NCBI RefSeq assembly: GCF_020166515.1
Contig: NZ_JAINZT010000009.1
Location: 1-64,000, forward strand
DNA: 64,000 bases
Reading direction: 5' to 3'
DNA from: Robertkochia flava
Lineage (GTDB): Bacteria; Bacteroidota; Bacteroidia; Flavobacteriales; Flavobacteriaceae
Of this stretch, positions 1 through 64,000 are shown piece after piece (positions within the stretch are counted from its first letter, which is position 1; every line of letters begins with the position of its first letter). Made by a program: the position numbers and the translations under genes. The notes under the pieces were generated by a model. The model saw nothing but the letters and a program-made list of their open reading frames with translations, searched no databases and was not told the origin of the DNA.

Positions 1-107
1 GAAAATATTTTTTCCAAGTTGCCCTTCGCGTTTTCAATGCCGTGTAAAAGAACTTTTTCGCTCCAAACTGCCCCTCTTACAAGGTGCCTTGTTGTTCAAA
101 GCGGGTG

Positions 108-140
108 CAAATATAAGACGGGTTTTTGTTTCCCTCCAAG
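108..140 (-). promoter_or_regulatory. Strong minus-strand promoter, rRNA-operon-like leader
   Basis: Read on the minus strand there is a perfect TATATTTG (-7 element of Bacteroidota sigma factor) at 108-115, with a TTG about 21 bp upstream. It is followed by GCACCCGCTTTG and a leader containing CATTGAAAACG that runs out of the window at position 1. Leaders beginning with TTTGCACCCGC are what I recall upstream of flavobacterial rRNA operons. No gene follows inside the window, so the transcript is long-leadered or belongs to an rRNA operon just to the left. The promoter call is fairly secure; the rRNA assignment is inference. Confidence 0.5.
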
Positions 141-179
141 CTTTTGAATGTTAATTTTTGAAAGTTTTTGGTAAGCGGT

Positions 180-1235
180 TGGAGGTTACAAGGTTACGAG
201 CCTGCCTGCCGCAGGCAGGGGTACGGGGTACGGAGGCAGGGAGGCAGGGAGACAGGGAGGCGAGATGAGTGATGCGAGATGAGTGATGCGGGAAGCGGGA
301 AGCGGAAAGCGGAAAGCGGGAGTTTACTCATTATAGTATTCCCAGCACTTTACAACTTCACTACTTTACACCTTTACCTATTTACCCATTTACCTATTTG
401 CCTATTCGCCTATTCGCCTATTCGCCTATTCACCAATGGATCCACAGATAAGTGATGCGAGATGAGTGATGCGGGATGAGTGATGTGGGAGTCGGGAGTC
501 GGGAGACAGGGAGACAGGGAGACAGGGAGACAGGGAGACAGGGAGGCGAGATGAGTGATGCGAGATGAGTGATGCGGGAAGCGGAAAGCGGAAAGCGGGA
601 GTTTACTCATTATAGTATTCCCAGCACTTCACTACTTTACACCTTTACCTATTTACCCATTTACCTATTTGCCTATTTGCCTATTCGCCTATTCGCCTAT
701 TCACCAATGGATCCACAGATAAGTGATGCGAGATGAGTGATGCGGGATGAGTGATGTGGGAGTCGGGAGTCGGGAGACAGGGAGACAGGGAGGCAGGGAG
801 GCAGGGAGGCAGGGAGGCAGGGAGGCAGGGAGGCAGGGAGGCAGGGAGGCAGGGAGACAGGGAGGCGAGATGAGTGATGCGAGATGAGTGATGCGAGATG
901 AGTGATGCGGGAAGCGGAAAGCGGAAAGCGGAAAGCGGAAAGCGGGAGTTTACTCATTATAGTATTCCCAGCACTTCACGACTTTACACCTTTACCTATT
1001 TACCCATTTACCTATTTGCCTATTCGCCAATGGATCCACAGGCACAGGATGCGAGACGTGAGACGCGGGAGTCGGGAGTCGGGAGAAGGGAGTTTACTCC
1101 CTATAGTATAGTTCACGACTTTGCTCCCATGCCTGCCGGCAGTTAAATTTGCTCCTTTGCTACTTCGCTCCTTTACGGCTTTACGACTTCACCCCTTTAC
1201 CTATTTACCTATTTACTTATCCGCCTATCCGCCTA
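180..1235. repeat. Nested intergenic simple-repeat array (about three macro-copies)
   Basis: About 1 kb without a gene. Roughly three macro-copies (beginning near 233, 541 and 800) each contain the same ordered blocks: a period-8 run (GGCAGGGA or GACAGGGA), a period-15 run (GATGAGTGATGCGAG), a period-7 run (AGCGGAA), a single-copy spacer with TTTACTCATTATAGTATTCC, a pyrimidine-rich period-8/9 run (CCTATTTA, CCTATTCG), AATGGATCCACAGA, and a GTCGGGA run. Copy number of each block differs between macro-copies, the longest being the period-8 run at 780-860. The plus strand carries many GGG tracts. The ORFs here are repeat translations rich in Ser, Pro and Leu and are not genes. The array ends at the porin stop codon. 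Confidence 0.9.
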
Positions 1236-3212
1236 GCTAAAGAAATTCCAGACGAAACCGAACCGGATAATGAAGTCCCGATAAGGGTACCCGGGGGCAG
1301 CATAATAGTTGTAGCCTGTAAAGGAAGAATTAAGGTGTTCTGCCTTTAAATAGATCCGGGTTCTTTTCACCTTGGCATTAATAAAGAAGTCGAGCATTGG
1401 AAAGTCGCCAAACTCCTCCTCGTTCTGCGAATAGAACTCTCCCAATACCGGGTTATATCCATTCATATAATAAGAGGTGAAATAATTCAGGGTAATCCCG
1501 GTTTGCAGGTAAAGTGCCTTCTTAAAGATATGGTTCTCGTAATACAGGGTATTCCTGGTTACGATCTCCGGCACGTTCATTATAGGCTGATCCTGGGATA
1601 CCTGCTGATACATTACCGTATTGTACAGTCCAAAGTGCCCCAGCCTGAGGTCATTTTCAAACTTCACCTTCAGGTATCCGATACTTCCGTCAAACTGATA
1701 GGGTTTCACCAGCATCTGCCCGTCTGCAGAAAGCAAGTTCAGGGAATCGGTAGCATTGGTAGCGAAATAGGCCTTATTATCGATCACCGAATAACTCGCT
1801 TCCAGTCGGCCCCACTTCTTTGAGTTCAAAGCAGCCGTCAGGGTATTGTATTGTTCCTTGTCAAAGGTGCTGGAATTCTGCCAGTTGTAATTGGTATAAT
1901 CGCTTTGGTACAACAGAAAATTAAAATCGGGCAAGCGACTGGATCTGTATAGAGAGGCTTCTAGGTCGAGATCCGGGGTCAGGGTAAATGTGGCTGCAGC
2001 ATCGAGCAGATTTCCGCCGAGATCGCCCACTATATTCTGCAGCACCCTGGCCCGAAGGGCAAGAGGCCCCCAGGTTTTCTTCCAGCTTCCGCCTACAGAA
2101 ACTTCATCTTCCCGAAGCTGATTGTCAATAAACTGCTCAGGGGTGATCACTACACTGTTAAAGAAATAATTATAATTAAACCAGTTCACCTCTGCTGCGA
2201 GTGTCCCAAGAGCCCTGGACTCCCATGCCAGATTAAGCCGGTTTTGCATGACCCGCAGCTTGGCATTATCTTCTACTCCTTCATTGAGAAAGGAGTCTCC
2301 AAAATAAGCATCTGCCCGGTCCTGCCTGAAGGAATACGTCTTTGTTTCGTAATTAAAGGTATGTCCCAACCGGATCCCCCTGTCGCTAAGACTATCGGCC
2401 GGGCGAATCAACAGGTAATCGTGATCGAGGAAATAGCGTTTGCCGATCAGGAAATTCTCGGCGTTTTCAAACAACATATCCACCCTGGCCCGATCTGTAA
2501 ACTCGGAGTCACCGGAGGTGAATTGGTCCGGGATGAGAATCCCGCCATTCTCCTCATTGAGAAAATCCTGGGAGGTCATGTGAAATCGCGCACGATACCT
2601 TCCGTTTTCCGTCTGGTAAGACATCCCGGCCCTGAAATTCCCGTTACTGGCCAGGTAATGCCGGTATTTCCCAAGTGATCGCAGCCCTTTATAGGCTACA
2701 AAAAAGTTTAACCGCTTCGAAGTATTCAGGGTAAAAAGCGCATCCAGGGTTTGCCCCTGCTCCATTACGGTCTTGAAATAAAACTCCGTAGTTGGGGTAG
2801 GCACGTGATAATAATTCACATCCTCTACCTCCATGTATTGATAATGTTTGGCCCTGGCCCCCATTCTCGGGTACAGCCCCTGACCGGATAGCGGCATCCC
2901 AAGCGTATTATAAGGATGCCCCACATTAGAAAATGGAAGTAACTCAAAATTATCTTTTCTGAGGTAATTATGCCTGTATTCCTTTTTTATGGTAAGTGTT
3001 GTATCGAAGGTGGCCGTATCCCGGGCAATGGTTATAATCTTATAGTCGGTGATGGGAGGCTCCGGCAATTCACTTTGACGGCCTTGTTTGCTGCGGTCAT
3101 TAAAATTGAGTGTGGTATCATTAACCTGAGTAGTCCCTGAGCGCCTGTCCTGAGCACTTAACAGCAACGTGCCCCCAAAAAGAAAAATCAGTAAAGTAAA
3201 TACGGATCTCAT
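1233..3212 (-). CDS. Putative outer-membrane porin (Porin_10-like)
   Basis: This 659-residue exported protein has a clear signal peptide (residues 1 to about 21, ending LLLSAQ). A long, strand-rich body full of alternating aromatic residues follows, and the protein ends in WNFFS, a terminal aromatic as in outer-membrane barrels. There is no TonB box or plug, which separates it from the SusC proteins next door. Composition and length fit the 'putative porin' family of Flavobacteriia (PF14121, from memory). The transported solute is unknown. It is transcribed alone. A TACCTTTG promoter element lies at 3231-3238 on the minus strand, only 18 bp before the start codon, so the 5' leader is short. 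Its stop codon abuts the repeat array. Confidence 0.75.
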   Translation of the reverse strand: MRSVFTLLIFLFGGTLLLSAQDRRSGTTQVNDTTLNFNDRSKQGRQSELPEPPITDYKIITIARDTATFDTTLTIKKEYRHNYLRKDNFELLPFSNVGHPYNTLGMPLSGQGLYPRMGARAKHYQYMEVEDVNYYHVPTPTTEFYFKTVMEQGQTLDALFTLNTSKRLNFFVAYKGLRSLGKYRHYLASNGNFRAGMSYQTENGRYRARFHMTSQDFLNEENGGILIPDQFTSGDSEFTDRARVDMLFENAENFLIGKRYFLDHDYLLIRPADSLSDRGIRLGHTFNYETKTYSFRQDRADAYFGDSFLNEGVEDNAKLRVMQNRLNLAWESRALGTLAAEVNWFNYNYFFNSVVITPEQFIDNQLREDEVSVGGSWKKTWGPLALRARVLQNIVGDLGGNLLDAAATFTLTPDLDLEASLYRSSRLPDFNFLLYQSDYTNYNWQNSSTFDKEQYNTLTAALNSKKWGRLEASYSVIDNKAYFATNATDSLNLLSADGQMLVKPYQFDGSIGYLKVKFENDLRLGHFGLYNTVMYQQVSQDQPIMNVPEIVTRNTLYYENHIFKKALYLQTGITLNYFTSYYMNGYNPVLGEFYSQNEEEFGDFPMLDFFINAKVKRTRIYLKAEHLNSSFTGYNYYAAPGYPYRDFIIRFGFVWNFFS

Positions 3213-3230
3213 TCAATAAGTTTTGTCAGG

Positions 3231-3238
3231 CAAAGGTA
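3231..3238 (-). promoter_or_regulatory. -7 promoter element of the porin gene
   Basis: TACCTTTG on the minus strand matches the Bacteroidota TAnnTTTG consensus and sits 18 bp upstream of the porin start codon at 3212. Confidence 0.55.
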
Positions 3239-3310
3239 GAATAATTAATTGAAGTTTACAGTTGGCATTGGCCGGGGAATAACTGCCGGAACTTCGTGAA
3301 ACGACAACAC

Positions 3311-3340
3311 AAAAAAGGCTGCCAAATGGCAGCCTTTTTA
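3311..3340 (-). terminator. Intrinsic terminator of SusCD pair 1
   Basis: An inverted repeat AAGGCTGCC / GGCAGCCTT with an ATTT loop is followed on the minus strand by a run of T. It lies 19 bp past the SusD stop at 3359. The hairpin is flanked by A and T runs, so it could also work in the other direction. Confidence 0.85.
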
Positions 3341-3358
3341 TATCCTGTTCTCCTCGCA

Positions 3359-4837
3359 TTAATTAATGTTCGGGTTGTTCTGGATCTCACTCTGTGGGAT
3401 CTCAAAGGTCAAACGGTCATCGTCATAGGTAAAGGATTCTCCGGGAAACGAAAGATGATTCGGCCCTCTTGTAATAGTAGCCCTGTTTCTCTTCATAGCC
3501 AGGTAACTCTTTCCTTCTCCCCAAAGCTCGATTCGGGTCTGCAGGTAGATCTCATCGAGAAGCGCTTGTCCGGATAGTGCATCTATGTACGATGCGTCAG
3601 GAACACGCTGTTCCAGCAAAGCCTTCAGCGTTGCTTTTGCAGCTGCTTCGTCTCCTGTCTTCGCAGCAGTCTCGGCATGGAGCAGGTAGAATTCGGCCAC
3701 CCTCATGTATATATAATCGGTGGTCACGCTTCGCTGTCCTCCGATCGTGCGACCCGGAGCATAAAACTTGTTTACAGGGGCACGCTGGTCGATTCCGTAT
3801 ACATCCTCAAACTGGGTCTTTCTAATATCTTCAGGGGCAATCGAAGCAAACAGATCATCATCGATCGATTTCACATCCCCAACCCAGGCATAACTATAGG
3901 TAAATACATCCATTTGACCCCACCAGGAAATAAGATCAAGGTTGTTATCCAGGGTAATGTCAATACCCCACATCCAACCGGGCGTATTAATATCATTAAA
4001 TACTCCGGTAACCTCCTCTGCACTCATCAATGCAAATCCACCGTTATCCACAATATCTTTTGCCAGTGGTTTAGCCATTGCATCGTCTCCCATAGCTGCA
4101 TAAACATAGACCAGAAGTCCTTTGGCTACATACTGATCGATCTGACTTTTAGAATCGCGGTTAAAGTCTGCTAAATATTCCGCAGCTTCCGTCAGGTCAT
4201 CCACCATAAGGCTGTACACCTCCTGGGTGGTGCTCAGTGGCTGATTCGGAGCATCGGTATCAGTATAGATAGGCAGGATGGGCTGGGAAGGGTTATACCC
4301 TTCTGCAAAGTACTGCGCAAGATAGAAATACGCATAAGCCCTCATGGCTTTTGCCTGCCCCATTACGTGTCTGGATCCGGCATCGGTCAACGTTATATCG
4401 TTACCTCCCAAGCCTTCAATAACGGTATTGGCTCCCCTGATTATGGTGTAATAATACCTCCACACCTGGGCATTGGCACTCGAGGTAAAGTCTACGGTAG
4501 ACTGCATTTCAGAAATATAGGTATACCACCCATAATTAAGTCCACCCAATACCATGTCTGAAGACAGCATATCAGAAAAGATATCGTATCCCTTTTGCCC
4601 GAAGTCGTCATGTCGGGTTGTACCTCCCGTCCCCGGGGTAAACATGGTTACATACAAACCATTCAGGTAACTCACCCCCAGTTCAGGGTTTAGTTCTACC
4701 GCTTCATTTACCTGGTCGGAAGAGATAAATTCCGTGGGTTCTGTTTCAAGGAAATCCTTGCTACATCCCACCAAAGAAACTGCTCCGGCGATCAGGCTTA
4801 CTATTATTTTATTTTTCATCTTCATTCTGTTTTTCAT
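3359..4837 (-). CDS. SusD/RagB-family outer-membrane lipoprotein (pair 1)
   Basis: This is the surface substrate-binding partner of the SusC receptor encoded immediately upstream. SusD lipoproteins cap the SusC barrel and bind glycans or peptides before TonB-driven import. The 492-residue protein has a lipoprotein signal with lipobox LVGC (Cys25 from the first Met), then SKDFLETEPTE, the usual SusD N-terminus. Helical TPR-like segments follow, and the C-terminal RagB region ends PQSEIQNNPN. The start ATG overlaps the SusC stop by one base (TAATG), so translation is coupled; Met5 and Met7 are alternative starts. The substrate cannot be told because no enzyme gene is nearby. Confidence 0.92.
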   Translation of the reverse strand: MKNRMKMKNKIIVSLIAGAVSLVGCSKDFLETEPTEFISSDQVNEAVELNPELGVSYLNGLYVTMFTPGTGGTTRHDDFGQKGYDIFSDMLSSDMVLGGLNYGWYTYISEMQSTVDFTSSANAQVWRYYYTIIRGANTVIEGLGGNDITLTDAGSRHVMGQAKAMRAYAYFYLAQYFAEGYNPSQPILPIYTDTDAPNQPLSTTQEVYSLMVDDLTEAAEYLADFNRDSKSQIDQYVAKGLLVYVYAAMGDDAMAKPLAKDIVDNGGFALMSAEEVTGVFNDINTPGWMWGIDITLDNNLDLISWWGQMDVFTYSYAWVGDVKSIDDDLFASIAPEDIRKTQFEDVYGIDQRAPVNKFYAPGRTIGGQRSVTTDYIYMRVAEFYLLHAETAAKTGDEAAAKATLKALLEQRVPDASYIDALSGQALLDEIYLQTRIELWGEGKSYLAMKRNRATITRGPNHLSFPGESFTYDDDRLTFEIPQSEIQNNPNIN

Positions 4838-7800
4838 TAAAATTTAGCTCTTAACCCAAAAGTGAAGGTCGACAATGGGTTATAGGTATACCAGTCTGAG
4901 GTACCAGCCTGAGAAGTGGTCGGGTTAAATCCCTTTCGTTTGGTAGACAACCACAGGTTGTCCCCGGTCATGTAAAGGTTCAGGCTGCTCACTCCTAAGT
5001 TCTCAATTACGCTTGAAGGCAGAGTATACCCCAGGCGGATGTTATTCAGCGCCAGGTAATCGGCCTTGGTCAGGAACCTTGTAGAGGTAGACCCCACATT
5101 GATATCGTAATTATCGGAGATTCTCGGTACATCGGTCACATCTCCGGGCTGTTGCCATCTGTCTCTGATATCCGTATGCCAGTTGTTCCCGCCGGCACTG
5201 TGGTTATCCATAAGAGAGGCATAAACAAAATCATAAGAATATCCTCCAAGACTGTAAAGGAATTGTGTACTCAATTCAAATCCTTTCCATCCGGCAGACA
5301 AAGTAAAGGCTCCTCTCACATCGGGAATGGCTGATTTGTTCACATACTTTTGTGTGGCCTCTGTATATCGCGTTGTTGTAGTCTTTTGGATATCCCCGGC
5401 TCTTTCAGGGAACCGGTTGGTGTATTCAAACAGGGAAGGGATCTGCTCTCCGGCCGTAAGATCACCACTGCCATCTGCATCGTAATAATACAGATTCCAC
5501 ATACCTACACCGGTTTGCGTATCTACACCGGCCCACTCTCTCATATAGAAATCATAGATCGATTTTCCTTCAGCAAGTCCAAAACGCCCCTGAACATCGA
5601 TCACCTTTGGTTCTCCTGTAGCAGGATCGATAGGCATCTCGGTGATCTCATTTTTCAGGACCTCTCCATTGACACCAAGCGTAACAAAATAATCATCTCC
5701 TTTCAGGAGCGTAGACGATACATCAAACTCGAGCCCCTGGTTAAGTAGTGATCCGTCGTTTACCTGGATCAGGGCATATCCCAGAGAAGGACCAACTCTT
5801 CGCTCAAAGATCAAATCGTCTGTATTTTTACGATAGTAATCCAGATTTACATCCACCCTGTTCGAAATGCTCATCTCCACCCCGGTCTGGAACATCTTTG
5901 AGGTTTCCCAGGTCAAATCGGGGTTACCTTTGGTATCAAAGATCAAAGCAGGATTACCATCAAGACTTCCCAGGGCAAAAAGATCGTATCCGGGATAATA
6001 CCCTACTCCTCCCTGCTCTCCGATAAGACCATAGGAAGTTTTCAGTTTTAAATTGGTGATCCAATCGATATCCGCTATAAAGTCTTCATTAGACGCTACC
6101 CATGCGGCACCAACAGAACCAAACGTACCCCATTTGTTATTGAGGAACCTCGAGGAACCATCTCTTCGTATGGTCGTAGAAAGGAAGTAGGTATTCCTGA
6201 AATTATAATTTGCCTGCCCGAAGAAAGATTCCAGGGTGAAGTCTGAAGTGAAGGATTCAGGCGGATTGGAACCTACCGCATTGTTAAACTCTTCCCCGTC
6301 GGGATCCACAAGATTGAATTTATACCCTGAAAGATACTTTTGCTCCCATGAATTCGCCTCATGCGCGATCAGGGCATCAAAACTGTGCTCTCCCCAACGG
6401 TTATTGTAACGCAACAGGTTTAGGATATTATAGGAGAAAAACTCCAGTTTACGCTTAAAGATCGATCCACCCTGAGAAGCACTGGGCCCGTAGAAAGGAT
6501 TGTCAAGACCGTCATAGCTGTCGTTATAATACTGAGCACCGATACGGTTTTCCAGTTTCAGATGATCACTGAAGATAATATCCAGGGAAGCATTCGTATT
6601 GATCTCATGCTTATTGGAACGGCTAAGGCTGTTGGTCGCATCTGCGATAGAGTTGGTCAGGGCACCAAACCCTCTTCCGGCCTCCCCGTAATCATAGAGT
6701 CCGCCCCCGTAAATCGGATCCTGCACGATCTCTCCATTTTCATCTCTTACAAATAAGGGATAAATGGAAGGAATATTGTCTACAAACCAGAATACACTAC
6801 CTGAATCTGAAGACTGTCCGTTGTTATTGGTTTCCGAAAGGGTATATCCAATATTCATAGAACCGTGTAGCCAGTCCTTGGCCTGGTGGTTCACATTTAA
6901 TCTTGCGGTTAACCGCTCGAAATCCGAATTGATGATATATCCCACATCCTTCAGGTATCCAAAAGATGTATAGTACTGGGTATTTTCATTTCCTCCTCCT
7001 ATCCGAAGGTTGGCTTCGGTACGGTCTGAACTCTGGAATGCATAATCTTCCCAATCTTCAGGATTGTATTTTCTGCTAACACCATCGCGAACCATTCCGG
7101 TAACAGGATCAATAAGTTCTGCTCCGTTGGCTACATTCCACATATTGTAGTCAGGATCGATTCCCGATGAACTGAAGAGTCGGTTGTTGGCAAATGCCAC
7201 AGGGTCTGCAGCCCCGGTAGCCACTCCACGATTGTATATGGACTCCCATGTTAACCCGATATATTCTTCCGGAGAATCAAGAGTACTGTAACGCGGCAGC
7301 AGGCTCAAGTTGAAACCGGTTCTGGCCTCTACTTCCACATAAGAATCCTGGCGCACCCCACTCTTGGTTTTGATCACCACTACCCCATTGGCACCCCGTG
7401 CTCCGTAAATAGCGGTAGCCGAAGCATCCTTAAGGATGGTGGTCGATTCGATATCGGAAGGGTTCAGGGCATTGATGTTTCCCGTATACGGAACCCCGTC
7501 TACGATATAAAGCGGATCCCGGTTACCATTAACCGATCCAAACCCTCGAATACGAATGGTGGCAGCCGTACCCGGTTGTCCGGAAGTATTGATAACACGA
7601 ACCCCTGCAGCTTCCCCGGCCAGGGCCTGGGAAACATTGGAAACACTTTTCTTTTCAAGTGACGCTGCATCGATCTGTTTGGCGGTTCCGGTAAAGGATT
7701 GCTTGGTGGAAGTACCATACCCTACAACGATCACCTCTTCCAGGGCCTGGGCATCTTCAACAAGCTTTACATCCATTACAGTCTGAGCACCTACGGTACG

Positions 7801-8046
7801 CTCCTCGGTCTTCTGACCGATATAAGAATACACCAGCACGTCACCTTCACTGGCATTAATGGAGTAGTTCCCGTCAAAATCTGTTTGGGTACCCGTAGTG
7901 GTTCCCTTAATCATTACGTTGGCTCCCGGCAAAGGCATATCCATCTGGTCGGTGATCACACCGGTGATGGTCTTCTCCTGGGCAAACGTAAACTGCATCA
8001 TAAACGCTGATAAAAGCGTTAATAAACTAGTTAACTTTAACCTCAT
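4837..8046 (-). CDS. SusC/RagA-family TonB-dependent receptor (pair 1)
   Basis: This outer-membrane importer works with the SusD protein encoded just downstream. I start it at 8046 (MRLKLTSLL), giving 1069 residues. The open frame reaches 8100, but those 18 codons lie in a leader shared with the other two SusC genes. Order: signal peptide ending FTFAQ; CarboxypepD_reg-like domain (KTITGVITDQ to about residue 90); TonB-box-like EEVIVVGYG; plug with PLYIVDGVPY and the SusC signature LKDASATAIYGARGANG; then the barrel ending LRAKF. Its N-terminal domain is more diverged from SusC2 and SusC3 than those two are from each other. It is followed by SusD with a one-base overlap and a terminator, so the pair is one operon. 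Confidence 0.93.
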   Translation of the reverse strand: MRLKLTSLLTLLSAFMMQFTFAQEKTITGVITDQMDMPLPGANVMIKGTTTGTQTDFDGNYSINASEGDVLVYSYIGQKTEERTVGAQTVMDVKLVEDAQALEEVIVVGYGTSTKQSFTGTAKQIDAASLEKKSVSNVSQALAGEAAGVRVINTSGQPGTAATIRIRGFGSVNGNRDPLYIVDGVPYTGNINALNPSDIESTTILKDASATAIYGARGANGVVVIKTKSGVRQDSYVEVEARTGFNLSLLPRYSTLDSPEEYIGLTWESIYNRGVATGAADPVAFANNRLFSSSGIDPDYNMWNVANGAELIDPVTGMVRDGVSRKYNPEDWEDYAFQSSDRTEANLRIGGGNENTQYYTSFGYLKDVGYIINSDFERLTARLNVNHQAKDWLHGSMNIGYTLSETNNNGQSSDSGSVFWFVDNIPSIYPLFVRDENGEIVQDPIYGGGLYDYGEAGRGFGALTNSIADATNSLSRSNKHEINTNASLDIIFSDHLKLENRIGAQYYNDSYDGLDNPFYGPSASQGGSIFKRKLEFFSYNILNLLRYNNRWGEHSFDALIAHEANSWEQKYLSGYKFNLVDPDGEEFNNAVGSNPPESFTSDFTLESFFGQANYNFRNTYFLSTTIRRDGSSRFLNNKWGTFGSVGAAWVASNEDFIADIDWITNLKLKTSYGLIGEQGGVGYYPGYDLFALGSLDGNPALIFDTKGNPDLTWETSKMFQTGVEMSISNRVDVNLDYYRKNTDDLIFERRVGPSLGYALIQVNDGSLLNQGLEFDVSSTLLKGDDYFVTLGVNGEVLKNEITEMPIDPATGEPKVIDVQGRFGLAEGKSIYDFYMREWAGVDTQTGVGMWNLYYYDADGSGDLTAGEQIPSLFEYTNRFPERAGDIQKTTTTRYTEATQKYVNKSAIPDVRGAFTLSAGWKGFELSTQFLYSLGGYSYDFVYASLMDNHSAGGNNWHTDIRDRWQQPGDVTDVPRISDNYDINVGSTSTRFLTKADYLALNNIRLGYTLPSSVIENLGVSSLNLYMTGDNLWLSTKRKGFNPTTSQAGTSDWYTYNPLSTFTFGLRAKF

Positions 8047-8051
8047 ATTAC

Positions 8052-8082
8052 AATTAATTTGATTTAGCGAACCGCGAATAAA
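8052..8082 (-). promoter_or_regulatory. Conserved SusC leader element, copy 1
   Basis: CGCTAAATCAAATTAATT on the minus strand ends 5 nt before the SusC start at 8046. The same 18-mer at the same distance precedes the second SusC gene, and a one-mismatch copy precedes the third. Similarity with copy 2 extends further upstream through GCGAAT. It is probably part of the 5' untranslated region and the ribosome loading site. Confidence 0.7.
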
Positions 8083-8209
8083 CTCAATTATACGCTTCAA
8101 ATCAAGGCGTTTGCCCTCCGGAAAAGGCTTAAAAAATTGAAAGCTTCCCTGCTTTTAAAAGCAATATCTATGAAGTTTCTAAAGCTTTAACATAAAGTAT
8201 TAAGCAGTT

Positions 8210-8233
8210 ATTTACTATGCATGCATAGTAAAT
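8210..8233. promoter_or_regulatory. 24-bp perfect palindrome, candidate operator
   Basis: A perfect inverted repeat with half-site ATTTACTATGCA and no spacer, about 165 bp upstream of the SusC1 start. The half-site TTTACTATGCAT recurs at 18005-18016 upstream of SusC3, and ATAGTAAAT at 13313-13321 upstream of SusC2. This suggests a common dimeric regulator; no regulator gene is adjacent. The rest of 8234-8490 is AT-rich with nothing recognisable. Confidence 0.5.
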
Positions 8234-8491
8234 GGATATTTAAAAAAAATTACTCTTTTGTTAACATATAGCCATGTTATCTTACAGCAGACCACACATC
8301 ATAAAACATTATATCAGAAGTTACTTAATAACGAAAAATCTAGAAATCTAAATACTGGTTATAAATATCACAAACTGAATAAAAAAATATAACTCTGAGG
8401 AAAGGATTAAGCAGCTATCACTGCCACTGCAGGCATTCCTTTAAAATCGAGCATAACAGGATGCCATACAACGGATATCAAGGCAGGGGTA

Positions 8492-8522
8492 AAAAAAAAG
8501 CTGCTCCAAATGGAGCAGCTTT
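8492..8522 (-). terminator. Intrinsic terminator of SusCD pair 2
   Basis: AGCTGCTCCA / TGGAGCAGCT with a two-base loop, followed on the minus strand by nine T. It sits 22 bp past the SusD2 stop and is a textbook rho-independent terminator. Confidence 0.92.
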
Positions 8523-8544
8523 CTCTATATATAAAACGGGATGA

Positions 8545-9930
8545 TTAATATCCGTCGTTCTGAACCATATTAGAGTTGGCGTTCAACTCAGCAGTTGGTA
8601 CAGGGAATGCCAGTCTGAAATCTCCGTAAGGAATGGTCGCAGCAAAGTTTTGTTGCAGCGAGTATTTCTCAATATCCATTCCGGTTCTCATAAGATCATC
8701 AAAACGGAATCCTTCAAACATCAGCTCTTTTCTTCTCTCGTCAAGGATGATATCCTTAGTTACAGAAGCGTAAGCAGGAAGTCCACGGTTAGTAGCGATC
8801 TTATTGATCTCAGTAAGTGCATCTCCTCCAGTTTCAAACAGAGCTTCAGCATAGTTAAGGATCACCTCTTCATAACGGATAAGTACCACGTTATCGAATC
8901 CTTGAAGGTTAGGATACTTTCCAAGGTTTCTCAGAAGTGTTCCTTCATATCCAAGAATGTCCTTACGTACATCGGCATCGTCAAAGATGTCGATCACCTC
9001 ATCGATAACCTGAACGTCACCATAAGAACCGATTGGATCTCCATTAGCATCGATACCGGTTTTGTAGATAAATCCTAAAGAGTTACTTCCCAGGTTATCT
9101 GCAGGATTGAAAGCCAATTCGAAAATTGAGTTTGCATTACCGGTAGAGCTCCAGCTTGATACATAACTGTTAGCCGGAAGAATAGAATAAAGACCTGAGT
9201 TGATTACCGCTTCAGAAGCAGAAACTGCTCTGTTCCAGTCTTCAAAATACACAGCTACTCTTGACTCCAACGCCTTAGCAGAATATTTTGACATGAATTC
9301 TCTTGAATCATCAAAATAAGCGTCCTGCATTAATTGGAAAGCCATTTCAAGGTCGGCATAGATGTTCGCCTTGTTCTCTTCCACTGTATTTCGAGCTGGA
9401 AAGAGATCGTCTCCCTTAAACTCAGTAACATAAGGCACACCAAGGGTACCACCTGCATGTTGCTGACCGTATTGCTTTACAAGGTCAAAGTGAGCCAGCG
9501 CTCTCATAGCATAGGCTTGTCCCTGAAGATGTGCAGCATAATCGAGGTCTCCGGTAAGTACCGAAATGTCCTGCCCGATAATAATGTTGGCAGAAGCAAT
9601 TACACGATAGGCATCATCCCAGAAATACCCGGTGTTGGCATCATAGGTAAAAGATGCCTGGGTAGTAAAACGACCAGAATTACCATTCGAGAAACAGTTA
9701 TCTGTACGTACCTCGTTGGTAACGATATAGTCTCTTCCGTAATAACCACTACCGGTCATACGGCTATAAGCTCCTTTCAGTACCCCTTCAAGGTTACCTA
9801 CGGTAGCGATCCCTCCTTCAACTGGCTTGTTTTGCTCTGTTGAAGGCTCAAGATCTCCTGTTGTACACGCTCCGGAGATCGTTAGCAGACCTACCAAAGC
9901 GATTTTGTATATATTATTCATTTTCATCAT
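8545..9930 (-). CDS. SusD/RagB-family outer-membrane lipoprotein (pair 2)
   Basis: This 461-residue SusD-type lipoprotein has lipobox SGAC (Cys22). An N-terminal TPR-like region contains YAMRALAHFDLVKQYG, the conserved SusD 'QAYAxRA' helix. The C-terminal RagB part has DERRKELMFEGFR and ends AELNANSNMVQNDGY, as usual in this family. It begins 5 nt after the stop of the SusC2 frame. It is shorter than the pair 1 protein and close to the pair 3 protein in length. Its reading frame is intact even though its SusC partner is frameshifted. Substrate unknown; SusD2-like proteins of this form often serve glycan or peptide uptake. Confidence 0.92.
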   Translation of the reverse strand: MMKMNNIYKIALVGLLTISGACTTGDLEPSTEQNKPVEGGIATVGNLEGVLKGAYSRMTGSGYYGRDYIVTNEVRTDNCFSNGNSGRFTTQASFTYDANTGYFWDDAYRVIASANIIIGQDISVLTGDLDYAAHLQGQAYAMRALAHFDLVKQYGQQHAGGTLGVPYVTEFKGDDLFPARNTVEENKANIYADLEMAFQLMQDAYFDDSREFMSKYSAKALESRVAVYFEDWNRAVSASEAVINSGLYSILPANSYVSSWSSTGNANSIFELAFNPADNLGSNSLGFIYKTGIDANGDPIGSYGDVQVIDEVIDIFDDADVRKDILGYEGTLLRNLGKYPNLQGFDNVVLIRYEEVILNYAEALFETGGDALTEINKIATNRGLPAYASVTKDIILDERRKELMFEGFRFDDLMRTGMDIEKYSLQQNFAATIPYGDFRLAFPVPTAELNANSNMVQNDGY

Positions 9931-9935
9931 CGTGC

Positions 9936-12900
9936 TTAAAATTTAACGTTAATTCCGAAAATCCAAGACTTCACTGGCGGAGTAGTCAAAGCTGTGAAAC
10001 CATCCGCAGGAGTTTCAGGGTCATACTGAAGATTATCATCCTTAACCCAAGTTAATACATTTGTTCCTCTAACGAAAACACGTGCTCCGGTAATTCCAGT
10101 AGCCTCGAGGAATGATGGGTTAAAATTATACCCGAAAGTAAGGTTTTTAAGTCTCAGGAAGTCTCCGTCATAAAGGAACTTCGAATGTCTTTGCCATGGT
10201 CTGGCTGTATATTCGAACTTACCAAAACGAGTTCCAGTATCTCCAGGCTCCTGCCATCTGTCAAGAACCGCATCAATACCCTGATAGAACTGAGTTGAGA
10301 AACGGTCTGTCGCGTTGGTGTAACGGTGCCACTCTTCGTATACCTTGTGTCCACCTGCGTAGTATCCATTCGCATCAAGGAAGAATCCGGCGAAGTCTAC
10401 GTGGAAGTTCATTCCCGCAGTGATGGTTGGAAGCGCACTTCCTCCCTGGTACACCTGGTTAGCATCGTTGAAGTTTGAAGTTGTTGCACTACCTTCTCCG
10501 TCTACATACCAAAGCTCATCTCCTGTTGCAGGATCAACTCCGGCCCAGGTTGGCATATACCATGCACGTACAGGCTGTCCTGATTCGATTCTGGTGGTAG
10601 TAGTGGTAATAGTTCTTTCCACTCCGTTAGGATCCAGTGCCAGTTCCAGCACTTCGTTCTCGTTAGTGGCCATGTTCCCTCCAATAGAAAGGTTGAATTT
10701 CTCAGAATTTACGATCTGGAAGTTGGCTTCAACTTCGAAACCTTTGTTCTCCATTCTACCGATGTTCTGAGTCTGGCTTGTAAATCCTGTAGTCAAAGAT
10801 AATGGTACATCAAGTAACAGGTCCTGAGACTCTCTTCTATAGTATCCTACGTTGGCAGTAATTCTGTTTCTGAACAAACCAAGCTCTAAACCTACGTCAA
10901 AGCTTTTTGCAGTTTCCCAGGTAAGATCAGAGTTACCGAAAGTCTGAGGATAAGAAGCTCCTGAACCGGCATAGTCTGAATCGTATCCAAGAAGCGCCTG
11001 GTACTGGTTTAACCCGATGTTAGCGTTACCGGTAACCCCGTAAGAACCTCTAAGCTTCAGGTTTGTGATAGCATCATTACCATAAAGGAAATTCATTTTG
11101 TGCAGGTTCCATGCCCCACCAACAGACCAGAAATCACCCCATCTGTTCTCATCAGAGAATCTTGAGTTTCCTTCTCTTCTGTAGGTAGCATCCAATACGT
11201 ATCTTCCGTCAAAACCACTGTAGTGAGCAAGCGCAAGATAAGAACCTACTTTCCAGTCGTTAAAGAATGAACTCGCAGTTGTCGGAGTACCGGCAGAACT
11301 CAGGTTAGTAAGTCCGTCATCTCCAAAGGCAATAGCATCAGCCTCCAGGTAGTAGTACTTGTTCTCCTGGTATTCCTGAAGTAACTTAAAGTCGATCAGG
11401 TGATCATCGGTAAGGTTAAGACGGTAATCCAGAGCGTTCTGGAATACATAGTTCACACGGTTACTGTGTGCCTGCCAACCATATCCGTTATCACTAGCTC
11501 CGTCTCCACTGATACGGTTTCTGTAACGCTTATAGTTGTATACTTGCCAGTCGATGTTAACTCTTGAAGTAAATCGAAGTCCTTCTACAGGAATATCCCA
11601 CTCTAAAGCATTGTTAGAAAGGATTCTTGTAAACTTGGAATCATCGATATCTTCCTGAGCGATCCAAAGCGGGTTTGGAAGGGTCGTCTGAAGGTTGATG
11701 GTTCCATCATCGTTATAAGGCTGATCAAGACCAGGCATAAAGTATTTTACAGAACGTGGAGAAGAGAAATATGCACTCGTTTCCAAAAGTCCATCCTGGT
11801 AAGAATACGACCCTGAGTTGTTGGTTGTAAATTTCAGACGATCGCTGAACTTCTTACTGAAGTTTAACTGTCCTGTAATTCTTTCGAAATCAGAACCAAT
11901 TACAGTAGCTTCCTGTCCAAAATACCCCAACGAAGTAAAGAAGTTGTAATCTTCTGTTCCACCACTGGCAGAAAAGTTAACTTCCTGTACAGGAGCGTTC
12001 TTATTAGTTATCACCTCTTCCCAGTTAGCTTCCGGACGTCCGGCAGCATTCCAGTTCAGGTAGTCAGAACCAAAACTTCCAACATTCGCCTCATAGAAGG
12101 CCTGAGCCTGCTCACGTGAAAATCCGTTGGATGCACCAAAGGTGTTGAAAAGCGACTCATAAAACAACTCTTCTCTTTCTGCAGCGGTCAAAGGATCCGG
12201 CCCTGAGGTTGCATCATTTGCAAAACCATAAGATGATGAGAAGTTAAAGGTAGTCTTTCCGGATCTACCTGATTTAGTGGTAATAACGATAACCCCGTTA
12301 GAACCTCTCGCACCGTAAGCGGCAGTAGCAGATGCATCCTTAAGTACGGTAATACTTTCGATGTTAGCACTGTTAATACTCGCAAGCGGAGAAAGTGAAG
12401 ATCCTGAAGTGGTAGAGTTCACGTCACTGTTCACAACCGGCACCCCATCAATTACATATAATGGCTCGTTTCCGGCGGTGATCGAGGAGATACCACGAAT
12501 ACGGATATCTGTAGCAGAACCAGGAGTACCTGAGGTATTGTTAAATACAAGACCTGCAACCTGCCCCTGAAGCACCTGGTCTACAGATGCAACAGGCACC
12601 TGCTCGATAGCCTCTGCCTTCAATTGTACCGTAGAACCGGTAACTTCTTCCTTAGTTGCGGTGGCATAACCCAAACCACAACTTCTTCAAGTGCCTGGGC
12701 ATCTTCTGCCAGTTGCACATTGATCACATTCGAGCCACCCACGGTACGCTCTTCTGTTTTTTGACCTATAAAGGTATAAACAAGGGTCTCCCCTACACTG
12801 GCAACTATCGAATAGTTACCGTCAAAATCGGTTTGGGTACCGTTTGTGGTCCCCTTAACTAACACGTTAGCCCCCGGCAAAGGAAGTCCACTCTGGTCGG

Positions 12901-12994
12901 TAACCGTACCAGTGATGGTCTTCTCCTGAGCAAAAGAGAGCTGAAGTGCGAACGCCATGAAAAGCGTCAACATCCATGTAAACTTTGATCTCAT
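9936..12994 (-). pseudogene. SusC/RagA-family TonB-dependent receptor (pair 2), frameshifted
   Basis: This is a complete SusC-type receptor split into two frames. From ATG 12994 the first frame encodes a signal peptide (ending LSFAQ), the CarboxypepD_reg-like domain and AEDAQALEEVVV, then runs into WVMPP and stops at 12620. The adjacent frame resumes GYATATKEEVTGS from 12673 and continues for about 910 residues through plug (PLYVIDGVPV, LKDASATAAYGARG) and barrel to FGINVKF. One base is missing in GTTGTGGTTTGGGTT (about 12672-12676). Adding one restores EEVVVVGYATATK, the normal TonB-box junction. No homopolymer or slippery heptamer is present, so phase variation or programmed slippage looks unlikely. 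It is a real one-base deletion or a sequence error. The SusD2 partner follows 5 nt later. Confidence 0.85.
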
Positions 12995-12999
12995 AATTA

Positions 13000-13029
13000 A
13001 ATTAATTTGATTTAGCGAGTCGCGAATCT
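13000..13029 (-). promoter_or_regulatory. Conserved SusC leader element, copy 2
   Basis: CGCTAAATCAAATTAATT again ends 5 nt before the start codon (12994) and is preceded by GATTCGCGACT, close to copy 1. The remaining spacer up to the terminator near 13401 is AT-rich. It holds a diverged half-palindrome ATAGTAAAT at 13313-13321 and no gene. Confidence 0.7.
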
Positions 13030-13397
13030 CATAATTATATATTGAAAATGCAACTGGAGAGAAACAATTTTGAACACTGTTCATCAACACGAATTGTTGA
13101 TTGCGAATTCATCAAAAAAGCAATCCAATCTCAAAGCATACACCAAAATACTGGAAACCAATTCCTTAGAAATAGCTAAGTGAAAGAAGGACTTTGTCAA
13201 GAAGATTCAATGAGCCCTTTTTTCACGCTAAATTTATTTTAAACTTTAACATATTCGCCAGGCAGTAAATTATCCGCACACCTCCTTAAACCCCCTGAAA
13301 CACCTATATTTTATAGTAAATAATCGTAGTTGAGCCCCCCCCTCATGCCTCACCATTTCCCAACCAATACCTCCCTTGTTCTCCATCCCTGTAAAAC

Positions 13398-13425
13398 AAA
13401 AAAACCACCCAATTGGGTGGTTTTT
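13398..13425 (-). terminator. Intrinsic terminator of SusCD pair 3
   Basis: AAACCACCC / GGGTGGTTT with a short AATT centre, followed by a T run on the minus strand, 21 bp past the SusD3 stop at 13446. Confidence 0.88.
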
Positions 13426-13445
13426 AATCCTATACTTGCCTGATA

Positions 13446-14825
13446 TTAATATCCGGCATTCTGATCGGCAGCAGAAAGCGCCGTATTATTGTCGATCTCA
13501 TTTTGAGGAATCGGCCAGAGGTTATCCCGCTCGGCAACAAAAGCGCCTCCCTTCGCCTGTACAACCGCATCCAGCTGTCCAAAGCGTTTTAAGGTATGAT
13601 AGCGATCTCCCGTCTCCGCGAAGAATTCCACAAAACGTTCCTGAGGGATCAGCGTATCCACATTTCCGGCATCGAGGGTTACAGGTGCCAGTCCGGCTCT
13701 TTCTCTTACCTCATTAAGGTAATCGGAAGCTGTGGCATTTCCCTGTTTGGCATATACCTCAGCCAGCATCAGCAACACATCGGCATAACGAATCACGTGA
13801 ATATCGTCATCTCCATTACCGGCCTGGGTGTATTTTCCAACATTGATCTGTCCGGAAGAGTTCAGCCTGAATCCACTTACCCGGGCATCCCCTGCCTCAA
13901 AGGCGTTAATAAGCTCATTCCTCGGGCGGAGCTCATCACGACCACCAAATTGCTGATCGGAATAAAAGAACGCCAGGTTCCCCCCATCTACAGAGGAGAA
14001 TTCTATCCCGAAAATAGTTTCATTAGGCGACAAGGTAGACCCCTGAAGCGGATTTCCAAACAGGGTGGAATAATCAGACTCCAACGCATACCCGAACCCT
14101 AAAAGTGTTTCAAGATCTGCCTGGGCAGCAGTAAGATTATCCATTTGAAGGTGTACCTGGGCTCGTAGTGCATAGGATGCACCGGTACTCCATCGGTTCG
14201 CTCTTACATCCTGCTTTCCTTCAAGTAAGGCAATAGCCTGACCGAGGTCATTCAGGATCTGGGTATATACTTCCGATTCTGAAGCTCTTGGAAGGGAAGA
14301 GGCCGCATCGAGTTCGGTAACATCTGCCCTGGGCACAAGTTCCAAAGGCACAGGACCGAAAAAGCGTACCAGGTTAAAATACATCAGGGCACGAACTCCG
14401 TAGGCCTGACCTCTTAACACATCGATATCTTCCTGCGAACCACCTTCGATGTCTACGAGATTATCAACCAGGTTATTGGCCGCAAAAATGGTGTTATAGA
14501 CACCATTCCACATATTGTTCAGGGTCACATTCTCTGTGTTCGGGTCATTACCTGACATCTGGGCAAAGGTCGGAAAAGACCCGGTATGTCGCATTTCATC
14601 AGTCCACATCCCTGCGAAGTACACCATGGTACCGTCATAGATGTCATTATCCTGGAGATCGTTATACATCCCGATAAGGGCATCCTGGGCGCTGTTTAGA
14701 TCGGTGAGCTGATTCTCGATCCCTCCGATACTGTTTTCAGGTTCTGTCTCTATAAAGTCTTCTGCACAGGAAGTAACCCCCAGAAGAAAAAGAAACATGA
14801 AACCTATTGAATATATTTTTTTCAT
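13446..14825 (-). CDS. SusD/RagB-family outer-membrane lipoprotein (pair 3)
   Basis: This 459-residue SusD-type lipoprotein has lipobox GVTSC (Cys20) followed by AEDFIETEPENS. The N-terminal helices include GQAYGVRALMYFNLVRFFG, the conserved SusD helix. The C-terminal region has IPQERFVEFFAETGDRYHTL, LWPIPQNEID and the ending DQNAGY, which are family hallmarks. It begins 12 nt after the SusC3 stop, so the two genes are one operon, closed by the terminator at 13398-13425. It should sit on the SusC3 barrel as the substrate-capturing lid. The substrate cannot be inferred because no hydrolase or regulator is in the cluster. Confidence 0.92.
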   Translation of the reverse strand: MKKIYSIGFMFLFLLGVTSCAEDFIETEPENSIGGIENQLTDLNSAQDALIGMYNDLQDNDIYDGTMVYFAGMWTDEMRHTGSFPTFAQMSGNDPNTENVTLNNMWNGVYNTIFAANNLVDNLVDIEGGSQEDIDVLRGQAYGVRALMYFNLVRFFGPVPLELVPRADVTELDAASSLPRASESEVYTQILNDLGQAIALLEGKQDVRANRWSTGASYALRAQVHLQMDNLTAAQADLETLLGFGYALESDYSTLFGNPLQGSTLSPNETIFGIEFSSVDGGNLAFFYSDQQFGGRDELRPRNELINAFEAGDARVSGFRLNSSGQINVGKYTQAGNGDDDIHVIRYADVLLMLAEVYAKQGNATASDYLNEVRERAGLAPVTLDAGNVDTLIPQERFVEFFAETGDRYHTLKRFGQLDAVVQAKGGAFVAERDNLWPIPQNEIDNNTALSAADQNAGY

Positions 14826-14837
14826 AATTGTTTCGCT

Positions 14838-17800
14838 TTAGAATTTAATGTTTACACCAAATTTATACACTTTATTCAGACCCTGGGTAAAGAAGTCGGT
14901 ACCCCTGGATACGTTACTCGCACCAAAGGTGTTCACTTCAGGATCCAGGCCTGAGTAATCTGTAATGGTGATCAGGTTATCTCCACCTGCATATACCCGG
15001 ATAGAGGTTTGTGTATCCCAAAGTGTCGGGGTAAAGGTGTACCCTAAAACAACTTCTTTTAATCGTACATAATCTGCATCTTCTATGTACTGACTGGAAT
15101 CCTCTGAGTTATATGCCTGCAACCCTCCTGTACGAGGTCTTGGCTGGGTGGCGTCCGGGTTATCCGGTGTCCAGTAGTCATCAATACCGTAGGATAAGAA
15201 TCCGAATACGGTGTTACTACCAGGCCCTGCAAAACCTAAAGAGTTGTTATAGATCTGCCTGTCAAATTCAAACTGGAAATTCCCTGAAAGGTCAAAACCT
15301 GCGAAGCGAAAACTGTTCCTGAAGTTACCGATCAACCCGGGATTCGGATTTCCGATAAACTGACGGTCATCCGGGGTAATGTTTCCATCTCCGTTAGTGT
15401 CTATATAACGAACATCCCCAACAGAAACCCCCCTGGCCTGAAGTGGCGCAGGAATCTCGTCTCCTTCCAGGTATATCCCGTCATAAACCAACCCGAAGAA
15501 CGACCCTAAGGGCTGTCCTACTGCAGTTCTCGAAGCAAATCCGGTATCCAGCGGAAGAAATTCTCCGTTCGCATCCCGAACCAGCCTGGTCACCTCGTTC
15601 TCATTAAAAGAAAGGTTCAACTGAGACGTCCAGCTAAACGCATCACTACTTAAAATTCGCGCAGTGATACCGATCTCATGACCGATATTTTCAATAGCAC
15701 CTACATTATCGGTTACTGTCAGGAATCCGGATGAATTCCTCAAAGATCGCGCAAGGAGCAGGTCATCTGTTTCCTTGATATAGAAGTCATAAGAAAGATC
15801 CAGGAATTTGAACAACTGGATATCGGTACCGAAGTTCGTCTGGGTGGTCACCTCCCATTTCAGGTTCGGATTTTCCAGCTGGGTAATGGAAGTACCCGGA
15901 ATACCTGCTACGTTTACTGCGCCTATCAATCCTCTGGAAGCAAAGTTCCCAAGTCCGGTCTGGTTACCGGTCTGACCCCATGATGCACGTACCTTCAGGT
16001 TTGTGAATACAGGGTTTTCGAACCAACTATCATCAGAAATGATATAGGCTGCAGAAGCTGCAGGGAAGTATCCGATCTGGTTTCCTTTACCAAATACTGA
16101 AGAGGCATCTGCCCTGATAGACCCTTCAAGGAAGAATTTATCTTTCCAGGAAAGTCCTACACGGGAAAGGTAAGAGAAGATCTTACGCTCGGTATTGAAA
16201 TTATCAGCCTGGATCACATCAGAACCGTTGGCGGTCTGATCAAATCCGGATGGGAAATTCTGCGTATTCAGGGTAGACTGGTTGGTATCTGTTCCCTGAA
16301 ATGAGAAACCGGCAAGAGCGTTAAGTTCCCAATCACCAAAATTAGTATTGTAATTAAAAGTGGTGTTGTTCACATAGTTGGTATACAGATTTATATACGC
16401 GAACGCATCTCCATTAGCGGCAGCACCTTGTGCTGTAGTAGCCGGGAAGAAACGGTCCTGTCTGAAATCCAGACGCTCTAAACTGAACTTGGTATTGAAA
16501 CTCAGGTTATCGGTGATATCAATATTCAACCCGGTATTTGCCAGGATACGAAGGGTGATCTCATCTGAATTTTCTTCCAGAACGTTTTGAAGCGGATTCG
16601 AGAACAGGAAATTATCTCTTGTCAGGTTTCCAAATTCATCTCTCAGCGGGTAGCCCTGCCACTCCAAAAGGGAAGTGGTAAGCCCCGAATAAATATTGTT
16701 ATCCCCGTTCACCCTGGAAACCCGCGATTCAGTAACAGTAAATCCTGCGTCAAGGCGAACAGATTCACTGGCCTGGAAATCGGCATTCAAACGGGCTGAT
16801 TTTCTTCCGAAATACTGGTTCTTAATAGCTCCTTCCTGTTGATAATCTGCAACCTGAAGGAAGAACCTGGCTTTATCTGTACCTCCCGATAAACTCACAT
16901 CGGTAGATTTAACGATGGCTGAGTTTCTGTAGATCGCATCCACATAGGTCTCCTCTACATCGTATTGGTAGAGCTCTTCCAGTGAACCGAGCCCGGTATT
17001 TTCCAGGTAGTTATACCCAAGAATAAATCCCTGGGAAAAGGCACCGAATCCTTCCGGTGCACCGATGGCAGCATCCCAGGCGATATCAGCGTATTGCAGC
17101 GCCTCCCCGAGAGGGGCCACATCCCAACGCTTGATCGCGTCCTGGCTACCTACATAAGAATTGATCTCTACGTTTAATTTTCCGGCCTTACCTCTTTTTG
17201 TGGTGATCAACACCACCCCGTTGGCAGCCTGAGAACCGTAGATCGCGGTAGCCGAAGCATCTTTTAATACCTCGATACTTTCCACATCGGCAAAGTTTAA
17301 AGTAGCAAGCGCGTCATTGGTTTGCCCTCCAAATCCACCTCCACCGAGGTCTCCGGTTAACAGCGGAACACCATCTACCACATATAGCGGTTCGTTAGAT
17401 CCGTTAATCGTACTGGCTCCCCTTACACGAACAGAGAATCCGGCACCGGGAGTACCCGAGTTCTGGCTTACCTGTAATCCGGTAACACTCCCCTGAAGGG
17501 CTCCCGAAACTGTTGGAGTTGCAATAGATTTTACATCGTCAACCTCTACAGAAGAAATCGACGTGGTTAATTGTTTCCGGGTCTTTTCCCCGAAACCAAC
17601 CACAACCACCTCTTCCAGAGCCTGGGCATCCTCAGCCAGCTGTACATTAATTACACTGGAAGCTCCTACTACCCTTTCCTCCGTCCTCATACCGATATAA
17701 GTAAATACCAGAGTGGCCCCTTCCGAGGCCGTGATAGCGTAGTTACCATCAAAATCGGTCTGGGTCCCATTCGTGGTTCCCTTAACCAACACATTAGCTC

Positions 17801-17921
17801 CCGGCAAAGGAAGACCACCCTGATCGGTAATTATACCGGTTATGGTCTTTTCCTGAGCAAGCGAAAGCTGAAGTGTGAACACTATAAAAAGTGTGCACAT
17901 CCAAGTCACTTTTGATCTCAT
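14838..17921 (-). CDS. SusC/RagA-family TonB-dependent receptor (pair 3)
   Basis: This 1027-residue outer-membrane receptor has a signal peptide ending LSLAQ, then a CarboxypepD_reg-like domain (EKTITGIITDQGGLPLPGAN). TonB-box-like EEVVVVGFGE follows, then a plug with PLYVVDGVPLL and LKDASATAIYGSQAANG, and the barrel ending FGVNIKF. The first ~105 residues match SusC2 very closely, with the same order and near-identical stretches such as LPLPGANVLVKGTTNGTQTD, while the plug and barrel differ. That fits duplication followed by divergence of the substrate-facing part. The start is fixed by the shared leader ending 5 nt upstream. It is the first gene of the three-pair array in the direction of transcription. 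Confidence 0.94.
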   Translation of the reverse strand: MRSKVTWMCTLFIVFTLQLSLAQEKTITGIITDQGGLPLPGANVLVKGTTNGTQTDFDGNYAITASEGATLVFTYIGMRTEERVVGASSVINVQLAEDAQALEEVVVVGFGEKTRKQLTTSISSVEVDDVKSIATPTVSGALQGSVTGLQVSQNSGTPGAGFSVRVRGASTINGSNEPLYVVDGVPLLTGDLGGGGFGGQTNDALATLNFADVESIEVLKDASATAIYGSQAANGVVLITTKRGKAGKLNVEINSYVGSQDAIKRWDVAPLGEALQYADIAWDAAIGAPEGFGAFSQGFILGYNYLENTGLGSLEELYQYDVEETYVDAIYRNSAIVKSTDVSLSGGTDKARFFLQVADYQQEGAIKNQYFGRKSARLNADFQASESVRLDAGFTVTESRVSRVNGDNNIYSGLTTSLLEWQGYPLRDEFGNLTRDNFLFSNPLQNVLEENSDEITLRILANTGLNIDITDNLSFNTKFSLERLDFRQDRFFPATTAQGAAANGDAFAYINLYTNYVNNTTFNYNTNFGDWELNALAGFSFQGTDTNQSTLNTQNFPSGFDQTANGSDVIQADNFNTERKIFSYLSRVGLSWKDKFFLEGSIRADASSVFGKGNQIGYFPAASAAYIISDDSWFENPVFTNLKVRASWGQTGNQTGLGNFASRGLIGAVNVAGIPGTSITQLENPNLKWEVTTQTNFGTDIQLFKFLDLSYDFYIKETDDLLLARSLRNSSGFLTVTDNVGAIENIGHEIGITARILSSDAFSWTSQLNLSFNENEVTRLVRDANGEFLPLDTGFASRTAVGQPLGSFFGLVYDGIYLEGDEIPAPLQARGVSVGDVRYIDTNGDGNITPDDRQFIGNPNPGLIGNFRNSFRFAGFDLSGNFQFEFDRQIYNNSLGFAGPGSNTVFGFLSYGIDDYWTPDNPDATQPRPRTGGLQAYNSEDSSQYIEDADYVRLKEVVLGYTFTPTLWDTQTSIRVYAGGDNLITITDYSGLDPEVNTFGASNVSRGTDFFTQGLNKVYKFGVNIKF

Positions 17922-17926
17922 ATTTA

Positions 17927-17944
17927 AATTAATTTGAATTAGCG
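17927..17944 (-). promoter_or_regulatory. Conserved SusC leader element, copy 3
   Basis: CGCTAATTCAAATTAATT on the minus strand, one mismatch from copies 1 and 2, again 5 nt before the start codon (17921). Further upstream, 18005-18016 holds TTTACTATGCAT, identical to half of the palindrome at 8210-8233. Confidence 0.65.
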
Positions 17945-18080
17945 ATTCCCAAATTTGATGAATTTTAACAATATTTCAAAATATATTTTCCTACAAACCT
18001 CCTGTTTACTATGCATTTACAAGAATTACCCCCCGTTTTTTACGAAATTATTACCTTGCACCCATAACCTGAAGCGCACC

Positions 18081-18677
18081 GTGAAACCACAATTCAGCAA
18101 GATATACCCGGAAGCCGGCACCGATGAAGCCGGCAGGGGCTGCCTGGCAGGACCTGTAACTGCTGCTGCGGTGATCCTGCCCAAACATTTTAAAAATAAA
18201 TACCTCACTGATTCCAAGATGCTTAGTAAAAAGAGAAGGGATGAGTTACGTATTATTATAGAACAGGAAGCCCTGAGCTTTGCAGTAATTCACACCTGTC
18301 CGGAAGAAATTGATGCCATCAATATCCTGAATGCCTCCATCCTGAGCATGCACAGGGCTATTAAAAACCTCCAAATAACCCCGGAATTCATTGCGGTAGA
18401 CGGTAACCGTTTCAAACCCCTGGAAACCATCCCCCACGAGTGCATTGTAAAAGGAGATGGAAAATATCTCAACATTGCTGCAGCCTCCATCCTCGCTAAA
18501 ACCTACAGGGATGAACTCATGGAGCAACTGGACGCAGAATACCCTGAATATCACTGGAGAAAAAATAAAGGCTACCCGACCAGGGCACACCGGGACGCCA
18601 TTGTAAAATATGGTCCAACGCCACATCACCGAAAATCTTTCCGGTTAATCCCGGAGCAATTGTCTCTTGATCTTTAA
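18081..18677 (+). CDS. rnhB: Ribonuclease HII
   Basis: This enzyme cleaves RNA in RNA-DNA hybrids and removes misincorporated ribonucleotides. I start it at a GTG (18081), giving 198 residues beginning [12 protein letters not shown]. The frame is open 126 bp further upstream, but that part has no RNase H homology and runs into the SusC3 promoter region. The catalytic motif DEAGRG lies near residue 14 ([14 protein letters not shown]). The second acidic residue is in AVDGNRF, and the C-terminal motif is [12 protein letters not shown]. Length fits the family. Its stop is 31 bp before the next gene, which has its own promoter element. Confidence 0.95.
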
Positions 18678-18690
18678 AAACCTATTTTTG
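18660..18690 (+). promoter_or_regulatory. Promoter of the 812-residue lipoprotein gene
   Basis: TTG at 18660-18662 and TATTTTTG at 18683-18690, 20 bp apart, fit the Bacteroidota consensus. The element overlaps the end of rnhB and lies 18 bp before the lipoprotein start at 18709. Confidence 0.5.
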
Positions 18691-18708
18691 TCGCAAACCT
18701 GAACACCT

Positions 18709-21147
18709 ATGAATCGCCAACTTACTCTGCTCGCCCTGAGCCTTGTTCTTACTTTTTCATGTAAAAAAGAAGAGAATACCCCCAGTGACCTTATCGCCAT
18801 GGTTCCCGAAAAGGCATCTGCAGTGGTGAGGATCAATAACTTTGAAGGCTTCAGAAGTGAACTCAGGAACAACGATTTGCTGAACACCCTCGGGCAGAGC
18901 GCCACCTTTAAAGAGGGAGAAGACCTGGTAAGTTCCCTTCAGTACATACGACCCAAGGGGGAGGCCCTGCTCTATTTCTCAGAAATCGGAAAGGACAATT
19001 TTGAATACACCCTGGTTACCGAAAACCATAACGAACTTTTTTCTATAGATTCCACACTGAGTCGTACCCTTGAGCGTATCTCCTACGACAACCAGACCAT
19101 CAACAAACTGCAGATCGAAAACAAGCACATCTATACGACTACCCTTGGCAAGTTCTTCATCGCCTCCTCCTCCCAGTTGCCTGTGGAAGATCTTATCAGA
19201 AACAGGGATCATATCAAAGGAGTTAAGGAATTGATCACGCTCTACGGGGTCGCTCAACGCCAGGCCTCGGCCACCCTGTTTCTCAACAATAAAAAAAGCA
19301 TGCAACTCCTCTCCAGGGGTATCAATAGTAAAACAGCCGATGTGTTCAGGGCGATGTCTGAATGGAGCTCCCTGGACCTGCAAATAGACAAGGACATTTT
19401 AAAGGGCAACGGGATCGCCATAGCAGACGACAGCCTTCCCAATATTCTTAACCGTTTTAAAAACCGCCCTCCCGGCCGTTCAGGTATCGCGGATCTGGCT
19501 CCGGCCAATGCCAGTTATTTTATTGGGATTCCCAACGCTAAAGGACTCATTAAAGACCCTAAAAACGCTAAAGACAGCTTATTCATCATGGCCACAGAGA
19601 CCGGGTTTATCAAGCTGGGAAAACAGGAGGTATGGACCCTGGAATTTGAGGAAGACTTTCCAGTGGAAGCCCACCTGCTACCCTACACCCAGGCAACGGA
19701 AACATTCAGAGACTTCAGGCTTCTTAGCCTTAACAACAAAAATTTAATCAAAGACCGCTTTGGTTTTCTTAAGGCAGAAACTTCTTCTGAGTATGCCGCG
19801 GTTAAGGCTCCGTATGTGTTTGTATCCAACAATGTGGAAGTGCTTAAGGACCTTATTGCCAACCTGCAGAACAACTCGGTAATAAGTCGCCTGGACGCCT
19901 ACAGCGATCTTCGAAAAGAACTGGCGGACGCTTCCTCCATTGAACTCTATGTGAACCTGGAGGCGATAAATGCCAACGACGACCTGCTCCAATCAGACCT
20001 CATTCAATCGGTGAAACTCCTGGAAAACCACAAAATGCTGGCCGTGCAATACGTTATGGAAGGGGAATTTGCCCATTTAAACCTGCTTACCAAGAAAAAG
20101 GACCATCCCAAAAAGGAAGATCACCTGATCACCCAATTGTTCAACACGACTATCGACGCGCCGGTTCTCGGAAAACCGCAATTCGTGTACAACCACAGGT
20201 CGAAGCAAAAAGAAGTGGTGGTGCAGGATGAAGAAAACGGACTATACCTGATCTCCACCAGCGGGAAGGTACTATGGAAGAAACAGCTCAATGGCCCCAT
20301 CCTCGGAAAGATCTCCCAGATCGATATTTACAGAAACGGCCGGTTCCAGCTCGCCTTTGCCACCCCGGGTAAGGTCTATGTGGTAGACCGAAACGGGAAT
20401 GATGTCGCACCCTTCCCCCTTACTCCAGAAGCGGCGATCACCCAGCCGCTGAGTGTTTTTGATTATGACAATACCAAGAATTACAGGTTTTGTGTTACCA
20501 TGAACAACCAGGTGCAAATGTTCAACAGGGAAGCATCGAGGGTTACCGGATTCAAAATGAAACCAACCGAAAGCCAGATCAGTAATCCGCCCAAGCATAT
20601 ACGCATCGACAAGAAAGATTATATCGCGGTTCAGGAAACCAACGGGAAACTCCACCTGTTATTCAGAACCGGGGAACCCAGGATCAGGATCGACCAAAAC
20701 CTGGGGCTGTCTGATAACGAGGTATATCAGCACAACAATGCATTTATCATGACCTCTGCAGAGGGGGACCTGGTTTCCATAGACACCAAAGGAAAGATCA
20801 CCAGGACGAAAAAGCCCTTTGAGGCCACCCATAAAATTGATGCGACCCTGCATACCATTGCAGCCGTATCCAATAACATTCTTTACATCAAGGATAAAAG
20901 GGTAGAACTGGATTACGGCATCTATACCGAACCCAGGATCTTCTATATTTACGATAAGATCTACATTGCGGTTACCGACAAACAAAGTCACAAGATCTAC
21001 CTCTTTGACAGCGAAGCAAACCTCATGGAGAACTTTCCCGTGTACGGCACTTCGGTTGTAGATATTGACGACATCGATAACGACAGAGCCATTGAAATCG
21101 TTACCAAGGGAGACAAGAACAGTGTTGTAGTGTATAGCCTGAATTAA
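18709..21147 (+). CDS. Large lipoprotein of unknown function, propeller-like C-terminus
   Basis: This 812-residue predicted lipoprotein has lipobox TFSC (Cys18), then KKEENTPSDL. The N-terminal half is unrecognised (MVPEKASAVVRINNFEGF, repeated 'NN..L...' segments) and resembles DUF3352-type periplasmic proteins only in general style. From about residue 480 there are recurring short blade-like units (KEVVVQDEENGLYLISTSG, GKVYVVDRNGNDVAPFPL, HKIYLFDSEANLMENFPV, DIDDIDNDRAIEIVTKG). These look like a beta-propeller of the PQQ/VCBS kind. It has no catalytic motif I can name. It follows rnhB on the same strand and converges on lipB with only 16 bp between stops. It is probably an envelope protein; function not assigned. 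Confidence 0.75.
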   Translation: MNRQLTLLALSLVLTFSCKKEENTPSDLIAMVPEKASAVVRINNFEGFRSELRNNDLLNTLGQSATFKEGEDLVSSLQYIRPKGEALLYFSEIGKDNFEYTLVTENHNELFSIDSTLSRTLERISYDNQTINKLQIENKHIYTTTLGKFFIASSSQLPVEDLIRNRDHIKGVKELITLYGVAQRQASATLFLNNKKSMQLLSRGINSKTADVFRAMSEWSSLDLQIDKDILKGNGIAIADDSLPNILNRFKNRPPGRSGIADLAPANASYFIGIPNAKGLIKDPKNAKDSLFIMATETGFIKLGKQEVWTLEFEEDFPVEAHLLPYTQATETFRDFRLLSLNNKNLIKDRFGFLKAETSSEYAAVKAPYVFVSNNVEVLKDLIANLQNNSVISRLDAYSDLRKELADASSIELYVNLEAINANDDLLQSDLIQSVKLLENHKMLAVQYVMEGEFAHLNLLTKKKDHPKKEDHLITQLFNTTIDAPVLGKPQFVYNHRSKQKEVVVQDEENGLYLISTSGKVLWKKQLNGPILGKISQIDIYRNGRFQLAFATPGKVYVVDRNGNDVAPFPLTPEAAITQPLSVFDYDNTKNYRFCVTMNNQVQMFNREASRVTGFKMKPTESQISNPPKHIRIDKKDYIAVQETNGKLHLLFRTGEPRIRIDQNLGLSDNEVYQHNNAFIMTSAEGDLVSIDTKGKITRTKKPFEATHKIDATLHTIAAVSNNILYIKDKRVELDYGIYTEPRIFYIYDKIYIAVTDKQSHKIYLFDSEANLMENFPVYGTSVVDIDDIDNDRAIEIVTKGDKNSVVVYSLN

Positions 21148-21163
21148 AGGCCAAGGATCAGGT

Positions 21164-21880
21164 TCAGGTGAGCTGTTGCTCCTTTACCATCTCCGCTTCG
21201 AAGTGTCGGGCAAAATGATGGATAATACGGGCTTTAACTTCTTCCATATCGATCTTATCCTTCCCTAATTCGACATTCAGCGAGGTTACGGACTTATCCC
21301 GAATACCACATGGAATAATATTATCAAAATACCCCAGGTCTGCATTGACGTTAAAAGCAAACCCATGCATGGTGATCCACCTGGAAGCACGTACCCCCAT
21401 GGCACAGATCTTCCGGGCAAAAGGTGTTCCCACATCCAGCCAGACGCCGGTCTCGCCTTCAGATCGCTCTCCCTTCAATCCGTACTCGGCCATGGTACTG
21501 ATAATGGTCTCTTCCAGTAAGCGCAGGTATTTGTGGATATCGGTGAAAAAATTTTCCAGGTCAAGGATGGGGTACCCCACTACCTGTCCCGGCCCGTGGT
21601 AGGTAATATCCCCTCCCCGGTTTATCTTGTAAAAAGTAGCCCCACGGGCTTCGAGTTGCTCCTCATTAAGCAGCAGATTAGAAAGATCCCCACTCTTTCC
21701 CAATGTATACACATGCGGATGTTCCACGAACAAAAAATGATTCGGAGTGGGTTCCTCCAGCCCTTCTCTTCGGTTCCTAACTTTCATATCGAAAGTCTGC
21801 TGAAACAAATCTTCCTGATAATCCCAGGTCTCCTTATAATCCTTAAACCCTAGATCCTTTACAACTACCTTTTTATTCAT
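21164..21880 (-). CDS. lipB: Octanoyl-[acyl-carrier-protein]:protein N-octanoyltransferase
   Basis: LipB moves octanoyl from acyl carrier protein to lipoyl domains, the first step of endogenous lipoate synthesis. The 238-residue protein has the family motifs in order: FVEHPHVYTLGKSG, INRGGDITYHGPGQVVGYPI, ARKICAMGVRASRWITMHGFAFNV (catalytic Lys), and IIPCGIRDKSVTSL (catalytic Cys). Length is normal for Bacteroidota. A TATCTTTG element at 21885-21892 on the minus strand stops 5 bp before the start codon. The message is therefore probably leaderless or nearly so. It converges with the lipoprotein gene and has its own transcription unit. Confidence 0.96.
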   Translation of the reverse strand: MNKKVVVKDLGFKDYKETWDYQEDLFQQTFDMKVRNRREGLEEPTPNHFLFVEHPHVYTLGKSGDLSNLLLNEEQLEARGATFYKINRGGDITYHGPGQVVGYPILDLENFFTDIHKYLRLLEETIISTMAEYGLKGERSEGETGVWLDVGTPFARKICAMGVRASRWITMHGFAFNVNADLGYFDNIIPCGIRDKSVTSLNVELGKDKIDMEEVKARIIHHFARHFEAEMVKEQQLT

Positions 21881-21884
21881 GGAG

Positions 21885-21892
21885 CAAAGATA
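21885..21892 (-). promoter_or_regulatory. -7 element of lipB, implying a leaderless mRNA
   Basis: TATCTTTG on the minus strand lies only 5 bp from the lipB ATG (21880). Transcription would therefore begin at or next to the start codon if this element is used. Confidence 0.5.
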
Positions 21893-21911
21893 GGGAATTA
21901 GTTAGTAGTTA

Positions 21912-22070
21912 GTCGGGAGTCGGGAGTCGGGAGTCGGGAGCTTGCCTGCCTGTGCGAAGCACGGTAGGTCGGGAGCTTGCCATCCCTCACGGGAGGAAAT
22001 CCTGCCTGCGCGAAGCACGGTAGGTCGGGAGCTTGCCATCCCTCACGGGAGGTCGGGAGAAGGGAGTATA
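21912..22070 (+). repeat. Modular repeat cluster: GTCGGGA microsatellite with embedded cores
   Basis: Four GTCGGGA units (21912-21940) lead into a short core (21941-21968, lacking the middle module), GTCGGGAG, a full core (21976-22024), GTCGGGAG again, a half core (22032-22052) and finally GTCGGGAGAAGGGAG. The full core begins CTTGCCATCCCTCACGGG, includes GGAAATCCTGCC and ends GCGAAGCACGGTAGG. The same core recurs at 55163-55211 and 58395-58443. The tail GTCGGGAGAAGGGAGT matches 1071-1092 of the left-hand array. Confidence 0.85.
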
Positions 22071-22099
22071 CTAAATTTCCTGCCTGCCGCTCTTCCAGG

Positions 22100-22258
22100 T
22101 TACCTGTTTGGGTTATTGAGGATAACCAACGCTGCGATCACCCCGGGCACCCACCCACAGAGCCATAGCAAAAACACGATGAATACAGATCCACACCCCT
22201 TATCAAGGACGGCAAAGGGCGGACAAATAATTGAAAGTAAGACTCTCCAGATACTCAT
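22100..22258 (-). CDS. Pmp3/YqaE-family small membrane protein
   Basis: A 52-residue hydrophobic protein with the whole Pmp3/YqaE (PF01679) signature: a first membrane helix LLSIICPPFAVL, then DKGCGS, then a second helix with LLWLCGWVPGVIAALVIL. These small membrane proteins (YqaE, stress-induced in bacteria; Pmp3 in yeast) affect membrane potential and cation leakage; the bacterial role is poorly defined. The start is the only ATG giving full length. It lies between the repeat cluster and lysS and is divergent from lysS. It ends 48 bp from the last GTCGGGA unit. Confidence 0.9.
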   Translation of the reverse strand: MSIWRVLLSIICPPFAVLDKGCGSVFIVFLLWLCGWVPGVIAALVILNNPNR

Positions 22259-22395
22259 AGTTTAAAAATGGATTCAAGACCCCTGAAAATCCGGGGCATT
22301 CATATCATTATTCCCCTTATTGGTCTGCAAAACCTTCCCGATGTTACACCTGTAACAAAAGGAATTCCGGGCGCCTTTGTAAAAAGACAACCTCC

Positions 22396-22427
22396 TTTGA
22401 CTGATTATCAAATACTCACTATCTTTG
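22396..22427 (+). promoter_or_regulatory. lysS promoter
   Basis: TTTG at 22396-22399, 20 bp, then TATCTTTG at 22420-22427. This is an excellent match to the Bacteroidota consensus, 24 bp upstream of the lysS start. Confidence 0.75.
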
Positions 22428-22451
22428 CAGGCTTAAATGTAAAAAGAAACT

Positions 22452-24143
22452 ATGCAACTTTCTGAACAGGAACTGATCCGTAGAGAAAAACTTTCCAAGT
22501 TAAGAGCCCTGGGTATTAATCCGTACCCGGCCGATTTATTTCCGGTAGACCATACTTCCAGGCAAGCCAAGGAACACTATGAAGAGGGAAAAAAGGTGAC
22601 CCTGGCAGGACGACTGATGTCAAGGAGGATCCAGGGAAAGGCTTCTTTTGCCGAACTACAGGACAGTGAAGGTCGCATACAGATCTATTTTAACCGGGAC
22701 GAGGTTTGCCCCGGAGATGATAAAACCCTTTATAACGAAGTCTATAAGAAACTGTTGGATATCGGGGACATCATCGGTATCGAGGGAGAACTATTCACGA
22801 CCAACGTGGGGGAAAAGACCGTAATGGTGAAGGATTTTAAGATCCTCAACAAATCCCTGCGCCCCCTCCCCCTGCCAAAATCAGACAGTGAAGGAAAAGT
22901 ATACGACGAGTTCAACGACCCTGAACTTCGCTACCGTATGCGCTACGTGGACCTTATTGTGAATCCACATGTTAAAGACACTTTCATCAAGCGTACAAAG
23001 ATCACCAACAGTATGCGTGAATTCTTTAACGAAAGAGGATACCTGGAAGTAGAGACCCCTATTTTACAGGCCATACCGGGAGGTGCTGCAGCCAGGCCTT
23101 TTGTTACCCACCACAACGCATTAAACATCCCGCTTTATCTCCGCATCGCCAATGAGCTCTACCTGAAAAGACTCATCGTGGGAGGTTTTGACGGGGTATA
23201 CGAGTTCGCAAAAGACTTCCGTAATGAAGGAATGGACCGCACCCATAACCCGGAGTTCACTGTAATGGAGCTCTATGTTGCTTATAAGGACTACAACTGG
23301 ATGATGGATATGACCGAACAGCTCCTCGAGAAGGTGGCCGGGGATGCCACAGGATCTACCGAAGTTCAGGTGGGAGACAATACCATCAGCTTTAAGGCGC
23401 CATACCCGAGGGTACCCATACTCCAGGCCATAAAGGATCATACTGGTTTTGATGTTGCCGGGATGAACGAACAGGAACTGCGCGAGGTATGCCAGAAACT
23501 GAATATCCCCGCGGATGAGACCATGGGGATCGGGAAACTGATCGATGAGATCTTCGGGGAGAAATGTGAACACCATTACATTCAACCTACCTTTATCACC
23601 GACTACCCTAAAGAAATGAGTCCGCTCACCAAGGAACACCGCGAGAATAAAGACCTCACCGAACGCTTCGAACTCATGGTGAACGGGAAGGAATTGGCAA
23701 ATGCCTATTCCGAGCTCAACGACCCTATCGACCAGAGAGAACGCTTTGAAGAACAGCTTAAGCTATCTGAAAAGGGAGATGATGAAGCCATGTTTATCGA
23801 CCAGGACTTCTTGCGGGCATTGGAATACGGAATGCCACCAACCTCCGGAATTGGGATCGGTATTGACCGCCTTGTCATGCTTTTAACCAATAATTCTTCC
23901 ATACAGGAGGTACTGTTCTTCCCACAGATGAGACCGGAGAAAAAAGCAGTAGACCTAAAAGAACATGAAAAAGCTATTTTCGACATCCTGAAAGCACGTA
24001 AGTCCATGGAACTTGCAGAACTTAAAACGATGGCCAACCTCAGTAACAAAGCCTGGGATAAAGGGATGAAAGGCTTAACCAAACACGGCCTGGTTAAGGT
24101 CACAAAGACAGACGACAGCCTGCTTTGCGAGGTACAGGAATAA
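22452..24143 (+). CDS. lysS: Lysine--tRNA ligase (class II)
   Basis: This enzyme charges tRNA-Lys. The 563-residue class II enzyme has an N-terminal OB-fold anticodon-binding domain ([23 protein letters not shown], about residues 50-180). The catalytic domain follows, with motif 2 ([18 protein letters not shown]) and motif 3 ([13 protein letters not shown]). About 65 extra C-terminal residues ([20 protein letters not shown] onward) form a small helical, winged-helix-like appendage, as seen in other Bacteroidota LysRS. It is monocistronic, with a consensus promoter upstream and a strong terminator downstream. Confidence 0.97.
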
Positions 24144-24165
24144 GGAACCTCGTTTCCAGTAAAGA

Positions 24166-24206
24166 TAAAAAGGGAGCCTCTTCAACGAAGAGCTCCCTTT
24201 TTCTTT
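24166..24206 (+). terminator. lysS intrinsic terminator
   Basis: AAAGGGAGC / GCTCCCTTT stem, with an inner CTCTTC..GAAGA extension, followed by TTTTTCTTTT; 23 bp after the lysS stop. Confidence 0.9.
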
Positions 24207-24227
24207 TATGATCAACAATTATTTTAC

Positions 24228-24338
24228 TTACAAGATCTTAACAAGTAGAGAAATTGTCAATGCCAGACTAGCCAGCGTAAAAGCCATTCCGAGTACGATT
24301 ATCGGTACAGGATTGAAATACTGCTCTTTAGACTTCAT
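24228..24338 (-). CDS. 36-residue single-pass membrane peptide
   Basis: A minus-strand frame encodes MKSKEQYFNPVP, then a hydrophobic stretch (IIVLGMAFTLASLALTISLLV), then KIL. This is a clean N-in small membrane peptide with one helix and basic ends. It fills the gap between lysS and the repeat-protein gene. I do not recognise a family. Its well-formed topology and own start codon favour a real gene, but there is no homology argument. Downstream on the same strand lies only the lysS terminator, which is symmetrical enough to end this transcript too. Confidence 0.5.
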   Translation of the reverse strand: MKSKEQYFNPVPIIVLGMAFTLASLALTISLLVKIL

Positions 24339-24500
24339 GATTCTTGGGGTTTAATTACCGAAAACTACATTTTTTTGATCTTCCTGCAAACTTCAAAAAG
24401 CCGATTGTTGTGAAGCACTAAAAAAAAGTTGTGAAAAATCCATTTTCTTTGGTGAAAGGAATCATAGAGAATCGTCTCATAACAGCCCCAGGTATAAAAA

Positions 24501-24532
24501 CAGAAAGCCAGGCTGATTAGACCTGGCTTTCT
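24501..24532 (-). terminator. Terminator of the LGFDT-repeat gene
   Basis: CAGAAAGCCAGG / CCTGGCTTTCTG stem of 12 bp with a 9-base loop, then TTTTTAT on the minus strand, 37 bp past the stop of the repeat-protein gene. Confidence 0.88.
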
Positions 24533-24569
24533 GCGCTTTAACTACTAACAAACTTTACACTTTAACTAA

Positions 24570-25310
24570 CTACTTAATCAATTCTTTATTCACCCGAGTA
24601 TCGGCCATGGCCTCCTTGGCGTGAAACCTTTCGAGAATATGATAATCCATTTCCTTATAGATGATCTTATCCAGGTCGCCTACATGAGGATCAAAATGCT
24701 CGGGAAGATAAGCTGTGGTATCATACCCCAACACTACCTCTTCCAGCTCCTCGGCATAGGCCAGGTCATTAAGATTTCCAAGGTGAGGATCAAACCCCTC
24801 AGGCAGCCAGGCGGCGGTATCAAAACCAAGGTCTACCTCCACCTCTTCTTCAGCGTAAGCAATGGCATTAAGGTTACCCGCATGGGCATCGAACCCTTCA
24901 GGCAGAAATGCTGCGGTATCGAAACCGAGATCTACTTCGACCTCTTCTTCAGCGTAAGCAATGGCGTCCAGGTTACCCGCATGGGCATCGAACCCTTCAG
25001 GCAGATATGCTGCGGTATCGAACCCGAGTACTACCTGCACTTCCTCTTCCATATAAACGATGGCATCAAGATTTTCTACATAAGGATCAAAACCTTCAGG
25101 AAGGTACTCGGCAGTATCAAATCCTAATTCCACCGTTTCTTCTCCGTAAATATTCTCTACAAATCCCAGATGATCGAGATCTGGTGCAACATGTACTACT
25201 TCATAATTGGTCTTATCGCATACAGCCTGTTGCTCTGTTGTATCGGTTACCGTATGGGTAGTTCCGTTCCATCCCAGAATTAAACTACCTACTAAAATTA
25301 AACTGTTCAT
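24570..25310 (-). CDS. Exported protein of five 33-residue LGFDT..LPEGFD repeats
   Basis: I start this at 25310 (MNSLILVGSLILGW), giving 246 residues with a signal-peptide-like N-terminus; the frame is open 14 codons further. From residue 62 the unit LGFDTAAxLPEGFDxHxGNL, followed by xxIAYAEEEVEV, occurs five times at exactly 33-residue spacing (LGFDT or LGYDT at 62, 95, 128, 161, 194). A degenerate half-unit (HLGFVENIYGEE) comes before. The middle repeats are nearly identical in DNA, indicating recent unit duplication. The repeats are very acidic; the C-terminus turns basic (HAKEAMADTRVNKELIK). No catalytic motif is present. I recognise no named family; a cell-surface or periplasmic repeat scaffold, possibly cation-binding, is only a guess. 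It is monocistronic. Confidence 0.8.
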   Translation of the reverse strand: MNSLILVGSLILGWNGTTHTVTDTTEQQAVCDKTNYEVVHVAPDLDHLGFVENIYGEETVELGFDTAEYLPEGFDPYVENLDAIVYMEEEVQVVLGFDTAAYLPEGFDAHAGNLDAIAYAEEEVEVDLGFDTAAFLPEGFDAHAGNLNAIAYAEEEVEVDLGFDTAAWLPEGFDPHLGNLNDLAYAEELEEVVLGYDTTAYLPEHFDPHVGDLDKIIYKEMDYHILERFHAKEAMADTRVNKELIK

Positions 25311-25439
25311 TTTTTGATTATTTAAATGGTTCGTTGTGATGATTGACTTCACTATTAAGACTACCTATAAATCAATTTGTTACGGTTATTTTGAAGATTT
25401 TAACAATAGGAGCATTCTTTTACGTGATTTTTAACATTA

Positions 25440-25518
25440 GGGGGTGTAAGGTGGGAGATGGGGATGTGGGGAGGTGGGGAGGGAGGCAGGGAGGTAGGGA
25501 GGCAGGGAGGTGGGGAAT
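25440..25518 (+). repeat. G-rich simple repeat (GGGAGGCAGGGAGGTA type)
   Basis: A purine-only stretch of GGGG and GGGA tracts shares GGGAGGCAGGGAGG with the left-hand array at 780-860. It can form a G-quadruplex on the plus strand. The flanking 25311-25588 contains nothing else recognisable. Confidence 0.75.
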
Positions 25519-25588
25519 TCCATTGGGTGATCTATTGGCTTTTTGAGTACATCCCACCAAAGACAAACAGGGTTATGAGCGGTAACAA

Positions 25589-25617
25589 AAAAAGGCGGGT
25601 TTGACCCGCCTTTTTGT
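25589..25617 (-). terminator. Terminator of the hemL operon
   Basis: AAAGGCGGGT / ACCCGCCTTT hairpin with a TTG centre and a T run on the minus strand, adjoining the hemL stop. Confidence 0.9.
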
Positions 25618-26898
25618 TTATGAATTCACGAAGCTCCGAGTGGCTTCAATGGTCTTATCCAGATCCTCATAACTTAAGGCATCGTTTAGGAACCAGCTCT
25701 CAAACGCACTGGGCGGAAGGTAGATGCCATTATCCAGCATATGGTGATAATACTTTTTAAACGTATCGTTATTTCCTTTGGCAGCCGTGTCAAAATCAAC
25801 CACCTTATCGGTAAAATGCAGACTGATCATGGAGCCCAGCCTGTTAATACACCAGGGCATCTCTGAGGATTTCATCACTTCGTCCAATCCCTTGTGCAGG
25901 TATTCTGTTTTCTTATCCAGGCTTTCGAACACCTCTCTGTGGTCGTTAAGGTATTTCAGCATGGTATACCCGGCTGCCATAGCCAGCGGATTCCCGCTCA
26001 GGGTACCGGCCTGGTATACAGGCCCCTCCGGCGCAAGCTTACTCATTATCTCATTACTTCCTGCAAAGGCCCCTACGGGCAATCCTCCCCCGATCACCTT
26101 TCCAAAGGTTACCAGGTCAGCCTTAACACCCATCAGCTCCTGAACACCTCCCGGAGCGAGTCTGAAACCGGTCATTACCTCATCAAAGATCAACAGGGCC
26201 CCGTGTGCATCACAAAGGGTTCTGAGTCTATGTAGAAAGTCTTCCTGCGGCAGCACACACCCCATATTACCGGCAACGGGCTCCAGGATGATGGCGGCCA
26301 CTTCTCCCTTGTTCGCCTCAAACAAGGCTTTAACCTGCTCCAGGTTATTGTAAGGGGCCAGCAAAGTATCTTTTGCAGTACCCTGGGTTACCCCCGGACT
26401 ATTCGGACTTCCAAAGGTAACAGCCCCACTTCCGGCCTGTATCAGGAAAGAATCGGAATGCCCGTGATAACACCCAGAAAATTTTATGATCTTATCCCTG
26501 CCTGTATACCCCCTTGCCAGGCGCACGGCACTCATACAGGCTTCGGTACCACTGTTCACAAAACGGATCTTCTCGATATTGGGCACCATGGAAATGGCCA
26601 GTTCGGCGATCCTGGTTTCCAATTCGGTAGGCATCCCGTAGGAGGTTCCCAGCTCTGCCCTTTCCTTAACTGCCTTTACTACAGGGTCAAAAGCATGCCC
26701 CAGGATCAGCGGACCCCAGGAAGCGATATAATCTATCAGTTTATTTCCATCTTCATCATAGAGGTAGGCACCTTTTGCTTTCTTTACAAAAATCGGGTCT
26801 CCTCCAACAGCCTTGAATGCCCGTACTGGAGAGTTCACCCCTCCGGGAATCACTTTCTGTGCTTCTGCAAATAAGGCGCTGCTTCTTTTGTAGATCAT
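25618..26898 (-). CDS. hemL: Glutamate-1-semialdehyde 2,1-aminomutase
   Basis: This PLP enzyme converts glutamate-1-semialdehyde to 5-aminolevulinate in the C5 route to haem. It has 426 residues, the usual length. Motifs: [11 protein letters not shown] near the N-terminus, [43 protein letters not shown], and the PLP lysine in [17 protein letters not shown]. It is the last gene of a minus-strand run (membrane HExxH protein, PLP deaminase, glucosaminidase, hemL), 20 bp after the glucosaminidase gene, and the terminator follows directly. Other hem genes are not in the window. Confidence 0.97.
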
Positions 26899-26918
26899 AT
26901 AAATGGTTTTCTGTGTTA

Positions 26919-27725
26919 TTATTTGATGTAGAGCTCCTGCCCTACCTGAATATTATTGTCGGAAAGTCCGTTAAGCGATCTGATGACCTCAACGGTTACC
27001 CCGTACTTTTTTGAAAGGGAATAGAGGGTATCTCCTTTTTGAACCCGATGTACTTCCTGGCGTTCACTTTCCGGGAAATCCCTGCGTTCCACCACCCTTT
27101 TTCCCAACACCAGGGCATCGTATTTATAAAGGCCGTATTTTTCAATAATACTGATCAATTTATCCGGGTAACGAGGATCTGTGGCGTATCCCGCTTTCTT
27201 TAATCCCCTGGCCCACGACCTGTAATCGTCCTTATCCAGGTCAAAAAGGAAGGCATACCGCTGTCTGCCGGTCAGGAACCGCGAATGGTCTGCATAGGAA
27301 CCCTCCGGGTGATCATATTTCCGGAAGCACTCCCCCTTCTCATCGTCATCATGACTCACCGAAGGTCCTGTCCACCCTTTATGACATTTGATCCCGAAAT
27401 GGTTATTAGCCCGTTGAACAAGGTCGCCCCTTCCGGCTCCGCTTTCCAGTATTCCCTGTGCCAGGGTGATACTCGCCGGCACTCCAAAATCCTGCATCTG
27501 CCTCATGGCGATCTCATCAAACTGATCAATATACCCCCTTACAACATCCGTGTACACCGTTGTCTTCGAAGTAGACTCAAAGGTATCCTGATCCCGGGGC
27601 GGGGTCTCCTTTACAGTAGTTTTTCTGTCAGGGTAGCTGCGCTTTTTAGTGTAGGTCCTTTTATGCGTTCCACAACCCACAACAAGGGTTGCACATAAGG
27701 TTAAGATCAGGTGTTTGTATTTCAT
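26919..27725 (-). CDS. Glucosaminidase-domain lipoprotein with C-terminal LysM
   Basis: This is a 268-residue peptidoglycan hydrolase. The N-terminus is a lipoprotein signal with lipobox VVGC (Cys18). A glucosaminidase domain (PF01832 type) spans about residues 65-205: [25 protein letters not shown] contains the catalytic Glu, followed by [31 protein letters not shown] and [13 protein letters not shown] LysM domain for glycan binding closes the protein ([18 protein letters not shown]). It should cleave the N-acetylglucosaminyl bond of peptidoglycan from the outer membrane or periplasm. It overlaps the upstream deaminase gene by 4 bp (ATGA), showing translational coupling. Confidence 0.93.
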
Positions 27726-28636
27726 TGTATTGGTGGTATATTTTTTTGTCTAAGAAATGTATTCATCCCCTTAATCCCCTGAAGGCCTCCGGTATGGATA
27801 GCCAGAACCCTGGTACCCGGCTCAAAAAAACCTTCCCCGGCCAGGCGCACAATTCCAAACATCATCTTTCCGGTGTAGACCGGGTCAAGGGCAATCCCGG
27901 TTTCCTGTTTAAAGAAATTGATAAAGGTAATCAGCTCTTCATTCACCTTAGCGTATCCTCCAAAGTGAAAACGGGTCACCAGGTCCCAATTGCTTTTCTC
28001 GACAAATTTAGCAATTTCAGACTTTAAAAAATCACCCTTCAGCGCAGGGAACCCCAAAACCCTCTGCCCGGGGTCACTGCCGCAAATTAATCCGGCCATC
28101 GTTCCTCCTGTTCCTGCCGGGGTGCAGATCACATGAAATTTTGCATCATCAGCCTCAAGAATTTCTGCGCACCCCGCAACCGCCAGGTCGTTGCAGCCAC
28201 CCTCAGGAAGGATAAAGTAGCCAGGCCAGGCCTCCTTCCAACGCAACTGCATTTTTTCAGTAGCCTTAAGGCGGTAGGTTTCCCGGTCGGCAAACACCAA
28301 TTGCATTCCCAAATCTTTTGCCCTGGAAAGCGTTTCGTTCAAAGGCTTGCTTTTTAACTCCTCCCCTCTGATCACGCCTGCACAAGGGATTCCGGCCTCA
28401 TAACACGCAAATGCAGCAGCAGCAATATGATTGGAATAAGCACCGCCGAAGGTGAGTAAACCACTGTAATTTCCTTCCTGTACGGCTTTAAGGTTGTATT
28501 TCAGCTTTCGGTATTTATTCCCGGAGACTTCCGGATGTATCAGGTCTTCCCGCTTAAGGAACACCTCTATACCCGCCTTTGTAAATACCTCCAGATGGAT
28601 CCTATCGTTTTGCAAGCGCCAGTGATTTTGATGCAA
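27722..28636 (-). CDS. PLP-dependent ACC deaminase / D-cysteine desulfhydrase family protein
   Basis: This 304-residue fold-type II PLP enzyme carries the family core FLKREDLIHPEVSGNKYRKLKYNL with the PLP lysine. LLTFGGAYSNHIAAAA follows, and later CTPAGTGGTMAGLI. This family covers ACC deaminase and D-cysteine desulfhydrase; the sequence alone does not decide between them. No ATG lies near the N-terminus. The track-level start is a TTG at 28636, which overlaps a TAAATTTG promoter-like element (28634-28641). A second TTG at 28615 gives a length closer to relatives and leaves about 12 nt of leader, so I regard it as at least as likely. It overlaps the next gene by 4 bp. Confidence 0.85.
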   Translation of the reverse strand: MHQNHWRLQNDRIHLEVFTKAGIEVFLKREDLIHPEVSGNKYRKLKYNLKAVQEGNYSGLLTFGGAYSNHIAAAAFACYEAGIPCAGVIRGEELKSKPLNETLSRAKDLGMQLVFADRETYRLKATEKMQLRWKEAWPGYFILPEGGCNDLAVAGCAEILEADDAKFHVICTPAGTGGTMAGLICGSDPGQRVLGFPALKGDFLKSEIAKFVEKSNWDLVTRFHFGGYAKVNEELITFINFFKQETGIALDPVYTGKMMFGIVRLAGEGFFEPGTRVLAIHTGGLQGIKGMNTFLRQKNIPPIQ

Positions 28637-28657
28637 ATTTAAAAAGTTAGGGAAATT

Positions 28658-28987
28658 TCACTCGTGCAGAAACCTTAAAAATGCCCACGGTTTTCTCGAA
28701 GCCAGGTATCCGGCATCGCCCTCGTACCTGTAGGCTTCCTTTTCAAAACTCACCATTTTGTACGCCCTGTAGGCATCTCCCGTAGCAAGCAAATGGTAAA
28801 ACCACTCCAGAACATACCACAGGTAAAAGAGCAGCACCAGCAACTCCAGTTGCTGTCTCAGGTGAATGCGCTCGTGATTCATCAACACCTGATCCTCTTT
28901 CAGGTCCCTGCTTTTCAGAAAGATAAAAGGCCATAAAGCCAGGCCTACATATTTACCTCTGAAGAAATATTTAAAAACTAAAATCAT
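28658..28987 (-). CDS. Small membrane protein with an HExxH motif
   Basis: I start this at 28987 (MILVFKYFFRG), giving 109 residues. The frame is open a further 90 codons, but that part is antisense to the Cys-rich gene at 29063 and looks non-coding. Topology: a short hydrophobic N-terminus (LALWPFIFL), then LMNHERIHLRQQLELL with HExxH at residues 38-42, then a membrane segment (LLVLLFYLWYVLEWFYHLL), then a soluble tail ending LRFLHE. The arrangement is like the zinc-binding core of M56 (BlaR1-type) membrane peptidases but far shorter. Whether it is a protease is unknown. It is first in the operon leading to hemL. Confidence 0.75.
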   Translation of the reverse strand: MILVFKYFFRGKYVGLALWPFIFLKSRDLKEDQVLMNHERIHLRQQLELLVLLFYLWYVLEWFYHLLATGDAYRAYKMVSFEKEAYRYEGDAGYLASRKPWAFLRFLHE

Positions 28988-29008
28988 AGTACCGATGATT
29001 CTGTATAG

Positions 29009-29227
<219 letters not shown>

Positions 29228-29435
29228 CATCATGGATATCGGAGTTATGTCATACAAAAAAATGATCGCTCACACCCATCACCGGGCCGATATCCGATAC
29301 CCCTAGGATCTTCAGAAAACGTATATTTCCCTAAGGGAGATCAAACTATTATTCGTCTACTATACATGAACCCCATTCCTGATGGCTTTGCCTTTATGGA
29401 ATGCCGGTCTAATTACATTTAAAAAATCACGGAAA

Positions 29436-31439
29436 ATGACATTTAAAGAACAGATTCTGGAAGGAATCCCTGAAATATTACCCCAGCCAAAACCCTATGA
29501 TCCTGATGTAAACCACGCACCCAAACGCAAGGATATTCTCAGCGAGGATGAAAAGATCCTGGCACTACGCAATGCACTCCGCTATTTCGATAAAAGACAT
29601 CACGAGGTGTTGCTCCCTGAATTCCGCGCCGAACTGGAGGCCTATGGTCGCATATACATGTACCGACTTCGCCCGGATTACGAAATATACGCCCGTTCCA
29701 TAGATGAGTATCCCGGGAATTCCAGTCAGGCCAGGGCCATTATGCTTATGATCCAGAACAATCTCGATCACGCAGTAGCCCAGCACCCGCACGAATTGAT
29801 CACCTACGGGGGGAACGGCGCCGTTTTTCAGAACTGGGCACAATACCGCCTGGTAATGAAGTACCTGGCAGAAATGACCGACGAGCAAACCCTGGTGATG
29901 TACAGCGGCCATCCCCTTGGGCTTTTCCCCAGTCACAGGAAGGCACCCCGGGTTGTGGTGACCAACGGAATGATGATTCCGAATTACTCCAAACCGGATG
30001 ACTGGGAAAAATTCAATGCCCTTGGCGTTACACAATACGGACAAATGACAGCGGGTAGTTATATGTATATCGGACCGCAAGGCATTGTTCACGGAACTAC
30101 CATCACCGTTCTTAACGGGTTTCGCAAGATCGGAAAGCAGCCACAAGGCAATTTATTTGTAACCTCCGGACTGGGAGGGATGAGCGGAGCGCAACCCAAG
30201 GCTGGAAATATTGCCGGTTGCATCACTGTTTGTGCCGAAGTAAATCCCAAGGCCATCACAACACGGCATTCCCAGAACTGGGTAGATGAAGTTATTGAAG
30301 ATGCAGACGTCCTTGCAGACAGGGTCAGGGAAGCAAAAAGGAATAACGAGACCGTCTCCATCGCCTACTCCGGTAATGTGGTGGAAGTATGGGAAAAATT
30401 TGACCAGGAGGGCATTCACATCGACCTGGGGTCGGATCAAACCTCTTTACACAATCCATGGGCCGGAGGGTATTATCCCGTTGGCCTGACCTTTGAAGAA
30501 GCCAACACCATGATGGCCGAAGATCCCGAACAATTTAAATAATATGTCAGAAAATCCCTGAGAAGGCAAGTGGAAGCCATCAACCGGCATACGGCCAAAG
30601 GCACGTACTTTTTTGATTACGGGAATGCTTTCCTACTGGAGGCTTCCCGCGCCGGAGCTGATATTATGGCCCGGGACGAAAAAGGCAATCCTACATCCAG
30701 GTTCCGATACCCCAGCTATGTTCAGGATATCATGGGGCCTATGTGTTTTGACTACGGATTCGGACCCTTCCGGTGGGTTTGTGCCAGCGGGGATCCGGAA
30801 GACCTTAGAAAAACCGACCAGATCGCCTGCGACGTACTCGAGGAAATCATGAAGGTTGCACCCGGGGAAATACAGCAGCAAATGGCGGATAACATCCAAT
30901 GGATCAAAGGCGCACAGGAGAACAAGCTCGTGGTAGGTTCCCAGGCCCGGATACTCTATGCCGATGCCGAGGGCCGTATGAAAATTGCCGAAGCCTTTAA
31001 TAAAGCCATTTCTAAAAATGAAATTGGTTTTGTAATTTTAGGAAGAGATCATCACGATGTGAGCGGCACCGATTCTCCTTTCAGGGAAACCTCTAACATC
31101 TACGATGGCTCGAGTTTTACGGCCGACATGGCCATACAAAATGTGATCGGAGACAGCTTTCGCGGCGCCACCTGGGTGAGTATTCACAACGGAGGTGGTG
31201 TTGGCTGGGGAGAAGTGATAAACGGCGGATTTGGTATGGTTCTTGATGGTAGTAAAGAAGCTGATGCGAACCTTAAATCCATGTTGTTCTGGGATGTAAA
31301 CAATGGAATTGCCCGAAGAAGCTGGGCCCGAAATGAGGAGGCCATCTTTGCCATTAAACGCGCCATGAAGGCCGAGCCAAGGCTAAAGGTTACCCTGCCC
31401 AACACCGTAGATGAAGCGTTATTGAAGCAGCAGCGATAA
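29436..31439 (+). pseudogene. hutU: Urocanate hydratase interrupted by an in-frame TAA
   Basis: Urocanase converts urocanate to imidazolonepropionate, the second step of histidine degradation, using tightly bound NAD. From ATG 29436 (MTFKEQILEGIP) the frame encodes about 368 residues with family motifs (ITYGGNGAVFQNWAQY, MYSGHPLGLFPSH, TSGLGGMSGAQPKA). It then reaches TAA at 30540-30542. The same frame continues without any shift as YVRKSLRRQVEAINRHTAKG and runs to 31439 (FILGRDHHDVSGTDSPFRET, NGGGVGWGEVINGG). Read through, the protein is about 667 residues, normal for Bacteroidota. The stop replaces one codon (for example GAA, CAA or AAA). It is a nonsense mutation, a base-call error or a readthrough site. 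No other hut gene is adjacent. Confidence 0.88.
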
Positions 31440-31503
31440 CCGCGGATCGTTTTGCCGAGAGCAGAAGAGAGGGTCCGGGGTCTGAACACTTAAAAACATC
31501 ACT

Positions 31504-32079
31504 ATGAAGACACTAAAACTGACGTTCTCTTTGCTCTTACTGGCCGCCTTTACCGCCAGTTGCACGAGTATTCGTGTTGCAGCCGATTACGACCGCATGG
31601 CCGATTTCGATAAATACAAAACCTTTGCATTTTACAAGCCGGGGATCGATCAGGCCAACATCTCTGACCTGGACAAAAAACGAATCCTCAGATCCATTCA
31701 AAATGAACTGGTCTCCAGAGGATTTCAGAAATCCAACGATCCTGACATGCTCATCAGCATTTTTACCAGTGAGCGTGACCGGGTTACTGTATACAACAAC
31801 GCCGGCTGGGGCTGGGGTTGGGGCTGGGGCTGGGGTCCCGGTTGGGGTCCGGGATGGGCCGGAGCCTGGGGACCTAGCGTAAGCACCAATACTGAAGGTT
31901 CACTCTACATTGACCTGATCGACACCGATCGAAAAGAACTTGTTTGGCAGGGTAAAGGAACCGGAGACCTGATTACCAATGGAGATATCACCAAGAAAGA
32001 GGAGCGTATCGCTCTTTTCGTAAATGAGATCCTGGGGGAATTCCCACCACCGGAAAAAATACAGACTGCAGAAAAATAA
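31504..32079 (+). CDS. DUF4136-type lipoprotein with a Gly-Trp stretch
   Basis: This 191-residue lipoprotein has lipobox TASC (Cys20). The N-terminal half has the DUF4136 pattern (VAADYDRMADFDKYKTFAFY, LVSRGFQKSNDPDMLIS). A low-complexity segment of alternating Gly and Trp follows (GWGWGWGWG, residues about 101-120, from GGCTGGGG-type DNA repeats). The C-terminal half is SLYIDLIDTDRKELVWQGKGTG, also typical. Function unknown; envelope located. It stands alone between hutU and the phenylalanine hydroxylase gene, with a terminator directly after it. Confidence 0.85.
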   Translation: MKTLKLTFSLLLLAAFTASCTSIRVAADYDRMADFDKYKTFAFYKPGIDQANISDLDKKRILRSIQNELVSRGFQKSNDPDMLISIFTSERDRVTVYNNAGWGWGWGWGWGPGWGPGWAGAWGPSVSTNTEGSLYIDLIDTDRKELVWQGKGTGDLITNGDITKKEERIALFVNEILGEFPPPEKIQTAEK

Positions 32080-32085
32080 AGAAGA

Positions 32086-32110
32086 GCCTCCGGAAGGGGG
32101 CTTTTTTTTT
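32086..32110 (+). terminator. Terminator of the DUF4136 gene
   Basis: AGCCTCC / GGGGGCT hairpin (one G-T pair) with a GGAA loop, followed by nine or more T. Confidence 0.85.
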
Positions 32111-32261
32111 GGAGGAAAGAAGATAGACGAAAGAAAAAAGAGAAAAGAACCACCGCGTCTTATAGCTTCAACTTGACCAACCCCTCCCGGGTAAGGAGGG
32201 ATAATTTCATTAAAAAAGGATGTCTTACGCGTATCACTTTGTAATCGCATAACTTCGTACC

Positions 32262-32305
32262 CCTGCCTGCGGCAGGATTTCCTCCCGTGAGGGATGGCAG
32301 GCTCG
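32262..32305 (-). repeat. Dispersed repeat core, inverted copy
   Basis: Read on the minus strand it starts CCTGCCATCCCTCACGGG, passes GGAAATCCTGCC and ends CCGCAGGCAGG. The left and middle modules match the cores at 21976, 55163 and 58395. The right module is the alternative GCAGGCAGG type also seen at 200-220. It is the only copy found in opposite orientation. Confidence 0.75.
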
Positions 32306-32390
32306 TAACCCCGCAACTCCCTTTCTTACCATCTTTTTAAGAACTAATTCATCAGGGTTTTGTAATTTTAGGCGTAAACCAAAACTTGTT

Positions 32391-34151
32391 ATGGAACAAC
32401 AGTTTGAGACCAATCCACTAATTGAACGTTTACCGGAGCATCTGAAGCAATTCATTAAGCCTCAGAACTATGAAGATTACACACCAATCAACCAGGCGGT
32501 ATGGCGGTATGTGATGCGCAAGAATGTTGATTACCTCAGCAAGATGGCCCATGAATCATACAGTGCCGGTCTTAAAAAAACCGGGATCTCCATCGACCAC
32601 ATCCCGAGTATGTATGGCATGAACCGCATCCTGAAGGAGATCGGCTGGGCTGCAGTGGCTGTCGATGGTTTTATTCCTCCGAATGCTTTTATGGAATTTC
32701 AGGCCTACAATGTACTGGTAATCGCATCAGACATCCGGCAACTTGAAAATATAGAATATACCCCTGCCCCCGATATCATTCATGAAGGCGCAGGTCATGC
32801 CCCCATTATCGCCAACCCGGAATACGCCGAATACCTCAGGAGGTTTGGGGAAATCGGTTGTAAGGCCATCTCGAGCGCCCATGATTATGAGATCTATGAG
32901 GCCATAAGGCACCTCAGCATTATTAAGGAAGCCGAAGGCACTCCTTTAGCAGAGATCGAAGCGGCCGAAAAACGGGTGGATGAATTACAGCAGCAGGCCG
33001 GGGAACCCAGTGAAATGGCCCTGATTCGAAACCTGCATTGGTGGACAGTGGAATACGGACTTATAGGTTCTCTTGACAACCCGAGAATCTACGGAGCCGG
33101 ACTCTTATCATCCATCGGGGAAAGTGCCTGGTGCATGACCGATAAAGTAAAGAAACTCCCCTATACCATAGAGGCCGCTTACCAGGATTTTGACATTACC
33201 AAGCCACAGCCTCAATTGTTTGTTACACCAGACTTTGCTCACCTGAGCCTGGTGCTTGAGGAATTTGCCAATAAAATGGCGCTGAGAAAAGGCGGACTGG
33301 AAGGTCTTAACAAACTGATCCATTCAAATGCTCTGGGAACACTGGAGCTCAGTACCGGTCTTCAGGTATCCGGAGTTTTTACCAGGGCTATACAGCACGA
33401 AGGAAAGCCGATTTACTTCCAGACCGAGGGCAAAACAGCCCTTGCGCATCGCGAGAAAGAATTAGTAGGCCACGGCATTCTGAATCACCCGGATGGTTTT
33501 GGCAGCCCGGTCGGGAAGCTCAAAGGAATAAATCTGGCCATAGAAGATATGAGCCCGAGAGACCTCAAGGCGTATAACATCTACGAAGGAGAATCGATCC
33601 GACTGGAATTCGAAGGAGGCATTACTGTGGAAGGCAAGATCATCACCGGAAAACGAAACCTTCAGGGTAAAATAATCCTGATAAGCTTTGAAGACTGCAC
33701 TGTTACCTACCAGGATGAAGTGCTTTTCCATCCGGAATGGGGCATCTATGACATGGCTGTAGGTAAGGAAGTCATTTCAGCATTCAGTGGCCCGGCAGAT
33801 GTCAACAGTTTTGACCTGATCACCCACACCCCATCTGAGGAAACTATAAAACAAAAGCGATCGGATGCAACTCTCAGGCTGGAACAGCTTTACCAGCAGA
33901 TCAGGGAATACAGGGAAGGCACCAATCGCACCATCTCAAGACACAAGGTTTTTGACGAAGTACGGGATCATTATCCTAAAGACTGGTTGCTGCCGGTAGA
34001 GCTCTATGAACTGGCTGTAAAGCAGGGCGACCAGGATTTTGCAGAAGAGATCCTGGCTCACCTGGAATCTATTAAGCTGGAAAAACCTGAAGTGGGGCAT
34101 CTAATCGATGACGGGATCGCCCTGGTAAAACTATCTGAAGTCGATTCTTAA
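32391..34151 (+). CDS. Pterin-dependent aromatic amino acid hydroxylase (phenylalanine 4-monooxygenase-like)
   Basis: This non-haem iron enzyme hydroxylates an aromatic amino acid, most likely Phe to Tyr, with tetrahydropterin and O2. The catalytic part is N-terminal, about residues 30-340. DIIHEGAGHAPII supplies the two iron-ligand histidines (131 and 136), and PEYAEYLRRFGEIG follows. YGLIGSLDNPRIYGAGLLSS and LFVTPDFAHLSLVLEEFA are also family-like. At 586 residues it is about twice the length of Pseudomonas PhhA. The C-terminal ~240 residues have no recognised domain, but long forms are usual in Flavobacteriia. There is no regulatory ACT domain at the N-terminus. The gene is followed after 11 bp by a lipoprotein gene, possibly co-transcribed. 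Confidence 0.88.
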   Translation: MEQQFETNPLIERLPEHLKQFIKPQNYEDYTPINQAVWRYVMRKNVDYLSKMAHESYSAGLKKTGISIDHIPSMYGMNRILKEIGWAAVAVDGFIPPNAFMEFQAYNVLVIASDIRQLENIEYTPAPDIIHEGAGHAPIIANPEYAEYLRRFGEIGCKAISSAHDYEIYEAIRHLSIIKEAEGTPLAEIEAAEKRVDELQQQAGEPSEMALIRNLHWWTVEYGLIGSLDNPRIYGAGLLSSIGESAWCMTDKVKKLPYTIEAAYQDFDITKPQPQLFVTPDFAHLSLVLEEFANKMALRKGGLEGLNKLIHSNALGTLELSTGLQVSGVFTRAIQHEGKPIYFQTEGKTALAHREKELVGHGILNHPDGFGSPVGKLKGINLAIEDMSPRDLKAYNIYEGESIRLEFEGGITVEGKIITGKRNLQGKIILISFEDCTVTYQDEVLFHPEWGIYDMAVGKEVISAFSGPADVNSFDLITHTPSEETIKQKRSDATLRLEQLYQQIREYREGTNRTISRHKVFDEVRDHYPKDWLLPVELYELAVKQGDQDFAEEILAHLESIKLEKPEVGHLIDDGIALVKLSEVDS

Positions 34152-34162
34152 GACCTGCGCTC

Positions 34163-35893
34163 ATGGACAAAACACCTCACAGGCCATTTCCTGTCGTATC
34201 GCCTGTTTTCAAGATTCTCCTCCTAACCCTTTTTTCCCTGCTCACAGGATGTAAGAAAGACGTACATTCTGAAGCTGTAGAAAAACAAAGACAAAGGGTA
34301 GATTCCCTGATGCGGGCATCCATGGAGAACCAGAAAAGACTGGAAACCGAAGAAGAGCTCGCAGAGCGCATCCGGCGTATGATGAACAGGAACATGAAGT
34401 CTACCGATTCTGTTTTTTACAATGCTCGGGTACTGCAGCTTCCGGACTCTCTTATGTACGCCATAAATCTCTTTGGAAAGGTCAATCAAAATGGTAAGAT
34501 CCTGTCCTTTACAAAAACTATGGTTACCTACGACGGCAACCTGGCTGAAGGAGAAATGAAAGGACGGTATTTCCGTATGGATAACCCTGCCCCTGATCTC
34601 TTTAACATATACAGTCTGGACACTACGGCCGGAAAAGTAAATGCCTATACACTGAATACCGCTGAGAAAAAGCTATCTCTGCGCCCCATGGCTCCTGAGA
34701 TCAACTATTACTTCAACCTGCTCAAACAAAACACCTTTAAATTCGACATCGAGGAGGAAGACCGGTTTTTCAGAACCCTGAAAGCTCACCAGGTTACGAA
34801 AGACAGTGTAATTGACTCCATTTTCCAAAAAGCTGAAGTGTACAACGACCCGAACCAAATACTGCCAGCAGACCTTCGTTCTCCTTTCAGACTTTTCTGG
34901 ATCCGCTCCGATCAGGGTACCCGAAACATTTTGTTTTCCGAATCGGGCGACAGTGCTGTCAGTGCAATTACCCTGAGTGGTAAATCCCACAGTAAAGGTG
35001 CACTTACCTGGACCCACTCCCGGTTCGTTAACGACTCTGTATTTAAGCAATACAAGGTAACAGACAGCCTTGTCCTGGATGATCCACACCTGGTGGTATA
35101 TCAAAAAGACTCCGTAACAAACACCTTTGCCTACGACAGGGCTTTCACCTTTAACCGATTAAGCTCAGACACCGTTCGCACACTACACGATTACCCCCAG
35201 CGATATCCTGCCCTGGCAGATTCCATCTTTGAAATAACCTCTGCTGTCTTCGAAATGAATGGCAGAAAGGCTTTCTGGAGATATACAATAGCTTATGATA
35301 AGGCTTCAAACCCCACCAGCAGGGTGGGAGTAAAGGTGTACTACAAGGACCTGATGGACGAAGACAACAGTCGACTCATTTTCAGGTTACCCCAGTTTGG
35401 AACCCCTTCAAAGAGTACCCTGCGCAACCTGCTCTATCCCGAAGCGATCTTCCCGACAGAGGACCTTAATTTTGACGGGGCAACAGACCTGAGCTTCACC
35501 AAGGGCACAGATAACAACGGAAATCCGACCCTCGTGGTTTACCTGTATGACAAAACATCAGGAAGGTTTAAACGAACCCCGGAACTGGACGGGGTATCTG
35601 CAGACGGAAAGATCATCACAGATCCCACCAACCAAAGGCTCTTATACCCTGGATATATCGGCAGTGGCCACTTAAGTGTGAGCATTGTTCATCCCGGAGA
35701 AAAAGGGAAAGGCAGCAAGGAGATCTATTGGACCACAGGTGATGAAAAGGCCCCGAGATTGCATTATCAAAAAATGCTGAACAATGCGGTCATCGAAAAG
35801 CAATCGCCTCTCCCGGACAGCCTCCCTGTGGTAGAATCAAACCTTAAGAACACCCTGATTCAATGGATTCTGACCCGGGAAAATGCTCAGTAA
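34163..35893 (+). CDS. Lipoprotein of unknown function
   Basis: A 576-residue protein with a lipoprotein signal (lipobox LLTGC, Cys30). A charged helical segment follows (EKQRQRVDSLMRASMENQKR, about residues 38-75, coiled-coil-like), then a long strand-rich body. The end has a low-complexity acidic region with NFDGATDLSFTKGTDNNGNP and a periodic beta pattern, reminiscent of VCBS/XAC2610-type C-terminal domains that describe 'DxNxDGxxD' units. I do not recognise the rest. It lies 11 bp after the hydroxylase gene and converges with the GSCFA gene (15 bp between stops), so no terminator room exists. Confidence 0.72.
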   Translation: MDKTPHRPFPVVSPVFKILLLTLFSLLTGCKKDVHSEAVEKQRQRVDSLMRASMENQKRLETEEELAERIRRMMNRNMKSTDSVFYNARVLQLPDSLMYAINLFGKVNQNGKILSFTKTMVTYDGNLAEGEMKGRYFRMDNPAPDLFNIYSLDTTAGKVNAYTLNTAEKKLSLRPMAPEINYYFNLLKQNTFKFDIEEEDRFFRTLKAHQVTKDSVIDSIFQKAEVYNDPNQILPADLRSPFRLFWIRSDQGTRNILFSESGDSAVSAITLSGKSHSKGALTWTHSRFVNDSVFKQYKVTDSLVLDDPHLVVYQKDSVTNTFAYDRAFTFNRLSSDTVRTLHDYPQRYPALADSIFEITSAVFEMNGRKAFWRYTIAYDKASNPTSRVGVKVYYKDLMDEDNSRLIFRLPQFGTPSKSTLRNLLYPEAIFPTEDLNFDGATDLSFTKGTDNNGNPTLVVYLYDKTSGRFKRTPELDGVSADGKIITDPTNQRLLYPGYIGSGHLSVSIVHPGEKGKGSKEIYWTTGDEKAPRLHYQKMLNNAVIEKQSPLPDSLPVVESNLKNTLIQWILTRENAQ

Positions 35894-35908
35894 AAGGGAT
35901 ATAAAAAT

Positions 35909-36868
35909 TTAGGGGAAATCCGGAAATTGCATGTGAGGATAGCGTGAAGTAAGATCCTGAATTTCAAGCCGGAGCTTTTCCCGAAAAGCGAGATGCGCCT
36001 TACCTTCCGGATTAAAAGGCCGGTGTGCCAGTCCTTTGCGAATACCCCCTACCCTTTTCATAACCTCCAGGGTTTCGGAAGACATCCACGAACCGACAAA
36101 CCTGTCCCAGACCACCTCTACCGCCATTTCGGAAGGATGCAGCATGTCGTCTGCGTAAAAACGGTAATCCCTTAACTCATCCATCAGAATCTCATAAGAG
36201 GGAAAGTAAACCCAATCGGAGGTATCCTCAAGAAAATCGTGCAGGGCTGCTATGAGGTGGGCCTTACTGCGCTGATTTTCTGTAACGCCATCTTTGATAT
36301 GCCGAACCGGAGACACCGTAACAATTACCCGGCAACCCGTATTGATACCTCTCACCAGGTGCTCTATTCGCTCCAGTTGCAGGCGAATCTCCTGAACATC
36401 CAGCAATTCCTTTACAAACGCCTTCTGGGGTACCTTATGGCAATTGGCCACTACCCTATTAGTTTCCACATGCCTGTACACCCAGGCTGTACCCAGGGTA
36501 ATTACAAGGTGGCTGGCTGCATGAAGCGCTTCGTGTAATTGAGAAAGGCCTGTATTGAGGATATCGAGAAATACCTCCTGCTGAGCCCTGCTGCATTGCG
36601 AATGCACCTCAAACGAATTCCAGCGTTCATCAGCATAAAAAGTATCGTCCGGGATAAACCCCCTTTGAGCAACCGCTCTTTCCACAAGATTAGCGATGGC
36701 ATACGGGTTGAACAGCACCCCAAAGGGATTGGTACAGGATCGAAAATTGTAGTACCCCAGCTTATCCCCCATATGCTCGACAAAACAGGAACCTAAAAGC
36801 ACCACGCTGGAATCATACCCTATTTCCGGATATTGCTTGTTTACAGGTACAGGGGTCTGGAATTTCAT
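35909..36868 (-). CDS. GSCFA-domain protein
   Basis: This 319-residue protein belongs to the GSCFA family (PF08885), named for its own motif, here VVLLGSCFVEHMGDKLGYY (residues about 22-40). Other conserved pieces are NPFGVLFNPYAIANLV, HLVITLGTAWVYRH, VTVSPVRHIKDG and FPSYEILMDELRDYRFYADDMLHPSE. These recall SGNH/GDSL-hydrolase blocks (GSC.. as block I and DMLHPS as a D-x-x-H block), so an esterase or acyltransferase role is plausible. It is cytoplasmic, with no signal peptide. It stands alone and is followed by the alaS terminator region upstream of its start. Confidence 0.88.
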   Translation of the reverse strand: MKFQTPVPVNKQYPEIGYDSSVVLLGSCFVEHMGDKLGYYNFRSCTNPFGVLFNPYAIANLVERAVAQRGFIPDDTFYADERWNSFEVHSQCSRAQQEVFLDILNTGLSQLHEALHAASHLVITLGTAWVYRHVETNRVVANCHKVPQKAFVKELLDVQEIRLQLERIEHLVRGINTGCRVIVTVSPVRHIKDGVTENQRSKAHLIAALHDFLEDTSDWVYFPSYEILMDELRDYRFYADDMLHPSEMAVEVVWDRFVGSWMSSETLEVMKRVGGIRKGLAHRPFNPEGKAHLAFREKLRLEIQDLTSRYPHMQFPDFP

Positions 36869-36892
36869 GACATCTAATTTACCTTAAAAATA

Positions 36893-36920
36893 AAAATCCC
36901 GCACGAATGCGGGATCTTTT
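36893..36920 (-). terminator. alaS terminator
   Basis: ATCCCGCA / TGCGGGAT hairpin with CGAA loop and flanking T run on the minus strand, immediately after the alaS stop (36922). Confidence 0.85.
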
Positions 36921-36921
36921 A

Positions 36922-39540
36922 TTACGATTGTAAATAGGTCTTTACCTTTTCGAGGGCTTCCGGTATTCCGGAAGGATTCTTCCCTCCGGCTGTTGCAAAG
37001 AAGGGTTGTCCTCCCCCGCCGCCCTGGATATATTTACCCAGCTCTCTGACGATCTGCCCGGCATTAAGATTTCGACCGGTAGCGAGATCTTTGGAGATAT
37101 AGCAGGTAAGCATGGCCTTGCCTTTTTCTTCTGAACCAAATAAAAGAAAGAGGTTATCCAATTCTCCACCAAGCTCAAAACAAAGATCTTTAATACCTCC
37201 CTGGTTGAGATCTACCTTTTCTGCGAGGAATTTGATCCCATTTACTTCGGTTACCCGTGCCTTGAGATCCTGTTTCAGGTGGCCCGCCTTTTCCTTTAGT
37301 AATACCTCCAGTTGTTTTCGGAGTTCAGCATTTTCCTCCTGCAGGCCTGAGATGGCTTTAAGGGTATCGGCAGGATTCTTCAGGGTTTGCTGCACTTGTT
37401 CCAGGGCACTGGAACGGGATTTAAAATACTCCATGGCCTTTTTACCGGTGATGGCTTCAATTCGCCTTATACCGGCAGCAACGGCACTTTCTGAGGTTAT
37501 GATAAAATACCAGATATCGCCTGTATTCTGAACGTGGGTACCCCCGCACAGTTCGGTGCTCTCCCCAAAGGTTATGGTCCGTACTTCATCGCCATACTTT
37601 TCTCCAAAAAGTGCGATGGCACCATCGGCAATGGCCTGTTCATAGGCCACAGCTCTTTTTTCCACTTTGGGAAGCTGCTTGAGAATACGTTGATTCACCC
37701 GGTCTTCAACGGCCTGCAATTCCTCTTTTGTAAGTTTACTGAAGTGAGAGAAATCAAAACGAAGTCCCTCACTGTTCACCATACTTCCCTTTTGCTCCAC
37801 ATGCGTTCCCAGAACTTCCCTTAGGGCCTGGTGCAGCAAATGGGTGGCTGAGTGATTGGACTGGGTCATCAGACGTTTTTCACGGCTTACCACCGCATTC
37901 ATTTCCGACTCCGGGTTCTTGGGCAGTGACTTTGAAAAATGGATAATAAGGTTATTTTCCCTTTTCGTATTGGTTATGGAGATCTTATTTCCGTCCTGAT
38001 CTTCCAGGTATCCCTGGTCTCCTACCTGTCCGCCACCTTCCGGATAGAAAGGAGTACGGTCAAGCACCATCTGGTACATGGCCCCGCCTTTTTTGCGTTC
38101 CACTTTGCGGTAACGGGTGATCCTGGCTTTTGCTTCCAGGGTGTCGTATCCTACGAACTCCTCTCCCGCCATACCGTCAAGCATGGTCCAATCTCCGGTT
38201 TCTATCTTGGTTGCCGCTCTGGAGCGGTCCTTTTGTTTTTTCAATTCCTTGTGAAATCCGGCCTCGTCAAGTTTCATCTGACGCTCCCCGAGAATCAGGG
38301 CGGTAAGGTCTATCGGAAATCCGTAGGTATCATATAGTTCAAAGGCTTTGGCACCTTCAACGGTATCGCCTTTGGTATTTGCAATGATCTGATCGAGTAA
38401 TTGCAGCCCCTGCTCCAGGGTTCTCAGGAATCCGGCTTCCTCTTCGCGAATCACCTTTCCCACGAGCTCAGCCTGGGCTCCGATCTCAGGAAAGAAATCC
38501 TTCATCTGTTCACTAAGAATACGTACCAAATCATATATAAAGGGCTCCTTCTTATCCAAAAAGGTGAATCCATAACGGATCGCTCTTCTTAAGATCCTTC
38601 TGATCACATATCCGGCCCCCGTATTTGAAGGCAACTGGCCATCGGCAATAGCAAAAGCCACGGCGCGTACGTGATCGGCAATTACCCTTACCGCAATATC
38701 GGTCTCCTCATTTTTCCCGTACTGCACCCCACATGCCTTTTCAATTTGTGCGATCAACGGAGTAAAGACATCGGTGTCATAGTTACTTTGAACCCCCTGC
38801 AGGACCATGCACAGACGCTCAAACCCCATTCCGGTATCCACATGCTGTGCAGGAAGTTTCTCCAGGCTGCCATCTGCCTTACGGTTGAACTCCATAAACA
38901 CGAGGTTCCAGATCTCCACCACCTGGGGGTGATCCTGGTTGACCAGGGAAGCCCCGGAAACTTTTTTGCGTTCTGACTCAGAACGGATATCCACATGGAT
39001 CTCAGAACACGGACCACAGGGACCCTGGTCTCCCATTTCCCAGAAATTATCCTTTTTATTCCCCATCAGGATGCGTTCTTCAGGAACGATCTCCTTCCAG
39101 AGGTCAAAAGCCTCCTTATCCATTTCCAGTCCGTCCGAATCTGCTCCCTCAAAAACGGTCACATACAGTTTATCCTTATCGATCTTATAAACTTCGGTAA
39201 GCAATTCCCAGGCCCAGGAGATGGCTTCCTTCTTAAAGTAATCCCCAAAACTCCAGTTGCCCAGCATTTCAAACATGGTATGGTGATAGGTGTCTTTCCC
39301 TACTTCCTCCAGGTCATTATGCTTTCCGCTTACACGGAGACATTTCTGCGTATCACACACCCTTGGAAACTGCGGTTTTTTATTCCCGAGAAAGTATTCC
39401 TTAAACTGGTTCATCCCGGCATTGGTGAACATCAGGGTCGGGTCATCCTTAATCACCATAGGAGCCGATGGGACCACCTGGTGTTTGCGGTTTTCAAAAA
39501 ACTTCAGAAATTCCTGTCGTATCTCCTTTGATGTCATCAT
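36922..39540 (-). CDS. alaS: Alanine--tRNA ligase
   Basis: This enzyme charges tRNA-Ala and edits mis-charged Ser or Gly. The 872-residue protein has the class II catalytic core ([49 protein letters not shown]). The editing domain has zinc ligands HSATHLLH and the CGGTHV motif. A C-Ala region ends with the glycine-rich [14 protein letters not shown]. All three parts are intact. The start may be Met1 or Met2. It is divergent from the M23 peptidase gene, whose promoter lies 20-90 bp away. Confidence 0.97.
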
Positions 39541-39562
39541 AAAGTCTTAACTTTTTGCCAAA

Positions 39563-39595
39563 TTGCATCCAACTGCAAAACAATTTTTATATTTG
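39563..39595 (+). promoter_or_regulatory. Promoter of the M23-MerR-LemA-TPM operon
   Basis: TTG at 39563-39565 and TATATTTG at 39588-39595 (22 bp apart), 59 bp upstream of the M23 peptidase start. Confidence 0.65.
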
Positions 39596-39654
39596 TTTGC
39601 TTTGCAACACTTTTTGCTTCCTTTTCAAAGGGCAAAAATAGAACATTTAAGCGA

Positions 39655-40632
39655 ATGGCGAAGGTAAAATATTATTACGATTCAGACACTTTATCCTACA
39701 GGCGCATCGAGCCCAAAAAAGGCAAAAAAGTACTGAATGTCTTTCTTTTCATGTTTGCCTCTTTCCTTTTTGGCACCCTTGGGCTTATCGTTTTACTCAA
39801 CACCAGTCTGGTGAATACTCCTAAGGAATTATCCCAGGCCAGGGAGCTTAAGAATTACGAGCTCCAGTTTCAGTTACTGAATAAGAAAATGGCCCAGATC
39901 GAAGAGGTACTGGCCAATGTGGAAGACCGGGACAACAATATTTACCGTTTGTATTTTGAGGCCGACCCTATACCCAATGAGCAACGAACTGCAGGTTTTG
40001 GTGGGGTAAACCGATACAAGGACCTGGAGGGCTACAACAACTCTGACCTGATCATCGGGGCTACCAAAAGGCTTGAAAAACTTCAAAAACGCTTAGTGAT
40101 TCAATCCAAGTCTCTGGATGAGATCACCGAGCTGGCCGAAGAAAAGGCAAAACTGCTCACTTCTATTCCGGCTATACAACCTGTAAGAAATAAAGATCTG
40201 AAGCGGATGGCCTCGGGTTACGGATGGCGATCAGACCCTTTTACCAAGGTGAGGAAGTTTCATTACGGAATGGACTTTACAGCGCCCAGGGGTACCCCGA
40301 TCTACGCCACCGGAGACGGGAAAGTGATCCGGGCCGACAACCGGGCCACAGGTTACGGAGAACACATCAGAATAGACCATGGATTTGGCTATATCACCAT
40401 TTACGCTCACCTGAGTAAATACAAGGTTCGCAAGGGACAACAGGTAAAACGCGGAGACATTATCGGATACGTTGGCAGTACAGGGCGCTCACAGGCACCT
40501 CACCTACATTACGAGGTTTGGAAGGACGAGAAACGAATCAACCCGATCAATTTCTATTACGGAAGTTTATCTGCTGCCGAGTTTGAGGCCTTGTTGAAAG
40601 CTGCTTCACAGGAAAACCAATCGCTGGATTAA
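39655..40632 (+). CDS. M23-family metallopeptidase, membrane-anchored
   Basis: This 325-residue cell-wall endopeptidase-like protein has a basic cytoplasmic tail, one transmembrane helix (VFLFMFASFLFGTLGLIVLL, about residues 29-48) and a coiled coil (about 60-155). The C-terminal LytM/M23 domain has RSDPFTKVRKFHYGMDF with the H-x3-D zinc motif and SQAPHLHYEVW with H-x-H. All zinc ligands are present, so it may be active on peptidoglycan cross-bridges. Similar proteins in Bacteroidota are implicated in cell shape. Its stop overlaps the MerR start (TAATG), so the two are coupled. It heads a five-gene operon. Confidence 0.92.
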   Translation: MAKVKYYYDSDTLSYRRIEPKKGKKVLNVFLFMFASFLFGTLGLIVLLNTSLVNTPKELSQARELKNYELQFQLLNKKMAQIEEVLANVEDRDNNIYRLYFEADPIPNEQRTAGFGGVNRYKDLEGYNNSDLIIGATKRLEKLQKRLVIQSKSLDEITELAEEKAKLLTSIPAIQPVRNKDLKRMASGYGWRSDPFTKVRKFHYGMDFTAPRGTPIYATGDGKVIRADNRATGYGEHIRIDHGFGYITIYAHLSKYKVRKGQQVKRGDIIGYVGSTGRSQAPHLHYEVWKDEKRINPINFYYGSLSAAEFEALLKAASQENQSLD

Positions 40633-40961
40633 TGCACCTTAACCTTCCTGACAAACTCTACTACAGCATCGGAGAAGTTGCTGCCGCCTTTGAGGTAAAT
40701 ACCTCCCTGATCCGCTTTTGGGAAAAGGAATTTAAGGAAATAAACCCCAGGAAAAATGCCAAGGGCGACCGCAGATTCAGCAAAGAAGACATCGAAACCC
40801 TCCAGCTCATCTACCACCTGGTCAAAGAGCGTGGCTTCACCCTGGAGGGTGCTAAGATCCACCTCCGCGAACACCGCCAGCAAACCCTCAACAATTACGA
40901 GATTATTCGTAAATTGGAGTCTATAAAAGCTGAGCTTTTAAAGATCAAAAACCAACTTTAA
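40632..40961 (+). CDS. MerR-family transcriptional regulator
   Basis: A 109-residue protein with a winged HTH of the MerR type: KLYYSIGEVAAAFEVNTSLIRFWEKEF, then NPRKNAKGDRRFSKEDIETLQLI. A helix ending KLESIKAELLKIKNQL follows, probably a dimer coiled coil. It has no cysteine-based or ligand-binding C-terminal domain, so what it senses is unclear. It is coupled to the M23 gene by a one-base overlap and followed by lemA 10 bp later. It may regulate its own operon; the sequence does not show an operator. Confidence 0.92.
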   Translation: MHLNLPDKLYYSIGEVAAAFEVNTSLIRFWEKEFKEINPRKNAKGDRRFSKEDIETLQLIYHLVKERGFTLEGAKIHLREHRQQTLNNYEIIRKLESIKAELLKIKNQL

Positions 40962-40971
40962 AAAACATCTT

Positions 40972-41574
40972 ATGAAAAAATGGCTAATTCCCCTGATCAT
41001 TATCGGGGTTCTGGTATTTGCAATAGGTAGCTGGATCGCCGGAATTAACAATACCGCTGTTGAATATGACGAAAACGTGAAACAGGCATGGGCAAACGTG
41101 GAGAGTTCCTATCAAAGGCGAAACGACCTTATCGGGAACCTGGTAAAAACCGTTCAGGGAGCTGCCGACTTTGAAAGGGGAACCCTAACCGATGTTATCG
41201 AGGCCCGTTCCAAAGCGACCCAGGTACAGGTAGACCCGGACAACCTTACCCCGGAGAAACTCGCAGAATTTCAACAGGCACAAACAGGGGTATCCTCTGC
41301 CCTTTCCCGGTTACTGGTTACCGTAGAGCGCTACCCGGAACTCAAGGCCAACCAGAACTTCCTGGAATTGCAGTCGCAACTGGAGGGGACGGAAAACAGG
41401 ATCAATGTAGCCAGGGACCGCTATAACGAATCGGTAAACATTTATAACCGACACATCCGGATCTTCCCGAACAGCCTGGTGGCCGGTATGCTTGGATTTG
41501 ATAAGAGAACACCCTTCGAGGCCGATCCGGGAGCGGAAAATGCGCCTGAAGTGGAATTTGATTTTCAAAACTAG
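40972..41574 (+). CDS. LemA family protein
   Basis: This 200-residue protein has an N-terminal membrane helix (LIPLIIIGVLVFAIGSWIAGI) and the LemA helical domain: VKQAWANVESSYQRRNDLIGNLVKTV, LLVTVERYPELKANQNFLELQ, NIYNRHIRIFPNSLVAGMLGF. LemA proteins are membrane-bound helical-bundle proteins, often encoded beside TPM-domain proteins as here. Role unresolved, possibly envelope stress or assembly. The three-gene order LemA-TPM-TPM is common in Bacteroidota, and the adjacency suggests a complex. It ends 2 bp before the first TPM gene. Confidence 0.95.
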   Translation: MKKWLIPLIIIGVLVFAIGSWIAGINNTAVEYDENVKQAWANVESSYQRRNDLIGNLVKTVQGAADFERGTLTDVIEARSKATQVQVDPDNLTPEKLAEFQQAQTGVSSALSRLLVTVERYPELKANQNFLELQSQLEGTENRINVARDRYNESVNIYNRHIRIFPNSLVAGMLGFDKRTPFEADPGAENAPEVEFDFQN

Positions 41575-41576
41575 TT

Positions 41577-42020
41577 ATGTCCAGATCTAAAGTAGAGTCT
41601 TTCCTGTCTGCCGATGATGAAAAGGAGATCGTAGAAGCCATCCGTATCGCGGAAAAATTTACCTCCGGCGAGATCAGGGTTCACCTGGAGCCCGCAACAG
41701 AAGAAGACCCGTTAAAGCACGCCGCAGACATTTTCCACCACCTGGGCATGGACCGCACCGAAGCGCGAAACGGGGTATTGATCTATATCGCCGTGGTGGC
41801 GCATAAATTTGTGATCTACGGCGATAAAGGCATCTACGAAAAGGTACCCCATGATTTCTGGGAAATTACCCGGGATGAAATGCAGCGATACTTTAAAGAG
41901 GGCCGGTTCAAACAAGGGATCATTGCCGGAGTATTAAGTGCAGGGGAACAGCTGCAGAAATATTTCCCATGGCAGCGTGACGATATTAACGAACTCCCCG
42001 ATGAAGTTTCTAAAGGATGA
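41577..42020 (+). CDS. TPM-domain protein (no signal peptide)
   Basis: This 147-residue protein has a single TPM domain (TLP18.3/Psb32/MOLO-1; PF04536): EIVEAIRIAEKFTSGEIRVHLEP, RNGVLIYIAVVAHKFVIYGDKGI, WEITRDEMQRYFKEGRFKQGI. It has no signal peptide or membrane helix, unlike its neighbour, so it is presumably cytoplasmic or peripheral. The ATGA overlap of 4 bp with the next gene points to co-translation. It is close in sequence arrangement to the second TPM gene, and the pair could have arisen by tandem duplication. Confidence 0.92.
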   Translation: MSRSKVESFLSADDEKEIVEAIRIAEKFTSGEIRVHLEPATEEDPLKHAADIFHHLGMDRTEARNGVLIYIAVVAHKFVIYGDKGIYEKVPHDFWEITRDEMQRYFKEGRFKQGIIAGVLSAGEQLQKYFPWQRDDINELPDEVSKG

Positions 42021-42832
42021 ATTTAAGCACCCTCATAAAACCAATAAAGACCATCACCCTCCTGCTCTTGCTGTTTGCAGGACATGCTCTATGGGCCCAG
42101 TTCAAGATTCCTCCAAAGCCGGATTTTCAAACCAGTGTTTACGATTATATCAACCTGCTTTCTTCCGCTCAGAAAAGCAGTTTAGAACAGAAACTGATTC
42201 GCTATTCCGACACCACCTCCACCCAGATCGTGGTGGCGATCATCGGCACCACCGAAGGGGAAAACATCAACTACCTGGGTGCACAATGGGGTCAGGAATG
42301 GGGTATTGGACAAGCCAAAGAAGATAACGGGGTACTTATCCTGCTGGCGAGGGACGATCGAAGAATCGCTATTAACACCGGTTACGGAGTAGAGCACCTG
42401 CTAACCGATGCCCTTTCAAAGCGGATCATAGAGAACGTGATCATTCCGGAGTTCCGAAATGGCGATTATTACGGGGGCCTTGACAGGGGTGCCGATGTGA
42501 TATTCCAGGTTTTACAGGGAGAATACCAGGGCAGCAGACCTTCTGAAGGCCCGTCATTTGACTTTTCAAATTTCATTTTCCTGGCCTTTATCATTTTCAT
42601 GATACTCATTGTACTATCCCGGAATAAAGGGGGGCGAGGAGGCAAAGGGCCCGGTGGTCGTCGCGGAGGCTTAAGTCCGCTGGACATAATCATCCTCAGC
42701 AATATGGGGCGACGCAGTTCCGGAGGATTCGGAGGTGGATTCGGCGGAGGCGGAGGCTTTGGCGGAGGTGGTTTTGGCGGTGGCTTCGGAGGGGGTGGCT
42801 TTGGCGGTGGCGGTGCTTCCGGGGGTTGGTAG
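42017..42832 (+). CDS. TPM-domain membrane protein with Gly-rich tail
   Basis: This 271-residue protein has a signal peptide (LLLLFAGHALWAQ). A TPM domain follows, about residues 30-165 (YDYINLLSSAQKSSLEQKL, GQAKEDNGVLILLARDDRRIAINTG, LTDALSKRIIENVIIPEF). A membrane helix (FIFLAFIIFMILIVL) and a basic linker come next, then a glycine-rich tail (repeats of GGGFGGG, about 230-271). This is the usual form for TPM proteins encoded with LemA. The tail is encoded by GGCGGAGG-type DNA repeats. It is the last gene of the operon; 42833-43107 beyond it has no recognisable gene. Confidence 0.94.
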   Translation: MNLSTLIKPIKTITLLLLLFAGHALWAQFKIPPKPDFQTSVYDYINLLSSAQKSSLEQKLIRYSDTTSTQIVVAIIGTTEGENINYLGAQWGQEWGIGQAKEDNGVLILLARDDRRIAINTGYGVEHLLTDALSKRIIENVIIPEFRNGDYYGGLDRGADVIFQVLQGEYQGSRPSEGPSFDFSNFIFLAFIIFMILIVLSRNKGGRGGKGPGGRRGGLSPLDIIILSNMGRRSSGGFGGGFGGGGGFGGGGFGGGFGGGGFGGGGASGGW

Positions 42833-43107
42833 GACAATCGGCTTAGTGATCTGTACTTCTTACGGCACAGCACATAAAGATGAAGAAAATGCGAACCTGC
42901 AGACAGTCAAGGGCGGGTAGGTGCAAACCAAGTCGTGTTCCCTCATCTTTCCATTTCACCTATATTCCGGTATCGATGATCTTTCGCCTCCTGTTTTACC
43001 AATTTACCATTGCCGGTTTTGGGATTTACCGACATACCTCCACCCCTGTTACAGAGCAATGAATAACTACGACATAAGAGCTATCACCAAAAAATCTGAC
43101 GAAATTT

Positions 43108-43902
43108 ATGTTGAAATCCACTTTTAAAATATCAAAGATGGATTGCCCATCAGAGGAAAATCTGATACGAATAAAACTGGGAGAAATTGATGAAATAGCC
43201 CAGCTTAAATTTGACTTACCGAACCGGATGCTCACTGTTTTTCACGATGGAAATACCGCTCTTATCGAGCGATCGGTGATGGAATTGAATCTTAGCGGCC
43301 ATAAGATAAATACAGAGGAAACCGGAGCTATTGCATCAAAGGATGCCACAGATCAACGGAAACTGTTGTGGGCAGTTCTCGGGATCAACTTCCTCTTTTT
43401 TATCATTGAGATGACCTCCGGCCTGCTGTCGAGATCCATGGGATTGGTGGCAGACAGCCTTGATATGCTTGCCGATTCTTTCGTTTACGGCCTGAGTCTT
43501 TTTGCGGTCGGGGGATCCCTGATCAAAAAGAAAAAAATTGCAAAACTGGCAGGGTACTTCCAGATCGCACTGGCTGTAATTGGATTTACAGAAGTGCTGA
43601 GAAGATTTTTCGAAACAGAAAAGATCGCTGATTTTAAAACCATGATCATTGTTTCAGTGCTCGCCCTGATCGCCAACGCCATTTGCCTGTACCTGCTGCA
43701 GAAATCCAAAAGCAAGGAAGAGGCTCATATGAAAGCAAGCATGATCTTCACATCGAATGATGTGATCATTAATCTAGGTGTGATCCTGGCCGGTACCCTG
43801 GTGCATATCACGGATACAAATACTCCTGACCTGATCATAGGCGCAGTAGTGTTCGTTCTGGTTATTCAGGGAGCGATAAGGATCTTGAAATTAGGCAAAT
43901 AA
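43108..43902 (+). CDS. HMA-like domain fused to a CDF-type cation transporter
   Basis: This is a 264-residue protein. The first ~70 residues resemble an HMA metal-binding fold (TFKISKMDCPSEENLIRIKL) but have only one cysteine (MDCPSE instead of MxCxxC). The rest is a CDF (cation diffusion facilitator) type membrane domain: FLFFIIEMTSGLLSRSMGLVADSLDMLADSFVYGLSLF carries the metal-site aspartates in the D-x3-D pattern. The second site is in SMIFTSNDVIINLGVILAG. It probably exports zinc or a similar divalent metal. The C-terminal CDF cytoplasmic domain is missing, so it is a short form. It is convergent with the outer-membrane gene at 44041. Confidence 0.85.
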   Translation: MLKSTFKISKMDCPSEENLIRIKLGEIDEIAQLKFDLPNRMLTVFHDGNTALIERSVMELNLSGHKINTEETGAIASKDATDQRKLLWAVLGINFLFFIIEMTSGLLSRSMGLVADSLDMLADSFVYGLSLFAVGGSLIKKKKIAKLAGYFQIALAVIGFTEVLRRFFETEKIADFKTMIIVSVLALIANAICLYLLQKSKSKEEAHMKASMIFTSNDVIINLGVILAGTLVHITDTNTPDLIIGAVVFVLVIQGAIRILKLGK

Positions 43903-43904
43903 GT

Positions 43905-43980
43905 AAGCAGACCTGCCGCCAGGCAGGGCGAAAACCCTACTCGCCAGACAGGGTTGCGAAGGTGCTGCAACCCCTGCACT
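43905..43980. repeat. Partial dispersed-repeat modules and a hairpin in a convergent gap
   Basis: CCTGCCGCCAGGCAGGG (43909-43926) resembles the GCAGGCAGG module of the repeat family. A perfect 7-bp hairpin GGGTTGC / GCAACCC lies at 43951-43973. There is no T run, so it is not a standard terminator. Confidence 0.5.
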
Positions 43981-44040
43981 GTTTACCCCAGAATATGCCC
44001 GCACCCACTTAACGGATTACCGGCCTGCCGGCTTACCAAA

Positions 44041-46842
44041 TTACCTTCTGTAATACCGCATTCTGCCGCCTCCCGAAGCCGGACGCTTTCCGCCAAACTG
44101 ATCAAACTTCCAGGTAAGTGTAACCATAAAGTACTGCGTAAGCACCGTCCCCTGGGAATCCTGCACGAAGTCGACCCCTGCGGTTCTCTGGGTATTGATA
44201 TTCTGGTTGAGCAGGTCGTAGGCCATTACCTTAAGACTTGCCTGCTTCTTAAACAGTTCCACCCCCAGGGTCATATTCCAGAAAAGCGCATCCTTATCAA
44301 AGGATTCACTTACATTTCCGTTGTAGGTATAGGTAATATCATTACCCCAGATGATATTCTCTGGCCAGTACGTGGTCGTTCTTAATCCGGCACTCTGGCT
44401 GATAAAATTGACATCTTCAAAATTATCAAGACTGTAACGAATATCATTATAACTGATGGTATACTGCGGCTCGATCTCAAACAACTCGTTTCTGACAAAG
44501 GTGGTCGAAGCCCTTAGCCCGGGAGCAGAGGTCTCGGTTTCCAGCTGCACTCCATTGGAAAAGTTAATATTTCGGCTAAGGTTATAGTTTGGGTCAAACC
44601 GCAGGCTTAAGGTATACTTATCGTTCTTTTTTAATTGCTTATTATACCCGACACCTACATTAAAATTATACGATCCGGTCACATTGGTAAATTCCGTGGT
44701 TCTTAAAAAATTCTCATCAGTGGTGGTTCTGGCCACCACCTGGTCTTCACTGTAAGAACCGTTAACATAAACAAAGAAGCCTTGTCCGCTTTTCCAGTCG
44801 TAATTACTAAAGCTCATGGCATACCGGTGTGCAATTTCAGGATCCAGATTCGGATTACCGATCACAATATTCAACGGATCACTCACATTAGGAACCGGCT
44901 GCAACTGAGTTACTGAAGGCACATTGACATTTGGAAAATACCCGGCAAAGATCGATGCGTTCTTTCCTAAGGACAACCGCCCTCTGAATTGCAGTAGGAA
45001 GTTTTCGTAACGTCTGGAAAAGGAGGTCCCCTGAAGGAAATCCAGGTTTCGCAGGTCATTTTGCTGAAACACCCCGTCGACACTCACAAAATTTCTCTTG
45101 TTTCTGTAAGAAAGCCCCAGACTCGGACTTTGCCTGATATTACGGAATTCAAAATCGGAGCTTTGTACCGTGTTAAAATTGCTATAAGTTCCGGTGTCAG
45201 GATCAAAATCAAAAACCCGGCGTTCATTTTTCTCCTCCGTGGCCTCGTATTCATATTCGAATTCCAGCAACAGATTATTCAGAACAGGGTATCGATAGGT
45301 TAACTCGATACTGTACTGATCCAGGGAATTATCAGCGTTTGTTTCCTGATCGAGGGTTTCCACCCCGGGATTTGCACCAAAAACCTCCCGGCGGCTGCGC
45401 TGCCGGTTTTGGCTTATCGAAGTACTGTTATTGTTTGAAAAGGAGATTCTTGCGAATTGCCCAAGGGTATCCAGACGCTTTAATACGTCTACCCTGTTGT
45501 TAAAATTCCTGCTTTCCCCTTCAGTATAATTACTGTTTTCATTCGCATTCACCACATTTTCAAATTCATCAAAGGATCGGGTGGTATTTTCTCCAAACGC
45601 CTTGGTAGCGTTCACGTTCACCACCGGCTGAACTGAGATCTGCAGGGTTTCAGAAAGATCGTATTCCAAATTGCCGTTCACCCTATGTGAATTGGAACTG
45701 TTATTTGACGACGATGTATTCTCGGTGAAGAAGCGCGCATCGGGTAAAATATTTTCTCTCAGGGTACGCTGATCATTAAAGCTCTCACTATTCCCATAAA
45801 AATAATTGGCAGCCAGTTCGTATTCTCCTTTTTTGGCGTTGGCGTAACTCCCCCCTGCATTGGTAGAAGTGGTGATCCCCTGGTTATTGCCTCCGAAATT
45901 GATCCCATTGATACTGAAACCTCCATTTCCACGGCCGGAACGACCTCCGGAAACAGAAACATTCCTTACATTTCCGCCAACGGCCTCAAAAACCTCATCG
46001 GTGGAGAAACCGGGACTATTGATATTATTTGACGCCGCCAGCACGCTGATACGTTCTGTATTATTGAAATAATTCAGCAATCCGCTGGCTTGGTACCTGT
46101 CGTCTGTACCGTATCCCGCTGCCAGCCTTCCGAACACGCCTTTGTTACGGTCTTTTCTTATGGTAAGGTTGATGGTCTTATTTTCCCCATCGGCCTGATC
46201 TCCTGTAAATTCCTCGGTTCGTGATTTGGTATCGGTGATCTGGATCTTATCTACCACGTCCTTCGGGAGACTACGGGTGGCTACTTTGGGATCACTGTCA
46301 AAAAATACCTGCCCATTGACCAAAACGCGGTTTACGGGCTTACCATTAACAGTAATATTTCCATTGAGATCCACCTCTACGCCGGGAAGCTTTTTAAGGA
46401 CATCCTCCACCGAGGCATCGGGCCTGGTCTTAAAGGAGGAGGTATTAAACTCCAGGGTATCTTTCTTGATCTGCACAGGGATACGGTCGGCTACCACATC
46501 AACGCCTTCCAGCTCCTCGGCCTGAACCTCCAACCGGATCTCGCCCAGGGCCAAAGTTCGCTTATCCAGGGTAATCGTTCTTTTTTGGGTCTGGTATCCG
46601 GTATAGGATACATAAAGATTCACCTCCTTTTCTTTTGTATTAAAAGCCAGGTCAAAAGCACCCGACTTGTCGGTAATACTATAGGATATCATGGTAGAAT
46701 CCTGAAGGCGTTCAGCATAAATGGTCGAAGCTTCCAGGCCTTCACGGGTATTGGCGTCCATTACCTTTCCGGTAATATGAAAGTCCTGGGCAAGCACAGG
46801 TTGAAGTCCCAGCAAAAAGATCAGCAGGTAAAGTTTGTTCAT
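44041..46842 (-). CDS. Outer-membrane barrel protein with CarboxypepD_reg and plug domains (OMP_b-brl_3-like)
   Basis: This 933-residue protein has a signal peptide ending PVLAQ. A CarboxypepD_reg-like domain follows (FHITGKVMDANTREGLEAST, to about residue 95), then a plug-like segment (VEDVLKKLPGVEVDLNGNI, VNRVLVNGQVFFDSDPKVAT). A long beta-barrel closes the protein, ending in a Gly/Arg-rich tail (GGKRPASGGGRMRYYRR). This matches the TonB-dependent-receptor relatives with the PF14905 barrel common in Flavobacteriia and similar in layout to the protein at 60563. No SusD or GLPGLI partner is adjacent. Ligand unknown. Confidence 0.85.
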   Translation of the reverse strand: MNKLYLLIFLLGLQPVLAQDFHITGKVMDANTREGLEASTIYAERLQDSTMISYSITDKSGAFDLAFNTKEKEVNLYVSYTGYQTQKRTITLDKRTLALGEIRLEVQAEELEGVDVVADRIPVQIKKDTLEFNTSSFKTRPDASVEDVLKKLPGVEVDLNGNITVNGKPVNRVLVNGQVFFDSDPKVATRSLPKDVVDKIQITDTKSRTEEFTGDQADGENKTINLTIRKDRNKGVFGRLAAGYGTDDRYQASGLLNYFNNTERISVLAASNNINSPGFSTDEVFEAVGGNVRNVSVSGGRSGRGNGGFSINGINFGGNNQGITTSTNAGGSYANAKKGEYELAANYFYGNSESFNDQRTLRENILPDARFFTENTSSSNNSSNSHRVNGNLEYDLSETLQISVQPVVNVNATKAFGENTTRSFDEFENVVNANENSNYTEGESRNFNNRVDVLKRLDTLGQFARISFSNNNSTSISQNRQRSRREVFGANPGVETLDQETNADNSLDQYSIELTYRYPVLNNLLLEFEYEYEATEEKNERRVFDFDPDTGTYSNFNTVQSSDFEFRNIRQSPSLGLSYRNKRNFVSVDGVFQQNDLRNLDFLQGTSFSRRYENFLLQFRGRLSLGKNASIFAGYFPNVNVPSVTQLQPVPNVSDPLNIVIGNPNLDPEIAHRYAMSFSNYDWKSGQGFFVYVNGSYSEDQVVARTTTDENFLRTTEFTNVTGSYNFNVGVGYNKQLKKNDKYTLSLRFDPNYNLSRNINFSNGVQLETETSAPGLRASTTFVRNELFEIEPQYTISYNDIRYSLDNFEDVNFISQSAGLRTTTYWPENIIWGNDITYTYNGNVSESFDKDALFWNMTLGVELFKKQASLKVMAYDLLNQNINTQRTAGVDFVQDSQGTVLTQYFMVTLTWKFDQFGGKRPASGGGRMRYYRR

Positions 46843-47029
46843 CAGTCGGGTATTAGTTTGGTTTAGACCGGGAGAGCAAAAGGAAGTTTAAATGGGAAAT
46901 GTTAAATTCATCCTAAATGAAAATTCATCTCCCCTGCGCTCGTTCTCCTCTCCGGATAAAGGCCCCGAAGATAAACACCTGCCCCTTTGGGTAATGTTAA
47001 ATTATTCGCAATACTTTATAAAGATTCTC

Positions 47030-48334
47030 CTATTTCTTTCGAAGGTATACCTGTACAGGAACCCCGTGAAAATCAAAATTCTGGCGAAGTTTGTTTTCCA
47101 GGAATCGTCTGTACGGCTCCCGGACATACTGCGGCAGATTGGCAAAGAAAGCAAACTGCGGGGTGGGAGTAGGCAATTGCGTACAGAATTTGATCTTAAC
47201 GTATTTCCCTTTGTATGCCGGCGGTGGCTGGTGATCAATGATGGGAAGCATCACATCGTTAAGTTTGGATGTGGGGACCCTTTTGGTCTTATTGTTATAA
47301 ACCTCTACCGCAGTTTCTATGGCTTTAAAGATCCGTTGCTTGGTTAAGGCAGATATAAAGATGACAGGCACGTCGGTAAAAGGCTCTATCTGTTTGCGGA
47401 TATGATTCTCAAAATCGCGCATGGTATTGGTTTCCTTATCTACCAGGTCCCATTTATTGATGAGAATAACCACCCCTTTGCGATTGCGCTCTGCAAGCCA
47501 GAAGATATTCAGATCCTGTTTTTCAAAACCTCTCGTAGCATCTACCATCAGCAAAATCACATCGCTGTGCTCAATGGCTCGTACCGATCGCATTACCGTA
47601 TAGAACTCGAGATCTTCCTTTACTTTGGCCTTGCGGCGTATCCCGGCAGTATCCACCAGGTTAAATTCAAATCCGAATCGTTTGTACCTCGTGTCTACGC
47701 TGTCGCGGGTGGTTCCGGCAATATCGGTAACGATATAGCGGTCTTCTCCCAATAGCGCATTGATAAATGAAGATTTACCCGCATTAGGTCTTCCTACCAC
47801 GGCGAACCTCGGCAGATCATCCTGCACTTCCTCCACATCCTCCGGTAGTTTTTCCACCAGGGCATCCATGAGCTCGCCGGTTCCGCTTCCATTGATACTG
47901 GAGATAGTATAGTACTCTCCCAGGCCGAGGGAGTAGAATTCCACAGCATCAGATTCCCTCAAGGCGCTGTCTACCTTATTTACAGCAAGCAAAACAGGTT
48001 TATTCACCTGTCGCAACAATCGGGCAACCTCTTCATCCATCCCGGTAACCCCGGTGGCTACATCCACCACGAATATTATAACATCGGCTTCATCTATAGC
48101 CAGCTCTACCTGCTTATCGATCTCCTGTTCAAAGATGTCATCACTTCCAACCACATATCCTCCTGTATCGATCAGGGAAAACTCCCTTCCATTCCAGTCG
48201 CTTCGTCCATAATGGCGATCCCGGGTCACCCCGCTGATTTCATCCACAATGGCATCCCTGCGCTTGATCATTCGGTTAAACAGCGTGGATTTACCCACAT
48301 TGGGACGTCCTACTATGGCAACGATTCCGCTCAT
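47030..48334 (-). CDS. der: Ribosome biogenesis GTPase Der
   Basis: This essential GTPase with two G domains takes part in 50S subunit assembly. At 434 residues it has normal length. The first G domain begins [19 protein letters not shown], with DTGGY and NKVD. The second begins [20 protein letters not shown], with DTAGI and NKWDLVD. The KH-like C-terminal domain ends VQVYLRKK. It is monocistronic, with a TACCTTTG element 18-25 bp upstream on the minus strand (48353-48360). The 187-bp gap to the outer-membrane gene at 46842 contains nothing obvious. Confidence 0.97.
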
Positions 48335-48352
48335 ATCTATTTATTTGGTTGG

Positions 48353-48360
48353 CAAAGGTA
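48353..48360 (-). promoter_or_regulatory. -7 element of der
   Basis: TACCTTTG on the minus strand, 18 bp upstream of the der start codon at 48334, with a CAAA (TTTG) about 23 bp beyond it. Confidence 0.5.
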
Positions 48361-48533
48361 CACACAAAGACTTTAAGTTGAAACAAATAATACTTCTACT
48401 GTTAAAAAGCATTCCGATTCTACACGAAATACCCAAAAACAATCCCTTCCCAAAAAGATGACTTTAATGCGAATTTTATGAATACACATCAAAAATAATG
48501 TATTAATCTGATTACCAATTACTTATGATTTAT

Positions 48534-48541
48534 TAAATTTG
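48534..48541 (+). promoter_or_regulatory. -7 element of the SYLF-domain gene
   Basis: TAAATTTG, matching TAnnTTTG, 40 bp upstream of the ATG at 48582. Confidence 0.5.
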
Positions 48542-48581
48542 GATTCAATAAGAAATCGACTTATCTAAAATTAAAATCATT

Positions 48582-49121
48582 ATGTACAATTCAAAGAAGA
48601 TGTTGCTGGTTCTTTTTATGGGAGTTTTTACCCTCACCGCAATGGGACAAACCACCAAGGACAAAAAGATCATGCTGGATGCAGAAGATGCTAAGAACAC
48701 GCTGATTGCCGAAGATCCGGGCATAGAAGATATGTTTAAAAATTCTGTGGGTTATGTCATTTTCCCGAACGTCGGGAAAGGCGGCCTGGTCGTTGGAGGA
48801 GCCTCCGGCCACGGGGTGGTTTACGAAGGCAATAAACCTATAGGGTCTGCCCAGTTAACCAAGGTGAATATTGGGTTGCAGGCAGGTGCCCAGGCCCTTA
48901 TCGAGGTCATCTTTTTCGAGACACCGAACGAATTGGAAGAATTTAAAAAGGGGAAATTCAAGTTTGATGCCGGCGCCTCGGCGGTGGCCATCCAGGACGG
49001 AGAATCCTATTCTCCCGCCTATTCTGAAGGGGTTGCCGTAGTAACCCATTCCAAAGGTGGATTGATGGCCGACGTTTCTGTTGGAGGGCAAAAGTTTAAA
49101 TACACCCCCTTTGAGCAATAA
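48582..49121 (+). CDS. SYLF (Ysc84-type) lipid-binding domain protein
   Basis: This 179-residue secreted protein has a signal peptide ending TAMGQ. A SYLF domain (PF04366) follows: FKNSVGYVIFPNVGKGGLVVGG, ASGHGVVYEG, LTKVNIGLQAGAQALIEVIFF, and the conserved end VAVVTHSKGGLMADVSVGGQKFKYTP. Relatives bind phosphoinositides or other lipids; in bacteria the role is unclear. The start could also be Met7. The gene converges with era; a GC-rich hairpin CCCGGC / GCCGGG sits in the gap at 49166-49180 and could stop both transcripts. Confidence 0.92.
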   Translation: MYNSKKMLLVLFMGVFTLTAMGQTTKDKKIMLDAEDAKNTLIAEDPGIEDMFKNSVGYVIFPNVGKGGLVVGGASGHGVVYEGNKPIGSAQLTKVNIGLQAGAQALIEVIFFETPNELEEFKKGKFKFDAGASAVAIQDGESYSPAYSEGVAVVTHSKGGLMADVSVGGQKFKYTPFEQ

Positions 49122-49182
49122 AGCATTCAGGAATTTATTTATGAAAGAGAAAAGCGATGATTCCCGGCTCCGGCCGGGTTTA

Positions 49183-50073
49183 TCATTTCTGGTCGTAACC
49201 AAACCTTCGCAACTGCCTTTGATCTGATCTCCAGTTCTTATTTACCTTGACATACATTTCCAGGTGAACCTGTTTTCCAAAGAATTTCTCAAGGTCTTCC
49301 CGGGCCTGAATCCCCACCTTTTTTAAGGCAGCGCCTTTATGACCAATGATTATCCCCTTCTGGGTGTCTCTTTCCACCATGATGACCGACCGGATCCGGA
49401 TGATCTTTTCGTCTTCCAGGAATTCCTCGGTCTCCACTTCCACCGCATAAGGAATTTCCTTTTTATAATTCATCAGGATCTTTTCGCGAATGGTCTCATT
49501 CACAAAAAACCGTTCCGGTTTATCCGTTAACTGATCCTTTGGATAGAACGGTGGCGATTCCGGTAATAATTCCAGTATCCTTGAAAAAACCTCCTGAACA
49601 TTAAAGTTCTCCAGGGCCGAAATAGGATAGATCTCCACTCCGGGCAATTGCTCCTTCCAGTACCCCACCTGTTCCTCCAGGGTTTCCTGGTCTGATTTAT
49701 CGATCTTATTCAGCAACAAAAGCACCGGTACTTTTGTAGACTCCAGCTTTTTAAAGAACGATTCATCTTTTAATGCCTTCTCTCCTACTTCAACCATATA
49801 GAGCAGCACATCGGCATCATCAAAGGCAGACCTTACAAACTCCATCATGGATTTCTGAAGTTCATAGGCCGGTTTGATCACCCCGGGGGTATCGGAGATG
49901 ATCATCTGAAAATCGTCCCCGTTAACGATCCCGAAGATCCGGTGCCGGGTGGTTTGTGCTTTGGAAGTGATGATGGAAAGTTTCTCTCCTACGAAGGCAT
50001 TCATCAGGGTAGACTTTCCAACGTTTGGATTACCAATGATGTTTACAAATCCTGCTCTATGCTGCTTGCTCAT
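49183..50073 (-). CDS. era: GTPase Era
   Basis: This essential GTPase for 16S rRNA processing and 30S assembly has 296 residues. G-domain motifs: [40 protein letters not shown]. The C-terminal KH domain contains RDTQKGIIIGHKGAALKKVG, with the GxxG RNA-binding loop. Its 5' end overlaps the end of the AGCS symporter gene by 17 bp. It is therefore probably translated from the same message, an unusual partner for era. Confidence 0.97.
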   Translation of the reverse strand: MSKQHRAGFVNIIGNPNVGKSTLMNAFVGEKLSIITSKAQTTRHRIFGIVNGDDFQMIISDTPGVIKPAYELQKSMMEFVRSAFDDADVLLYMVEVGEKALKDESFFKKLESTKVPVLLLLNKIDKSDQETLEEQVGYWKEQLPGVEIYPISALENFNVQEVFSRILELLPESPPFYPKDQLTDKPERFFVNETIREKILMNYKKEIPYAVEVETEEFLEDEKIIRIRSVIMVERDTQKGIIIGHKGAALKKVGIQAREDLEKFFGKQVHLEMYVKVNKNWRSDQRQLRRFGYDQK

Positions 50074-51433
50074 GTGTTGTTTTTGTGAAATAGGCCTTCA
50101 TACTGGCATTCAAATGGGGCGCGAGATAAAGAACGGCGATCATATTCGGAATACTCATCACCGCAAAGGCCAGGTCGATCATATTGATCACCAGGTCCAG
50201 GGAGGCTATTGCAGCAAAAATAATACTAATTATATAAATATAGTTGTAGTACCCTCCTATCTTTTTACTGTTACTCAGAAAGGCAAGACATTTGGTACCA
50301 TAATAAGAATAGGTAAATAGCGTGGAAATGGCGAATACCACCACCAGTACCATAAGGAATTCTGCCCCCCAGCCAAACAACGATTTTTCAAAGGCCATCA
50401 GGGTTAAGGCGATACCATTGCTTTCCGTCTCCAAATATACCCCGCTTACAATAATGATCAGGGCCGTTATGGTACAGATAATAATGGTATCTATAAATGG
50501 ACCCAGCATGGCTACCAGGCCTTCCTGTGTGGGTTCATTGGTTTTCGATTGCCCGTGATACATGGGAGCATTACCCACCCCGGACTCACTGGAAAACACG
50601 GCTCTACGAATCCCCAGGAGGATCATCCCCCAGAGTCCGCCTTGTACCATGGTGTTCAGGTTAAAGGCCTCGGTAAAGATCAGTTTAAGCGACGGGAGGA
50701 TCTGGTCAAAGTTAGTCACAATAATGAGCACGGCCGCCAAAAGGTACAGGGCCACCATCCACGGCACCAGGGATGCTGATGCCTTGGCGATATTTTTTAG
50801 TCCGCCAAAGATCACCAGGGAAGTGATCACCACCAGGGTTACCCCGATGATGGCTCTCCATCCGAATTCTCCTATAGCCGCAATATTCTGGTCGGGCTGT
50901 ACTACGGCGATCAGGGTTTCTGTAAGCTGGTTGGTGGTAAAGGCCGGTAACACTCCGATAAGTCCGGCCACCGAGAAGACTACCGCCAGTGGCTTTCCAT
51001 ACTTTCCCATTCCATTGACCATATAATACATAGGTCCTCCTAACACCCCTCCATCGGGATCGGTGGAGCGGAACATGACCGCAAGTCCGCAGGAATAAAA
51101 TTTAATACACATCCCGATCAAAGCCGTCATCCACATCCAGAATACCACCCCGGGTCCTCCGTGGTGAATGGCAATAGCCACCCCGGAGATATTTCCCAAC
51201 CCCACAGTGGCAGCCACAGCAGCAGCCAGGGCCTGGTAATGACTCACATCTCCCGGATCGCCTTTATGGTCATATTTCCCTGCGGTAATCTGCAAGGCAT
51301 GCTTAAAATACCGGTAAGGAGTAAAGCGGGAATAGAACATCAGGAAGATTCCACCTCCAATTACAAAAATAAGCATCAGCCATTCGGCAACTCCAATAAG
51401 CTGGCTGGTAAGGCCTTCCAGAAATTCGATCAT
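50057..51433 (-). CDS. AGCS-family sodium:alanine/glycine symporter
   Basis: This 458-residue inner-membrane symporter has about ten membrane segments. AGCS motifs include AAAVAATVGLGNISGVAIAI near the N-terminus, GPGVVFWMWMTALIGM, MYYMVNGMGKYGKPLAVVFS and AVFSSESGVGNAPMYHG. The family moves alanine or glycine with sodium. The gene lies directly upstream of and overlaps era. The start ATG is preceded by a gap of 141 bp containing the divergent tRNA promoter. Confidence 0.93.
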   Translation of the reverse strand: MIEFLEGLTSQLIGVAEWLMLIFVIGGGIFLMFYSRFTPYRYFKHALQITAGKYDHKGDPGDVSHYQALAAAVAATVGLGNISGVAIAIHHGGPGVVFWMWMTALIGMCIKFYSCGLAVMFRSTDPDGGVLGGPMYYMVNGMGKYGKPLAVVFSVAGLIGVLPAFTTNQLTETLIAVVQPDQNIAAIGEFGWRAIIGVTLVVITSLVIFGGLKNIAKASASLVPWMVALYLLAAVLIIVTNFDQILPSLKLIFTEAFNLNTMVQGGLWGMILLGIRRAVFSSESGVGNAPMYHGQSKTNEPTQEGLVAMLGPFIDTIIICTITALIIIVSGVYLETESNGIALTLMAFEKSLFGWGAEFLMVLVVVFAISTLFTYSYYGTKCLAFLSNSKKIGGYYNYIYIISIIFAAIASLDLVINMIDLAFAVMSIPNMIAVLYLAPHLNASMKAYFTKTTHEQAA

Positions 51434-51533
51434 AATTCATTCAAAGTTTTGAGGTAAAAAACCGGGTTACGGTGGGTTAAAATAGTCAATTTAAGAGAAA
51501 ATAAGGCCCCCCAAAAAAAAATTACAGGAGCAC

Positions 51534-51563
51534 TTGCACGTTCTAAAAATGGTTGTATATTTG
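51534..51563 (+). promoter_or_regulatory. Promoter of the initiator tRNA gene
   Basis: TTG at 51534-51536, 19 bp, then TATATTTG at 51556-51563. A near-perfect Bacteroidota promoter, 11 bp before the tRNA 5' end. Confidence 0.8.
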
Positions 51564-51574
51564 CAGTCCAAGAT

Positions 51575-51647
<73 letters not shown>

Positions 51648-51652
51648 CTACC

Positions 51653-51683
51653 AAAACCGGTTTCGAAAGAAACCGGTTTTTTT
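51653..51683 (+). terminator. tRNA-fMet terminator
   Basis: AAACCGGTTTC / GAAACCGGTTT stem with a GAAA tetraloop, followed by a T run, six bases after the tRNA 3' end. Confidence 0.9.
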
Positions 51684-51723
51684 ATGCCCGAAAGACGGCG
51701 AAACTTGTTTCAGCCGGATGGCG

Positions 51724-52310
51724 GGCATAAAAAAACCAGGTCTTGCGCAGCAAGCCCCGGTTTTGGGAGTAAAGCCACCCCACTTTGGTCCAACGACCGA
51801 GGGAAACGAGGGAGTTAATCCAGCAAGCAACCCCTTCCGTCAACGCCAATGGCGGTGCCACCTTCCCCTGACCTGGGGAAGGAACCCATTCTGATTATCC
51901 TGATCAATACTTGCTTGAGCGAAACGGCAGGGCATAAAAAAACCAGGCCGTGCGCAGCAAGCCCCGGTTTTGGGAGTAAAGCTCCCCCCAAAGGTCCAAC
52001 GACCGAGTGCAACGAGGGAGTTAATCCAGCCAGCAACCCCTTCCGTCAACGCCAATGGCGTTGCCACCTTCCCCTGACCAGGGGAAGGAACCCCATTCTG
52101 ATTATCCTGATCATTACCTGCTTGAGCGAAACGGTAGGGCATAAAAAAACCAGGCCTTGCGCAGCAAGCCCCAGTTTTGGGAGTAAGGCCACCTCCACTC
52201 TGGTCCAACGACCGAGGGAAACGAGGGAGTTAATCCAGCAAGCAACCCCTTCCGTCAACGCCAATGGCGGTGCCACCTTCCCCTGGTCAGAGAAGGAGCC
52301 ATTTCTAAAT
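51724..52310. repeat. 207-bp tandem repeat, about 2.8 copies
   Basis: Copies begin with GGCATAAAAAAACCAGG at 51724, 51931 and 52139, a spacing of 207 and 208 bp. Each unit holds TTGCGCAGCAAGCCC, GGTCCAACGACCGAG, GAGGGAGTTAATCCAGC, CTTCCGTCAACGCCAATGGC and a stem-loop with CCTTCCCC / GGGGAAGG (in copy 2 a perfect 10-bp stem, CCTTCCCCTG / CAGGGGAAGG). A diverged single copy lies at 53505-53615. Open frames on either strand through the unit are repeat translations, not genes. Confidence 0.9.
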
Positions 52311-52455
52311 CTTAAATAAATGCAGTAAATAAAGACCGCGCCAGTATTGGGAATACGGGTGTATGGACCTAAGCCAGTCCACGCAGTCAGCAAGCCCCCA
52401 TATCAGACCCACGACATTAGCTACAACAGATTCTTTTGCTTAGACAAGAAATGGT

Positions 52456-53187
52456 TTAGTTATAAAAATAGTTTATTGTCCCAGTTCCCGCTTGGGTTCG
52501 GTAATTACACTCAATGGGATAACCATCTTCATCATAAATGTAATTCGCCTGCATGATCAGAACATCATCCTTTATAATCAAAACAGGATTATGCTTAAGA
52601 AAAAAGGGCATATCGGTGTAGGATGTAAGGTCAACATTGAAATCTATCTTGTAGGAATCCCAAAAAGCCCAGAATGGATTTTTTTTATTATCGAGTCTTA
52701 CATAATACATGGTTCTAGTTCCGTCATTAAACAAATACTGAATTGTCAACTGATCTTCAACAGACCAATGATAAAAGATAGCTCCCTTATCCTCCCCGTT
52801 TTCCATTATCCTTAAGCGGGCTTCCTTTTCAGAAGTATACTGGTTAAAGTCATAGTCTTTCGTTATTTCTTTGAGTCCATCATTTATAACCATACTTGTT
52901 ACGTTCTCAAAAGGGGTATTATAACTTATTTCCACCCCTCTTTCTGTATCAATAGCCCCTATGATATTGTAACTATCTTCCTCATAAATGAATTCATAAA
53001 AACTATTGTTATCGGCAAATACACTAAGACCCCTACTATAACCGAAAGAAAGCAGACTTTCCCCATCATTTTCGATTACGGTGTTTAGTAATTTATGTTG
53101 CTCGGGATAATTCTCATCATCATTAGAACAGGAAGTAAACAAAGTTGCTGCTAACAGAATAGAAGCAAAATGTATAGACTTTTTCAT
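52456..53187 (-). CDS. Hypothetical lipoprotein
   Basis: This 243-residue protein begins with a lipoprotein signal (lipobox FTSC, Cys20) followed by SNDDENYPE, a typical Bacteroidota surface-lipoprotein acidic start. The remainder has short strand-like stretches (SLLSFGYSRGLSVFADN, FYEFIYEEDSYNIIGAIDTE, MQANYIYDEDGYPIECNYRT) of the kind seen in DUF4595/RHS-like 'text output' proteins. I do not recognise a specific family. Codon use is AT-richer than in the housekeeping genes to the left. It is isolated between two repeat regions, which suggests an accessory gene. Confidence 0.7.
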   Translation of the reverse strand: MKKSIHFASILLAATLFTSCSNDDENYPEQHKLLNTVIENDGESLLSFGYSRGLSVFADNNSFYEFIYEEDSYNIIGAIDTERGVEISYNTPFENVTSMVINDGLKEITKDYDFNQYTSEKEARLRIMENGEDKGAIFYHWSVEDQLTIQYLFNDGTRTMYYVRLDNKKNPFWAFWDSYKIDFNVDLTSYTDMPFFLKHNPVLIIKDDVLIMQANYIYDEDGYPIECNYRTQAGTGTINYFYN

Positions 53188-53384
53188 CAGAACATTGGTT
53201 TAGATTGATGCGCCTAAAGTAGAATATTTTCTATTTTAAAAAGGTTAAAACTTGTTAATTAGTAAAATTTAACTTTCAGATTTTCATATGGATTGCCGCC
53301 TATGCGTAAAGCAATACCCGGTTTTTGGCCCAGACAGTTCGCCACATCCCTCCCTGCTTACAGGCGATATGACAGACAGGTGCG

Positions 53385-53625
53385 GGGTGCCGGGGAATCA
53401 GTTTGAGTTGGAGTTGGAGTTTGAGCTTGTCTGCCTGTGCGAAGCACGGTAGGTTGGAGTTTGAGTACTAGGTCCGGAAATTCAATTGGCAAAAAAGCAT
53501 AACTGATTTTGGGAGTAAAGCCCCCCTTTCCGGTCCAACGACTGAACGCAGTGAAGGAGTTCATCCTGCCCGCAACCCCTTCCGTCAACGCCAATGGCGT
53601 TGGTACCTTCCCCCTGATTCTTATT
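53385..53625. repeat. Repeat mosaic: TTGAG/TTGGAG microsatellite, partial core and single 207-bp-type unit
   Basis: AGTTTGAGTTGGAGTTGGAG (53399-53420) leads into a shortened core (53426-53453, missing the middle module, ending GAAGCACGGTAGG), then TTGGAGTTTGAG. From 53505 a diverged copy of the tRNA-adjacent unit follows (GGTCCAACGACTGA, CTTCCGTCAACGCCAATGGC). The rest of the gap 53188-53707 is AT-rich and shows no gene. Confidence 0.8.
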
Positions 53626-53707
53626 GTACAGATAGGAGAAGTTATGCTCTTGAAGTCTTAATTTCGTCTCGGCAAGCTCAAATACGCCGTCTACATTCGT
53701 AACACGA

Positions 53708-54715
53708 TCACATTAAAAACCCATTCTCATCCACCACAGGTCCGGGAATGTCGGAGTCGTCGATCATTTCCCGAAGATCGATCTCAATACCTCTGGCAAT
53801 AGTGGTGATGGGCACGTCGTTATAAGAGCCTTCAAAAGGATTCTCGGAATAATCTCCAATTTTCTCCATCAGGAAAAATACCCAGATCAGCAAAGCGGAG
53901 AGCAGGGGCGCGAGCCACCGTACCCAATTTTCGTAGGATTCAAAAATATCGTTCATTCCAAGAGGAACCATGGCACAAAAAACAAAAGTTAACCACAGGG
54001 CAGTTGAAGCATATTGTCGTGGAAGTGGAAAGTTCTTTATTCTCTCCGACTTTCCCTGATCGGTATAAAAACTTGTAATATGATGATGAAACTCCATGTG
54101 CCGAAAGTCTTCAAAATACCCCTGGTCTCTTAATATTTGAAGTCTCACAGACTGATTTAACAGGATCTGGGTCGCTATATTGGTCTTAGAAGCCAGCTGT
54201 TCTATTTCTGCGTCGGGCAGATAGCCTTTTAATTCCGTCAAAATAGATTCGGCAACCTGTTCCGGTGCGACAGGCAGCGAATTACTCTTAACCCGTTCAT
54301 TCCTATGCTCCCACGGTTTTCCCACCCTGAGTTGATGTCGGAGGGCTGTCAACCAGCCAATATGCCGGTAAAGCAGTTCCTTTTTAATCTGATGATCATT
54401 CTCTCCCTTTACAAATGCCACAACCCCCGCTCCGAAGGAACGACTGCTGTTCACGATCGCACCCCATATTTTACGAGCTTCCCATGTTCGGTCGTAAGAA
54501 CTGTTGTTCTTAAAGCCCAGATAAAAGGCCACCGCAACACCAACCACACTTATAGGCTGCCATGGTATGGAGAATTTAATATCCAAAAGGTACTGTAAAA
54601 TATAAACGGAAATGGAATAAATAAATCCGGTAAAAAAGGCTTTTTTTGACCAGAGAAAGGTCATCCAGAACCCATAATTTCTTTTTGTATACATATTGTA
54701 ATAATTGGAGATCAA
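53708..54715 (-). CDS. Bestrophin-family channel protein
   Basis: This 335-residue membrane protein of the bestrophin/RFP-TM family (PF01062; UPF0187) starts YNMYTKRNYGFWMTFLWSKK. It has the family stretches VAFYLGFKNNSSYDRTWEARKIWGAIVNSSR, LTALRHQLRV, and ALWLTFVFCAMVPLGM. Near the C-terminus NPFEGSYNDVPITTIARGIEIDLREM is the conserved bestrophin end. Bacterial homologues form pentameric channels; Klebsiella KpBest conducts cations rather than chloride. Met1 or Met8 could be the start. It is monocistronic and lies between two repeat-filled spacers. Confidence 0.92.
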   Translation of the reverse strand: MISNYYNMYTKRNYGFWMTFLWSKKAFFTGFIYSISVYILQYLLDIKFSIPWQPISVVGVAVAFYLGFKNNSSYDRTWEARKIWGAIVNSSRSFGAGVVAFVKGENDHQIKKELLYRHIGWLTALRHQLRVGKPWEHRNERVKSNSLPVAPEQVAESILTELKGYLPDAEIEQLASKTNIATQILLNQSVRLQILRDQGYFEDFRHMEFHHHITSFYTDQGKSERIKNFPLPRQYASTALWLTFVFCAMVPLGMNDIFESYENWVRWLAPLLSALLIWVFFLMEKIGDYSENPFEGSYNDVPITTIARGIEIDLREMIDDSDIPGPVVDENGFLM

Positions 54716-55061
54716 CTTTAAAAGGACACCATAAATCCAGTGATTTTCCTTTTAATGCCGGAATTCAATTACAATTTAAATCATTTTTATCATTTATTCT
54801 CTTAGTGCTATATGGCGGTTTTATTCTTACTTAAAAGCCGAATAAAACCAGGGCTAAACAGTCAACTAAGGTTTCATCGAGGTTGGGCTGATTTCCCAAC
54901 AGGATTCAAGGATAACAGACCCTTCTTTTTCTATTTTCTTATTTATTGCTCTTGAACCTTTATGGTTTTACTTTAAGCATTGGAATTGTGAATCCATGAC
55001 ATCTCAAAATCTACCTTAGCACCAATAAGGGACATAAAAAAGTCGGCGACTGATATATCAG

Positions 55062-55215
55062 GGTTGGGAGTGGCAGCGCCCCGCCCGACCCCTCCTCAGG
55101 ATGCGCCGAGCAAAGCGAGGCAATCCAGGGGGGATCAGTTTGAGTTTGAGGTTGAGTTTGAGCTTGCCATCCCTCACGGGAGGAAATCCTGCCTGTGCGA
55201 AGCACGGTAGGTTGG
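55062..55215. repeat. Dispersed repeat: TTGAG microsatellite with full core
   Basis: CAGTTTGAGTTTGAGGTTGAG (55136-55160 region) leads into the full core at 55163-55211, followed by TTGGAGCTTAAGG. Upstream, 55085-55135 shows GCGCCGAGCAAAGCGAGGCA, loosely like the GACCGAG..ACGAGG piece of the tRNA-adjacent unit. The rest of the ~840-bp gap (54716-55553) is AT-rich and shows no gene. Confidence 0.8.
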
Positions 55216-55553
55216 AGCTTAAGGACTAGTTCGGGAATTTCAATTAACAAAAAAGCGTAACCGGTTTATAGAGTAAAGCTATAACCCTTGGTCCGCCGAG
55301 AAAGGCGAAGCTATTCAGCTTCCTCACAAATCAACTCCACGGGATAATGGAAGAGCGAAGCGAATTTTATAATCCTGCTAAAACAAATTCCAATTTTCAA
55401 ATCCAAACTTCGAAAGAGTAAAGAAGCACAGAGGCAAACTTGCTTTTAAAATTACCCGTATGCCTGTAGACAGGATCGTACCGCTTAAAAATCATAAAAT
55501 TATTGTTTTTCGATAATTATTTATACTTTTACAATAATTATATATCATTACTT

Positions 55554-56075
55554 ATGAATAACAGGACTTTAAAAACAGCCATTTACGTCATCCGTTTATT
55601 ACAGCTCGGATACCTGCTGATGGTCATTCTAATGCTTTATCTTCTCCTTGCTACTTATTTTAACTGGACCTACCCGGAAATGGTTTTTAATCATCTTCCT
55701 CACTGGTTTACCATAGATTTCGGAGAAAACGAGATCTTCCAAAGTTCATTTAACCAGGTTTATTATGCCGTTCAGGGCACTGTCCTGGCCACCTTAATTC
55801 TGTTATCGTTAGAGGCCCTGATTCAGATCATATACTCCATAAGAAGCTTAACTGCGTTTAAGTCAGATTCGATTATAAAGTTCAGAAGAATCGGAGTGTA
55901 TACCTTCCTATGTTTTCTTATCACCCTGGTAAAACCACAATATGTTGAACAGGTCTTCTCCCTTAAAATATCCTTCGAATTTCAATACCTGCTTTTTGCT
56001 TGTGTAGCACTCATGCTGGCAGAAGTCTTTAAGGAAGGAAATAATTTATGGGAAGAAAATCAATTAACCATTTAA
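55554..56075 (+). CDS. DUF2975-type integral membrane protein
   Basis: I start this at ATG 55554 (MNNRTLKTAIYVIRLLQ), giving 173 residues. The open frame extends 17 codons upstream through AT-rich promoter DNA and is unlikely to be translated. Four membrane segments are visible: LLQLGYLLMVILMLYLLLATYF, VLATLILLSLEALIQIIYS, VYTFLCFLITLV and YLLFACVALMLAEVF. This is the DUF2975 pattern. DUF2975 genes are commonly followed by a small Cro/CI-type regulator, as here (3 bp gap), suggesting a membrane-sensor and regulator unit. The ligand is unknown. Confidence 0.85.
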   Translation: MNNRTLKTAIYVIRLLQLGYLLMVILMLYLLLATYFNWTYPEMVFNHLPHWFTIDFGENEIFQSSFNQVYYAVQGTVLATLILLSLEALIQIIYSIRSLTAFKSDSIIKFRRIGVYTFLCFLITLVKPQYVEQVFSLKISFEFQYLLFACVALMLAEVFKEGNNLWEENQLTI

Positions 56076-56078
56076 GCC

Positions 56079-56285
56079 ATGCCAATAGTAGTTAACCTTG
56101 ACGTGATAATGGCCAAGCGTAAAATGAGGTCAAAAGACCTTGCCGAAGCCTTAGGAATAACCGAAGCTAACTTATCGATATTAAAGACCGGAAAAGCAAA
56201 GGCGATCAGGTTTTCAACCCTGGAAAGCATATGTGATATCCTGAATTGTCAACCTGGAGATATTTTAGAATATAATAAAAAGTAA
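56079..56285 (+). CDS. Cro/CI-type HTH regulator (YozG-like)
   Basis: A 68-residue single-domain repressor-type HTH: VVNLDVIMAKRKMRSKDLAEALGITEANLSILKTGKAKAIRFSTLESICDILNCQPGDILEY. This is the short XRE form that travels with DUF2975 membrane proteins. It has no sensor domain of its own. It lies 3 bp after the DUF2975 gene and 4 bp before a lipoprotein gene, so the three form an operon. It probably regulates this operon, with the membrane protein as partner; this is by analogy, not shown by the sequence. Confidence 0.92.
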   Translation: MPIVVNLDVIMAKRKMRSKDLAEALGITEANLSILKTGKAKAIRFSTLESICDILNCQPGDILEYNKK

Positions 56286-56289
56286 AATC

Positions 56290-56967
56290 ATGAAAACAAA
56301 AACCTTAAAAGGAATTTTAACAGGATGCATCGGATTAATCAGCTTGTTATCATGTCATTCACAACGTTTTGACTGCGAACTTTCAGTAATGGAAAATGAG
56401 CTGCTTACCCGCTATAACAAAGATCAGGAAATCAGGAATGAGCTGATTCCGGTAGCCATGGAATATCAGAAAAGCGGTAAGGGTGCCTTCAAACTATTAA
56501 AATTAGCCAACAGGATGGAACGCATCGATTCCGACAACCAGGAATATCTCGAAAAATTATTCACCTCTTGTGGCTGGCAAGATAATTTAAGTCGGCAAGC
56601 ACATAACGCCATTTTCATGATCATCCAGCACGCAGACCTGGAATTCATGAACACCTATATTGAAGAGGTCCGAAAAAAATCGGAGCTGGGATTATTGGAT
56701 AAGGATGATTATGCTATTATGTTAGACAGACGCCTGATGTACCAGGGAGAAGCACAATTGTTTGGCTCCCAGACCTTTCAGGGAACAGACAAAAAAAATT
56801 ATATCTGGCCCATCTCCAACCCCGAACAATTACCTCATAGAAGAGATTCTGTAGGTCTGCCCAACATGGAGAAATATCTGGCAATAGCTAAAGACAGCAC
56901 GGGGATTGATATTATATGGGATAAAACGCTAAAAATGGAGGATGCGAAAAAATTAAAGCTGGATTAG
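56290..56967 (+). CDS. DUF6624-like lipoprotein
   Basis: A 225-residue protein with a lipoprotein signal (LISLLSC, Cys22). The C-terminal two thirds fit the DUF6624 pattern: LLTRYNKDQEIRNELIP, GWQDNLSRQAHNAIFMIIQHADLEFM, and DDYAIMLDRRLMYQGEAQLFGSQTFQ, the last corresponding to the family's 'DRxLxxQGxxQxYGTQ' motif. Function unknown. It is the third gene of the DUF2975-HTH operon, starting 4 bp after the regulator. This pairing is not one I recall and is noted as a finding. Confidence 0.82.
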   Translation: MKTKTLKGILTGCIGLISLLSCHSQRFDCELSVMENELLTRYNKDQEIRNELIPVAMEYQKSGKGAFKLLKLANRMERIDSDNQEYLEKLFTSCGWQDNLSRQAHNAIFMIIQHADLEFMNTYIEEVRKKSELGLLDKDDYAIMLDRRLMYQGEAQLFGSQTFQGTDKKNYIWPISNPEQLPHRRDSVGLPNMEKYLAIAKDSTGIDIIWDKTLKMEDAKKLKLD

Positions 56968-57163
56968 CCCGGAACTTGATGAAACCTTGGTGTAACATGG
57001 AATCTGTCATTTCCCCAAAGGCGCTCTCCATTTACAGCCATAACAAAGAAGTACTTGCTTATCGGATAATCAAGGTAAAATAAAGTCATCCGGAAAAAAT
57101 GCTGCCAAATCTACATGCAAAAGGACATACAGGCAGGCAAGTGAACCACCAGACAGGGGTATC

Positions 57164-57196
57164 GGTTCGGGGTTATTCCCTGAACAACCCCGAACC
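57164..57196. repeat. 11-bp perfect hairpin in an otherwise featureless gap
   Basis: GGTTCGGGGTT / AACCCCGAACC with an 11-base loop. No T run follows, so it is not a standard terminator. The 308-bp gap 56968-57275 holds little else except a short CAGGCAGGCAAG piece at 57131-57142 related to the repeat modules. Confidence 0.6.
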
Positions 57197-57275
57197 TCAG
57201 CCTGGTCTTTACTACTGTAACAAAACACCAATTCACTCGTCTTCAATCATATACAACCATCAATCCAGTTACACT

Positions 57276-58214
57276 ATGAAGTCACGAGTATACCGTTTGC
57301 AGTCGGCCCCACTGACCTGTGTTTTTTTCCTTCTCTTTTTTACCGCAACCTATGCTCAGCCTTCCTACCCCACCGACCCGGACCTGGCGGAACTCCACTA
57401 TACCGACCTGGAACATTTCACGGAGGCCTACCACGCCCTTCAATCTGCCAATGATACCCTGGAAGTTTTACAAACGATGTATTTTGACCGGGCCACACCC
57501 GGACTCCGGGAGTTCATAAGCAAACACCAGCTTACCCCGGAATTACTGAAGGATGCCATTGAAGCCCATCCGGAACGCTATGCACTCATTCCCGGGCTCC
57601 TGGAAAATATCGAAGAACTGCAAAGGACACACAAAGCCCTGATGAAAAAATATGCCACCGTATTGCCCGGTGCGATGTATGCCCCCACCTGGCTGCTGGT
57701 AGGAGCCAACAGGGGTATTGGTCAGGCCTCCAGGGTCGGCCAGTTGATCACTGTAACCCGCGTGACAGACGACCTGAATAAATTGGAAAAACTAATGACC
57801 CATGAGCTCTCTCATTTTCAGCAAGCCATGGCTATGGGCCCCCAAAAATACGGAGCTCTGTACAGCACCCCTAACAATATGCTAGGCCTATGCCTTCGTG
57901 AAGGCGGAGCTGAGTTCATTACCTCCCTGGTATTAAGCGATATCACTCAAACCAAATCACTCGCTTTTCTCGAGCAAAATGAAAAAGACCTGAAGACGAA
58001 ATTCAAGGCAGACCTGAATTCCCAGGATATGAATTACTGGATGTGGAACTCTTTAGATCAGCAAGACCACCCACCACTTCTCGGCTATGTAATGGGCTAT
58101 AAAATATGTGCGGCCTATTACGATGCAGCCGAAAATAAAAAAGACGCCCTGAAGGCCATTCTAAAGATGGAAAATGCCGAAGATTTCCTGATCCGGAGTG
58201 CCTACCTGGAATAG
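57276..58214 (+). CDS. Exported HExxH zinc-protease-like protein (DUF2268/gluzincin type)
   Basis: I start this at ATG 57276 (MKSRVYRLQSAPLT), giving 312 residues with a signal peptide ending ATYAQ. The longer open frame begins in the repeat-bearing gap. A helical N-terminal part precedes LMTHELSHFQQAMAMG, with HExxH at residues 176-180. GLCLREGGAEFI follows about 30-35 residues later and supplies a glutamate as probable third zinc ligand. A conserved tail GYVMGYKICAAYYDAAENKKDALKAILKM is typical of DUF2268-like predicted Zn proteases. It is extracytoplasmic; the substrate is unknown. It stands alone. Confidence 0.8.
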   Translation: MKSRVYRLQSAPLTCVFFLLFFTATYAQPSYPTDPDLAELHYTDLEHFTEAYHALQSANDTLEVLQTMYFDRATPGLREFISKHQLTPELLKDAIEAHPERYALIPGLLENIEELQRTHKALMKKYATVLPGAMYAPTWLLVGANRGIGQASRVGQLITVTRVTDDLNKLEKLMTHELSHFQQAMAMGPQKYGALYSTPNNMLGLCLREGGAEFITSLVLSDITQTKSLAFLEQNEKDLKTKFKADLNSQDMNYWMWNSLDQQDHPPLLGYVMGYKICAAYYDAAENKKDALKAILKMENAEDFLIRSAYLE

Positions 58215-58344
58215 GGAGGGTACAGTAATCATTATCATTTTAATACCACCCCAATGATGATTCATGAAATGAGTGCGACCAAATTTCATCAACCGGCCAA
58301 AGCTTTGTAAAGCTCCAATATTTAAATGATAAAGTAGTAAGGAG

Positions 58345-58470
58345 AGTTTGGGTTTGGGTTTGGGTTTGGGTTTGGGTTTGGGTTTGAGGTTGAGCTTGCC
58401 ATCCCTCACGGGAGGAAATCCTGCCTGTGCGAAGCACGGTAGGTTTGGGTTTGAGGTTGAGGTTGAGGGA
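58345..58470 (+). repeat. (TTTGGG)n microsatellite with full dispersed core
   Basis: Six TTTGGG units (58348-58384) are followed by TTTGAGGTTGAG, the full core at 58395-58443, then TTTGGGTTTGAGGTTGAGGTTGAGGG. The array can form a G-quadruplex on the plus strand. It lies downstream of the HExxH gene and is adjacent to nothing else coding. Confidence 0.85.
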
Positions 58471-58538
58471 TTATAAAATTGTGAGATGGCATAAGCACTA
58501 CCGCTCATGTGATGTCGAGAAGATCCACCCGGTCCTGA

Positions 58539-59285
58539 CTACAACTGCGAATACGGAAGTCTTTTCAGGAAAACCCGGGTAATATCGTTCATGGAATTGG
58601 CATATTCCTCAATTTCGGTGATTCGCTTCCATTCGGGATGTTCTATAAAAGCAGACCACCCCTTTGCATTGGCCTCCTTATCTTTTGAGGCGAGCATATA
58701 CGTCAGGCAAGGCATATGGTTCCCGGCAATATCCACCCCAAAGAATACCATAGGCAGGCCGGCATCCTCGAAAATCGGAAATTCAGCATCATTAAACATT
58801 TTCACCTTTCTGCGCAATCCATCCTCATTATGGCTGTGATAAATACGGAGTTCAAAAAGTTGTGCATCGGCATCCGGCTTCACCAGGTTAGGGAATCCAT
58901 AGGTGGATCGAATCAGGTTGGTTGTATATTCATTGTAGGGAATTGCGGTTTCAGGGGCCTCTAAATAAGGGGTGGCAGTATCCAAATAGGCCTCATCCTT
59001 CAATAAGTTTTGCTGACTATCCAGAAAAGCCTGCATATCACCATATGGAACCAGGAGATAGATCTTCTTAGGCAAGGCCTCTCCAGCCACCTCAAAAACC
59101 CCCACATGCCTGATGCCCTGTCGGTTTAAAGCCGGAATAAGCGCGGCTTCAAAATACTTGTGAAGCACATCAGCCGATCGAAAAAATTCAAGTTCATAAG
59201 TCCTCAATTCATAGACCTCTTTCTGGGCTGTCAGGCTTTGAAATAATAAGAGCAGTAAGGCGGGAAGAAATAGTCTGATATACAT
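58539..59285 (-). CDS. NIPSNAP-family exported protein
   Basis: I start this at 59285 (MYIRLFLPALLLLLFQ), giving 248 residues with a signal peptide ending SLTAQ. The earlier open frame covers promoter DNA. Two NIPSNAP-like halves are visible (PF07978): VYELRTYELEFFRSADVLHKYFEAALIPALNRQGIRHVG and AQLFELRIYHSHNEDGLRRKVKMFNDAEFPIFEDAGL, then MPCLTYMLASKDKEANAKGWSAFIEHPEWKRI. NIPSNAP proteins are small ferredoxin-like-fold proteins of uncertain function. It is monocistronic, divergent from the GLPGLI gene with a 410-bp gap. Confidence 0.9.
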   Translation of the reverse strand: MYIRLFLPALLLLLFQSLTAQKEVYELRTYELEFFRSADVLHKYFEAALIPALNRQGIRHVGVFEVAGEALPKKIYLLVPYGDMQAFLDSQQNLLKDEAYLDTATPYLEAPETAIPYNEYTTNLIRSTYGFPNLVKPDADAQLFELRIYHSHNEDGLRRKVKMFNDAEFPIFEDAGLPMVFFGVDIAGNHMPCLTYMLASKDKEANAKGWSAFIEHPEWKRITEIEEYANSMNDITRVFLKRLPYSQL

Positions 59286-59663
59286 GAGTCCAAGGGTGTT
59301 AGTGAACCTAAAAATAAGGAATATTCCCCTAAAATTAAGCCATTTATACTTTTCGTATCTTCCACACATTCCATACGTTCTTCTTATTGTAATACTCTTT
59401 AGTTGTGGTAAGTAAGATACTGATCACCCACCGGCCATGTTGAAAAAAATTCTCACAGCATATGTTTTAAAGGCCAGGGATGTTTGCAGATACACTTGAG
59501 GTTCAGGCAGGGGCATCCCGGCCCGGTGAAGGGCCATTAGCCATTCCTTCCGGAGTTAAACAATTTGGGCCAATTCCCCTCATGATGCCAACCGCTTCCT
59601 AAGCCCTGAGCGTTAAGTAATGTTAATATTCGTATAAAACAGCTCTTCTGTTTAACCTTTTAC

Positions 59664-59671
59664 TATATTTG
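59664..59671 (+). promoter_or_regulatory. -7 element of the GLPGLI-barrel operon
   Basis: TATATTTG, 26 bp upstream of the GLPGLI start at 59697. I see no convincing upstream TTG at the right distance. The rest of the 59286-59663 gap shows nothing recognisable. Confidence 0.6.
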
Positions 59672-59696
59672 TTAAACACATTAAGCATCATTAGTT

Positions 59697-60518
59697 ATGA
59701 AATCGCTTTACTATAAAATCCTCTTCCTTGCTGTATGGGTCCTGTTTTCATTTCGCCCCTCTGTCCAGGAGTTTCAGGGACAGGCTGTTTATTATTCCAA
59801 ATCCAAAATGGAGTTGGGTAGTTTTGGTGCACGCATGAGCGAAGCCCAGAAAAAACAGATCGAAGCCAGGTTAAAAAATCGACTGGAAAAAACCTATACG
59901 CGGAATTTCAACAAACAGGAATCCCTTTTCACGGAAGATGAAAAACTCGACGCTATCTCAGGAGCGACGGATTCCTGGGGTGATAATTTTTCTCGCGGAG
60001 TCCAGTATAAAAATGTCAAAGACAACGCCCTCGTTCAAAGTCAGGAGTTCTATGGAAAGCGCTTCCTTGTAAAGGATAAGTTACAGGAGATCAAATGGGT
60101 TATGGGCAAGGAAACCAAACAGATCGGGCAATATACCTGCTTTAAAGCCAACGCTATCGTACCTACAAGGGAGTTAAGCTGGTACGATTTCTCATGGAGC
60201 GATCTGCCTAGTGCAGATCAGGGAGCAGAGGGTTCCGGGGAACCCGAGATTAAAATGACCAATATAGAAGCCTGGTATACCCCGCAAATTCCGGTGAGTC
60301 ACGGACCTGGAGAATACTGGGGCTTACCCGGACTTATCCTGGAAGTCAGCGCAGGAAACACCACTATGCTCTGCTCTAAAGTAATTTTAAATCCGAAAGA
60401 AGTACTTGAAATTCAAGCCCCGAAAAGAGGACAGGAAATTACCAAGGAGGAATACCAGAACACGGTACAGAAAAAAATGATGGAAATGAGGGATAACCGG
60501 GGAAGAAGACGCGGGTAA
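59697..60518 (+). CDS. GLPGLI family protein
   Basis: A 273-residue exported protein of the GLPGLI family (PF09697 region; signature GEYWGLPGLILEVSAGN, residues about 223-239). The N-terminus is hydrophobic (LLFLAVWVLFSFRPS). The body contains the family's KWVMGKETKQIGQYTCFKA and ITNIEAWYTPQIPVSHGPG-like piece. GLPGLI genes are commonly paired with a large TonB-dependent barrel gene, as here (44 bp to the next start). Function unknown, but the pairing suggests a periplasmic or surface partner of the barrel. It has its own promoter. Confidence 0.94.
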   Translation: MKSLYYKILFLAVWVLFSFRPSVQEFQGQAVYYSKSKMELGSFGARMSEAQKKQIEARLKNRLEKTYTRNFNKQESLFTEDEKLDAISGATDSWGDNFSRGVQYKNVKDNALVQSQEFYGKRFLVKDKLQEIKWVMGKETKQIGQYTCFKANAIVPTRELSWYDFSWSDLPSADQGAEGSGEPEIKMTNIEAWYTPQIPVSHGPGEYWGLPGLILEVSAGNTTMLCSKVILNPKEVLEIQAPKRGQEITKEEYQNTVQKKMMEMRDNRGRRRG

Positions 60519-60562
60519 AGCACCGGGATTTCACATACCCAAAACACAATCCATTCATTACC

Positions 60563-63277
60563 ATGAAAAATATCCTGACCCTTACCCTTCTTTTGGCTGT
60601 TACCTTAACTTACGGACAGGTGAAACTGGAAGGCATTGTTACCGACAGTCTGAACACTCCTCTGGAACTGGCCAATGTTATAGCCATTGAACAGGAATCA
60701 AACACCCTGGAGTCATATGGCATTACCAGTGCCGAAGGCAGATACCAGCTCGACCTGAAAAAAAACACATCCTATAAGATTCAGATCAGTTATGTGGGCA
60801 TGAAAACCCTGGAGGAGGTCATAACCTCAAAAGAAACCGATTTCACCAAAAATTTCATCCTGGAAGCCGACAATGTACTTGATGAAGTAGAAGTGGTCTA
60901 TGAAATGCCCGTCACCGTAAAAGGCGACACGGTAGTCTACAATGCCGATTCTTTTAACACAGGAACAGAGCGAAAACTGGAGGACGTCCTGGAAAATCTC
61001 CCAGGGGTGCAGATCAATGAAAACGGACAGATCGAGGTTGAAGGCAAGGTGGTGAACAAACTCATGGTTAACGGGAAGGATTTCTTTGACGGCGACACCA
61101 AACTGGCCACTCAAAACATCCCTTCGAAGGCTGTAGACAAGGTGCAGGTCCTCCGCAATTATTCTGAAGTCTCCCAGCTCAGCAGTGTTCGCAACAACCA
61201 GGATAATGTTGCTATCAACATCAAACTCAAGGAAGGCAAAGAGAATTTCTGGTTTGGTAATATAACTGCCGGCGCAGGGGCTTCACCCGATAATGAATTA
61301 TACCTCGCCCAGCCAAAATTGTTTTACTACAGTCCGAAATATACCCTCAACTTTATTGGTGATCTAAACAACACCGGGGAGGTTGCCCTCACCCGCAGAG
61401 ACATCCGCGGGTTTGGTGGTGGCTTTCAACCCCCCAGCAACAGCAGTGGTACCAACCTGAACCTGGGCGATAACAGTTTGGATTTCCTGACCAACCAGAA
61501 CAATGCCCTGAGCATTGAAAACAAATTAGCTTCCGGAAATTTCAGTTATTCTCCGAATCCCGGGCTGGACCTCAGCGGATTCCTTATCTACAATACCAGT
61601 AAAATCCTTTCGAGGGAGAATAATGCTATTGCCTATACCGATCCGGAGCTGGGTATACCAGACGAGATCACCCAGCAATCGAGTAATGAACGCTCTAACC
61701 AGGGGATCATTAAACTCAGTGCATCCTATCAGCCCAATGTAAACAATCAACTAGACTACGATATTCTGGGGCGTATCAATGATGACACACAATTGCAGAA
61801 CGTATTTTCGAATGTGATCGGAAACACCGATCAGCTGGATGAAGTTACCTCCTACAGTATCAATCAAAACTTTAATTATTACTATACGCTTAATGAGAAT
61901 AACATCTTTGCTGTAGAGGCCCAGCACCTGTATCGCAATGAAGACCCTTTTTACAATGCCATCCTGGTGAACGATCCGGACGGAGATAACAATTACGACG
62001 CTACGGCTGAATCTCTGGGTCTCGATACCTCCCTGAATTCCTACGATATCGCCCAGGACAGGAGGATCAAATCGAATCAATTAGATGCTAAAATTGATTA
62101 CTTCAACATTATCAACGCAAAAAGCAATTTTAACTTTACCTTTGGCACCATCCTGAGCAATCAGAAGTTTAACTCCAGTTTATTTCAGTTCCTGGAAGAT
62201 GGCAATCGGTTCGATCCTACCCCCACCTTTAATGAGGGTCGGGCCACCAATGACACCGAATATAATTTCAGTGATGTCTACCTGGGGGTGCACTACCGTT
62301 TTCGAAGCGGTATCTTTACCATCACCCCGGGATTCTCTCTCCATGCTTATGGCAACAGGAATGAACAATTCGGGGAAGTATACGAGGACAATTTCTTCCG
62401 CTTTCTCCCCGATTTCGAAACCCGAATCCAGCTCAAAAAGAGTGAATCCCTAACTCTGAGATATGAAATGCGTAACCAGTTTACGGATGTTACCCGCCTG
62501 GCCGCAGGGCTCGTCCTAAACAACTACGACAATATCCAATTCGGCGCGCCCGAACTACAGAATGCATTGTCGCACAATATAAGTTTATTGTACAGTAGCT
62601 TCAACCTGTTTAATTATACGAATGTATTTGTTAGGGCCACCTATTCGAATACCATAGATCAGATCCGGAGTCTGACCAATTTTGAAAATGTGATCCGTAC
62701 CAGCACGTTTTTCAATTCCCAGTTTGCAGATGAAAATGTGAATGTTTTCGGAAGAGTACAACGTACTTTCGGAAAGGTCCAGGCCAGCCTGAACGCCAAT
62801 TTTAATTACAGCAAACTCAACCAGTTCATACAGGGACAGCGTTCGGTTAATGAGGGCTATACACAGACCTATACGCCTGGTTTACGTACCAACTTTAAGG
62901 TGGCGCCCAACCTCAACCTAAGGTACCGTTACAGTGTCACCAACAACAACCAGGGTAACCGAAAAACCAGGTTCGTGACCAACGCCCCATCGGCAGAGCT
63001 GGATGTGTACCTATGGAAAAAGCTCACCTTCAGAACCAACTATACCTACACCGACCAGGATCTGGGCAATGGAAATTCGCAATCATTTCAAAACTGGGAT
63101 GCTACCCTCTCTTACCGAAAAGACAGGGATGCTAAATGGGAATACGAGGTAAGAGCTACCAATATTCTGAACATCGATGCACAGGTGAGAAACAGTGCCA
63201 ATAACGTATCGGTCTTTGTTTCCGAATCCTTTATTCAGCCCCGCTTTATCACCTTCAGGTTTATTTACAGCCTGTAG
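60563..63277 (+). CDS. Outer-membrane barrel protein paired with GLPGLI (TonB-dependent-receptor-like)
   Basis: A 904-residue protein with a signal peptide ending TLTYGQ. A CarboxypepD_reg-like domain (VKLEGIVTDSLNTPLELANV to about residue 95) and plug-like segment (LEDVLENLPGVQINENGQI, VNKLMVNGKDFFDGDTKLAT) follow. A long barrel of alternating aromatics ends FRFIYSL, with a terminal Leu after aromatic residues. Its layout is the same as in the protein at 44041-46842, and the shared NLPGVxxxxxGxI...VNxxxVNGxxFFDxD block makes the two clear paralogues. Here it has a GLPGLI partner, there none. Ligand unknown. Confidence 0.88.
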   Translation: MKNILTLTLLLAVTLTYGQVKLEGIVTDSLNTPLELANVIAIEQESNTLESYGITSAEGRYQLDLKKNTSYKIQISYVGMKTLEEVITSKETDFTKNFILEADNVLDEVEVVYEMPVTVKGDTVVYNADSFNTGTERKLEDVLENLPGVQINENGQIEVEGKVVNKLMVNGKDFFDGDTKLATQNIPSKAVDKVQVLRNYSEVSQLSSVRNNQDNVAINIKLKEGKENFWFGNITAGAGASPDNELYLAQPKLFYYSPKYTLNFIGDLNNTGEVALTRRDIRGFGGGFQPPSNSSGTNLNLGDNSLDFLTNQNNALSIENKLASGNFSYSPNPGLDLSGFLIYNTSKILSRENNAIAYTDPELGIPDEITQQSSNERSNQGIIKLSASYQPNVNNQLDYDILGRINDDTQLQNVFSNVIGNTDQLDEVTSYSINQNFNYYYTLNENNIFAVEAQHLYRNEDPFYNAILVNDPDGDNNYDATAESLGLDTSLNSYDIAQDRRIKSNQLDAKIDYFNIINAKSNFNFTFGTILSNQKFNSSLFQFLEDGNRFDPTPTFNEGRATNDTEYNFSDVYLGVHYRFRSGIFTITPGFSLHAYGNRNEQFGEVYEDNFFRFLPDFETRIQLKKSESLTLRYEMRNQFTDVTRLAAGLVLNNYDNIQFGAPELQNALSHNISLLYSSFNLFNYTNVFVRATYSNTIDQIRSLTNFENVIRTSTFFNSQFADENVNVFGRVQRTFGKVQASLNANFNYSKLNQFIQGQRSVNEGYTQTYTPGLRTNFKVAPNLNLRYRYSVTNNNQGNRKTRFVTNAPSAELDVYLWKKLTFRTNYTYTDQDLGNGNSQSFQNWDATLSYRKDRDAKWEYEVRATNILNIDAQVRNSANNVSVFVSESFIQPRFITFRFIYSL

Positions 63278-63392
63278 CCCACGGTATTTCCCATGCCGAT
63301 CATACGAATTATTTTAAAATCATTCCCGGATAGCGGAAAGTGAAACCCGAAAGCGGGAGCGATCATACCTAGCTGCACTGCCAAAGTGCTCA

Positions 63393-63779
63393 TCATGTAT
63401 TTTCCTGTAGCCTCCATGGAGGGTTAAGTCTGTTCTCCCCGGCATAATACAGGATAATTGGGTTACCATCGGGATCCTTAAGCCGGGCTTCCCTCCACAG
63501 CCATGGCTGGTCAGTAGGAGGCAGATCAAATATGATTCCCAAATCTTTCAGGGTATCTACCCGGGTATCGAGATCATCACATTCGAAATACACACAAACC
63601 CGGTCGCCTGTGGGCAATTGTGTGACCTGGTGAATGGAAAAGGTGGAGCCTCCCACCGGACATTCAAACCTTGCGTAGTGCGGCAGAGCGCTAACGATCA
63701 GTTTAAGTCCGAGTTTTTCATAAAAAGGGACCGAAATACTAAGATCTGATGAGGGCACTGTAACCTGGTTTAAATTCAT
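63393..63779 (-). CDS. VOC-superfamily protein (glyoxalase/bleomycin-resistance fold)
   Basis: A 128-residue single-domain protein with the VOC pattern: NLNQVTVPSSDLSISVPFYEKLGLKLIVS, CVYFECDDLDTRVDTLKDLGI, then WLWREARLKDPDGNPIILYYAGENR. Metal ligand positions for glyoxalase I are not fully conserved, so no reaction is assigned. The length is normal. It is separated from the partial gene to its right by 25 bp and is probably co-transcribed with it. Confidence 0.88.
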   Translation of the reverse strand: MNLNQVTVPSSDLSISVPFYEKLGLKLIVSALPHYARFECPVGGSTFSIHQVTQLPTGDRVCVYFECDDLDTRVDTLKDLGIIFDLPPTDQPWLWREARLKDPDGNPIILYYAGENRLNPPWRLQENT

Positions 63780-63804
63780 TGTATACTAATTTGTCACGTC
63801 CATA

Positions 63805-64000
63805 TTATTCTTCAAAATGCACTTCCGGATTTAAAAAAACATACTTTTCCCCATCCACCGTTACCGTTATCACATCATCCTTTACCTTATTTAAAACATC
63901 ATATTTATCCTGAAGTTCCAGGGGCTTTAGGAAAAGGATACGTTGCTGATCCTTGTTAACTCCGGCTATTCCCCATAATTCTTCACTTCTGGAAAATTCG
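63805..64000 (-). CDS. C-terminal end of a hypothetical protein (cut by window)
   Basis: The minus frame reads FSRSEELWGIAGVNKDQQRI and continues to VDGEKYVFLNPEVHFEE then TAA; the 5' part is outside the window. Sixty-four residues are visible. They are charged and contain short strand-like pieces (LFLKPLELQD, VITVTVDGEKYVF). I recognise no domain. It lies upstream of the VOC gene on the same strand, 25 bp away. Confidence 0.7.
   Translation of the reverse strand, partial: EFSRSEELWGIAGVNKDQQRILFLKPLELQDKYDVLNKVKDDVITVTVDGEKYVFLNPEVHFEE

Follow-up and report, generated by a model that had tools for sequence, protein, structure and literature searches.

The window, the 64-kb stretch of DNA analysed here, carries in its intergenic spacers a short hairpin element, the core, embedded in G-rich tandem arrays (Table 1). 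Three copies follow one another in the spacer upstream of a lipoate-ligase gene (21164–21880), and others lie towards the right end of the window. The long and short copies that a preliminary description had placed in the window are all real, as is the shortened form at its third position in the cluster, a 21-bp truncated core that could have arisen when DNA was deleted between two near-repeats, CACGGGAGG and CACGGTAGG. Two further claimed copies (200–220, and an inverted one at 32262–32305) do correspond to elements, but these are members of a sister family whose ends are CCTGCC...GGCAGG. Within the window, CCATCCCTCACGGGAGG and CGAAGCACGGTAGG each have five matches, compared with 0.17 and 0.26 expected, respectively (100 shuffles for CCATCCCTCACGGGAGG).

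Table 1. Core copies, sister elements and adjoining arrays (window positions).
Feature	Start	End	Strand
Heptamer array, TAGTTAG x2 + TCGGGAG x4, left flank of first core	21899	21940	+
Short (28-bp) core	21941	21968	+
Single TCGGGAG unit between cores	21969	21975	+
Long (49-bp) core with 21-bp module A	21976	22024	+
Single TCGGGAG unit between cores	22025	22031	+
Truncated core; putative deletion CACGGGAGG/CACGGTAGG	22032	22052	+
Right flank units TCGGGAG, AAGGGAG	22053	22066	+
Hexamer array TTGGAG/TTTGAG	53400	53425	+
Short core, CTTGTC variant	53426	53453	+
Right flank TTGGAG TTTGAG	53454	53465	+
Hexamer array TTTGAG	55137	55162	+
Long core	55163	55211	+
Right flank TTGGAG	55212	55217	+
Hexamer array TTTGGG, then TTTGAG GTTGAG	58346	58394	+
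Long core	58395	58443	+
Right flank TTTGGG TTTGAG GTTGAG GTTGAG	58444	58467	+
Sister element, type 2 long: CCTGCC-module A-TGCCGCAGGCAGG	32262	32301	-
Sister palindrome, type 2 short, beside 8-mer units	201	219	.

Copy number and anatomy of the core

A search of the whole genome (3.45 Mb, 13 contigs) with CCTGCCTGTGCGAAGCACGGTAGG, a check that had been proposed, returned 34 copies at three mismatches or fewer, while the reversed control pattern returned none. Merging of copies located within 300 bp of each other left 25 loci. The most common long core is 49 bp in length and reads CTTG-CC-ATCCCTNNCGGGAGGAAAT-CCTGCC-T-GTGC-GAA-GCAC-GGTAGG. The short core (28 bp) lacks exactly 21 bp of the long form; this stretch, module A (most often ATCCCTNNCGGGAGGAAATCC), is the middle module that had been described as deletable, and it is indeed present or absent in both the core and the type 2 sister family (Table 1).

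The right part of the core folds through CCTGCC:GGTAGG pairing around an inner GTGC:GCAC stem, one T being bulged, and module A is predicted to fold as a second hairpin. As read from the sequence, the ends CTTGCC and GGTAGG can pair only with two G·T pairs. Folded as DNA, the core does moderately better than shuffled sequences (z = -2.0). None of 16 pairs in the core alignment was altered on both sides; since compensatory changes are lacking, the structure rests on folding and on comparison between families. Core copies are intergenic, and often located directly 3' of a gene. Seven of 32 core rows fall inside short predicted frames (91–210 aa) that overlap arrays; the reality of these frames is doubtful, and we take them as chance.

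Junctions and choice of site

The junctions of 32 of the 34 copies were tested, the copies at C6:46447 (changed left end) and C8:34810 (truncated left end) being left out. The search pattern fixed the core's own ends, not its flanks. Every one of the 32 delimited copies lies at a unit boundary, with AG before it and T after it. The register of the flanks was scored as the best of periods 6, 7, 8, 9, and 12, for the cores and for both control sets, with a threshold of 0.7. At this threshold, the flanking units matched in phase at 32/32 cores, compared with 431 of 6000 AG^T control sites and 582 of 12,000 random sites. For two of the 32 cores (L047:7875 and window 58395), both in 6-mer arrays, another shift, one unit away, scored equally or higher. 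The earlier proposal of a dispersed, non-coding element tied to microsatellites is borne out, with exact boundaries and register with several unit types. The claim that the same repeat stands on both sides of each core holds at the level of at least 0.7 identity, but the two neighbouring units are similar rather than identical at 13 of the 32 cores. The repeat differs by locus, as had been stated, but its units are better written TCGGGAG or TGGTTAG (7 bp), TTGGAG, TTTGAG, or TTTGGG (6 bp), and TTTGAGGATGAG (12 bp).

The periods of core arrays (6, 7, or 12 bp) exclude a short fixed-length duplication; with 6 and 7 alone, any fixed duplication below 42 bp would already break the register somewhere. 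A one-unit duplication varying with the array would keep register, and is not excluded by register alone; the unequal neighbours at 13/32 cores speak against it. The core therefore lacks the fixed-length target duplication typical of MITEs of DDE elements, and in this respect it agrees with the PATEs of the IS200/IS605 family.

The motif to the left of the core is GGAG, TGAG, or TTAG, and TCGGGAG is preferred in mixed arrays. It was the left unit at 17 of 23 heptamer junctions, compared with 35% of the other units in core arrays. Three junctions lie in one uniform TGGTTAG array, and the left units of the last three, ACGGGAG (L050:1003) and TCATTAG and TTGTTAG (L053), fall outside the unit pattern used. 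The right neighbour was TCGGGAG in 11 of 17 cases, which is no excess over the fraction of 0.58 predicted from run clustering (p = 0.38). With a preference on the left and a right neighbour as run clustering predicts, the site seems to be set from the left side. On the same grounds, the idea that TCGGGAG units to the right were transferred along with the core was rejected. About half of intergenic KKAG^T sites (395/819) are located outside arrays, yet by eye an array adjoins each of the 25 core loci on at least one side, and array context therefore matters.

Sister hairpin families

In two sister families, the outer stem is kept and the inner stem is changed. Type 2 comprises CCTGCC-GCA-GGCAGG and the plain palindrome CCTGCCTGCCGGCAGGCAGG, while type 3 has the inner stem TACC:GGTA. 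Module A is present in the core, type 2, and type 3. We gathered 35 distinct contexts of the palindrome (not all of its matches) from this genome, its congeners, and a few other relatives. In 19 of these, the palindrome kept phase with a neighbouring repeat (score of at least 0.7), and period 8 was the best of periods 6–9 each time (seven contexts here, five in congener G299, six in congener G300, and one in another genus). For instance, the order is ACCGCATA-palindrome-ACCGCATA in G300, and TCCGTACC-palindrome-TCCGTACC in this genome. The other 16 scored below 0.7; by eye, most of them are not in arrays, and some belong to copies of a single larger repeat. With at most one mismatch, the palindrome was found in 12 of 60 genomes, our own included. 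Among the copies in phase, the type of hairpin goes with the period of the array, the core occurring in 6-, 7-, and 12-mers and CCTGCCTGCCGGCAGGCAGG in 8-mers.

A de novo scan for interrupted arrays in a 443,845-base sample of this genome gave 59 rows, many of them coding or array-internal. It recovered the core and sister hairpins, including type 3 in 7-mer arrays (L052:3540 and L041:8997). The same scan of G300, G299, and G301 gave 1, 7, and 11 rows, none of which was the core element. Palindromes CGTCTTTGCGAG...GAAGCAATCT were also seen among arrays at L081 and L084 (G299) and at L048; by eye, they resemble the CGTC REP super-family (PMC3733652).

Intergenic arrays

In the same sample, 181 of 221 non-overlapping arrays were intergenic, mostly with periods of 8, 7, 14, and 6. 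Of the 40 heptamer runs, 25 were free of a delimited core (merged, 12 coreless loci); two of these 25 adjoin the truncated copy at C8:34810. Among arrays at most 100 bp from a gene, those at stretch edges being left out, the G-rich strand ran away from the gene in 69/74 cases in this genome, 19/21 in G300, 7/8 in G301, and 2/2 in G299; a stricter gene cut-off gave 67/69 in this genome. Beyond 300 bp from a gene, there was no orientation rule (10 away and 9 toward in this genome). Near genes, the G-rich strand leaves both 5' and 3' gene ends, and the spacers look head-to-head, like fused telomeres.

Larger repeats were seen as well. The contig start (window 1–1230) contains a higher-order tandem repeat of ~271 bp composed of 7-mer and 8-mer arrays. 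Contig C2 begins with partial copies of it, and C9 ends with a 127-base match. A possible paralogous empty site at C2:631 did not align cleanly with these 271-bp repeats, and was not used. Downstream of a tRNA (51575–51647), a ~207-bp tandem repeat containing TTTTGGGAGTAAAGCC occupies 51723–52285, and by eye similar sequence stands beside two core loci (53480–53600 and 55250–55375). Window 55273–55375 is the source of both matches of congener G223 to 53708–59369. A 99-bp tandem repeat (24767–25121, 3.6 copies) overlaps long open frames.

Clustered copies and similarity between loci

Seven loci have at least two delimited copies within 200 bp. Where both forms are present, a short 5' copy is followed by a long one at four loci (the window cluster, L041, L048, and L053); L054 is a fifth such case if a decayed long copy is counted, while L046 is long-short-short. 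A locus-specific variant is common to the short and long copies at L041, L048, and L054, and partly at L053, but not in the window, and the unit between neighbouring copies is of the local kind. The shared variants and the local spacer unit indicate that clustered copies probably arose in place.

The 14 long cores were more alike within an array class than expected: 43 of 10,000 permutations, with two neighbouring loci merged. In a first class test with those two loci separate, the counts were 34 of 5000 for long cores and 169 of 5000 for module A. The right part alone (31 rows) gave 460 of 5000, with no clear class effect.

Orthologous spacers and distribution in relatives

At three mismatches or fewer, the core was absent from the congeners G223, G299, G300, and G301. 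In a family sample of 299 genomes, in which G223 is the sole congener, it was found only in our own genome at one mismatch or fewer. A degenerate 22-base core pattern had no match in named GTDB genomes (our own may be left out of that set), an exact 24-base core had none in viral contigs, and the 49-base core had none in plasmids or phages. Module A had two matches in named genomes (Methanolinea and Lachnospiraceae records); by our own estimate this is about chance level, and they were dropped. Arrays of TCGGGAG are present in three of the five genus genomes, our own included.

Comparison with orthologous sites in relatives, which had been suggested as a check, was done for the window cluster and two C10 spacers (three cores). 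No core was present in the orthologous spacers as covered, the G301 left flank at spacer A and the middle of G299 spacer B being outside coverage. The spacer upstream of the lipoate-ligase gene holds a different array in each species: TCGGGAG 7-mers here, 13-mers in G300, 9-mers in G301, and TGGTTAG 7-mers in G299; the three congeners thus have other arrays and no core at the place of the window cluster. Window 21880–21940, set beside L091, L097, and L099, looks like very fast array replacement at a fixed place. Spacer B of C10 has TAGAGAG-TAGAGAG-TCGGGAG heptamers and no core in G300, and by eye no array in the parts compared in G299 and G301. Aligned congener DNA is mostly ~65–80% identical, with changed arrays, and offers no allelic empty site.

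Replication strand

The strand was set for each stretch by third-position GC skew; L041 was left out as ambiguous. The written core strand was on the negative-skew strand at 20 of 24 loci (binomial p = 0.0015), compared with 56 vs 60 (56/116) for the G-rich strand of coreless intergenic arrays (Fisher p = 0.0016). Coreless heptamer loci were split 6 vs 6, which makes for a weaker contrast (p = 0.053), and hexamer loci 3 vs 6. The few long sister elements had no strand bias. C9 and C11 both start with 5S rRNA on the positive-skew strand, which supports taking that strand as leading; gene orientation leans slightly the opposite way in our sample (54% of gene bases lie on the presumed lagging strand), and the leading/lagging naming is therefore provisional. 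Loss of hairpins can be strand-dependent, and the bias may come from gain or from such loss.

Transposase and known families

Looking for a cognate transposase elsewhere in the genome had been suggested as a check; a search for the Y1 transposase domain (PF01797) gave no match in the whole genome (controls were positive in 5/14), and mobilisation by a resident Y1/RAYT gene was rejected. Among the five genus genomes, PF01797 occurs only in G300, in two genes with other palindromes beside them. These genes are RAYT-like (L103:1426–1824 and L104:1231–1788), and the one on L104 is surrounded by recurring palindromes, for example CGACGAGGACGTCGGCGGCAGC, that bear no relation to the core. At the gathering score, the only Rfam match in the window was a tRNA; an S15-Flavobacteria leader is present in the genome. 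The host is probably one of the Flavobacteriaceae, with which this leader and the many genera of its family agree.

Discussion

Our reading, held with modest confidence, is that a short non-autonomous hairpin element, the core, spread through one lineage by insertion into existing G-rich arrays. In favour of insertion are the exact junctions, the register, the absence from the congeners searched, the dependence on arrays, the preference on the left, and the strand bias. Points against it include the missing Y1 transposase, the missing covariation, the clustering of long cores by array class, which also fits exchange, the weaker strand contrast with coreless heptamer arrays, and the lack of an allelic empty site. 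The target would be the fast-changing G-rich tandem arrays of intergenic spacers, which the core would enter exactly between two units, after KKAG and before T, with no fixed-length duplication or loss. By analogy with IS200/IS605 and REP elements, it may move as a single-stranded DNA hairpin exposed at the replication fork. After arrival, replication slippage may multiply copies locally, producing short-unit-long pairs and loss of the 21-bp module; slippage could skip the module-A hairpin and then re-copy the core. Some exchange between arrays of the same class may be added, and the mobilising enzyme may have been lost, or be of a kind other than Y1.

Copying of the core between arrays without a transposase, by template switching or gene conversion, is the main and a serious rival to insertion; we regard it as possible, though less likely than insertion. 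It would account for the lack of a Y1 transposase, for the contact of every core locus with an array, for the match of element type and array class (with period 8 in 19/19 in-phase palindrome arrays), for the clustering of long cores by class, and for the hybrid array at L049:2950, which has heptamers to the left of the core and mostly hexamers to the right. Such copying might be guided by a skeleton shared by the units, T-G-AG in 6- and 7-mers and NNYGNANN in most 8-mers, and would then keep register automatically. Against copying, the core is present in 6-mer and TGGTTAG arrays without adjoining donor TCGGGAG units, the right-hand neighbours bear no sign of co-transfer, and the same boundaries, CTTG and GGTAGG, are seen with several unit types. 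Insertion and array exchange may both act.

The preliminary description left open whether the element targets or generates microsatellites. Targeting agrees with the register of all 32 delimited cores and with the arrays at all 25 loci. Generation would require that insertion duplicates a few bases, that excision leaves a tandem pair, and that repeated cycles build the array. The tight linkage of element and array, with similar units flanking every delimited core, is what such cycles would leave; we nevertheless consider them very improbable, since most heptamer runs (25/40) have no delimited core, G299 and G300 carry TCGGGAG arrays and no core, the duplication would need to range from 6 to 12, neighbouring units are unequal at 13/32 cores, and 16/35 palindrome contexts lack an in-phase repeat at 0.7. 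It is equally improbable that selection maintains the core near genes as a conserved hairpin with a regulatory or terminator role: its intergenic position, often directly 3' of a gene, and its predicted hairpins would suit such a role, but it is absent from the orthologous spacers examined, no T-run follows the hairpin, its orientation follows the replication strand, and the 10 window genes near elements share no family.

Several known systems resemble parts of the picture. The GGGNATC heptamers of Xanthomonas and Nostoc are likewise intergenic G-rich 7-mers with the G-rich strand pointing away from the nearest gene, at either gene end (Rehm et al. 2015, PMC4692102). They differ in having one unit type per genome group, conserved places, and, in what is available of that paper, no embedded element (PMC4692102), while here the units differ by locus and species and contain hairpin elements. 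Heptamer arrays of TAACTGA, abundant and mostly intergenic, occur in Beggiatoaceae, Cyanobacteria, and some Bacteroidetes, but have a single unit sequence and, as far as that source goes, no core (PMC4679880).

Like REP/RAYT elements (PMC3733652, PMC2817692), the core is short, GC-rich, and imperfectly palindromic, and its copies are dispersed in intergenic DNA, sometimes in clusters. Unlike REPs, it lacks a GTAG, GTGG, or CGTC head directly 5' to the palindrome (core and sister heads are CTTG or CCTG, and GTAG is found only inside the 3' arm), there is no RAYT in the genome, the copies within the clusters seen have the same orientation, and the element is tied to arrays. With IS200/IS605 elements and their PATEs, it shares the lack of a fixed-length target duplication, hairpins and, less clearly, insertion 3' of a short left motif (PMC7290912). 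The replication orientation bias (20/24 core loci vs 56/116 coreless arrays) is a further likeness, a lagging-strand link being known for IS200/IS605 (PMC6006769). It differs from that family in that no tnpA was found in the genome, the core is only 28–49 bp long, an array is needed beyond the tetranucleotide, and, with strand naming provisional, it is the complement of the core as written that would serve as lagging-strand template. Given the lack of REP heads and of a transposase, we do not file the core under IS200/IS605 or REP.

Plants have microsatellite-targeted elements, rice Micron among them, and those of the SaTar and MuTAnT type are much longer than the core. SaTar of guayule and rice (PMC5907723) and MuTAnT of Medicago (PMC4486113) are, like the core, small, non-autonomous, seated in microsatellites, and built into modular arrays, but they are eukaryotic Mutator-like elements; another account of small plant elements in microsatellites is PMC8449440. 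In the literature searched, with subscription papers largely outside its coverage, no bacterial microsatellite-targeting element was recognised. The core looks like a bacterial version of these plant repeat-targeting mobile elements. Tentatively, it may stand for a bacterial class that needs a tandem array as its target, with the hairpin type matched to the array period, a fixed phase, no duplication, no resident Y1 transposase, and possibly movement driven by the replication fork.

The insertion register can be measured against the arrays as against a molecular ruler: unit lengths of 6, 7, 8, and 12 bp make it readable even where no empty allele is available. Since one orthologous spacer holds a different array in each of four species, array turnover and gain of the element can be traced within the genus.
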